From the IMG/VR virus record IMGVR_UViG_3300036944_000597, positions 1 through 31,731 of that record: a stretch of DNA of 31,731 nt. The stretch is one strand, 5' to 3'. The stretch is from a virus. The notes beneath the pieces are model-generated. The model was given only the letters and a program-made list of their open reading frames with translations. It ran no database searches and had not been told where the DNA came from. Positions 1 to 31,731 of the stretch are shown here, one piece after another. Each line of letters starts with the position of its first letter. Positions within the stretch are counted from its first letter, which is position 1. A program made the translations under genes and the position numbers.

Positions 1-1
1 C

Positions 2-2050
2 CAGAACGAAGGCAAGTGTACCAACTGGGCTGGTGCCAAGATACACTTCAAAGGTATTGATTGGATTATCGTAAACCCTTTCAGCCATTGTGCCACTACT
101 AAGACTGGCGGCTTCGTGCTGCGCAGGCATGTAGACAAGCATCTGTTTGGCCGTCCTTACGTTACACCTCCAATGGCGTGGGAACCTATCAGTGGCCGTA
201 GCGCACCTCATGTAGTGGAGGAGTTCTTACGTATCTTAGACTCTGCCCTCTTAGTTGCTACGGATATTGAAACCAAGCGTATGCCTATCAGTGTGCTTGG
301 ATTAGACCGTGCTGAGAAAGACTTAGGTATCAAACCTGATGGCATTGCAGCTTACATGCCCATCAACAACTCAGGTAAAGATGTACTCTGTGCGCCAGTG
401 ATTACCATGAATGGTTACTACGCTGTGTGGATTGAGAATGGTAAGCTTTGTGGGCGAGGCTATGTACTTAACATGGATACCATGGAAGATGTGTACCTCA
501 TGCGCAAGGCTAACCGTACCAAGGCGCCTAAGGTAATGCAGAATGGGGGCTACGATAGTACCTACTACCTACGGTATGGCGCGCCCTTATACAATTACAA
601 GTGGGATACCTTCCACTTCATGCACTGCTGGCATGTAGAACTCAAGCGTGACTTAGCCTTCCTTACCTCTTTCTTCATGCCCAACTATGAGTATTGGAAA
701 GATCAAATGGAAGATGACACGGAACTCTACAACGCTAAGGATGTGTACAACACTGCATGGGTTATGCTCCTCATGATACTAGAAGCGCCACAGTGGGTTA
801 AAGATAACTACCTTATTGAATTCCGTAAAGTCTTCCCTAACATTTGTATGGGCTTAGAAGGTTTAAAGATAGATGAAATTGAACGTGAACGATTGCGTGT
901 TCAGTATTCCCAAGAGCGCGATGCAGCCCTTGCTAAGCTCCAACGAATCACAGCAGCAGGCTTTAACCCCAACTCCCACGTGCAAGTTAAGAAGCTTATG
1001 GGAGCCTTATCCTACAAAAAGTGGGAGCAGTCAGACAAGCTTGCACTCGCTAAGTGGGCAGAGGAGTGTAGCCTACACACAATCGTTGTTGAATGCATCA
1101 CTGAGTCTCGCGCTAAAGGTAAAGCCCTCTCTACCTACATTAATGCTACTCCATTCTGTGGAAGATTACTCTATGAGATTAATGCCGGTGGAACCAAGAC
1201 AGGTCGTGCTGCGAGTAAGGCGTCAAACCTTTGGGTGGGCACACAAATACAGAACCAAGATGGCGATCTCAAATCAATGTACGTTGCCGATGACGGTTAT
1301 GAATTATTCAGTGCTGATAACTCCCAATCAGAGTCGCGTTGTACTGCTTACATCAGTGAAGACGCTAACCTTATTCATACCGTAGAGACTGCTAAAGACT
1401 TCCACAAACGTAACGCTAGTTTGTTCTTTGGTATTCCCGAAGATGAAATAGATAAGCCTATACGTGACCTAGCTAAGCGGGTTAACCACGGCGCTAACTA
1501 CAACATGGCAGAAGCTGTACTCATCGAGACTATGGGTAGGCGTAAGGTGCTGGAAGCTGGTAGATTGTTGAGCTTACCTCCTACTATGGGCGCCTTCTCA
1601 ATAGCTTCTACCTTACTGCAAACTTTCGCTGATACTTATCCAGACGTGAAAGGTAAATACTATGATGAAGTTATTAACGAGATTCGAACGACGGGTCTAC
1701 TGGTCACTCCTACTGGGTGGACAAGGAAGTGTCTATCTGTTCCATCCAGAGACAAAAAAGATAAATCTGCCCTTAATCAATACGTTGCTCACTTGCCGCA
1801 GTCTACGAGTGTCATGCTCATTGATGAAGCCTTGTTCGACTTCTGGCTTGAGTGGCAAATTAATAAATCCGTTGTACGCCTTAAGGCTCAGGTACACGAC
1901 GAAATACTTGCACAAGCTAAGCCTGAGCACAGGCCTGCAGCGCAGGAAGCTCTATGCAAACTAATGGCCAAACCCCTTGTAGTACGTGGCCGCACAATGA
2001 TAATCCCTAACGATGGAGGTAGCCATGGCTACAGATGGTCAGAACTCTAA
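2..2050 (+). CDS. Family A DNA polymerase with 3'-5' exonuclease domain, 5'-truncated by window edge
   Basis: This is the phage replicative DNA polymerase. The frame is open from the first bases, so the true start lies outside the window and the GTG at 116 is internal; 682 residues are visible. Exonuclease motifs are intact: DIE near visible residue 88, NGGYD (exo II) and YNAKD (exo III), so proofreading is expected. Polymerase motif A is DNSQSESR (catalytic Asp about residue 439), the O-helix is RDLAKRVNHGANYN, and motif C is VHDE (His about 632, Asp 633). The conserved template-binding stretch TGRAAS is also present. Motif A is divergent from the usual DYSQIELR, and a His (about 496) occupies the O-helix position that is normally Tyr or Phe. 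The visible N-terminus before the exonuclease domain has no fold I recognise. It is the first gene of a tightly packed + strand replication cluster; the next start lies inside its 3' end. Confidence 0.95.
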   Translation, partial: QNEGKCTNWAGAKIHFKGIDWIIVNPFSHCATTKTGGFVLRRHVDKHLFGRPYVTPPMAWEPISGRSAPHVVEEFLRILDSALLVATDIETKRMPISVLGLDRAEKDLGIKPDGIAAYMPINNSGKDVLCAPVITMNGYYAVWIENGKLCGRGYVLNMDTMEDVYLMRKANRTKAPKVMQNGGYDSTYYLRYGAPLYNYKWDTFHFMHCWHVELKRDLAFLTSFFMPNYEYWKDQMEDDTELYNAKDVYNTAWVMLLMILEAPQWVKDNYLIEFRKVFPNICMGLEGLKIDEIERERLRVQYSQERDAALAKLQRITAAGFNPNSHVQVKKLMGALSYKKWEQSDKLALAKWAEECSLHTIVVECITESRAKGKALSTYINATPFCGRLLYEINAGGTKTGRAASKASNLWVGTQIQNQDGDLKSMYVADDGYELFSADNSQSESRCTAYISEDANLIHTVETAKDFHKRNASLFFGIPEDEIDKPIRDLAKRVNHGANYNMAEAVLIETMGRRKVLEAGRLLSLPPTMGAFSIASTLLQTFADTYPDVKGKYYDEVINEIRTTGLLVTPTGWTRKCLSVPSRDKKDKSALNQYVAHLPQSTSVMLIDEALFDFWLEWQINKSVVRLKAQVHDEILAQAKPEHRPAAQEALCKLMAKPLVVRGRTMIIPNDGGSHGYRWSEL

Positions 2051-2366
2051 ACCTTATACAGTTGAAACTCTACAAGAAACAATTAAAAAGCGTGAGGCTA
2101 AGAAGGCAAGGCACAAGAATTCCAGCTTAGCTCAGCGTAAGAACTGGGCACGCTTCAGAGCAGGTGGAGCAGCAGGGTTTGCAGAAGGTGCAGTAGCCAG
2201 CGCAATCAATAGGTTACAAGCCTTACGTTCTGAGATTCCAGCTGGGATGGTGACTGGTCATGATGCTATCAGTGCGGATATACAACAGCTTATAGCTATA
2301 CATAAGCGGATACGTACCCACCGGATGACTGTGCAGGACTTGATTGATGAAGCAGAGGTAATGTAA
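2025..2366 (+). CDS. Small basic protein, unknown function
   Basis: A 113-residue protein. The ATG at 2025 is chosen over the in-frame ATG at 2013 because a GGAGG Shine-Dalgarno sequence lies at 2015-2019, correctly spaced for 2025. The start is inside the 3' end of the DNA polymerase gene, implying translational coupling. The N-terminal half is rich in Lys and Arg (KKREAKKARHKN, QRKNWARFR), followed by a Gly/Ala stretch and a C-terminal half that looks helical. Such a basic N-terminus could bind nucleic acid, but this is inference; I do not recognise the family. Its stop (TAA) overlaps the next ATG by one base. Confidence 0.75.
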   Translation: MATDGQNSKPYTVETLQETIKKREAKKARHKNSSLAQRKNWARFRAGGAAGFAEGAVASAINRLQALRSEIPAGMVTGHDAISADIQQLIAIHKRIRTHRMTVQDLIDEAEVM

Positions 2367-2917
2367 TGGCACCATTAATTGCAGCGGCTCTTAAGCTTCT
2401 ACCCTTAGTACCTTCCGTCCTCGGTATCTTTAACAAAGCTGAGGAATCTACTAAGCTTGAGATTGCAGGACAAGTAGTTAACATAGCCAAGTCAGCCTTA
2501 CAAACTATCGACGTTGTACCTAAGTCTGACATGGACTTAAGTACCCAGCTCCTGCAACATCCTTCAGCCAAGGATACCTTTAAGCATACAGCAGAATCCC
2601 GCAAAGCAGAGTGGAACAAGCTAGCATTAAAGGACATACAGCACGCTAGGGAAATCAACAGTGTTAACCACAAAACTTTAGTAGAGCAAATTGCATCTAA
2701 AGTTATGCGTGAAAATGTGTGGTTTTCTCTTGTGTTGGTAGGAATTCAGATTGGCTGCATGATAGCGTTCGGAGACAACGGAGTGTTACTTGCGCTAGTT
2801 GGTAACGTAATAGGTGTGGTGATTGGACAGTTGCTTGCAGAGCGTATGCAGATTCTAAGCTACTTGTTCGGCGCCTCAATCATAAAGGACAAACCAGAAG
2901 ATGGCAAAGGTTCCTGA
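2366..2917 (+). CDS. Membrane protein, candidate holin (three-hydrophobic-segment type)
   Basis: A 183-residue protein with a hydrophobic or amphipathic N-terminal segment (about residues 3-21), a polar central region of about 95 residues, and two adjacent hydrophobic segments near the C-terminus (about 119-135 and 139-157). The tail YLFGAS then a charged stretch resembles the FGSS-like end seen in many phage membrane proteins. This layout is like the three-segment holins known from gene-transfer agents and some phages, so release of endolysin through the inner membrane is a reasonable guess. The gene sits in the replication cluster, far from the endolysin at 17745-18122 and on the other strand, which weakens the call. 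It starts at the overlapping TAATG with the preceding gene and overlaps the next gene by 17 nt. Confidence 0.6.
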   Translation: MAPLIAAALKLLPLVPSVLGIFNKAEESTKLEIAGQVVNIAKSALQTIDVVPKSDMDLSTQLLQHPSAKDTFKHTAESRKAEWNKLALKDIQHAREINSVNHKTLVEQIASKVMRENVWFSLVLVGIQIGCMIAFGDNGVLLALVGNVIGVVIGQLLAERMQILSYLFGASIIKDKPEDGKGS

Positions 2918-4160
2918 CTTCATACAGTTGTACACTGAGGTAGTAACACCTTGTACGGAAAGCCCTATCGTATACCACGACTGGGCAATCCTCACAGCTT
3001 TAGGGTCGTTGCTATCTCGTAACGTATGGCTGGAGTTTGGGGTGGAGAATATCTACCCTAACTTGTATACTATCCTTATAGGCCCGGCAGCTGGCCGTAA
3101 GTCTAGTGCAATTAACTTTGCGCGTAAGACTGTAGAGCTTGCAGGCTTCAAATCCTTTGCTAAGGAAAAGAGTTCCAAAGAAAAGTTCCTTGCTGATATG
3201 GAGAAGGGCTTCGGAGTTAAGCGCAGTTACGAGCCACTAGCTACTGACATTGAGGAACTCATGGAGGTAGAGTTTGCAGAAGAAGCTGTGTTAGCTGGGC
3301 CTGCAAGCAACGTGCTTATAACTGCAGGTGAGTTACTAGACTTCTTAGGTGCTGGGGACTTACCATTCATTACACTGCTTACTAACTTGTGGGACAACCT
3401 GCCTAAGTATGAGCAGCCTAAGTTAACTGGTAAAGATGTACTAGTAGTTAAGCCTACTGTTGGTATGTTAGGTGGTGCTACTAGCACATCATTCTCCAGT
3501 ATATTCCCGCCGGAAATCATCGGCAGTGGTATGTTAAGTCGTACCCTAATAGTGAAAGCAGACGGTAGGCGGCAAAGCTTAACCCTACCACCTGCACCAG
3601 ACTCTACTCTGTACGGTCAGCTTGTGGATTTGATTGTTGAGATGCGTAAGCTTAGTGGGCCAATCTCTTATACGCCTGAAGCTTACAAGCTTATTGATGA
3701 AATATACAAGACAGAGCATCCGCTTATGGACACACGCTTTGATACCTTCGTAGGTCGTAGGCATGTACAACTGCACAAGCTATGTTTAATCCTGACAGCC
3801 ACCGCGTTGGAAGATAAGATACAGCCTGAGACAGTAGTGTATGCCAACACTATCCTGCACGAAGTTGAGCTTAACATGCAGAATGCCTTAGGGGATTTTG
3901 GCTTGAGTGAGCTTAATGCCAAAGGTAACACTATCATAAGCATGCTCAATGCTAAGCCTTGTATGGCAGCCACGTTGTGGAAAGCATTAGCTGGGGATTT
4001 TAAAGATAAGAATGAATTCACAGCAGTACTCCACAAACTTAAGAGTGCTGGCCGTATCAACGCAGCAGCAAACAATTACTTGTACGTAGAACCTGCGAAG
4101 CCTTCAGTTAACTTCCCACACTACGTACCAAGCTTACTGAATTACAGAGGTGTAAAGTGA
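2901..4160 (+). CDS. DUF3987-type P-loop ATPase, putative replication helicase/primase-associated protein
   Basis: A 419-residue protein resembling the DUF3987 family of phage and plasmid replication proteins. The N-terminus (FIQLYTEVVTPCTESPIVYHDWAILTALGSLL) and the phosphate-binding loop GPAAGRKS at residues 61-68 are typical of that family, in which an Arg precedes the P-loop Lys. A hydrophobic strand ending in VLITAGELLDFLG could carry the second ATPase motif. The C-terminal part looks like a small winged-helix region (AKPCMAATLWKAL...VLHKLKSAGRINAAANNYLYV). Expected role: ATP-dependent unwinding or loading at the replication fork beside the polymerase two genes upstream. The ATG at 2901 lies within the 3' end of the preceding gene. 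The exact enzymatic activity is inferred from family and neighbourhood only. Confidence 0.7.
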   Translation: MAKVPDFIQLYTEVVTPCTESPIVYHDWAILTALGSLLSRNVWLEFGVENIYPNLYTILIGPAAGRKSSAINFARKTVELAGFKSFAKEKSSKEKFLADMEKGFGVKRSYEPLATDIEELMEVEFAEEAVLAGPASNVLITAGELLDFLGAGDLPFITLLTNLWDNLPKYEQPKLTGKDVLVVKPTVGMLGGATSTSFSSIFPPEIIGSGMLSRTLIVKADGRRQSLTLPPAPDSTLYGQLVDLIVEMRKLSGPISYTPEAYKLIDEIYKTEHPLMDTRFDTFVGRRHVQLHKLCLILTATALEDKIQPETVVYANTILHEVELNMQNALGDFGLSELNAKGNTIISMLNAKPCMAATLWKALAGDFKDKNEFTAVLHKLKSAGRINAAANNYLYVEPAKPSVNFPHYVPSLLNYRGVK

Positions 4161-4504
4161 ACAACGAACATTCGGATTTATTCCAAAACATATTGGAGAC
4201 TTTGCACAGCTGTGATAACTACACTGCATTAGTCTTCAAGTCTGGAGGCTTCCAAGCAAGAAAAGCTTTCACAGACTGGCAAGCAACTGTAATGGCTCAA
4301 GTGCTGCAGACGCAACTGGTACATGAAACTTACATCAATCAACTACTTAAGGAGGTAGAAATTGGGCGCAGCAAGCAAGCAGAAGAAACGTCGGCAGGAA
4401 CGCAAGCAAGTACGAAAGGAACTACTCAACCCCCAGAAACCCCAGTCAGTGCATCAACAGTAAGCACACTGGATAAGATTAAACAAGCTAAGAAGAAGGA
4501 ATAA
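4157..4504 (+). CDS. Small hypothetical protein with polar low-complexity tail
   Basis: A 115-residue protein starting at a GTG that overlaps the upstream stop as GTGA. An AGAGG Shine-Dalgarno sequence ends at 4150, six bases before the GTG. The first ~70 residues look globular and helical (LFQNILETLHSCDNYTALVF, WQATVMAQVLQTQLVHETYINQLLKEVEIG). The remainder is rich in Thr, Ser, Gln and Pro and ends in the basic IKQAKKKE, as in a flexible linker or tail. I do not recognise the family. Overlap with the DUF3987 gene suggests co-translation and a role linked to replication. Confidence 0.7.
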   Translation: MNNEHSDLFQNILETLHSCDNYTALVFKSGGFQARKAFTDWQATVMAQVLQTQLVHETYINQLLKEVEIGRSKQAEETSAGTQASTKGTTQPPETPVSASTVSTLDKIKQAKKKE

Positions 4505-4508
4505 AGTA

Positions 4509-4847
4509 ATGGCTAAAGTAAACACCTCAGCAACTCCAGCACCTGAAGCTGTAGGTAACTCAGGGGTAACAGATACCAGCGCAGTGCTAGCCCAACGCGG
4601 CAATGTACATGGTAAGTTCGGTGACAATGCTACCTTCCATGAGTATGCGCTATCAGGTATGCAAGCTCACCGCGATGGTGAAGGTTGGAAGAATCTAAGC
4701 GCACGTCAGAAGTTAGCTTTAGATGTTATCCAACAGAAGATAGCTCGTATCCTAAGTGGCGATGCTAACTTTGTAGACCACTGGGTAGACATTGAAGGTT
4801 ATGCTAAGCTAGTGCGTATTAACTTAGAAACAGGAGAAGACCGTTGA
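4509..4847 (+). CDS. DUF6378-type phage protein
   Basis: A 112-residue protein. After a Thr/Ala/Pro-rich N-terminal ~25 residues it has the pattern of DUF6378: VLAQRGNVHGKFGDNATFHEYALSGMQ, then KLALDVIQQKIARILSGD and DHWVDIEGYAKL. The family is common in phages, and its biochemical function is not known to me. The conserved HGKFGD and DHW.D.EGYA blocks suggest a small helical fold, possibly related to nucleotide-binding all-alpha proteins, but that is speculation. An AAGGA sequence upstream serves as the ribosome site. It is the second-last gene of the + strand cluster; the next small ORF starts within its stop codon. Confidence 0.75.
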   Translation: MAKVNTSATPAPEAVGNSGVTDTSAVLAQRGNVHGKFGDNATFHEYALSGMQAHRDGEGWKNLSARQKLALDVIQQKIARILSGDANFVDHWVDIEGYAKLVRINLETGEDR

Positions 4848-4969
4848 AACTTAAATTACTAGACCGCTGTATGCAGCAAGCTATGTATGAACACAATTGG
4901 CATGTAGGCGTACAAAGACATTTTGAAGTGTGCCAATATTATGGGTTAACAAATCCATTAGGCTACTAA
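4844..4969 (+). CDS. 41-residue ORF with TTG start, last gene of the + strand cluster
   Basis: A short reading frame starting at a TTG that overlaps the preceding stop as TTGA. An AGGAG Shine-Dalgarno sequence at 4832-4836 gives seven bases of spacing. The product reads MKLKLLDRCMQQAMYEHN at the N-terminus and ends YYGLTNPLGY, with a high content of His, Gln, Cys and Tyr. The TAA stop is directly followed by the shared terminator. The overlapped start, ribosome site and exact fit up to the terminator argue for a real gene, but its length gives little statistical support. No family recognised. Confidence 0.55.
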   Translation: MKLKLLDRCMQQAMYEHNWHVGVQRHFEVCQYYGLTNPLGY

Positions 4970-4971
4970 AT

Positions 4972-5014
4972 AAAAAACCCCGCTACCTAATTGCTAGGTG
5001 CGGGGTTTATTTTT
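4972..5014. terminator. Bidirectional intrinsic terminator between convergent modules
   Basis: A long hairpin with arms AAACCCCGC + ACCTA and TAGGT + GCGGGGTTT, one bulged T and an ATTGC loop. It is followed by a T-rich tract on the + strand (5006-5014) and preceded by AAAAAA at 4972-4977, which gives a U-run for - strand transcripts. It lies in the 43-nt gap between the last + strand stop (4969) and the last - strand stop (5013), so it ends both modules. Confidence 0.93.
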
Positions 5015-6203
5015 ATCCAGTAGTTGTAAGAGTTACAGTACCAGTTCCGTATGATACATCGTTAATAAATCCTTCATACTGAAAGGTAGTAGAAGGGCCA
5101 GTGTAAGTAAAGCTGCTATTGGCATTCATAGTTAGCGTCCCGACAGTAGGCGGTACAGTAATAACTGCACGCATCAAGTCATTCGGCTGCGCACCTATCA
5201 ATGCAATATCCTTATACAGTAAAGCAGGGCCATCAGTTCCAGTACTTGGGATATCCTTAGCAGGAGTCCCAGTAGCAGGAGGCGGTGGGGCAGCTGCAAT
5301 GGTTATAGTAAAGGTGTTGGTAGTGGCCTGATTACTTCCTGTATCTGTAGCCCTTACTTGTTTACTTAACACAGCAGCTGCAGTTGGCGTACCACTGATA
5401 GTACTACCAGAAAACGACAGCCCTGTACCTGTAAGCGCATCCCCTAATTGGGAGTAAGTAAATGGAGTTAAGCTTCCGCTAAAGTAACTTGCTACGTTAA
5501 GGCTGAATGGTGTACCTACAGTTGCAGATTGGTTAGGTACTGTACCTGTAAAAGCTACTGGGACATCTACAGGAGGTGGAGGATCTTCACCTCCAGTACC
5601 TGCAATAATTAAATTAGCAATAGCCCGGCTAGTATTGTTTGCTTGTGTGATAGTTCTTACTGGACTTGAGCCTACAGAAACTGCGGAATCTGCTGCATTT
5701 AAGCTAACAAAAGTTGCAGAGTCGATTCGCGAAGTCGTCCCAGCAGCAGATGCCACACTTACATTCTGCTGCTCCAAATTGCAAGCTATCACAAGTTCTA
5801 AGCTATTGGCCACTGAAACAGCCAGAGACGTTGTTGTGTTAGGATTGGTGCCAGTTACAAGTTTTATTGCGCTGGCAGTTATAGGTGTTTGAGCTACATC
5901 ACGATAGCACAAAGTCCGCAGCTTTGGGTATGTAGTAGGACAAGCTACTGGGTATGTTGTACCTCCAGTGTGAATGCCAGCAGCTACTATTAAACTGTCA
6001 CGGAAAAGATTGGCAGGGTTACGTACTATAACTGACCATCCATCTGGCAGCACTATATCACTGACGGCATTTTGGGGTGGAATTATCAACGCTATTAATA
6101 AATCTCCTACCTGCGCCCCTGCAGGCACTGGAACATTAGTAGGAGTGTTTGACTGTGCTATATTGGTTTGAGTTGTTGCTGCTATAAATACAGGAAGTCC
6201 CAT
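5013..6203 (-). CDS. Tail appendage protein with Ig-like domain
   Basis: A 396-residue protein at the end of the late operon. The first ~200 residues look beta-rich and may be a small jelly-roll-like domain (VGDLLIALIIPP..., GWSVIVRNPANLFRDSLIVAAGIHTGGTTYP). A proline hinge (PPPPVDVPVAF) then leads into an Ig-like domain with the signature NQSATVGTPFSLNVASYF...GLSFSGSTISGTPTAAAV, typical of He_PIG-type putative Ig domains. A second proline hinge (AAPPPP) leads to a C-terminal beta-rich domain. Ig-like domains on phage virions often give weak attachment to cell-surface glycans. The start overlaps the upstream stop as TAATG, with GAGG upstream, so it is probably co-translated with the propeller-like protein and may be part of the same receptor-binding apparatus. 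Confidence 0.75.
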   Translation of the reverse strand: MGLPVFIAATTQTNIAQSNTPTNVPVPAGAQVGDLLIALIIPPQNAVSDIVLPDGWSVIVRNPANLFRDSLIVAAGIHTGGTTYPVACPTTYPKLRTLCYRDVAQTPITASAIKLVTGTNPNTTTSLAVSVANSLELVIACNLEQQNVSVASAAGTTSRIDSATFVSLNAADSAVSVGSSPVRTITQANNTSRAIANLIIAGTGGEDPPPPVDVPVAFTGTVPNQSATVGTPFSLNVASYFSGSLTPFTYSQLGDALTGTGLSFSGSTISGTPTAAAVLSKQVRATDTGSNQATTNTFTITIAAAPPPPATGTPAKDIPSTGTDGPALLYKDIALIGAQPNDLMRAVITVPPTVGTLTMNANSSFTYTGPSTTFQYEGFINDVSYGTGTVTLTTTG

Positions 6204-7558
6204 TATTTAGTCCTCATAAAGTACATTTGCTGGGTGACGCCGTTATGTAGTAACACGCCGCCTAATCTTGCTGAGTACTGGAGCTTGCTATACGTTCCAG
6301 TACTGGCTCTAGCTGTTGGCATTGCACCGGTTCCTGTAATAACGCTAACAGTCCATGGCTGAGATAAGTCTGCTGGATTGCTAGGTGTTAACGCTGCAAA
6401 CTTATTAGTATCAACTGCATTATCCCACAGCAACAACTTATCACCTATCCAGGCTGCCCCTACTGCCCCACCTAAGAATGATGGGAAGTTTTCACATGCG
6501 GGGTAAGTAATAGCATTAGTTGCGGGGTTTATAATTGCTAAACCTCGCTTAGCTAAATAGTCTGTAGTTACTTGAGCGCAGGCAAATATGATTCTAGCAG
6601 GCTCAGGCGCGTAAACAGCTGTGCTATATGAGCCAAATATGTTCGCCCAATAACCTAAGTTAGTAAAGGTCTTGGTGTTTAAATCGACTACTACAGGGCG
6701 GATTGTACCTTGACCGCTAATAAACATTTTATTACTTACAGGGTCTATAGCAGCACCACCATACCCTGTGTTGTTTGTACCGTCTGTACTATAGTCACAG
6801 ACTAAAGTAGCTTCACCAGTTATAGGGTCTACTTCGTAAACCTTCCTTATTAAGCCAACGTCAGGAAAGGAAGCAACTAGCGCGGCAACATATAACTTAC
6901 CATTATGCGCAAAGTTATAACTGTATGCGTGCGTAGAGCGTAACCGTCCGTCCGAATACAACCCAGTGGCGCTTTGACCATCATTAAGATTAATCACATT
7001 GCCGATAGCCCCAGATGGTTTCCTAGCCATCTTCCATTGTATAGTGTTTGCAAATACATCAACCATAAACGGTGGGTTACCTGCATAGTCTTGGTGCCCA
7101 CCTTGTAGAATGTACCACCATTTACCAGTAGTATCATCATACGCAGCGCCCCCATAACCATTTACAACAGCAGCAAAGCCAGTACTGCCCCGCCAAGGCG
7201 ATGCGTTAGGGTGATTTGGGTTGGTTAAGGGGTCATTTTCAGGGTCTATACTGGACAGTGGCCCAACGTGTGGTATAGCTACTATCTCATACAAACCTAA
7301 CCCTTGCTGCCAAGTAGGTAGCCCCCCAACTGGTGGAGCGCTTATACCAGCGTAAATACTATTGCCACTTGTAGCATACCCCACATCAAACAAGTTACCT
7401 ACTGGGGCTGCCATGCCTGCATACACTGCATTACTTGCTGTATTGTAATAAGCGTCAAAGGGGTTGATAGGTATCCCCCCTCCCCCGCCTGTGGAAGCTT
7501 CCCCCCTCAGGCTTCTTGTTAGCCCACGTTTAAGTGGGACTTTAAGATTGAATTTCAT
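6203..7558 (-). CDS. Putative receptor-binding/tail spike protein with beta-propeller-like body
   Basis: A 451-residue protein. It begins with a basic segment (MKFNLKVPLKRGLTRSLRG), a glycine linker (TGGGGG), then two short repeats of the form N..YAG..AP..G (SNAVYAGMAAPVG and GNSIYAGISAPPVG). The body has repeating blocks typical of beta-propellers: YDDTTGKWWYILQGG, GKLYVAALVASF, KVYEVDPITGEATLV, GGAAIDPVSNKMFISG, VVDLNTKTFTNLG, GLAIINPATNAITYP and GDKLLLWDN. Propeller bodies are common in exported or surface-binding proteins, so host-receptor binding or glycan recognition fits the position at the end of the tail-fibre block. No catalytic motif recognised. The Shine-Dalgarno sequence GGAG lies six bases before the ATG. 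Confidence 0.6.
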   Translation of the reverse strand: MKFNLKVPLKRGLTRSLRGEASTGGGGGIPINPFDAYYNTASNAVYAGMAAPVGNLFDVGYATSGNSIYAGISAPPVGGLPTWQQGLGLYEIVAIPHVGPLSSIDPENDPLTNPNHPNASPWRGSTGFAAVVNGYGGAAYDDTTGKWWYILQGGHQDYAGNPPFMVDVFANTIQWKMARKPSGAIGNVINLNDGQSATGLYSDGRLRSTHAYSYNFAHNGKLYVAALVASFPDVGLIRKVYEVDPITGEATLVCDYSTDGTNNTGYGGAAIDPVSNKMFISGQGTIRPVVVDLNTKTFTNLGYWANIFGSYSTAVYAPEPARIIFACAQVTTDYLAKRGLAIINPATNAITYPACENFPSFLGGAVGAAWIGDKLLLWDNAVDTNKFAALTPSNPADLSQPWTVSVITGTGAMPTARASTGTYSKLQYSARLGGVLLHNGVTQQMYFMRTK

Positions 7559-7566
7559 GCTAGCTC

Positions 7567-7821
7567 CTACAGTACTGGGATAATTACAGTAGCACCACCA
7601 CTAGGTGTAAAGCGAACATCTACCGGAACATCGTCAGGACATTCAAAGTGGAACATATCGGACGCGTTTATAATACTATACCCATCCCAAATGCCGGAGT
7701 TTACTTCACGCTGAATTTCAATAAGCACCTGACCTGAGGGAACACGGCAGCTTACAAACACACGCTGACCTGAATAATCTCTGCCACGTAACACTAAAGG
7801 AGTTGAATTGCTAGAAGCCAT
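7567..7821 (-). CDS. Small beta-rich protein, probable tail-appendage component
   Basis: An 84-residue protein between the fibre and the propeller-like gene. It is rich in beta-forming residues (LVLRGRDYSGQRVFVSCRVPSGQVLIEIQREV, VPVDVRFTPSGGATVIIPVL) and has no signal peptide or membrane segment. A GAGGT sequence lies upstream of the ATG. It could be a small attachment or chaperone domain for the fibres; this is inferred only from position and composition. Family not recognised. Confidence 0.65.
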   Translation of the reverse strand: MASSNSTPLVLRGRDYSGQRVFVSCRVPSGQVLIEIQREVNSGIWDGYSIINASDMFHFECPDDVPVDVRFTPSGGATVIIPVL

Positions 7822-7879
7822 AATGTAATACCTCGTTGTTGAATTAATTAGATTGTAAAGTTAGTAGTTGCGCAGAGTT

Positions 7880-8527
7880 TTAGATTATTTTAGGACCGAT
7901 GTACGTACCCACAATAATCAAAGTACTAGATTGAGTCCAGAAAACTTTAACATTCCAAACACCATTATCCCCTAAGCCTCTTGTCATCAAGTCATACTCA
8001 ATGTGCTGCCCAGCTGGATTAGAAGTTATGGTGTGATTACCTATGCTATAGTTAGATGCGTCAGCTCCCCAGATGATTATATTGGAGTACGATGATTCAG
8101 TTCTGTTACCAGCTGTGTATACTCTTGTGATGCCTGTACCTACGGATGATGGGCTGAGCATACCGGCTACATTGTTTATTAGTAAGTTACCGCCTGCCGC
8201 CCCAGCTTGTGACCAGCGGAATTCAAGACCGCCAAGTATAAGACTCTTAGCATTGGCTGCTGTGATAGTGACCTCAATAGACCCTACCTCCATACCAGTG
8301 CCTGCAATTGGGCTAGTAACTGGAGGCTCCACCCAAGTACCTGCACCTGACAACAATCGACCTTGTTGCCCTATCGCAGGTGCGGGGACAATACCAACTT
8401 TACCAGCCACTGAAGCAGTAGCTCCAACCATTGGAGCTGTTAGCTTGTAAAGCTCGTCGGAGTTGCTGTTAGCTTTCTCCATTTCAACGCCCCAAGTAGA
8501 AGGCTCAGTGTGTATAGCTCTTGCCAT
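7880..8527 (-). CDS. Tail fibre protein
   Basis: A 215-residue protein with the motif VGKVGIVPAPAIGQQGRLLSGAGTW at about residues 43-67, a pattern common in tail fibres just before the receptor-binding tip (G.VPAP..G....L.G.G.W). After a PPVTSPIAGTG linker the C-terminal ~130 residues are beta-rich (IEVTITAANAKSLILGGLEFRW, NIIIWGADASNYSIGNHTITS, VWNVKVFWTQSSTLIIVGTYIG) and probably form the trimeric tip. The N-terminus is short, so it probably docks on another fibre or baseplate protein. An AAGGAG ribosome site lies inside the end of the 39-residue ORF just upstream, suggesting translational coupling. Confidence 0.75.
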   Translation of the reverse strand: MARAIHTEPSTWGVEMEKANSNSDELYKLTAPMVGATASVAGKVGIVPAPAIGQQGRLLSGAGTWVEPPVTSPIAGTGMEVGSIEVTITAANAKSLILGGLEFRWSQAGAAGGNLLINNVAGMLSPSSVGTGITRVYTAGNRTESSYSNIIIWGADASNYSIGNHTITSNPAGQHIEYDLMTRGLGDNGVWNVKVFWTQSSTLIIVGTYIGPKII

Positions 8528-8531
8528 AGTA

Positions 8532-8651
8532 TTAGCTCCTTAGTTTAGTAGGTGAAGTTAGTACAGTAGACGCGCGCAAAGACGAAACAGTTCCAGCAAT
8601 AAGGGGCGTCCGTAATTCCCTGATTAATGGAACAATTAAACTAGTCTTCAT
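8532..8651 (-). CDS. 39-residue ORF between leader element A and the tail fibre gene
   Basis: A short reading frame, MKTSLIVPLIRELRTPLI... ending TKLRS. It has a GGAG Shine-Dalgarno sequence (complement of 8658-8661) six bases before its ATG, and its stop lies four bases before the fibre ATG, with the fibre's ribosome site embedded in its last codons. The N-terminus is hydrophobic with basic residues, and the remainder is Ser/Thr-rich. The position directly after the structured leader element and the coupling to the fibre gene suggest either a leader peptide or a small virion protein. No family recognised. Confidence 0.6.
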   Translation of the reverse strand: MKTSLIVPLIRELRTPLIAGTVSSLRASTVLTSPTKLRS

Positions 8652-8679
8652 AAGTCACTCCAGTGGTTAGGTTGGTGGT

Positions 8680-8818
8680 GGTGTATTTCGTGGGACAACA
8701 GCTGTGATAGTATAACCTTATTGACGGCAGTCAAGGGCCGCTCCTTCGTCGCTTCCTCCCTTGACTTGCCTTACCATAAGGTTATCCTTATCACAAGTTG
8801 TCCTGCCGAAAATACACC
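8680..8818 (-). promoter_or_regulatory. Structured leader element, copy A (before tail-fibre block)
   Basis: An imperfect hairpin of 139 nt. Sense-strand 5' end GGTGTATTTTCGGC pairs with GCACGAAATACACC-like sequence at the 3' end (bulged U, then a C/A mismatch). The next helices are AGGACAAC with GTTGTCCC and TTGTGATA with TATCACAG, then AATAACCTTAT-type pairing with ATAAGGTTAT (8711-8721 with 8776-8785), then AAGTCAAGGG with CCCTTGACT. The apical loop on the sense strand starts AGGAAGCGA. It begins 31 nt after the stop of the 1850-residue protein and ends 19 nt before the GGAG of the 39-residue ORF. Same family as copies B and C; it shares their blocks but the intervening helices have different, still complementary, sequences. 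It lacks a U-run, so it is not an ordinary terminator. Confidence 0.85.
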
Positions 8819-8848
8819 TTGGCAGGTGCGCAGTAGGTTAGCCCCTTA

Positions 8849-11800
8849 CTACTCTGGAACATTCCATGGATTGATGTACTGTGTAACATCTGCACCCATT
8901 ACCTGCTGCATGTATCTGCCAGTTACGTTGTCGTTCTTTTCGTGCATGTTGTAAATTTGACTTTGAGTTGCAGACTGGAATAGGTTCTGGCTCCAAGTAT
9001 CGTAAGTGTTAATATCACCACCACGATTTACAAACTCCTGCATAGTGTTGTTGTACTGCTCACCATCCCAGTTGTTTGCATTTATGTTAGCCTTCACTAC
9101 TGAGCCTAGGCTCTTTAAGTCCTCCTGTCTGGCAGCTTCAAACTTAACTGCGCGGTAGTATGTAGCTACTGCAACAGCCTCGTCCATGCCCCTAGCACCT
9201 GCCACCCTTGCAGCCATTTGGAAGAAGTCCAAGTCGCCAGTGTTAAGTAAGGTACTACCTTGGCTAGTGATACGCTCACCTGCCATCAACTGACCTATAC
9301 CTTGTAGTGGCCGGTTCACACCATTAGTTGCCAAAGCCTGTGTGAAAGTATCCCATACAGGAACTCCACCAGCTAGGTTATTAGCAGCCTGCCCCATTGA
9401 ACTGAAGAACTTAGTAGCCATACTAACAAGAGGTACTTCATCCAAACTAGAGGGGATAATAATAGGACTTCTAGGGTTCAAGTTCCCACGGCTAAAGAAG
9501 TCTACACCATCACCTACCATTGGACGGGTAAAGTTGGAAGCGATACCATATAGCATCCAGTCAGCAACCTTACCAAAGCCTGCTGGCATTTCCCCACCTA
9601 AGGCATTGTTGATTCCAGTGTAGAAGTCACCTTCGTAATTGGAACGCTCCGCTACATGGTTGTTCAATAGCTCGAAGCCTGGAGTTGATTGCATGCCAAA
9701 GATACCAGTCTGTAAACCCATCATAGCTGCTGCACGACTAGGCTTCTCACCTAAGTGGCGCATAAGCTGCTGGATTAAGTTGAACTGATAAGTCTGGAAC
9801 AATCCCACTGCCTGACCTGCCCAACCTTGGAACATAGCTGGACGTTGTGCGTAGTGGTAGTTACCTGTCACCCGGTTAACGTAGGTTTGGATTGCCATGT
9901 CAGCAACCTTACCTGTTACACCGGCAGCAGTAAGTACTTGGTTAGCCATGTCCGCAGCCATGAAGCGTACATAATCTTCCGTGGAATCGCCCCACTTAGC
10001 TAAGTAGTCTATTGTCTTGCCCATGGTTTCAGTAAGCGCACCAGCCGCCCCAGCTGCATCCGTCACCAGCTTCTGGCCTACAAGCGCAGCACTATCCACA
10101 GCGTTCATGTACAGTTGCGCTCGCTCACCTATGATACCAAGCTGCATGTACTTCTCACGAAGCTCAGGCTTCTTGAACCAGTTGACAGTGGCCTGACTCA
10201 TTAGTTTACCATTGGACATCTCACTAGCCAGTACTTTACCTGCTTTGTCAGTAGCTTCCACAGTCAGGCTCTTGCCCAATGCTTGACGACGCAATTCAGG
10301 AATGGCATCAATCAAGTGCTTAATCTCAGGGTTAGCTAAGATAGGCAAACTGATAGCGTTGATGATAGGCTGCACATAGTCCAAGCGCAAGGTAAAGGTA
10401 GCACCTATCCAGTTAAGCTTAGGTACAACAGATGCCAAGATTTGAGAGTTAACCTTCTGACTGCGTACAAGATAATCTTGCATCTCGTCATTGTAAGGTT
10501 GAGGCAGCCCATACTTCTCTGCCAATTTATTCATCTCTTGGTAGTTACCTTCCGCAGCACCGGCAGCTTTTACACCAGCAGCACGTAACGGGGCAGTTAC
10601 TATTGTGTTCCACACGTCACTAAACAGTTCATCCGCTGCACGCTGTACGTTACGCCATGTTTTGAACCTGTTGTCATTAGGCATGTTGAGCATAGTAGCC
10701 ATACGGTCTTGTGCAATTGAAGCTTCCTTGTTCTTTGTCCCCAGATCACCTGCACTATTCAAGCGCATATCTTCCAGAGTTTGCAGCAATTGGAACTCTT
10801 CATCGTAGTACTGCTTCTGCAGGTTAGTAAGCACACCGCGAGCTTGACGCTTGTAACTTTGCAACGTAGACCATGCAATCTGAATGTTAGGGTCAGGCAT
10901 AATGTCTGCTGCCTTACCAGTATTCAACTTGCTGTGATCCATGTAGAAGCTATCAATGTTTAAGCCATCTTCATAATCCTGCAGTAGCTGCTTGTGGCGC
11001 TCGGCGTTGGCATTAGGAGTTATGGTTTCAAAGTCGTTACCATACTTACTGCGTAACAAGCTTAGCTTCTCTTCCACAACTTCAGCGTTAGGGCCGCCGA
11101 TAATCATAAACTCGCGGTCACCCATAAGGCCAGGCTTAGTAGGTTTGACAAAGTTAATTACCTTGTACAAGTCACGGTCGATAGTGCCAGGATAGAATTG
11201 ATTGGCATTCCAATTGGCTGACTTACCACGTAAGCTTGCACTAAGCTGTGCACCTTTAACTGTGTGCTGGTTAACCTCACGCAACGCTCGCCAGTAGTTA
11301 GCTACAGAAGCGTTCTCCACAGTAGCTAGTTGATGCTTAATCATCTCATCCAATTTGGTAAGCAGTCGGTTATCAACTTTGGTAGCCATTGCAAAGTCTT
11401 CCAAGGCTGCAAGCAAATCAGAGCTTATAGTCTTGAGAGCTCCAGCCTTGGCCACGTGCGCGGTGAGCTGGTCAAGTACAGGGTTAAGTGCCTTGGCTTT
11501 CTCAGCAGCTAACTTGAGTACGTCAGGGTCATTGGCTTCACCAGCGCTTTGTGCAATACGGTTAAACCAAACCTTGACTGCGCCACCCTGCGCATCCATA
11601 CCAGTAAACTTCCACTCTGGCGGCACTTCTTCCATCTTGTACTGACGGAACTTAGAAGTACTTACAGCTAACTCTGCAACCGCAGCAGGGTCACGAGCTA
11701 TTGAATGGACTGCAGGCTCCACACCTTCGGAAATACGCTTATCACTGAAGGCACCTAAGATACCTAAGGAACGGCCACTGGCATTGGCATGTTCCACTTC

Positions 11801-14401
11801 ACTACCATAAGCCCCTTGCTGTGCTCCAAAGAAGCCTTGAGCATCATCAGTTTCAACAACCTTACGATACCGATTCTCACCAGCTTGTAATGTTGTAGGT
11901 GGCAATTGGAATTTAGCACCTTTAAATGCTGAGCCATAGTAAGATAGGATTTGCGACTGCGCTGCCTGCCTTACCATGTCAGTACGTTTCTTCGCCATTG
12001 CAGCAGAGCGTACTTCAGCTTCGTTACGTGGGGCATTCAAGTCGCGGTCGTAGGTAAGCTTAACCTGAGTAGGCATACGTGGGTCATAAGTCTCAGACCA
12101 CGAACCCATACCCATCTCAGTTGAATCTTCCTTAATACCTTTATGGATTGCAGCGTACTGTTGCCACTTAACATCGGTATCCAGTACGCGTGCAATATCC
12201 GTTTCGCTAAATGCTTGTGGCTTATCCTTACCGCTTAAGTTCTTAGTGCGCAGTTCCTGACCTACACGCGCCTTTTCCTTGAGACTGTACTTGCGAAAGT
12301 TAGCTTGCATAGCGTCAGGTGACACAGCCATATTGAACTCAATGCGTGTACCCCGTAAGCCTGTGCGAGGGTCAAAGTCATCTACAATAACATTGCCTTT
12401 GTAGCCTGACTTCATAGCTTCTAGCGCACGGTAATGCCCAACAAAGTCATCAGGACGTAGCACAATCTCTGGAAGTTCCAAGTCAATAGGATTAGACTTA
12501 GCCCATAAGTACTTAGCGCTGGCAATCACTGGCGTATCTTTCATAACATCCAGTGGTTTATCCAACCCTTCATACACGCGCGTATCTTGGCCGTACTTAA
12601 CAAAAGCTTTAGCCCCTTGGAGGCGGTAAGTACCCATGTCCGCGATTGTAGGTTGACGGTCTACCTGCGACGCAAGCTTACCATTCTTCAAATCCATATA
12701 AGCATCTGAGGTACGCATGCGGGAACGTATAGCATTATTACCACGGAACAGGGAATCCAAAGACTTGAGTTCCAGTGATACAGCTTCATAACGGTCTGAA
12801 GTAAATACAGCCAATGAGTCTGCTAATAACTCGTCAGGGTTATTGACATAATCTATGTCAGCCTTCCTGCTATTTATCTGCTTCACTACATCGTCATAAG
12901 CAGCAGAGTCGGGAGCTAAATCAGCTAACTGCTTTTCAAACTCTTTAATCTCCAGCTGGTAACGGTCTGCCCTAGCCCAAAGACCTGGTCTAGCCATGCG
13001 AGAGGCTTTAACCATCTCTCTGCGGTACTGCTGGCCTAACTCATCAGCCTCCAAACGTCGTGCTAACTTCCAGCCTGTTAGGTGCCCAATCTCATGACGC
13101 AGGGTAAACATAGCTTGCTGCTGGCTGTCTGCCATAGGCATATTAACAATTGCAATGCCCTTACCCTGCTGACTTGTGGCCGTCCCATAGCTTAAATCAA
13201 AGCTATTTTGTGCACGCTCCATAGCCTCCTGCTGGCTCATACTAGGGAAGTGCTCACGCAACTTTGTAGCGTACTCGTCTACACTTTCAACTGCATAGTT
13301 AACTTCGGCGCGGGGTTCAAACACGGTATAGTTTTCGTGGACGCCTTTAATCTTGCTCAGGCCTACTACACTGTGGATGGATTTGTCCACCTCGCCTTTA
13401 AGTAACATCTCTGTCAAGGCTAGGCTTAGATGGCCACCATACTCCTCACTGCCTGCCCACGTACTAGACTTAGAAGTCTCGCGAACCAATCGCCCTATCT
13501 CAAACCTTGCCTGCTCCTCAATCTTGAACAGTTCAGTGCGGACGGTTGCATTAGTAGCAGCGTCACTGCCTAGGCGGTTACGTAAAGTAGATAGGTCTTC
13601 TAAGGCTAAAGCTATGGCGTCACCTGGGTTTACATCCAAGTTAGATTTGGAAAGCTTTAAGCTTATACCATCGCGAGCTTCACTAAAGACAGTGCGTACT
13701 GCACCCTGCATTTCATTCTTGAGGCGCACTGACATAGCTACGCCGCCAATGCCGCCACCTAAGACTGTACCTAACATGAGAGAGCCCATGTTGTTGCCAA
13801 TGGAATCAAGGTAATCCAAGTCCCCATCATTAAGCATGGAGTGCTGGTTCATTGTAAGCACGATTGCAGTTTCAGCAAACGCAGCTTCCAAGAATTGCTG
13901 GTGAAAACCTTGTGACGCTGCGCGCCGAGATAGTTTCATTTCAGAGGTTGCCAATGTGCCAGTCTCACGCATGTTCTTAGCCAGTGCATCCACTTGATTC
14001 TTAGGCACTAATGCTGCACGAATACCAGTAACAGAGCGGCTAGCTGATGTACTAGCTGCCAATCCTTTCTGAGCTAAGTGCAGAGCCTTCATTCCTAAGA
14101 CCCCAGGCAATACTGAGCCAACGACTACACCGCCGAAGTCTACTAAGGTTCTATTCTCCTCAGCATACTTGGCGGTTGCAGTCATGCCAATGTCATTAAG
14201 CTTGTCAACAAAGTCAACTTCTTCAATGTCGGCACCTAACATATTGGCAAATGCGGCGCCAGTGTTCCGAAGCCCATAGGCTCCAGAAGCTATTGACGCT
14301 GTGATGCCATGCTTAGCGAAGTCAGTTACTGGAGTGTACCAACTCTGGTCTTCGTCTACTTCCATGGACTTGTAGTAGGATGTGATTTCGTTGTAGTTCA
14401 T
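8849..14401 (-). CDS. Giant internal virion/ejection protein with HEIGH zinc-peptidase motif
   Basis: An 1850-residue protein, the largest gene in the window, third in a run of ejection-type genes. An Ala/Gly-rich segment near residues 30-110 (TASIASGAYGLRNTGAAFANML, DFGGVVVGSVLPGVLGMKALHLA) looks membrane-active. HEIGH at residues 436-440, preceded by FTLR, is an HExxH zinc-protease signature; about 85 residues on, NPDELLADSLAVF matches the acidic third-ligand region seen in phage zincin-like peptidases. The rest is long, mostly helical and charged, with Ala-rich hydrophobic stretches near 1340-1500. Ejected proteins of this size (compare T7 gp16) form the trans-envelope conduit and carry a wall-degrading domain; here a protease domain may do that. 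It is followed by leader element A. The function is inferred from size, position and motif. Confidence 0.75.
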   Translation of the reverse strand: MNYNEITSYYKSMEVDEDQSWYTPVTDFAKHGITASIASGAYGLRNTGAAFANMLGADIEEVDFVDKLNDIGMTATAKYAEENRTLVDFGGVVVGSVLPGVLGMKALHLAQKGLAASTSASRSVTGIRAALVPKNQVDALAKNMRETGTLATSEMKLSRRAASQGFHQQFLEAAFAETAIVLTMNQHSMLNDGDLDYLDSIGNNMGSLMLGTVLGGGIGGVAMSVRLKNEMQGAVRTVFSEARDGISLKLSKSNLDVNPGDAIALALEDLSTLRNRLGSDAATNATVRTELFKIEEQARFEIGRLVRETSKSSTWAGSEEYGGHLSLALTEMLLKGEVDKSIHSVVGLSKIKGVHENYTVFEPRAEVNYAVESVDEYATKLREHFPSMSQQEAMERAQNSFDLSYGTATSQQGKGIAIVNMPMADSQQQAMFTLRHEIGHLTGWKLARRLEADELGQQYRREMVKASRMARPGLWARADRYQLEIKEFEKQLADLAPDSAAYDDVVKQINSRKADIDYVNNPDELLADSLAVFTSDRYEAVSLELKSLDSLFRGNNAIRSRMRTSDAYMDLKNGKLASQVDRQPTIADMGTYRLQGAKAFVKYGQDTRVYEGLDKPLDVMKDTPVIASAKYLWAKSNPIDLELPEIVLRPDDFVGHYRALEAMKSGYKGNVIVDDFDPRTGLRGTRIEFNMAVSPDAMQANFRKYSLKEKARVGQELRTKNLSGKDKPQAFSETDIARVLDTDVKWQQYAAIHKGIKEDSTEMGMGSWSETYDPRMPTQVKLTYDRDLNAPRNEAEVRSAAMAKKRTDMVRQAAQSQILSYYGSAFKGAKFQLPPTTLQAGENRYRKVVETDDAQGFFGAQQGAYGSEVEHANASGRSLGILGAFSDKRISEGVEPAVHSIARDPAAVAELAVSTSKFRQYKMEEVPPEWKFTGMDAQGGAVKVWFNRIAQSAGEANDPDVLKLAAEKAKALNPVLDQLTAHVAKAGALKTISSDLLAALEDFAMATKVDNRLLTKLDEMIKHQLATVENASVANYWRALREVNQHTVKGAQLSASLRGKSANWNANQFYPGTIDRDLYKVINFVKPTKPGLMGDREFMIIGGPNAEVVEEKLSLLRSKYGNDFETITPNANAERHKQLLQDYEDGLNIDSFYMDHSKLNTGKAADIMPDPNIQIAWSTLQSYKRQARGVLTNLQKQYYDEEFQLLQTLEDMRLNSAGDLGTKNKEASIAQDRMATMLNMPNDNRFKTWRNVQRAADELFSDVWNTIVTAPLRAAGVKAAGAAEGNYQEMNKLAEKYGLPQPYNDEMQDYLVRSQKVNSQILASVVPKLNWIGATFTLRLDYVQPIINAISLPILANPEIKHLIDAIPELRRQALGKSLTVEATDKAGKVLASEMSNGKLMSQATVNWFKKPELREKYMQLGIIGERAQLYMNAVDSAALVGQKLVTDAAGAAGALTETMGKTIDYLAKWGDSTEDYVRFMAADMANQVLTAAGVTGKVADMAIQTYVNRVTGNYHYAQRPAMFQGWAGQAVGLFQTYQFNLIQQLMRHLGEKPSRAAAMMGLQTGIFGMQSTPGFELLNNHVAERSNYEGDFYTGINNALGGEMPAGFGKVADWMLYGIASNFTRPMVGDGVDFFSRGNLNPRSPIIIPSSLDEVPLVSMATKFFSSMGQAANNLAGGVPVWDTFTQALATNGVNRPLQGIGQLMAGERITSQGSTLLNTGDLDFFQMAARVAGARGMDEAVAVATYYRAVKFEAARQEDLKSLGSVVKANINANNWDGEQYNNTMQEFVNRGGDINTYDTWSQNLFQSATQSQIYNMHEKNDNVTGRYMQQVMGADVTQYINPWNVPE

Positions 14402-14409
14402 AACTTATC

Positions 14410-16338
14410 CTATCTTATAGAGTTACCTGATAAGTATCCAGGTTTGAATATGCTCTGAGACATTACACGTTTGGAGCGCTCTGTTACCAAAGCTTGGCGA
14501 TAGTACACTTCCAAGTCAGCCGCACTTTCAAGGTTTAAGCTACTCTTATCACTAAGTTTGGTAGGCTTAACAAGTGATTGCTTCCAGGTTGGGAAGGTAT
14601 CTTGAGTAGTCTTGTGCAAACGGAGTTGCTTGTACGCTGTGGCTTGGTATTTAGCAGCGACCTTAATAGAGCTAAAAGCTTTAGCATTATCCATTAAATC
14701 CGCGTCTGCCATAGTACCTACAAACACCGCTGCATTGGAGCCTAATACATCTTGCACCGATTGATTAGGCTTAGGTGCAATGTCTAACTTAATGGCATCA
14801 GCCTTACCAGATTGAACCAGTTCAACTATTTCAGGGTCAGCACCTGCTGCCAGCATCCGTTCCCTAATAGCTAAAGCATTCACCATTGTATCTGCATTAT
14901 CCAATGGAGTAAGGCCAGAAGCTTTGTTAAGGTCATCTTGAGCAAGTCTAATCTTGTCAGCATATTCCTTATCCAGCTCAGTTAGTACCTTACTATTGAG
15001 CACAGGTTTACCATCACGCCCTGTAGCAGTTAAAGCATACTTAGCTTCAATAGCTGCCACCGCTTCCTGCCCTGATGCAGTTTTCACACTCTGCATCGGG
15101 TTGGCCGCAAAAAAGGCATCCTTCTCTCGTTGGATTTTAGTAGCTAACAACTCCTGAGCTACTTTAACTGTAGTTCTGTCAGCTTCAGTAGTAGGTACAC
15201 GAGACACAGCCTTACTAACTGCTTCACTGACGGCAGTCTGGTCTTTGGTCATGGTGTAATCACGAGACAGTAAGTACTCGCCTAAGATAGGATTATCTAA
15301 CTTGGTTTCGTCCTGCAAAGTAACAGCAGTATTAAAGGTTACAATCTTATCTTCAGGAATACCGCGGGCTTCTTGATAAGCTTTGAAGGACAATTCAATG
15401 GTAGTACGCGACGCCTCGTTACGGTCATAGGCTTCCTTAGATGCCTTAGCCTGCAACTTAGCAGTATCCAATTGAACCCGCTCCATCTCAGCACGTACCA
15501 TTGTATTGCTAAGCTCGTTGGTCTTGCTCATAGCGTTAAGACGGTCATACGCCGCAGCGGAAATGTGCTGGTCGAATCCTAAAGCACTATTCATTGCCAT
15601 GAATTCTTCCCTGTTGAGTTCGTTACGCGCCTTACTTTGATTGACTAAAGCATTAGCCTGCTCGACCATCATAGTAGCTCGTGCCGTTTGCTCGGCGTTA
15701 GCATTGCCAGCTATAGCCTCATTAGCCATTAGAGAAGATTGCAATGCCTGGGTTGCATTAATTTCCTGCTGCTGGTTAAACTGCATCATCTGGGCGCTCA
15801 TTTCTAACTCTTCTTGAATATACCCAGCACTCAGAGCGCCCTTCAACCAGCCTAGTACATTCCCTGAATCCATCTGCGCTTGAGCTTCCAGCATCTCATT
15901 CTGGTCTCTTTGATGCTGCTCAAAGATTTTACGCTTAGTTTCTTTGTACTCCTCAGAGCCATAAGTCTCAGAATATTCGCGCAAGCCCCCAGCGTTAGCA
16001 GCTGCAGCAGCCTTAGCAGTTTCAAACTTAATACGTGCAAGTTCAATGGCGTTGTTAGTCCCAGTCTTAATCGACTGCTTGCCTTGAACGTTATTGGCTT
16101 TGGTATCTGCAAGCAAGACTTCAGCAGCTTGGCCTTTGGCTTTAGCACTGGCCTCGTAATTAGCTGAAGCATCTAAAGCACCTTGCACAATATTCTGCCC
16201 AGTAGCCTGTGGAATGTAAGGATTAGTCTTACTGGAGGTTAGTGTGGATTTAGTTTCCACAGTTTTGTTTTTGGTGGAGGTTAAAGGAGTAGGTTGGCCA
16301 ACGCCGCCCATACCCATTAAAAAATTAAGTACACTCAT
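14410..16338 (-). CDS. Internal virion/DNA-ejection protein, coiled-coil rich
   Basis: A 642-residue protein lying between two other ejection-type genes. After a short N-terminus with a Gly/Met stretch (FLMGMGGVGQ) and a Thr/Ser/Lys-rich linker, most of the sequence is Ala-, Gln- and Glu-rich and predicted helical (IELARIKFETAKAAAAANAGG, ETKRKIFEQHQRDQNEMLEAQAQM, EELEMSAQMMQFNQQQEINATQAL). It has no catalytic motif that I can see. This composition is typical of podovirus internal core proteins ejected with the DNA. A GGAG lies six bases before the ATG. The gap to the 1850-residue gene is nine bases, so the two are co-translated. Confidence 0.65.
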   Translation of the reverse strand: MSVLNFLMGMGGVGQPTPLTSTKNKTVETKSTLTSSKTNPYIPQATGQNIVQGALDASANYEASAKAKGQAAEVLLADTKANNVQGKQSIKTGTNNAIELARIKFETAKAAAAANAGGLREYSETYGSEEYKETKRKIFEQHQRDQNEMLEAQAQMDSGNVLGWLKGALSAGYIQEELEMSAQMMQFNQQQEINATQALQSSLMANEAIAGNANAEQTARATMMVEQANALVNQSKARNELNREEFMAMNSALGFDQHISAAAYDRLNAMSKTNELSNTMVRAEMERVQLDTAKLQAKASKEAYDRNEASRTTIELSFKAYQEARGIPEDKIVTFNTAVTLQDETKLDNPILGEYLLSRDYTMTKDQTAVSEAVSKAVSRVPTTEADRTTVKVAQELLATKIQREKDAFFAANPMQSVKTASGQEAVAAIEAKYALTATGRDGKPVLNSKVLTELDKEYADKIRLAQDDLNKASGLTPLDNADTMVNALAIRERMLAAGADPEIVELVQSGKADAIKLDIAPKPNQSVQDVLGSNAAVFVGTMADADLMDNAKAFSSIKVAAKYQATAYKQLRLHKTTQDTFPTWKQSLVKPTKLSDKSSLNLESAADLEVYYRQALVTERSKRVMSQSIFKPGYLSGNSIR

Positions 16339-16349
16339 GTCTTACTCCA

Positions 16350-17564
16350 TTACATTGTAAGAGGCTTCTGAACAGGCGCTACCCCAATAGTTTGCTGAGG
16401 CTGTAGCCCACCCTGTAACTGAGCTAACATCTCAGGTGTTAACCCTAAAGCTGCGAGCGCTTGAGCGTCAGGGCTTTGAACGGCCTGCCCATTAGTAGGA
16501 GCTGCCGCCACGCCGGGTACAAGGCTCTGGATATTAACTGGTGCAGTAGCTTGCACTGGTGCAGTAGCCTGTGCCGGTGCAGCTGCAGGAGCTGGAGCAG
16601 GTTGTGCCATAGCAGCTCCAGTGTTCGGAGCTTGTACTGCTGGATTCATACTAGGCAAGGCTACATTAGCCAGCGGGCCGGTAGTTACGGCAGGAACACC
16701 AATACCTTGACCTAGTTGGCTCATGATATTAGTACCAGTTCCGATACCTGCACTCTTATCCTTGGCAAAGTCCTGAAAGGTATCAGTAGTTGCCTTACTT
16801 TGTCCAGCAGTCGAAGTAGAATTAGACTCTGTAGCCTTCTCCTGCGCTGTCCGGTCTTGAGTAGTTGCAGTGTTACTAGTGTTAGTACCTGTGTTGGCAG
16901 TAGTTCCTGTAACATTGGAGTTCTCAGTGTTGGTAGTAGCAGCCTTACCAGTAGTAGCCTCTTGCCCGCCTTGCAATGCGCCCATAAGTTGAGCTAAGCT
17001 TTGAGATTGCTGAGCTTGACTTGCCTGCTTAGCCATTACACCAGCTTCGGCAGCGCGGGTTGCAAGGTCGTTCTGTAATAGGGCTGTAGTGGTATCACCA
17101 AACGTACCGCTGCGGTTGCCTACACCTGCAATAGCTCCAGCACCAGAACGTAGAACCTTCTGCATTGCGGCGTCCATGGCACCCTCACCCTTGCCAAACT
17201 CACCACTTAGCTGCATAATATTTTGTAATACAGCACTATTAGCGCCAGCGTCACCACGAACAGTGGTCTGAGTCTGGTCAGTTGCGGATTGCCCCGCCGT
17301 CTGTTGTTGTTGCTGCATTTGCTGAAGTTGGTTAGTAACGTCAGTTGTATTGGAAGTACCAAAAACCTTTTCCATAAGGTTCTTGTCCATTTGACTGAGG
17401 GATTGTTGTAGCTGTTGAAAGAATTCATCACTCACCCCTGTAGTACGTTGGTCTTGTGCCGCAGCTTCTGCAGCTGTTTTAGCATTTAAACGGTCTACTC
17501 TAAGTTCAGCCCCTTTACTAAGTAACTCAAAAGGGTTAGCCTTTGAAAAAATTTTATCGAACAT
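16350..17564 (-). CDS. Ejection-type virion protein, Gln/Thr/Ala-rich with low-complexity regions
   Basis: A 404-residue protein, first gene after leader element B. It begins with a helical segment (MFDKIFSKANPFELLSKGAELRVDRLNAKTAAEAAAQ), then a Gln-rich stretch (QQLQQSLSQMDKNL, QLQQMQQQQQ), a Gly-rich region (LRSGAGAIAGVGNRSG), a Thr/Asn/Ser-rich linker and a Pro/Ala segment with tandem PVQATA repeats. Such disordered, non-catalytic proteins are typical of DNA-ejection proteins that are packed in the head and unfolded to leave through the tail. A GAGG lies five bases before the ATG, and the A/C-rich linker of the leader element lies just upstream. Assignment rests on composition and its place beside the other two ejection-type genes. 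Confidence 0.6.
   Translation of the reverse strand: MFDKIFSKANPFELLSKGAELRVDRLNAKTAAEAAAQDQRTTGVSDEFFQQLQQSLSQMDKNLMEKVFGTSNTTDVTNQLQQMQQQQQTAGQSATDQTQTTVRGDAGANSAVLQNIMQLSGEFGKGEGAMDAAMQKVLRSGAGAIAGVGNRSGTFGDTTTALLQNDLATRAAEAGVMAKQASQAQQSQSLAQLMGALQGGQEATTGKAATTNTENSNVTGTTANTGTNTSNTATTQDRTAQEKATESNSTSTAGQSKATTDTFQDFAKDKSAGIGTGTNIMSQLGQGIGVPAVTTGPLANVALPSMNPAVQAPNTGAAMAQPAPAPAAAPAQATAPVQATAPVNIQSLVPGVAAAPTNGQAVQSPDAQALAALGLTPEMLAQLQGGLQPQQTIGVAPVQKPLTM
16537..16572 (-). repeat. 18-bp tandem repeat coding for a PVQATA unit
   Basis: Two 18-bp units (ACTGGTGCAGTAGCTTGC and ACTGGTGCAGTAGCCTGT on the + strand) differ at two positions and are followed by a diverged partial third. They lie inside the 404-residue ejection-type protein and encode its Ala/Pro/Gln repeat. 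Tandem units in frame can expand or contract without breaking the protein. Confidence 0.75.
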
Positions 17565-17593
17565 AATAACCTCGATGGTTGTAGTTGGGTAGT

Positions 17594-17724
17594 GTGTATT
17601 TCGGTGTGGTTGATTCCTGCGACAGTATAACCTTACTCTCCTCCCGCAAGGGTCGCTTCGCTTCCTCCCTTGCAGTCGTCAGGTAAGGTTATTCTTGGTC
17701 GCATCAACCACGCCGAAAATACAC
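17594..17724 (-). promoter_or_regulatory. Structured leader element, copy B (before ejection-protein block)
   Basis: A 131-nt imperfect hairpin. The sense-strand 5' arm GTGTATTTTCGGCGTGGTTGAT pairs with ATCAACCACACCGAAATACAC with one bulged U and one C/A mismatch. Then come a GCGAC/GTCGC helix, the conserved ATAACCTTAC with GTAAGGTTAT helix, and GCAAGGG with CCCTTGC closing a purine-rich loop that begins AGGAAGCGA. It starts 20 nt after the endolysin stop and ends 20 nt before GAGG of the 404-residue protein. A small 15-nt hairpin (17722-17736; CACC with GGTG) overlaps its first bases. It is the clearest copy for seeing that the outer helix differs from copy C yet remains paired. Confidence 0.87.
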
Positions 17725-17744
17725 CTGTGGCCGGTGGCGTTACC

Positions 17745-18122
17745 TTAGTAAGGGAATAAGCCTTTAGGTAAGTTAGGGTCACAGTCCATGTGGATGAAGC
17801 CATGCTTGTAGTTGATGCCTATGCGCCAGAAGCCATGCTTGATAGCAGAGGCCAACAGTGCGTAGCCTTGCTCCATGCTATTGTACTTAATATCTAGTGC
17901 ATAGCCGCGTAGGTGAGCGCTATTAGCTCCGCCGCCTACAGCAGCGTTGTGAGCTTCACAGCGAAACGCACTGTTAATCTTCAGTGGAAAGCCTACTTCC
18001 TCACGTATGGCATACAACTTAGTTAAGGTTGTCATACGCATGTCTGCAAAGCCTTTACCGCACTGCCCGCATTGGCAAGCAAACTCACTGTCTTGAAACT
18101 TTGGGTGTCTAGGGTTAGCCAT
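17745..18122 (-). CDS. Endolysin, M15-type D-Ala-D-Ala carboxypeptidase/L-Ala-D-Glu-like zinc peptidase
   Basis: A 125-residue peptidoglycan peptidase of the Peptidase_M15_3 type. The N-terminus has the family's FACQCGQCG cysteine motif at residues 14-22. Then come SAFRC...HN..VGG, SAHLRGYALDI and FIHMD. Zinc ligands are expected at His70, Asp77 and His111. It has no signal peptide or separate wall-binding domain, so it acts as a globular lysin needing a holin. The full-length size matches other phage enzymes of this type. GGAG lies eight bases before the ATG; the ATG overlaps the preceding gene's stop. It is the last gene before leader element B, placing lysis in the same late transcript as head and tail proteins. 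The exact bond cut cannot be told from sequence. Confidence 0.88.
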   Translation of the reverse strand: MANPRHPKFQDSEFACQCGQCGKGFADMRMTTLTKLYAIREEVGFPLKINSAFRCEAHNAAVGGGANSAHLRGYALDIKYNSMEQGYALLASAIKHGFWRIGINYKHGFIHMDCDPNLPKGLFPY

Positions 18123-18475
18123 TAAGGAGTCTCCAATGCTACTACTCTACTAGTTAAATCTGCCAGCTGAGCCATTACACTAGGCTCAGCGCCCAGCATA
18201 CTGTTTAAGGTAACCAACTCAGTGTCAGCTACAGTTATCAGTTGCCTGTAATCATCAATGGTAAAGAAGCCTGCCAGCTTTAATATCTGCAAGTCAGTCT
18301 TCACAGCCTTAAGATTTAGTAACAACCTGTTAGCCGCATCCAAGGTCGCCCTGTCTGGTAGGGAGTTGTTAAAGCTTACAGGTAAGTCCTGCACACGCTC
18401 CGACTTCAACTCCCCTTCAAAGGCTACTGGAAGGGTTGCAGGTAACTCTGCGTAATTCTCTATCCGCTTAGCCAT
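18122..18475 (-). CDS. Hypothetical small protein between nozzle-like protein and endolysin
   Basis: A 117-residue protein whose ATG overlaps the last codons of the 577-residue gene, and whose stop overlaps the endolysin start, so all three are probably translated together. The N-terminus is extended and polar (RIENYAELPATLPVAFEGELKSERVQDLPVSF). The middle and end are helical (LDAANRLLLNLKAVKTDLQILKLAGFF..., SVMAQLADLTSRVVALETP). No membrane segment. It may be a small tail or fibre-associated virion protein; family not recognised. Confidence 0.7.
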   Translation of the reverse strand: MAKRIENYAELPATLPVAFEGELKSERVQDLPVSFNNSLPDRATLDAANRLLLNLKAVKTDLQILKLAGFFTIDDYRQLITVADTELVTLNSMLGAEPSVMAQLADLTSRVVALETP

Positions 18476-20201
18476 CTATCAGCCCTCCAAGTTGTACCTC
18501 AAAAGATACCTCATTCAGTACAAAGTAGTTACCGCGCAGTAAGACACGCAGCTTAGCACCTACAGCAAAGCCAACCCACTTCAATGTGGTAGGCTCCCAC
18601 ACAAATACTTGTGGAGTAGTGAAGCCGTCCAGCTCACTATATACCTCCACAGACAATAAGGTTGTAGGGTCTGCAGGCTCATCATACTCTGCCAAGCTTA
18701 CACGCCCAACTGGAGTTACTGCATAAAGCTCAGTTAGATACCCACGCTTCAGGCTTAAGTTACTGAACATTATTTCACACGGCCTAAAAGCATAGGCACC
18801 TACAGGGAAGGTTGTAGACGACGTGCCGTTTGCAAGGTCGAGTATAATGTTTTTGTAGGTAGCTTGTCCAGCCAGTACCGCTCGTTTTGTTAGAAGGTAA
18901 GACTCCACAATGTGAGGAATCTTATTCTGAAAGTCACGAGTGTTGGTTATGCTTTTTAACAAGTTCAAGTTAGGAACCACACTAACTATATCACCCTCTA
19001 TCCACAAAGTTTCTTCTGTCTGTATATCAAATACACACATACGATTGTAGGTTTCGTTACCAGCTTCAGGGGCTAAATCCCCCATGAGCATAAATAGCTT
19101 AGTGCCAAATAACTCTAAGCGCTTTAACTTATTGTAGCGATACTGGGTATTGTCAGAGTCAGGGTAAAAGTGGCGTGTTATCTTACCGCTGCCTACCTCC
19201 CTCTCCTCTACATACTCTAAGTTCACAAGGTTCTGCAGCTGTGGAGGTGCAGGCTGCGCACCATTGGGGCTTACAAACATTAAGCCTTCTGAGGTAAGTG
19301 CAACTTGAAAGGCACTTTGCTCATTACGAGTTACCAGCGGCTCACCCTCAAATAGGATTAAACCTGCACTATCCCGCACCTCAGTGAGAATGAACGGAGC
19401 TACAGGGTCACCGCTGTATTCAGCGTTAACTATGTTCCGGCGGCAATAGATTAGGAATCCATTACTGTGCGGCACTATCATTTGAATCGGGCCTTGAGCC
19501 TCTGAAATCTTCAGGCTACCACCTAGGCCATCAGCAGGTGTAAAGTCCTTAAAGTTAAGTGGGCTGCTATAATATACCCGCTCCAATGTGTACACAAGCA
19601 TGTAGTTACCCCAGCTTGCTACACCTATCCACGCGGTTCCCCATTGCAGATACCCTGTGATGTTATGAGCTACCACAGAGTTAGTTACCAGATTGAACTC
19701 AAGGAATGCATAATCAGTAGTCAGCCCTGTAGCACTCCATGCTGAGCCTAAGCTATCACCGGCAGTCCATAGAACCAATGTACGGGTTTGGAACATGGTA
19801 TGTTTAACTGGGAAGTACAATGCAGTAGTCAGAACATCGCTGACAAAGCGAGTCCACTGCTTATTAGCTGTCAGTAGATAATAGATACGCGAGCCTGAAG
19901 GCCCTAGTGTATCGTCTAACAGCATATAGCTTATATTCCCTTCAACATCAATAACTTCCACTTGTCTAAATAGAGGAGTGTTTAAGTTGGCAGGTACATT
20001 AATAGGAGCCACAGTCTCAACCGACCAGCTAGGGCTGCGCACTCCGTTATCCGTGGCTAAGACGTTAAGAGCCCATACTACCTTAGGTAATATGGGCTGC
20101 GGCTTAGTATCCACGGCTGGGTCAAGATTAGAACCTAAGTACGGTAAACTTTGAAAGTTATTCCGCAGCGTTAAGTCTACTGATACAGGCCGTGTTGTCA
20201 T
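18468..20201 (-). CDS. Virion structural protein, tail nozzle-like candidate
   Basis: A 577-residue protein, rich in beta-forming residues and with repeated blocks that look like propeller blades: LVLWTAGDSLGSAWS, GYLQWGTAWIGVASWGNYMLVYTLERVYYSSPLNFKDFTPADGLGGSLKISEAQGPIQMIVPHSNGFLIYC, and LKRLELFGTKLFMLMGDL. The SSPLNFKDFTP...GGSLKI...IQ.IVPHSNGFLI pattern recalls large tail (nozzle) proteins of podoviruses. Position late in the head/tail block supports a tail role, but I cannot confirm the family. It has a GGAG about 10 bases before the ATG. Its start overlaps the end of the preceding small ORF by 44 nt. C-terminal part is beta-rich (GRVSLAEYDEP, KLRVLLRGNYFVLNEVSFEVQ). Confidence 0.6.
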   Translation of the reverse strand: MTTRPVSVDLTLRNNFQSLPYLGSNLDPAVDTKPQPILPKVVWALNVLATDNGVRSPSWSVETVAPINVPANLNTPLFRQVEVIDVEGNISYMLLDDTLGPSGSRIYYLLTANKQWTRFVSDVLTTALYFPVKHTMFQTRTLVLWTAGDSLGSAWSATGLTTDYAFLEFNLVTNSVVAHNITGYLQWGTAWIGVASWGNYMLVYTLERVYYSSPLNFKDFTPADGLGGSLKISEAQGPIQMIVPHSNGFLIYCRRNIVNAEYSGDPVAPFILTEVRDSAGLILFEGEPLVTRNEQSAFQVALTSEGLMFVSPNGAQPAPPQLQNLVNLEYVEEREVGSGKITRHFYPDSDNTQYRYNKLKRLELFGTKLFMLMGDLAPEAGNETYNRMCVFDIQTEETLWIEGDIVSVVPNLNLLKSITNTRDFQNKIPHIVESYLLTKRAVLAGQATYKNIILDLANGTSSTTFPVGAYAFRPCEIMFSNLSLKRGYLTELYAVTPVGRVSLAEYDEPADPTTLLSVEVYSELDGFTTPQVFVWEPTTLKWVGFAVGAKLRVLLRGNYFVLNEVSFEVQLGGLIDG

Positions 20202-20325
20202 TTCTTATATTCTCCAGTAGGGTTATAAGTTCGGAGGATTTACTAGCTACTAAAGCAACGTGATACTCTGCATTACCATCCACTAGAGTATCACGCACAA
20301 GCTTACTATTTAGCATATCTACCAT
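20158..20325 (-). CDS. 55-residue ORF overlapping neighbours on both sides
   Basis: A short reading frame (MVDMLNSKLVRDTLVDGN...CISRLNAAE) linking the membrane/coiled-coil gene and the 577-residue gene. The frame is open upstream to 20445, but the ATG at 20325 is preferred because it follows an AGAGAG sequence and lies near the end of the upstream gene, which stops at 20306. The product is mostly helical and soluble, with no lipobox. It could alternatively start upstream and be nested more deeply in the coiled-coil gene. Family unknown. Confidence 0.5.
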   Translation of the reverse strand: MVDMLNSKLVRDTLVDGNAEYHVALVASKSSELITLLENIRNDNTACISRLNAAE

Positions 20326-20680
20326 TACTCTCTGCTCTGGAAGTTGCACTATGTGCCCCTCCGATGCGAAGTTCGTTAGCCAGGAGCCTCTTGTCCAACT
20401 CGTGGTATAACTTTTGGAGTTCAACTGTTGAATTTTCGATAGCATCGATCACCTCTGCTAACTTCAAGTTCTGTTGAGTTAGTTGCTTATCTAGGTCACT
20501 ATGCAGTTTCCCAACTTCCTCATTGACCTTCTGATGTAGGCCTGACAGCCTTGCATCGACGCGGCTCTTCTCGGTTTGATAGATGTAAAGTACCAAAGCT
20601 ACTATGGCCGCGCCCAATGTAAGGATGGCAACCAACAGTTGGTCTTGTGTAATAGATAAAGCAACTTGTGGGTCTGCCAT
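20306..20680 (-). CDS. Membrane-anchored coiled-coil protein, possible inner-membrane spanin or holin-like
   Basis: A 124-residue protein with one strong hydrophobic segment at about residues 13-34 (QLLVAILTLGAAIVALVLYIY), then a charged coiled-coil region of ~60 residues (RVDARLSGLHQKVNEEVGKLHSDLDKQLTQQ and onwards) and a Gly/Ser/Asn-rich end. The start at 20680 is chosen because an upstream AAGGAG is well spaced from it; the ATG six bases earlier overlaps that site. One N-terminal membrane segment plus a periplasmic-type coiled coil is the layout of an inner-membrane spanin (Rz-like), which bridges to an outer-membrane lipoprotein in Gram-negative lysis. No lipobox partner is visible nearby, so a virion or other lysis role is also possible. 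Confidence 0.62.
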   Translation of the reverse strand: MADPQVALSITQDQLLVAILTLGAAIVALVLYIYQTEKSRVDARLSGLHQKVNEEVGKLHSDLDKQLTQQNLKLAEVIDAIENSTVELQKLYHELDKRLLANELRIGGAHSATSRAESNGRYAK

Positions 20681-20690
20681 CGTCATCTCC

Positions 20691-20897
20691 TTAACGTGTG
20701 TATTGTAAGTACATGTAGTCCTGTAGAAGCTCAGTAGGGGGAGCTGCGGAGCCATCTACAGCGTCACTAGGATACACCAAAGTCCAATTAGTGTTACCTA
20801 CTTGTCGAGTTAATAACACAGTACGGCCTACTTTAACGTACTGCTCTGTTACCCAGATTGGAATTAATCTTGGGTTGCGAACTGGTCTACTAAACAT
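20691..20897 (-). CDS. Small structural protein
   Basis: A 68-residue protein (MFSRPVRNPRLIPIWVTEQYVKVGRTVLL ... LLQDYMYLQYTR). The ATG at 20897 is preferred because GGAGG (complement of 20907-20911) is nine bases upstream; a TTG six bases earlier is too close to that site. The start overlaps the last codons of the 613-residue gene. The sequence is beta-rich and basic at the N-terminus, and lies in a run of virion genes. Function unknown. Confidence 0.65.
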   Translation of the reverse strand: MFSRPVRNPRLIPIWVTEQYVKVGRTVLLTRQVGNTNWTLVYPSDAVDGSAAPPTELLQDYMYLQYTR

Positions 20898-22731
20898 AAT
20901 CAAGTTCCTCCACTTCGTAGGCCAAACCGGCAGCTATCTGCGCAGCTTCAGATGCTTGCAGTCTGATACCTATTACCGCAAATCCTGAGAAGTTAAGTTC
21001 AACTTCGGCAATACTGGATGCTGCGCTCACCGTTAGAATTTGGGCAAATACAGCACCTAACGGTGTAACCATTGCAATATTGTAAGTAGGTGCAGAGGGT
21101 AGATAAGCTAGGCTAAATGTAACCTTACCTTCAACAGGCTGCACACCCCCAAAGACTATAGGGTAGTTTAAGCTGGCCTCATCTACTCCAAAGTTAAAGC
21201 CTGATGAGCTGCCTGTTTTAGTGGTGGATTCCAAGCCAAACTTAAAACTAGCAGCTTCCAAAAAGAAGCCCTTCAAGTCGTTAACCTTAATCACACGACC
21301 AACACGTTGGAAGGCTGTTTGTGTAGGATTCACATCCAACAGCGCAGGACTGCTTGCAAACGTAGCTTTAACCCCAACACCTGCAGCGGCTAGCGCACGT
21401 CCTAAGTACACAGGCTTGTAAGGGCCTACGACAAAGTCCGCTCTATACTTAACAAACCAGATAGCGTACGAATCAGCTGTTTGGGTTACAGTGTTTTGCG
21501 GAACAGTTACTTCACATACTACTGGAACATCCAACAGGAATGGTCTACGCCCCCAAGCCGTTGGCAGCATGCTGGAAGTAAATTGCCGTAAGCTGTCAGT
21601 TGTTTGGATTGCCTTAAGTCCTTGCAACACTACACCAGTTGGGTCAACTGAGATAGTTAAAGTAGCTGCACCGCGTACAGGTGAGGGCTCAACCAGGTAC
21701 ATTAAGTTACTTGATGTGGAAGGCTTTAAAGCTACTAGAGAATCAACAATACCTGGCCATGTAGGATGTGTCAGTATTGTTACTACCCCAGCTGTGAAGC
21801 CTGGGTTGATAACCAAGAGCCTTGCACTGTTAGCATTTTGAAAGCCTTGCAGAATCAGATATACTCGAGGGTGTATTCTGATTACGGTGCTAGGCGTCCC
21901 AGTCCAAGAACCTCCTGTAACAGTAAACCCAGCTGCGCCGTTGGTTTCCAAGTTTGTAACAGATACCAAGTTAGTGGCACCCAACGTGACAACTATGTTA
22001 TCCTCCACGTTGTTAGTAGTGCCAGTTAACCCAGAAGCTGTGTTGATTGTGTTAGCTACCAAGTTGACTACATAGCGACTGGCTCCGTCAGTCACCGCAA
22101 CTTTACCTAAGCTAACACCACGCCCTGCTGCTATGTAGCTGAAGCCAGCTGCTGTTGCAGTGCCTAATGCTGTTTTATCAGCAGCAGTCAGCCCAAACGT
22201 TCCAGTGTTAAAAGTAAGCTCTACAACACGCAAGTTTTTACTGGCTTGGGTATCGGTTGTGTGCGAGCACAGTACACCAACCTTATTAACCCCAGTAGGT
22301 ACCAACGCCACAATATCCGTGTAATACTGGGAAGCAGGTACAGAACTAAGTACGTGAGACAGCTCAGCGATTCGCTCGCCTGTAAGCTCGTTCATTACTG
22401 CAGCTCGAATTGCCCTGATGCTGCTAGCATAGTGCACATACACGGCATACGGAGCTGTAAGCTCTACCCTAGAGTGTAGAGTAGAGACATTACCATATGC
22501 TGCACTGGCACTTTCTTGGTGAATTTGAGGTGTAGTGCCAGTTGGAATAAACTGCCAACTAGCTCCACCCACCCGTGGTAACATAACTACTGGAAGAACT
22601 TCGCTTTCAGCTATTACAGTACCTTCTGAGCTAAGGTAGTACTCTACCCCAGATTCGATAGCTCTAGGGGCAACCAATTCCAGAATTGAAATCTTATTGC
22701 CTGCCCCATCGCGTGATGATAAGTTGTGCAT
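20890..22731 (-). CDS. Virion structural protein, fibre-like, unknown family
   Basis: A 613-residue protein rich in Thr, Val, Gly and Ala with few charges, as in beta-structured virion proteins. It has no signal peptide or membrane segment. The N-terminus contains GGASWQFIPTG, which resembles GGASWAQFQVLAP in the 704-residue neighbour, hinting at a shared fold or partner. Repeated blocks such as VVTLGATNLVSVTNLETNGAAGFTVTGGSW and VVTILTHPTWPGIVDSLVALKP suggest several beta domains. It lies between the adaptor block and the membrane/coiled-coil gene. It could be a head or tail fibre or decoration protein; I cannot tell which. GGAG lies about 10 bases before the ATG. Confidence 0.6.
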   Translation of the reverse strand: MHNLSSRDGAGNKISILELVAPRAIESGVEYYLSSEGTVIAESEVLPVVMLPRVGGASWQFIPTGTTPQIHQESASAAYGNVSTLHSRVELTAPYAVYVHYASSIRAIRAAVMNELTGERIAELSHVLSSVPASQYYTDIVALVPTGVNKVGVLCSHTTDTQASKNLRVVELTFNTGTFGLTAADKTALGTATAAGFSYIAAGRGVSLGKVAVTDGASRYVVNLVANTINTASGLTGTTNNVEDNIVVTLGATNLVSVTNLETNGAAGFTVTGGSWTGTPSTVIRIHPRVYLILQGFQNANSARLLVINPGFTAGVVTILTHPTWPGIVDSLVALKPSTSSNLMYLVEPSPVRGAATLTISVDPTGVVLQGLKAIQTTDSLRQFTSSMLPTAWGRRPFLLDVPVVCEVTVPQNTVTQTADSYAIWFVKYRADFVVGPYKPVYLGRALAAAGVGVKATFASSPALLDVNPTQTAFQRVGRVIKVNDLKGFFLEAASFKFGLESTTKTGSSSGFNFGVDEASLNYPIVFGGVQPVEGKVTFSLAYLPSAPTYNIAMVTPLGAVFAQILTVSAASSIAEVELNFSGFAVIGIRLQASEAAQIAAGLAYEVEELDYV

Positions 22732-22734
22732 AAC

Positions 22735-24849
22735 TTAGTATCTCCATTTACCATCTAGAATGTACAGGCGTATAAAGTCCTTGTACGAGTCCAGTTGTAG
22801 TTGATTATCTTCCCGTAAAGTTTCGTCATCTACAATGACGTTACCGCCGGTATGTACGTTAAGGATAGGTCTAAAAGGTTTTAAGCTTTTAGCTCTGAGC
22901 CAGCTACCTTCTGGGCCAATAGGCGGAAGTGTAGGTGCAATGTCAGCAGCAATTACATAATCATTACCGTATTGCAGCTCGCCCGGAGCTCTAATAACTC
23001 GCACATCGTCAGAGTCTCCGCTGCCTGAAGTTCCACTACCTAACGTGGAAATCTCAAAGATTTGACACTTGGCAGGGTCTTCTAAGTTTAGGGCTGCGTT
23101 GCCAACGTGCTGGTCACCTTTAAGGATGATGCGAGCTACTTCTTTACAGGCTCCAATCAAATGATTGGGTACTGTAGGCGTTGCAGCCGCTAAACCTGCA
23201 ATAGCCAGTGCCATCGTAGTGAATTGTGAGCGCCCCGATACAATATACAACTGACCTGCGTAATCCCTTAGCACGTTCTGGATTGTAAAGTTAGCTGCTG
23301 GAACTGTGCCACCGTCTACAAATAAGCGACCATCTACAACAGTCTGCCCTGTAGAAGTTTCTAAAGTACCAGTACGCCAGTACGCCCAAGTCTGCAAAGG
23401 TACGGCAGGTTGAGTAAGTACGTTCAAGTCAGGAGTCTTAGCAACCCAGTTAGCTGATTCTGCAAATGCTTGTGCGCTTGAGGTAGCTAAGCGCCCAGAA
23501 GTGCCAGGCGCTGCAACACTAACAACTGAACCTGTTAACTCTGGAGCTTTACTGCGCAAATAATAATCTGCGGTTCCAAGCTGAGGGCAAGGCAGCAGCC
23601 ACTGGATTACGCCATCCTTAACTAACGCAATGCCAAGCCTGATAGCTAACGGGTTAGGTGCTGGACTTGTTGTAAAGCTTACAACACCTGACTCGTTGCA
23701 GCGAATGCGCTGGAGTACATAACCTGCAACATTAGGGACTTCAATAGTGCCAGCAGCTAACGTACCGAATGTAACTTCAGAAGTCAGCAGTGCGGGGTCG
23801 GCATTGATAGCAAACTCGGCAGCAGTCCAACTAATTGTAGAGGGTTGAATAGCTGTAAGCTCAAAGTTCTGCGAGCCTGCAACTAAGCCTGTCACAGTAT
23901 TGTACTTACTGGAGCCAACTGCGGCATCTATCATATTAGGTAGAATAGCTGCTAACCCCGCAGGGTTTATAGCCTTACCTGTCGACGTCCCTGCTGCGAC
24001 TTCCGCCTGCGTTGCAAAGTCCACTGAAAATCGGCGAGGGTTTACTGGGTCGCCAACAGTACCTTCCGAGATTAGACCACCATCGACTTTAGCCTCCACC
24101 CCTTGGATATGGGCTAGTGTCTGTGCAGTACTAAATACTTCCAGATTGGCACGTGACAGTTCCTTGTTAGCCAAGTCTGCAAGGTTATTGTCACGACGCA
24201 GATACAAGTTGGCAGATTCAGTGAAGCTATACCACACAGTGTTGAAGTAGATAAACTCATACACTTGCGATTGTAGCAACTCTGCAGAAGTCATACCTGC
24301 AATATCCAACGTAGTGATGGTAGTGCCAGAGCCTGCAAACACTGCGTTCTCAGTAGAGCCTACCGGCACGTAGATACGTACTATGTGACCGTCTTCTGCC
24401 ACTAAGCTACTTGGCAGTATCAAGTTAAGGTCGTCACCTACAACTGCATGGTCACGCTGAGGCTCTAAATCGCCAGAAGCTGTAATCATTACAGTGGTAG
24501 GAGCTAGAACCTGAAACTGCGCCCAAGAGGCCCCACCCCATGCACCGCCTTTATAGAGCAATGGCTGCCCGGTTTGAATGTTATAGAATCGCTGGCCTTC
24601 ACGAGGTACAAGGCTGGTAAGTACGGCAGTGTTGCCGGCAACAGCAATACCGTCAGCCCCCAACCAAACATTAGAGTTCTGATTTTCATAGGTTGCTAAG
24701 CATCCAATGTCAGTTATTAAATACAACCAGTTGACAAACTTACCTTCAGCAAGCAACTGACTCCCTGTAATACGAGCTACTCCAACATTACGTACTTCTA
24801 CCTTTTGCGAGGTGTGTACGCCTACTACTGGAGGTAATTGGCTATTCAT
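22735..24849 (-). CDS. Large virion structural protein, unknown family
   Basis: A 704-residue protein. The ATG at 24849 is chosen over the upstream in-frame Met because GGGAGAG lies just before it and it falls inside the end of the preceding 69-residue gene. Composition is beta-rich with many Gly, Thr and Val; blocks include LYLITDIGCLATYENQNSNVWLGADGIAVAG, LYKGGAWGGASWAQFQVL and DAAVGSSKYNTVTGLVAGSQNFELTAIQP. The C-terminus has a helical stretch around FTTMALAIAGLAAATPTVPNHLIGACKEVARI and a Gly/Ser/Asp linker (STLGSGTSGSGDSDDV). It is probably a head- or tail-fibre-type protein, by position and composition. Followed by the 613-residue gene with only three bases between. Confidence 0.6.
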   Translation of the reverse strand: MNSQLPPVVGVHTSQKVEVRNVGVARITGSQLLAEGKFVNWLYLITDIGCLATYENQNSNVWLGADGIAVAGNTAVLTSLVPREGQRFYNIQTGQPLLYKGGAWGGASWAQFQVLAPTTVMITASGDLEPQRDHAVVGDDLNLILPSSLVAEDGHIVRIYVPVGSTENAVFAGSGTTITTLDIAGMTSAELLQSQVYEFIYFNTVWYSFTESANLYLRRDNNLADLANKELSRANLEVFSTAQTLAHIQGVEAKVDGGLISEGTVGDPVNPRRFSVDFATQAEVAAGTSTGKAINPAGLAAILPNMIDAAVGSSKYNTVTGLVAGSQNFELTAIQPSTISWTAAEFAINADPALLTSEVTFGTLAAGTIEVPNVAGYVLQRIRCNESGVVSFTTSPAPNPLAIRLGIALVKDGVIQWLLPCPQLGTADYYLRSKAPELTGSVVSVAAPGTSGRLATSSAQAFAESANWVAKTPDLNVLTQPAVPLQTWAYWRTGTLETSTGQTVVDGRLFVDGGTVPAANFTIQNVLRDYAGQLYIVSGRSQFTTMALAIAGLAAATPTVPNHLIGACKEVARIILKGDQHVGNAALNLEDPAKCQIFEISTLGSGTSGSGDSDDVRVIRAPGELQYGNDYVIAADIAPTLPPIGPEGSWLRAKSLKPFRPILNVHTGGNVIVDDETLREDNQLQLDSYKDFIRLYILDGKWRY

Positions 24850-25051
24850 CTTTCTCTCCCAGAATGTTAGCTTTGACTTCAACACGCTGCTCATTAAGCG
24901 GGTAGCGTACAGCAATCAAAGGCGCCGAACCAAATCCTGAAGCATCAGATATAAAAGTTGTAGCCCCTAAAGCTTTTAAAGCTTCTGTAGGCGTAGCTAA
25001 TACAGTAGACCCTTCTGATACTGAGTACTCAGGCTTAACTTGTGTGCTCAT
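24842..25051 (-). CDS. Small virion protein after adaptor
   Basis: A 69-residue protein (MSTQVKPEYSVSEGSTVLATPTEALKALG ... LNEQRVEVKANILGEKDE). The ATG overlaps the upstream stop as ATGA, with GGAGG six bases before it. The sequence looks like a small alpha/beta domain with no membrane segment or Cys. It could be a head-completion or fibre-attachment protein, given its location between the adaptor and the 704-residue gene. Family not recognised. Confidence 0.65.
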   Translation of the reverse strand: MSTQVKPEYSVSEGSTVLATPTEALKALGATTFISDASGFGSAPLIAVRYPLNEQRVEVKANILGEKDE

Positions 25052-25635
25052 CGAGTACCTCCATAGTGGCTCATGATACTATCCAAGTCCTGCATAAACA
25101 TGCTAGCTTCTGCTTGAGCCTGTCCATTGTTAGTTGCTTGATAGTAGCGAGCCTTAACCCCTGACATGATAACCTCAGGGAACTGTTTCATAATCCAAGT
25201 TTCAGTAGTATCATCCCGTACATCATGTTCCTTGTAATACTGAAGGCACATATACTGTACAGCAGCACCCGCACGTACAACTAAAGTCGGACCTGAGATG
25301 TATACAATGTCTTGCATCATCTGACCTGATTGGGTAAAGAGGTCATTAGGTGCAACCATCTCGAACTCAGGCCGCCCATTGGCTGTAGCACATGGTACAG
25401 AATACTGGTTACAGGGAAAGCACCGCAACATGCGTCTGTAATCATCCGGTAATGGAATCTTAAACTGCTGCATGGGGGATTCTATTGTAACCACCTGCTC
25501 TACTAAGTCACGTTGGAACTCAGTGGCTGCATGCACTTGGCGCACAACCTGTCTAACGTAACCTTTGATTTGTGCAGCTAAGTCTGGACGACGCAGTTGT
25601 GTGGTAACTTCTGCCGAAATTTCTGCAAGATTCAT
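25048..25635 (-). CDS. Head-tail adaptor (tail tubular protein A-like) candidate
   Basis: A 195-residue protein; the ATG at 25635 is chosen because GGAGA lies just upstream and because the longer reading (to 25707) would cross the capsid-gene terminator. The sequence starts with a helical region (MNLAEISAEVTTQLRRPDLAAQIKGYVRQVVRQVHAATEFQRDL), then QQFKIPLPDDYRRMLR and a mixed beta/alpha region, ending with helices (KARYYQATNNGQAQAEASMFMQDLDSIMSHYG). The L.LPDDYRRM block after an N-terminal helical bundle is the pattern of podovirus adaptor proteins that bind the portal and tail. Position just after the capsid gene supports it. Moderately sure. Confidence 0.6.
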   Translation of the reverse strand: MNLAEISAEVTTQLRRPDLAAQIKGYVRQVVRQVHAATEFQRDLVEQVVTIESPMQQFKIPLPDDYRRMLRCFPCNQYSVPCATANGRPEFEMVAPNDLFTQSGQMMQDIVYISGPTLVVRAGAAVQYMCLQYYKEHDVRDDTTETWIMKQFPEVIMSGVKARYYQATNNGQAQAEASMFMQDLDSIMSHYGGTR

Positions 25636-25659
25636 ACAATTCTCCAAAACGCAGAAACT

Positions 25660-25695
25660 AAAAAAGGCGCGACCCCTGTCTCCAGAAGCCGCGCC
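25660..25695 (-). terminator. Intrinsic terminator after the major capsid gene
   Basis: On the sense (-) strand GGCGCGGC pairs with GTCGCGCC (one G-U) around a 14-nt loop, followed directly by TTTTTT (complement of 25660-25665). It begins about 18 nt after the capsid stop codon. A terminator here would give more capsid mRNA than downstream adaptor and tail mRNA. Its U-run runs into the leader of the adaptor gene, so readthrough is probably needed. Confidence 0.88.
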
Positions 25696-25712
25696 CACCA
25701 CACCCAAACTTA

Positions 25713-26936
25713 TTAAGCAGCAGCGGCGCGTAAGTTATAGATAACGCCGAATGCTGCAGGGTTCATAATCTGAGTAGTTAACTCAGAAGTAATTACACCG
25801 CCTTCAGCATCAGAACCGTCAGAGTTTTGTGAGTTGACGTTAATGTACTGGTGTTCAGTGTCACGACCATCCAGGTACACAAAGTCAAAACTTGACAAGT
25901 CAACAACGAATGCCATCTTCTGGTATTCTTCGTTGGTGTTAAGCAATGGATGCTCTACAACGCTGAACTTACCGCGAGATGTCTGGAAGCTTGTGAACTG
26001 CAGACCGAAGTTGGTTTGCCCATTTTCGATTTGATATTCACCAGACAGACGGCCGATGTTGTTAATGACTTTCTTCGCTGTCTTACCTACGAACAGCGTA
26101 CGGTTATTACCGTTCATGAAGTCAGTCTTAAAGTCCAACGTGCCATCAAGCAAGTCTTCCAGCTGATTGTAGTTGGTAGTTGCACCAGCTTCTTTCAGAT
26201 TGGTTGGAGCATGAGTTTGCACCAGAGCTTCGATACCATCCATAGTGTGGATCGGCTCACCAGTGGCAGCGTCAGTACCTAAGAACTTACGGCCGAACAG
26301 CGCAGCAAATTCAATGTCAGTTGCATGGAAGGCTGCACAATCTTCTTTGTTCTCAGCAACTGCACCTTTACCTGCAATCATCTGCGTAGCTTTTAAGGTT
26401 TTGTTTAACGCCCAAGCATTGCGGAAGATTTGCGTATAGTTAAGTACGCGCGTTGGTACAATGGCACGAGGTGCTGGCTTAGCAGAACCTTCAGGATGCG
26501 CATTGGTAAACACTGGTAACTTAGTGCCAGAAGGGATAGAGGCAGAAGCAACTGTACCTGCAAAACCACGCTCAACAGTCAGAGTGTTAGTACCGTAGTT
26601 AACAGCAGTAACACGCATGTACTCAGGTGCAACAAAGTTACCAGCTGAGAACGCTTTAGCTAAGCGGATGATTTGACCAGGTAACGCACCAGAAGCATCA
26701 GTAACAACTAAGGCTGTGGTGTTAGCAGCAGAAACCGCAGTTGCAATTTGGATTACAAGGAACTGCATTGACTTAGTCCAGTAACCGTGCTCAATTTGGG
26801 CACAACGTTGTTTCTTAGCCAGACCTGACATAGCAAACAGCGGAGCATCACCATTAGGCATAACCCGAGCAATACCAGCTGCAAACGACTTCTTAGCTAA
26901 ATCCGTAGGGATATTCGCCGTGTTATAAAATTTCAT
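25713..26936 (-). CDS. Major capsid protein (SU10-type family)
   Basis: A 407-residue protein. The ATG at 26936 is used rather than the TTG six bases earlier because AAGGAG is seven bases upstream of it. The sequence contains VLNYTQIFRNAWALNKTLKATQMIAGKG followed by FAALFGRKF and a long mixed region, a pattern I associate with SU10/phiEco32-type (DUF5309) capsid proteins; this is from memory, not a database search. Position after a scaffold-like gene and before the adaptor is exactly where the capsid gene lies in podoviruses. It is followed by a strong terminator, consistent with needing high expression. I am sure of the role, less sure of the family. Confidence 0.88.
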   Translation of the reverse strand: MKFYNTANIPTDLAKKSFAAGIARVMPNGDAPLFAMSGLAKKQRCAQIEHGYWTKSMQFLVIQIATAVSAANTTALVVTDASGALPGQIIRLAKAFSAGNFVAPEYMRVTAVNYGTNTLTVERGFAGTVASASIPSGTKLPVFTNAHPEGSAKPAPRAIVPTRVLNYTQIFRNAWALNKTLKATQMIAGKGAVAENKEDCAAFHATDIEFAALFGRKFLGTDAATGEPIHTMDGIEALVQTHAPTNLKEAGATTNYNQLEDLLDGTLDFKTDFMNGNNRTLFVGKTAKKVINNIGRLSGEYQIENGQTNFGLQFTSFQTSRGKFSVVEHPLLNTNEEYQKMAFVVDLSSFDFVYLDGRDTEHQYINVNSQNSDGSDAEGGVITSELTTQIMNPAAFGVIYNLRAAAA

Positions 26937-26960
26937 CTTCAATCTCCTTGAAGGTTATAG

Positions 26961-27830
26961 TTACATGTTATCGAAGAAGCTATCCCATTCGCTCTCGCCT
27001 TTGCCGCTCTTGGCACTGGTAGGCTGCTGCGAACTGTAGTTGGTAACATCTTCCAAATATTTAATAACAGCTTGTTTAATTTTAGCTGGTGGAGCTTTAG
27101 GGAATTCCTTACGGAACTTTTCCATCGCTGCGGGGATTAACGGATCAATCTTAGGGTTAGCTAAGACACCTTCACGTTGCCCTGCAAACAAGTTACTGAA
27201 CTCACGTTCATTTAACTGATCAGGCAAGCGTTTACCATAAGCTTCTAACTCACTGGCTACACCGTTCTGAGATACCTTAGTTGAGATGTAAGCAGATGAA
27301 GAAGCAGCACGGCGAGCTACGCCATTCATAAGCTCCATCATTGCACTAACATCGCCAGCTAAAGCCTTCTTACCTAATTCCTGGTCTTCCGGACGGATAA
27401 AGTTGTGATTAGCTACTACACCTTCAAACTCTGATAGTTCAGCATCGAAAGCGCCTTTAGGCTTATCAGCACCTTTACCCTGTCCGTTAGCGTCCTGCCC
27501 ATCCTTCTGACCGCTATCCTGCACGCTATACATATGATAGTCGTCACCCATATAACTAGCCAATGGGGACTGTGCTGAATTATCTACCCTGTGACCTAAC
27601 TGGCCATTTGGGCCTGTAGACGGTGTGCCTTCAACACGTTGGCCTGGGACTACGTTAGATGGAACGTAATCAGTAGCTCCCTGTGGAGGCATACGAGACT
27701 GGTCACGCTCTTGACCTCTGGCCGCTTGGTCAAAGATGTTTGTATTGTTTGGGTTATTGAAAGGGTCTGAGCTTGAGCCCATACGGTTAAGTAATAATGG
27801 GCGCTTGATAAAACGGAAAGAATGATTCAT
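26961..27830 (-). CDS. Capsid assembly scaffold-like protein
   Basis: A 289-residue protein directly upstream of the capsid gene. The N-terminal half is polar and low in complexity (SSSDPFNNPNNTNIFDQAARGQERDQSRMPPQGATD, GQKDGQDANGQGKGADKPKGAFDAEL), and the C-terminal half is helical and charged (FRKEFPKAPPAKIKQAVIKYLEDVTNY), ending with acidic SEWDSFFDNM. A disordered N-terminus plus a helical, charged C-terminus just before the capsid gene is typical of podovirus scaffold proteins, which bind capsid subunits and are lost on maturation. GAGG lies about nine bases before the ATG, overlapping the preceding stop region. Confidence 0.75.
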   Translation of the reverse strand: MNHSFRFIKRPLLLNRMGSSSDPFNNPNNTNIFDQAARGQERDQSRMPPQGATDYVPSNVVPGQRVEGTPSTGPNGQLGHRVDNSAQSPLASYMGDDYHMYSVQDSGQKDGQDANGQGKGADKPKGAFDAELSEFEGVVANHNFIRPEDQELGKKALAGDVSAMMELMNGVARRAASSSAYISTKVSQNGVASELEAYGKRLPDQLNEREFSNLFAGQREGVLANPKIDPLIPAAMEKFRKEFPKAPPAKIKQAVIKYLEDVTNYSSQQPTSAKSGKGESEWDSFFDNM

Positions 27831-27833
27831 GGG

Positions 27834-28169
27834 TTATTCCTCTGCATTTGGTTGGTATGGTGTGGTAAAAAGTTGTACAAGGTAATCAAGAATCTCCACA
27901 GCACCCTTAGCTTTGGCAGCTGCTGCGAAGGTATCAAGAAACTCTGAGGACGCTGACTTACTGAGTTGAATCTCAGCTACGTTAAGTTGATATACATACT
28001 CAACCTTAAGCTTTTCTAGCTCGTCAGTTTGTTCCTGAGTTAAGTTCAAACGGTGAGGATTGAACTTAATAGTTTGGTTAGCTGCCAGCATATGGTATAA
28101 CTCGGCACGTTCTGCCATAGTCATCTGAGCTAACAGCGCTTCTACTTGTTGTGCAATAATCGGGTCCAT
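27834..28169 (-). CDS. Hypothetical protein between portal and scaffold
   Basis: A 111-residue, mostly helical protein (MDPIIAQQVEALLAQMTMAERAELYHMLAANQ..., LTQEQTDELEKLKVEYVYQLNVAEIQL). It has no membrane segment or recognisable motif. The ribosome site is weak (GGTG, before the ATG), suggesting coupling to the portal gene, whose stop lies three bases upstream. It may be a head-assembly factor or small virion protein; position is the only support. Confidence 0.65.
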   Translation of the reverse strand: MDPIIAQQVEALLAQMTMAERAELYHMLAANQTIKFNPHRLNLTQEQTDELEKLKVEYVYQLNVAEIQLSKSASSEFLDTFAAAAKAKGAVEILDYLVQLFTTPYQPNAEE

Positions 28170-28172
28170 AAG

Positions 28173-30080
28173 TTACACCGGAGTTTGAGCAGGCGCTTGA
28201 CCTGGCTGCGGGTTATTAGGGTCAGGAGGCGTGTTGCCTGCTGAGGGAGCTGGAGCTGTAAGTTTGAACTGGCTAATCTTAGCTCCCATCAACTCGTTAA
28301 TATACACATACAAGCCAGCTACATCAAACTGCGCTGCAAGCATTGGGTTGGCCAGGAGTTGTGTATATGAATTGATTAGTGGGTCTAAGCTTGCAATTGA
28401 TTCTTTCTTGGCTAGCCCGTCTGCCAGCTTGAAGTTAATAACCTTAGTGCTTAAGAGCAGTGGGTTAACTTCTACTGAATCACCTAAAGAAGTTACAATT
28501 TCATCAGCATCTTGGTACTGAGCAATGTTGGCGCGGATAATTGTTTTAATCGGCTCCATCACAACGTTCTCAAACATAAGGCCATAAGTCCTTAAGTCAG
28601 AGTCCGCGTTATTCATTATCTCGTTGAACTCAGATGCAGTCTTGTTACCCTTTTGGAATTGACCCATCTGCGCACGGTTGAGTCGTGTAATCTCTGAAGC
28701 TGATTGCTTAAGGAACCCAATCTCTTGGTGGAAGTTAGCAGCCATTTGGTCAGTAAAAGGTAATTGCTTAACTGACTGCAATGGATCCTTGTTAAGCATG
28801 TTAGGCTTAACTGCAATCGGCGCACTAGGATGCCGCAAGCTTGCAACGTCAACAGTCCCCTCAATGTAGGCATACTTATTGCCAGTTGCCTGAGCTAAGC
28901 TACGTAAGCGTGCGTCATACAACTTAGTGGCCAAGTTCTGCATTGGGATTACAAGCTGTGCATCAGACTTAACTTGTTCGCCAATACCATCTTCTTTAAT
29001 CATCGGAGTGATGATGTTAAAGTAGTTGTGCACGTTGTTCATACGCTCACAAGCTACTAAGGTATCACCTACTTTAATGAGGCGTAAGATGTGAACTGTA
29101 TCAGGTTGCCCAAGCTCTGTAATACCTAACATAGAAGGAATGACACGAGTGTACATAACTGTCCACAAGTATTCATCCATTGGGTTAGCTTTGTACTTGC
29201 TGCCATCAGTTACAGACTGACCGAAGAACATTTCCCAGTTGCCACCCCAAGCCGTATCGTTATCGCCAGCTTGTGGAGCTTCAGGTACAATGCACGGGCG
29301 CATATAGCTGTTTAAGCTTCCAGGGGTTGAAGCCTTAAAGCAATCATGTTGGTTCATAACAGCTTTGCCTTGGGCCTTCATAACCTTAATACGGCGCACC
29401 ATTTCAACCATACTGATTTTTTCAGTATAGCCTACGAACTCACCATACATATGAACTTCAGCGGGTTCTACAAGTTCGTCATGGAATACGTTGTAAATAT
29501 CCAGACGCTTAATCTTGTTACCTGATGTAGGAACTTCGCTTACAGATTTGGAGGAACGTGAACCTGCATTGCTTGTTTGCAGCTGCTGTACTAGGCGTGT
29601 ATCCCAATCAACTTCAATAGCGCACTTGTTGTACTTGGCTAAGTCGCCAAAAGCAATTGTTAAGTTACGCGCCCATGCGTAATCTTTACTATCGCGCTCA
29701 TTGACTGCGTCAACTTGCATGGCAATGCCCATGTCATCCTTAGATGGTGGAACAGCTTCGAAGATTGAGGGACGTGCAAGAAACAAGTCAACAAGGAAAC
29801 CTTTCACAGTATCTACTGCTTGAGTTACCAGACTAACTTCAGTGTCGTCGAAGTAGTCGTAACGCTGGTCACGATTAACACCTAAGTTACGGCGTGTATC
29901 TGATTCCAGTTGGATAGCCTTGTCAATCTTTTCGTAAATGTGGCGACGTTGCGCAAAGTTAAATCGTTGGATGCAATTGTTCATGTAAGTCACAGCTGCA
30001 AGTTGTGAGTCCCTGCCGAGGGCTAAGGTATTACCAACAACTTTGTTGTGACTCTTTGCAATCCGTTTTGGTTGTTTCAT
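28173..30080 (-). CDS. Portal protein
   Basis: A 635-residue protein, in the expected order after the terminase large subunit and before scaffold and capsid. It starts after leader element C with AGGAG about nine bases before the ATG. Features include FNFAQRRHIYEKIDKAI, YDYFDDTEVSLVTQAVDTVKGFLVDLFLARPSIFEAVPPS, LTIAFGDLAKYNKCAIEVDWDTR, VMYTRVIPSMLGITELGQPDTVHILRLIKVGD and IPMQNLATKLYDARLRSLAQATGNKYAYI. These are typical of podovirus portals, which form the dodecameric DNA channel. The C-terminus is Pro/Gln/Ala-rich (GNTPPDPNNPQPGQAPAQTPV), as in several head-tail connectors. Portal residues cannot be checked structurally here. Confidence 0.85.
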   Translation of the reverse strand: MKQPKRIAKSHNKVVGNTLALGRDSQLAAVTYMNNCIQRFNFAQRRHIYEKIDKAIQLESDTRRNLGVNRDQRYDYFDDTEVSLVTQAVDTVKGFLVDLFLARPSIFEAVPPSKDDMGIAMQVDAVNERDSKDYAWARNLTIAFGDLAKYNKCAIEVDWDTRLVQQLQTSNAGSRSSKSVSEVPTSGNKIKRLDIYNVFHDELVEPAEVHMYGEFVGYTEKISMVEMVRRIKVMKAQGKAVMNQHDCFKASTPGSLNSYMRPCIVPEAPQAGDNDTAWGGNWEMFFGQSVTDGSKYKANPMDEYLWTVMYTRVIPSMLGITELGQPDTVHILRLIKVGDTLVACERMNNVHNYFNIITPMIKEDGIGEQVKSDAQLVIPMQNLATKLYDARLRSLAQATGNKYAYIEGTVDVASLRHPSAPIAVKPNMLNKDPLQSVKQLPFTDQMAANFHQEIGFLKQSASEITRLNRAQMGQFQKGNKTASEFNEIMNNADSDLRTYGLMFENVVMEPIKTIIRANIAQYQDADEIVTSLGDSVEVNPLLLSTKVINFKLADGLAKKESIASLDPLINSYTQLLANPMLAAQFDVAGLYVYINELMGAKISQFKLTAPAPSAGNTPPDPNNPQPGQAPAQTPV

Positions 30081-30117
30081 TCAATAGCACTCCTGCTGAT
30101 TGGTTAGTAGGTGTTGT

Positions 30118-30260
30118 GTGTATTTCGGTGTAACTGCCCTCCTGCAATTTATAACCTTATCCTCACGTGTCAAGGGCCGTTCGCTAGCGCTCACTGTTCC
30201 CCCTTGACACTGCTCCTATAAGGTTAGTAAATATGCAGGTCAGTTACGCCGAAAATACAC
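30118..30260 (-). promoter_or_regulatory. Structured leader element, copy C (before portal/head block)
   Basis: A 143-nt imperfect hairpin. Sense-strand GTGTATTTTCGGCGTAACTG pairs with CAGTTACACCGAAATACAC, with the same bulged U and C/A mismatch as copy B. Then come CCTGCA with TGCAGG, TAACCTTATA with TATAAGGTTA, and GTGTCAAGGG with CCCTTGACAC. The loop is longer (24 nt) than in B. It starts 20 nt after the terminase stop and ends 23 nt before AGGAG of the portal gene, with an A/C-rich linker between. A small hairpin ACCCT-loop-AGGGT (30259-30271) overlaps its first bases. There is no U-run on either side. Confidence 0.87.
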
Positions 30261-30280
30261 CCTGCGAGGGTCGCGCACCG

Positions 30281-31731
30281 TTAGTTGCTTCTGAAGTCAT
30301 AGGTTCTAGCATCGAAGTCCCTTCCAGGTTTATATGTTCCATAAGTCTCCCGATACACTTGCTTCACTATAGTTAAGTCTCGCATGGTGTGGAAGATTCG
30401 AATAGCATACTCGCCAACGTCCAAGATATCATCCACGTTATCATCTTCCAGAGGGTTGAATGCAATAGCTTCCGTTTGGTAGGCTGCAAACACCTGTGGA
30501 ACCATCCGCAAGACATTAGCGTATACTGCTCCAAAGCTTTCGTATATCCATGCAGTTTTGGACTTCTGGCTGCCACCTTGGCGCGAGATTTCCACAAGGT
30601 TAATGGATTCCGGCGCCAGTTGGAACTGCTCCATGAAGAAGGCAAACCACTGTAAGAGTGTAGCCTGATAGGCATAAGATTCGGCGAAGATTGCACTAGC
30701 ATTCTCCTCCATAGCCCACTGCAATACTGCAGGCACCAATTGAGGTGCAGCCATCTGCATTACCCGCATCTCCTTCCATACTACCCCACCTTCGTCATAG
30801 ATTTCAAATAAGCCTACAACTTGGTTGTCAGAAGTCTTCTTACCTAAGGACGGGTCAATCACAATGAACCTTCCAATAGGTAGCATGGGCATAACCGGAA
30901 CCCAAGGTGCTGCTCTGGTAATGTCGAAGAACATACCTTCTGTAGCCCTAGGGTCGTTCTGTACTTCTGCATACCATACGTGAGCTTGCCCCAATCTGGT
31001 GTCAGAAGCTAAGTCCTCTAAAAGCGCCTCGGGAGGATGCACCTCAGGCCAGATGCTAGAACCATCTGCAAGGAAGGCTCCTGTAACCCATGATACCCAG
31101 TCCGCAGCCTTTTGTAAGTTGCGCAGGATACAGGAGTATACCTTATCCACGGCGCCCTTAGCACTAATCTCCAGGTCGGGGTACATGTTACCTACGTACA
31201 TTACGTGGCAACGCTTATAGTCCCGCGCCTTGAGCAAGGTACCAAGGAACCAAGCTAGTAGCTCCTTAGATTGTTCCACTGACTTAGCTTGGTCACGGCT
31301 CTGCGCGTCATCAAGTATGATAACTTGTGGCCGTTGGTTATCAATGTTAGTACCCCGTACAGCGCTACCTGCGCCAATAGGCTTTAGGATTATGCCGCGG
31401 CCTTGGAAGTGGAACTTACGAACCTCAGCATTATCCTTATCTATACCTAACCTATAGTCTCCAAAGAGGTTCTTAATGTTTTCGGATGCGAGCATGCCCA
31501 TAACGTCATCAATGATGGCGCGGGCTAAGCTTGCTGTGTTACCTACCACAAGTATATACTTAATGTCCGTGAATAGAATAATGTACACAATGAGGAGCTT
31601 AAGCATGTGGGTCTTGGCGTGGCCACGAGGGATACCAATCGCATGCTTAGTTAGGCGCTTAGGGTTCAGAAGCACAGAGGTTATCATGACCCAGATGGAA
31701 TGGTGCATGGGGGAGAGCGGCGAGGTGTAGA
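30281..31731 (-). CDS. Terminase large subunit, 5'-truncated by window edge
   Basis: The DNA-packaging motor. The frame is open to the window end (YTSPLSP precedes the first Met), so the N-terminus lies outside; about 482 residues are visible. The ATPase Walker A is PRGHAKT, about 39 visible residues in, and Walker B is VIILDDAQ, preceding the usual catalytic acidic position, with Asp-Ala rather than Asp-Glu. The nuclease domain has FIVIDPSLGKKTSDNQVVGLFEI, AIFAESYAY and EDDNVDDILDVGEYA, supplying the expected acidic residues. It lies first in the late order visible here; its stop is followed at 20 nt by leader element C. The small subunit is not in the window. Confidence 0.92.
   Translation of the reverse strand, partial: YTSPLSPMHHSIWVMITSVLLNPKRLTKHAIGIPRGHAKTHMLKLLIVYIILFTDIKYILVVGNTASLARAIIDDVMGMLASENIKNLFGDYRLGIDKDNAEVRKFHFQGRGIILKPIGAGSAVRGTNIDNQRPQVIILDDAQSRDQAKSVEQSKELLAWFLGTLLKARDYKRCHVMYVGNMYPDLEISAKGAVDKVYSCILRNLQKAADWVSWVTGAFLADGSSIWPEVHPPEALLEDLASDTRLGQAHVWYAEVQNDPRATEGMFFDITRAAPWVPVMPMLPIGRFIVIDPSLGKKTSDNQVVGLFEIYDEGGVVWKEMRVMQMAAPQLVPAVLQWAMEENASAIFAESYAYQATLLQWFAFFMEQFQLAPESINLVEISRQGGSQKSKTAWIYESFGAVYANVLRMVPQVFAAYQTEAIAFNPLEDDNVDDILDVGEYAIRIFHTMRDLTIVKQVYRETYGTYKPGRDFDARTYDFRSN

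Follow-up and report, generated by a model that had tools for sequence, protein, structure and literature searches.

Long duplexes in bacterial RNA are established substrates of RNase III, and stable hairpins in 5′-UTRs, which are short and located at the extreme 5′ end of the primary transcript, protect phage and bacterial mRNAs. In phage T7, cleavage at the R1.1 site has been reported to drive mRNA maturation and protection, and the RNase III sites of E. coli have been reported to lack a strong consensus (PMC8708148). The window that we analyzed is a virus record of 31,731 bases (IMGVR_UViG_3300036944_000597; G000), a podovirus genome fragment in which the genes to the right of approximately 5 kb lie on the minus strand. 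The window phage (2-31731) is distant from cultured phages: its terminase and portal matched those of Aeromonas phage P5 at 35% and 33%, respectively, and further terminase and portal matches came from the PaMx41/PaP2/119X phage group and a few other phages. PaMx41 is placed in the Fredfastierviridae, and the comparison suggests that the window phage represents a new genus or family near this family.

A scan of the whole window for inverted repeats (threshold 38) detected only three strong ones, elements A, B, and C. We used a strict inverted-repeat score instead of minimum-energy windows and a lenient repeat score, which separated poorly from shuffles. The hairpins of element A (8680-8818), element B (17591-17726, with a core at 17592-17725), and element C (30118-30260), all on the minus strand, scored 70, 57.5, and 62.5, respectively, against 42 for the best repeat found in 20 dinucleotide-preserving shuffles. 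Their folding energies ranged from -68 to -69 kcal/mol and their RNA folding z-scores were -9.4, -10.7, and -9.7 in the order A, B, C, with none of 200 shuffles folding as well. The hairpins are 134-146 nt long and contain about 50 base pairs in three tiers, which form a nested structure, and element B is at the position given in the first-pass annotation. Element B separates the endolysin gene (17745-18122), whose stop ends at 17745, from a 404-aa ORF (16350-17564), whose start codon is at 17564. Element A lies downstream of a 1850-aa virion-type ORF (8849-14401, stop at 8849) and is followed first by a 39-aa ORF starting at 8651 and then by a 215-aa ORF (7880-8527), and element C lies between the genes for the terminase large subunit (30281-31708, stop at 30281) and the portal (28173-30080); all of these genes are on the minus strand.

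Elements A, B, and C are copies of one portable mRNA leader module. Each consists, in this order, of a short 5′ block, the long hairpin, a linker rich in A and C, and a Shine-Dalgarno site. Alignment placed the 5′ block of element B at 17727-17747 (minus strand); it includes the stop codon of the preceding gene, which falls within the weakly shared sequence ..ACTAA(C/G)..CGC.ACC.., and ..ACTAA(C/G).. likewise encloses the stop codon upstream of element C. In the nearest relative, G001, all three copies have GTCGCTG(C/T)AGT upstream of the hairpin. Since these 5′ stretches are shared between copies, the beginning of the module probably lies about 30 nt 5′ of the hairpin. Stable hairpins between genes could also represent intrinsic transcription terminators or attenuators. 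We rejected this reading because there is no U-run: in every copy from the window and G001, the sequence after the 3′ arm is rich in A and C. In addition, the elements occupy co-directional gaps where operon segments begin, and a terminator or attenuator is extremely improbable.

The distances described in the first-pass annotation were correct for the window: the hairpin starts about 20 nt after the stop codon in B and C and about 30 nt after it in A. Between the hairpin and the Shine-Dalgarno site, the linker measures 18 nt in A, 17 nt in B, and 23 nt in C. On the minus strand, the element A linker (8662-8679) leads to GGAG (8661-8658), the element B linker ACCCAACTACAACCATC (17574-17590) to GAGG of the 404-aa ORF (17570-17573), and the element C linker (30095-30117) to AGGAG (30094-30090). 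Their A/C-richness was also as described, with A+C contents of 0.89 (A), 0.88 (B), and 0.83 (C), at most one G each (none in B), and a joint P of 0.001-0.002 per linker against random windows of the same genome (0.0013 for B). The idea of a fixed geometry stood only in part. Spacing is alike within the window and its nearest relatives but varies in other relatives, where stop-to-hairpin distances of ~6-43 nt and hairpin-to-start distances of ~9-63 nt were found; thus, the geometry is alike but not fixed. Similarly, the A/C bias is real in close relatives only. The linkers of element-led genes had an A+C content of 0.83 versus 0.58 in other leaders (5 versus 34 genes, p=0.0007), and the bias was strong only in the window, G001, G002, and some others, and not in P5 or PaMx41.

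The G-poor, A/C-rich linkers and the constant position before the ribosome-binding site (RBS) are consistent with a passive leader, in which the hairpin insulates or protects the 5′ region while the linker, as proposed in the first-pass annotation, serves as an open landing stretch for ribosomes. Conversely, the predicted accessibility of the linkers was not clearly above that of the following coding sequence (mean unpaired values of 0.62, 0.72, and 0.48 versus 0.60, 0.42, and 0.61), which does not bear out a specially unstructured linker and weakens the standby-site idea. In P5 and PaMx41, the linkers either are short or lack A/C-richness, which also speaks against an open ribosome site as the linker's job, some ordinary hairpin-free leaders are A/C-rich as well, and insulation needs no conserved stem sequences. 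A purely passive leader is therefore unlikely.

The fold itself is under selection at the RNA level. Among the three window copies, 14 base pairs had changed on both sides, a number reached in none of 500 shuffles, and a slid control in which the partner was moved by 1-3 columns gave only 1-4 such pairs. Pairing was found in 92.4% of cells among these copies, a value that is partly built in because the consensus structure was derived from the same three copies; the two-sided changes are the stronger point. In the three G001 copies, whose folding z-scores ranged from -8.2 to -10.8, 19 of 55 pairs showed two-sided changes. The blocks GTGTATTTTCGG / CGAAATACAC and TAACCTTA / TAAGGTTATA were invariant in all three window copies while neighboring pairs covaried, and a block pair also written as GGTGTATTTTCGG / CGAAATACAC was invariant in the window with the intervening pairs exchanged. 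The mid-stem of the three G001 copies differed from that of the window and was largely common to them, and P5 kept TGTCAAGGG in six copies while other sequence had diverged.

Invariant blocks amid covarying pairs would be expected of a translational or stability operator, in which a phage or host protein binds the conserved stem blocks and controls the set of hairpin-bearing genes. The G001-specific mid-stem and the TGTCAAGGG of P5 fit a partner that co-evolves in each phage, and the unusual hairpin length combined with sequence-conserved blocks leaves room for a dedicated protein. Such a partner is hypothetical; moreover, the downstream genes are functionally unrelated, both early and late, and a direct occlusion of the Shine-Dalgarno site is not expected given its distance from the end of the hairpin. 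We consider an operator unlikely.

We then compared these elements with those of other phages. The nearest relative, IMGVR_UViG_3300021197_001483 (G001), has a 48% identical terminase and carries three copies, of which G001a and G001b occupy the same junctions as C (terminase/portal) and B (preceding the 404-aa ORF orthologue); the third precedes a gene of the early region and is on the opposite strand. As single-protein queries, the terminase found this genome and the portal found no relative; blastn with the element B region detected no relative in the phage collection, and the genome contigs contained only three distant MCP relatives. Outside the window, a covariance model built from the three window copies (R1) matched only G002 and, weakly, P5, and since it found so few matches it was too specific for the class. 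In the inverted-repeat scan, each relative was compared with three shuffles. Aeromonas phage P5 had seven copies, Pseudomonas phage PaMx41 and G004 two each, and G003 one, while at least two were present in G002 and at least one in each of G005-G009 and G013.

Each of the 24 curated copies in the window's phage group preceded an RBS and start codon in the sense orientation, so that every one was followed by a gene. Because the curated copies were chosen partly by gap position, the ranked list of repeats scoring >=50 is the less biased test; most of these lay in co-directional gaps or overlapped only short doubtful ORFs, with gaps making up about a tenth of the sequence and gene calls taken as longest-ORF guesses. 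The elements occur on both genome strands, following the sense strand of the next gene, and the apex was purine-rich in the sense orientation in 22 of 26 elements (p=5e-4), indicating that orientation follows transcription rather than the genome strand. These observations, together with the covarying fold, support the suggestion of the first-pass annotation that the element is a 5′ leader device for the next gene acting at the RNA level. The downstream genes include those for the portal, virion-type ORFs, a helicase, an early-region gene, and others, and this variety makes a gene-specific autoregulatory device unlikely. Placement clusters at the terminase/portal/capsid boundary, before the portal in element C, G001, G002, and G004 and after it in G003, G007, G008, and G009. 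The P5 copy at 37959-38112 (L007), with a GTCAAGGG apex, lies directly before the helicase gene and inside ORF P5_0037, which reads through the hairpin.

Copy numbers of 1-7, positions that differ among phages, and similarity within a genome would also be produced by a spreading palindromic element of the MITE or REP type that is tolerated in gaps and has no phage function. However, each copy appears to be under selection, judging from the covariation, the sense-only orientation upstream of RBSs, and the presence of elements at homologous junctions in the window and G001 (C and G001a; B and G001b), and we regard a spreading element as highly improbable.

We also tested whether the palindromes could act in DNA, as a sigma70-type promoter or a promoter pair whose TTGACA would lie in the inner stem and whose TATACT-like box would lie in the mid-stem. 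Both arms scored above shuffles (mean of 7.76 for sense and 7.35 for antisense versus 6.83). However, the strands scored alike, with no clear preference and a mostly higher antisense arm in P5, and the spacing from TTGACT/TTGACA to TATACT/TATAAA was 14 nt in A and C and varied elsewhere, as opposed to the 16-18 nt expected. TTGAC was missing in B, G001b, G001c, and PaMx41, compensatory pairs extended far outside any promoter, and the apex orientation was fixed to the sense strand. Outside the family, a palindrome with TGTCAAGGG..CCCTTGACA at L226:10349-10482 reads as a near-consensus sigma70 promoter, TTGACA-N17-TATAAT, in both directions, and L274:709-883 and 1578-1722, with the same motif, read as the near-consensus TTGACA-N17-TATAGT; these loci, with their 17-nt spacing, speak for promoters. 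For the elements themselves the promoter reading was not supported, and it is very unlikely.

In viral contigs, the TGTCAAGGG..CCCTTGACA motif occurred in 85 stretches versus 15 for a control with two letters swapped, and 21 versus 2 of these lay in inverted repeats scoring >=45. Since two of the matches are promoter-like, the motif alone is not diagnostic of the class. In high-G+C contigs, long hairpins at L321:13048-13189 (G026), L318:3905-4038 (G027), and L233:1409-1549 combine the TGTCAAGGG apex with an outer stem of GTCGACCTC / GAGGTCGAC. The two matches to the pattern GTGTATTTTCGG..AACCTTA in viral contigs (L001 and L002) were discarded as AT-rich chance matches without a fold. EBPR podovirus 3 (L010) contains near-perfect GATGCGGCCGCTTGTATCTGATACTG... 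palindromes at 9391-9449 and 29047-29103, which resemble the remains of a cloning adaptor in the record.

The contigs with the motif in such a repeat included an unrelated podovirus, G024. This podovirus, whose terminase and portal belong to other PHROGs and which gave no terminase or capsid match to the window's phage family, has four long hairpins, two of which are clearly leaders (before the terminase and after the portal). A second subtype, found in two podovirus lineages, is defined by covarying stems and the invariant internal-loop letters GGCGAAGC..CGAG / CGAAGYAAGC. These letters are shared by the elements at L315:4556-4742 and L316:9105-9272 in G024 and by those at L039:2930-3046, L040:3204-3337, L096:6216-6331, L098:278-393, and L192:3159-3288; they are present in G024 and in the window-family contigs L039, L040, L096, L098, and G019. 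Their invariance within covarying stems is a further point in favor of the operator discussed above. The second subtype may be homologous to the window's elements. It is possible, though doubtful, that all of these hairpins form a broad class of phage leader RNAs with subtypes and a conserved UCAAGG/CCUUGA inner stem, present in otherwise unrelated podoviruses and read by a specific, perhaps phage-encoded, factor that segments operons. At the gathering score, Rfam gave no match in the window or in six related loci, and its E-value mode gave only weak unrelated matches; a partial literature search retrieved no description of these elements.

The inner stem reads GUCAAGGG/CCCUUGAC in A and C, with one register shift in C, and GCAAGGG/CCCUUGC in B. 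Of 30 elements, 12 had TCAAGG in their 5′ half and 15 had CCTTGA in their 3′ half, against 0.9 expected for each. These counts are inflated by relatedness among the elements, but the six P5 copies have kept TGTCAAGGG despite divergence elsewhere; no UCAAGG stem is present in the elements of G001 and PaMx41. Because this stem resembles that of the T7 sites in part of the elements, the elements occupy a leader position, and the downstream genes are varied, we favor RNase III-type processing. Our tentative reading, held with slightly less than even confidence, is that the element is a portable leader RNA that segments polycistronic phage mRNA through such processing; transcription through the element, its cleavage, the enzyme, and the effect on expression are inferred. 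The element would act in the RNA, on the sense strand and in front of the downstream gene, where host RNase III or a similar double-strand RNase would cut the long duplex. The downstream cistron would thereby gain a separate 5′ end and a short leader with little structure, the upstream mRNA would be capped by a stable 3′ structure, and neighboring operon segments could be expressed at different levels. Since E. coli RNase III sites are reported to lack a strong consensus (PMC8708148), UCAAGG may mean something else, and the invariant stem blocks, which exceed the sequence needs of RNase III, hint at a specific partner. Elements stand before many unrelated genes, which fits a module of general use in processing or segmenting mRNA better than a standby site adapted to a single gene.

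If this reading is correct, podoviruses outside the T7 group possess large, portable mRNA-processing leaders of their own, which divide the genes for terminase, portal, capsid, and other proteins into segments that are expressed independently. The covarying long duplexes would then form a natural set from which to learn how RNase III or a phage factor recognizes its targets in vivo. Since the class, absent from Rfam, is present in the cultured Aeromonas phage P5 and Pseudomonas phage PaMx41, it can be tested at once.

Finally, we compared the elements with the RNase III sites of T7. We took these to be R0.3, R0.5, R1.1, R1.3, R4.7, R6.5, and R18.5, and the gaps presumed to hold such sites were assigned from general knowledge, the T7 record carrying no such annotation. 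TCAAGG was present in six of the ten gaps so assigned, mostly within a hairpin just upstream of the RBS. Like the elements described here, the T7 sites are intergenic hairpins just 5′ of the next RBS, occur several times per genome, and serve early and late genes, and in most of them an inner-stem UCAAGG pairs with CCUU, which resembles the inner stem of part of our elements. The main T7 hairpins are mostly 23-67 nt long (roughly 20-65 nt) as folded here, a size well below the 134-146 nt of our elements, and the 3′ side reads CCUUUAUG in T7 and CCUUGAC in our elements, which, unlike the T7 sites, also have conserved blocks in the outer stem and a flanking linker rich in A and C. Cleavage is known for the T7 sites and would be expected for the elements under the favored reading. 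Protective 5′-UTR hairpins resemble the elements in that a stem-loop is followed by an RBS leader without structure, but our elements occupy intercistronic positions and are repeated within one genome. REP sequences and related repeats are likewise repeated intergenic palindromes; they are short and not tied to RBSs, whereas the elements described here are longer, covary, and stand in sense orientation before a start codon.

Follow-up and report, generated by a model that had tools for sequence, protein, structure and literature searches.

Long covarying palindromic rods with a common tip in podophage genomes and in bacterial chromosomes

T7 and related podophages carry RNase III processing sites between their genes, and hairpins can also act as promoters, as in folded single-strand promoters and the hairpin promoters of the N4 virion RNA polymerase. 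Here we describe three long hairpins, termed rods A, B and C (133–145 nt), in a 31.7 kb window, which is the whole stretch of viral DNA that was analyzed. Like the RNase III sites of the T7 group, they are structured, intercistronic elements of co-transcribed phage blocks, with several per genome and a position upstream of ribosome sites. However, the present rods are much longer (about 45–55 bp), share a conserved GTCAAGGG tip and come from phages that do not belong to the T7 group, and cutting here is putative. With N4-type hairpin promoters they share the hairpin form, GNA-type loops and a -35-like sequence in the stem, but the position of the -10 is inconsistent. An N4 virion RNA polymerase promoter hairpin was rejected as a candidate, given that Pfam and PDB sequence searches found no RNA polymerase domain in the giant virion protein (1850 aa), in a 31.7 kb record that may be incomplete.

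REP and REPIN sequences with their RAYT (PMC3116915) resemble the rods in being dispersed, extragenic and palindromic, in reaching a high copy number in some genomes while being absent from others, and in forming a long stable hairpin. They differ in that the conserved part of the present rods includes the tip, that hypervariable paired blocks are found in the arms and that slots in phage genomes are occupied recurrently; a RAYT or a GTAG foot would be hypothetical for the present rods. A REPIN-like, high-copy extragenic palindrome is a true description for some bacterial genomes; the window has three copies only. The rods pair and covary, have a common tip and sit repeatedly in portal-adjacent slots. 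The mark of the class, as read from the sequences, appears to be the tip GTCAAGGG...CCCTTGAC, often around small hairpins. Our best explanation, which we hold tentatively and at somewhat less than an even chance, is a patchy class of long palindromic elements that in these phages would be intercistronic RNA hairpins segmenting or stabilizing polycistronic mRNA.

Three rods between late genes of the window

The window phage is distantly related to Aeromonas phage P5 and the Fredfastierviridae. Its nearest named relatives are P5 (47–51% identity in the capsid and about 33% in the portal), Polaromonas phage Tiera, EBPR podovirus 3 and the Pseudomonas phage PaMx41/PaP2 group, which is Fredfastierviridae according to its record. 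The late genes (terminase, portal, capsid, tail genes, an endolysin-like peptidase and the 1850-aa virion protein) lie on the minus strand, which is also the sense strand of the rods. Element A (8680–8818, minus strand, 139 nt) is located 3' of the 1850-aa virion protein gene (stop at 8849), element B (17593–17725, minus strand, 133 nt) leads from the endolysin/peptidase gene (stop at 17745) to a 404-aa gene (start at 17564), and element C (30117–30261, minus strand, 145 nt) leads from the terminase large subunit gene (stop at 30281) to the portal gene (start at 30080). These bounds were refined by a covariance model (R1), and the scores of 134 (A), 138 (B) and 139 bits (C) are those of the very sequences that built the model. 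The distance from the upstream stop to the rod is 29 (A), 19 (B) and 19 nt (C), and from the rod to the next start codon 29 (A), 28 (B) and 36 nt (C), with the ribosome site staying outside the rod. For A, the next gene is a 39-aa open reading frame starting at approximately 8650 with GGAG upstream, rather than a 215-aa open reading frame at 8527; the 39-aa frame spans 8530–8650 of the window on the minus strand.

The minimum free energies are -67.5 (A), -69.5 (B) and -67.9 kcal/mol (C), with z-scores against dinucleotide shuffles of -7.2, -9.1 and -8.4 (-9.2 in a separate run for C), and 0 of 200 shuffles are as stable as A, B or C. Common to the three are the ends, an inner helix (TAACCTTA/TAAGGTTA) and a CAAGGG/CCCTTG tip, and two other helices vary. 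The outer variable helix reads GGACAAC/GTTGTCC in A, GTGGTTG/CAACCAC in B and GTAACTG/CAGTTAC in C, each with seven of seven pairs formed and, with the pairs read directly, double changes between copies at six of the seven pair positions. The second variable helix is also fully paired (TGTGATA/TATCACA, TGCGAC/GTCGCA and CCTGCA/TGCAGG). Both the folding z-scores and these pair counts bear out the starting observation of an earlier note on this DNA, namely three copies at these places with variable but paired helices. The rod ends are GGTGTATTTTCGG and CGAAATACAC, with copy A one C short at the 3' end; the shared C/A mismatch of the earlier note is better called a bulge, formed by one additional U in the 5' end. 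The tip is an exact GTCAAGGG/CCCTTGAC in A and C, and CAAGGG/CCCTTG in B.

Element C, on the minus strand throughout, may serve to locate the parts. Its conserved 5' end strand GGTGTATTTTCGGC (30248–30261), the same in A, B and C, has the conserved 3' end strand CCGAAATACAC (30118–30128) as its partner. The variable outer helix, unlike those of A and B yet paired, joins GTAACTG (30241–30247) to CAGTTAC (30130–30136), and the conserved inner helix consists of TAACCTTA (30219–30226) and TAAGGTTA (30152–30159). In the tip helix, the 5' strand TGTCAAGGG (30201–30209) is the core common to P5, other phages and chromosomal palindromes, and the 3' strand CCCTTGACA (30168–30176) contains a TTGACA that doubles as a -35-like hexamer.

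The rods are not intrinsic terminators, because there is no U-tract 3' of the rod; no terminator was called on the rods themselves, and the region of the ribosome site comes next. The earlier note did not recognize the element, and in Rfam 15 no family was found at or above the gathering threshold for the window, P5, PaMx41 and two chromosomal loci. Literature searches, one of them with the core sequence, did not turn up any such element. The structure is real and, as far as these Rfam and literature searches reach, undescribed.

Rods in related phages and their strand

In P5, rods were detected via a scan of folding energy that is independent of the tip sequence. As a general means of finding rods, nested-pair counts gave too much noise, and energy outliers took their place. 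The strongest structures of P5 are in intergenic gaps, with rods near 5, 12, 18, 30, 34, 38 and 45 kb and a shorter one at 25.2 kb. These eight rods precede early plus-strand genes and late minus-strand genes alike, and the proposal in the earlier note of an element specific to late mRNAs does not hold for them. Their arms are unrelated, and most have GTCAAGGG...CCCTTGAC, or a close variant of it, as the tip, inside which two small hairpins plus a short linker on the 3' side are frequent. The energy scan found no rods in Tiera.

Among 80 capsid relatives in viral contigs, rods are sporadic and recur in a few slots. A rod between terminase and portal, with differing arm sequences, is found in the window, G003 (L102/L224), L103, L158 and L010, as the earlier note had expected for equivalent places in related phages. 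Of these contigs, L010 was found separately from the 80 capsid relatives, G003 has the rod at the contig end and the portal at the contig start, and L158 has one additional gene separating terminase and rod. The slot of element B, between the peptidase and the 404-aa gene, is also occupied in L103 (rod at approximately 15320–15475), and a slot between the portal and a small gene-scaffold-capsid block is occupied in L168, L173, L177, L180, L181 and P5. Most of the remaining relatives have a terminase-portal gap of only up to about 50 nt, without a rod. Since rods are missing from most relatives and from Tiera, they are dispensable in the lineage.

PaMx41 (L188, NC_055711) has two strong unannotated rods (7080–7240 and 42440–42600), which are intergenic like the present ones, and one of them lies upstream of the small gene-scaffold-capsid block, just past the portal-adjacent gene. 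However, these are without the GTCAAGGG tip and are missed by the covariance model of A, B and C, which therefore does not match every long hairpin. The PaMx41 rod at 42440–42600 folds better on the strand opposite its flanking genes. A search with a covariance model of the three copies had been proposed in the earlier note, and the model of A, B and C alone does match one rod of G006 (E 3e-6), two rods of G003 (1e-5 and 4e-5) and a chromosomal rod in Hyphomicrobiaceae (2e-5), all E-values being rough. G006 represents a second podovirus lineage (portal phrog_12082); of its four rods, half have the full tip and half have GTCAA/TTGA(C). A BLAST search with one G006 tip gave no convincing named phage. 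The second rod of G003 (L223, 18822–18964, minus strand) is placed between minus-strand open reading frames, far from the terminase-portal slot, and has the tip GTGTCAACAC..GTGTTGATAC. A rod with the GTCAAGGG tip is also seen at 3589–3638 of L055, a contig bearing a Zot-like filamentous phage gene. Viral contigs gave no match to a pattern made from the three sets of rod ends, and scanning with the portal protein likewise brought up no close relative. Perfect palindromes with a NotI site in EBPR podovirus 3 (L006, 9395–9446 and 29047–29103) were rejected as probable library or assembly artefacts.

The tip is also enriched as a pattern. In viral contigs, TGTCAAGGG-N15-45-CCCTTGACA occurs in 95 stretches compared with 24 for the matched control TGTGAAGGG-N-CCCTTCACA, an approximately four-fold difference in raw counts that TTGACA enrichment through promoters may raise. 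The flank test is less sensitive to that effect, and complementary flanks outside the tip (z < -3) are present in 28 of 98 pattern matches compared with 1 of 29 controls. A control pattern containing CTAG gave 6 stretches and was considered unfair, hence the TGTGAAGGG control. Some pattern matches were not rods or were otherwise explained, among them L227 and L019, the latter a perfect divergent promoter pair.

Both strands of A, B and C fold nearly alike, and their strand is therefore taken from gene direction and not from folding. On the sense strand of the phage lineage, G-U pairs are more numerous than A-C mismatches (92 vs 51, p = 0.0008; the lineage subset was picked after a wider set gave 114:82, p = 0.027), and of 36 oriented rods, 28 have the sense strand as the better-folding one, although a C-to-T bias on the coding strand could add to both effects. 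The window copies alone are neutral (5:5). The earlier note favored the sense strand, and this is supported across the lineage but not by the window copies. Taken together, the sense-strand G-U excess and the better sense-strand folding favor an RNA role in phages at moderate confidence, with neutral window copies and with chromosomal copies that have no orientation bias and to which we assign neither form.

RNA would most likely be the active form, with action through processing or stability. A nearly rod-like palindrome in the intercistronic gap of a polycistronic transcription unit would, once transcribed, constitute a cis-acting double-stranded RNA site in the phage mRNA. The rod would separate neighboring cistrons and halt 3'-to-5' decay of the upstream part, and the downstream gene (the portal, or the scaffold/capsid block in relatives) would gain a stable 5' end of its own, probably made by RNase III-type cutting within the rod. 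This RNA-processing reading draws its support from rods that are far more stable than shuffles, leave the ribosome site free and recur in slots with unrelated arms, from the recurrence of the tip in P5 rods that were found by energy, and from the sense-strand G-U excess. Against it, an RNase III site is not recognizable by sequence, the rods are dispensable in the lineage, the window copies are neutral as to strand, the arms are enriched in promoter-like hexamers, and chromosomal palindromes have no orientation bias and often lie between convergent genes, which an mRNA-leader role leaves unexplained. If the rods merely segment phage mRNA, they could still help to account for how portal and capsid levels may be set by podophages that do not evidently encode an RNA polymerase.

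Palindromes in bacterial chromosomes

A scan of bacterial genomes gave at least 120 stretches, and complementary flanks (z < -3) are present in 74 of the 120 matches listed, which are a biased sample with several per genome. These chromosomal copies bring in another explanation, in which the rods are a dispersed mobile or selfish palindromic DNA element, broadly of the REPIN or MITE kind, that forms a single-stranded or cruciform hairpin and has settled in the intercistronic gaps of phages. The arms would then remain complementary via a replicated or recognized hairpin or via template-switch correction. We regard this as possible but on balance improbable. Copy numbers speak for it, with 60 copies in G016 (Hyphomicrobiales), 26 in G017, 22 in G026, 18 in G027 (Lachnospiraceae) and 10 in G022 (Thermoanaerobacter wiegelii), and zero copies of the reversed pattern in these five genomes. 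So does the distribution, given that 30 relatives of G016 have no copies and 1 of 75 other genomes in the order of G027 has a copy, a single one, in both cases with the proviso that a diverged tip would escape the pattern. The phage rods are likewise patchy, with eight in P5 and none found in Tiera. In T. wiegelii, the ten palindromes (L360–L369) are near-identical, have the same tip and lie within a longer repeat, apparently just 3' of a candidate transposase-like gene; near-identical copies are seen only in this genome among the chromosomal sets.

The intergenic gaps that the chromosomal copies occupy are of every orientation, which also fits a mobile element. By flanking gene calls, which in chromosomes are simple open reading frames, 23 copies in G016 are between co-directional, 11 between convergent and 7 between divergent genes, and the polarity of the tip agrees with the co-directional genes in 12 cases and disagrees in 11. 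The earlier note had proposed a 5' leader, a specificity that the chromosomal palindromes do not share; a leader RNA is one possible role within a wider class.

The arms point in the same direction. Across 31 aligned copies in G016 (30 distinct), the tip is invariant and an outer block is conserved again. Six tip-adjacent arm pairs are hypervariable yet 98–100% complementary, with up to four pair types each, double changes in 10–21 rows, and G-U intermediates that are almost absent in general and absent from these six pairs in the 30 distinct rows. In the alignment, 97.8% of cells are paired, compared with 33–48% with the partner slid, and covariation is 0.259 compared with 0.062 in shuffles, for copies that are related and not independent and with shuffle counts that are not probabilities. 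Compensatory change by itself is no proof of selection at the RNA level, because hypervariable chromosomal arms free of G-U also fit palindrome correction at the DNA level. The earlier note took such changes to indicate selection for base pairing; the covariation is real, and the step to RNA does not follow from it.

Against a mobile element, the phage rods recur in a few portal-adjacent slots across long divergence, a dedicated transposase, RAYT or other, would be hypothetical, and no target-site duplication was seen by eye around the chromosomal copies inspected, those of G017. In these G017 copies (L380–L393), hypervariable and almost perfectly complementary 8-bp blocks adjoin the tip, between conserved blocks.

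Phage rods and most chromosomal rods share the tip and architecture only, which is a further point against a mobile element, and common descent may be a mere possibility. The common tip suggests a specific recognizing factor in phages, and perhaps also in bacteria. A wider reading, possible in our view though rather doubtful, is a cross-phylum class that would be common to phages and bacteria, recognized by one conserved factor and spread or kept via the hairpin form. Its arms would be hypervariable yet perfectly paired and its tip near-invariant, composed of GTCAAGGG, a small hairpin or a pair of them, in many cases a short linker on the 3' side, and CCCTTGAC. Should one factor recognize the tip both in phages and in distant bacteria, this would represent a conserved nucleic-acid recognition event not yet described.

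Promoter-like sites and short stems

The rods could also contain a sigma-70 type promoter for the next gene, made up of the TTGACA of the tip helix in the 3' arm and a -10-like hexamer 14–19 nt on, with the hairpin as by-product or modulator; this rival is live but seems unlikely. By consensus match only, such a site, with hexamers at the 16–18 nt spacing expected for sigma-70, is found in C (30146–30173, minus strand; TTGACA-N16-TAAATT, 10/12) towards the portal and in A (8707–8734, minus strand; TTGACT-N16-TACTAT, 9/12) towards the next gene, but it is missing in B. Across the phage rods, -10-like hexamers are enriched 14–19 nt past TTGACN. In 17 of them, the best -10-like score 15–19 nt after TTGACN is 3.99 bits, compared with -0.49 for shuffled and 1.02 for column-permuted controls, and no shuffle in either control reaches the observed score. 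The P5 rod at 34 kb has TTTACA-N15-TATAAT. However, in A, B, C and one P5 rod the best -10-like hexamer is at a spacing of 14, too short for sigma-70, and the promoter-like signal does not differ significantly between sense and antisense arms (p = 0.15). The -10 is absent from GC-rich members of the class and from the G016 copies, and a promoter leaves approximately 45 covarying paired bases unexplained.

Each rod has at its 5' base a short stem whose last letters, GGTG or GGGT, are followed immediately by TATTTT (8807–8833, 17714–17742 and 30250–30276, minus strand), and this stem and the rod base are mutually exclusive. It invites a translational or attenuation leader, in which a host or phage protein would bind the rod or tip and control the next gene, possibly via the short stem (CACC..GGTG before TATTTT) competing with the rod base. 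A terminator-like call for C is in line with such a leader, but A and B have no call of this kind, the short stem is clearly above shuffles in A only and no better than shuffles in B and C, and the ribosome site lies outside the rod; we consider this explanation quite improbable.

That the paired changes come solely from template-switch correction of quasi-palindromes in replication, with no selection on the hairpin, would fit the perfectly complementary hypervariable arms of the chromosomal copies, almost without intermediates, but is highly improbable given that selection on the element is indicated by the conservation of tip and end blocks next to variable ones, by the recurrent slots and by the sense-strand G-U excess in phages. 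The hypervariable, perfectly paired arm blocks nevertheless provide a clean natural test of long-palindrome evolution. Outside the rods, the lowest folding energy of the window is at 16456–16650 on the plus strand, within a coding region.
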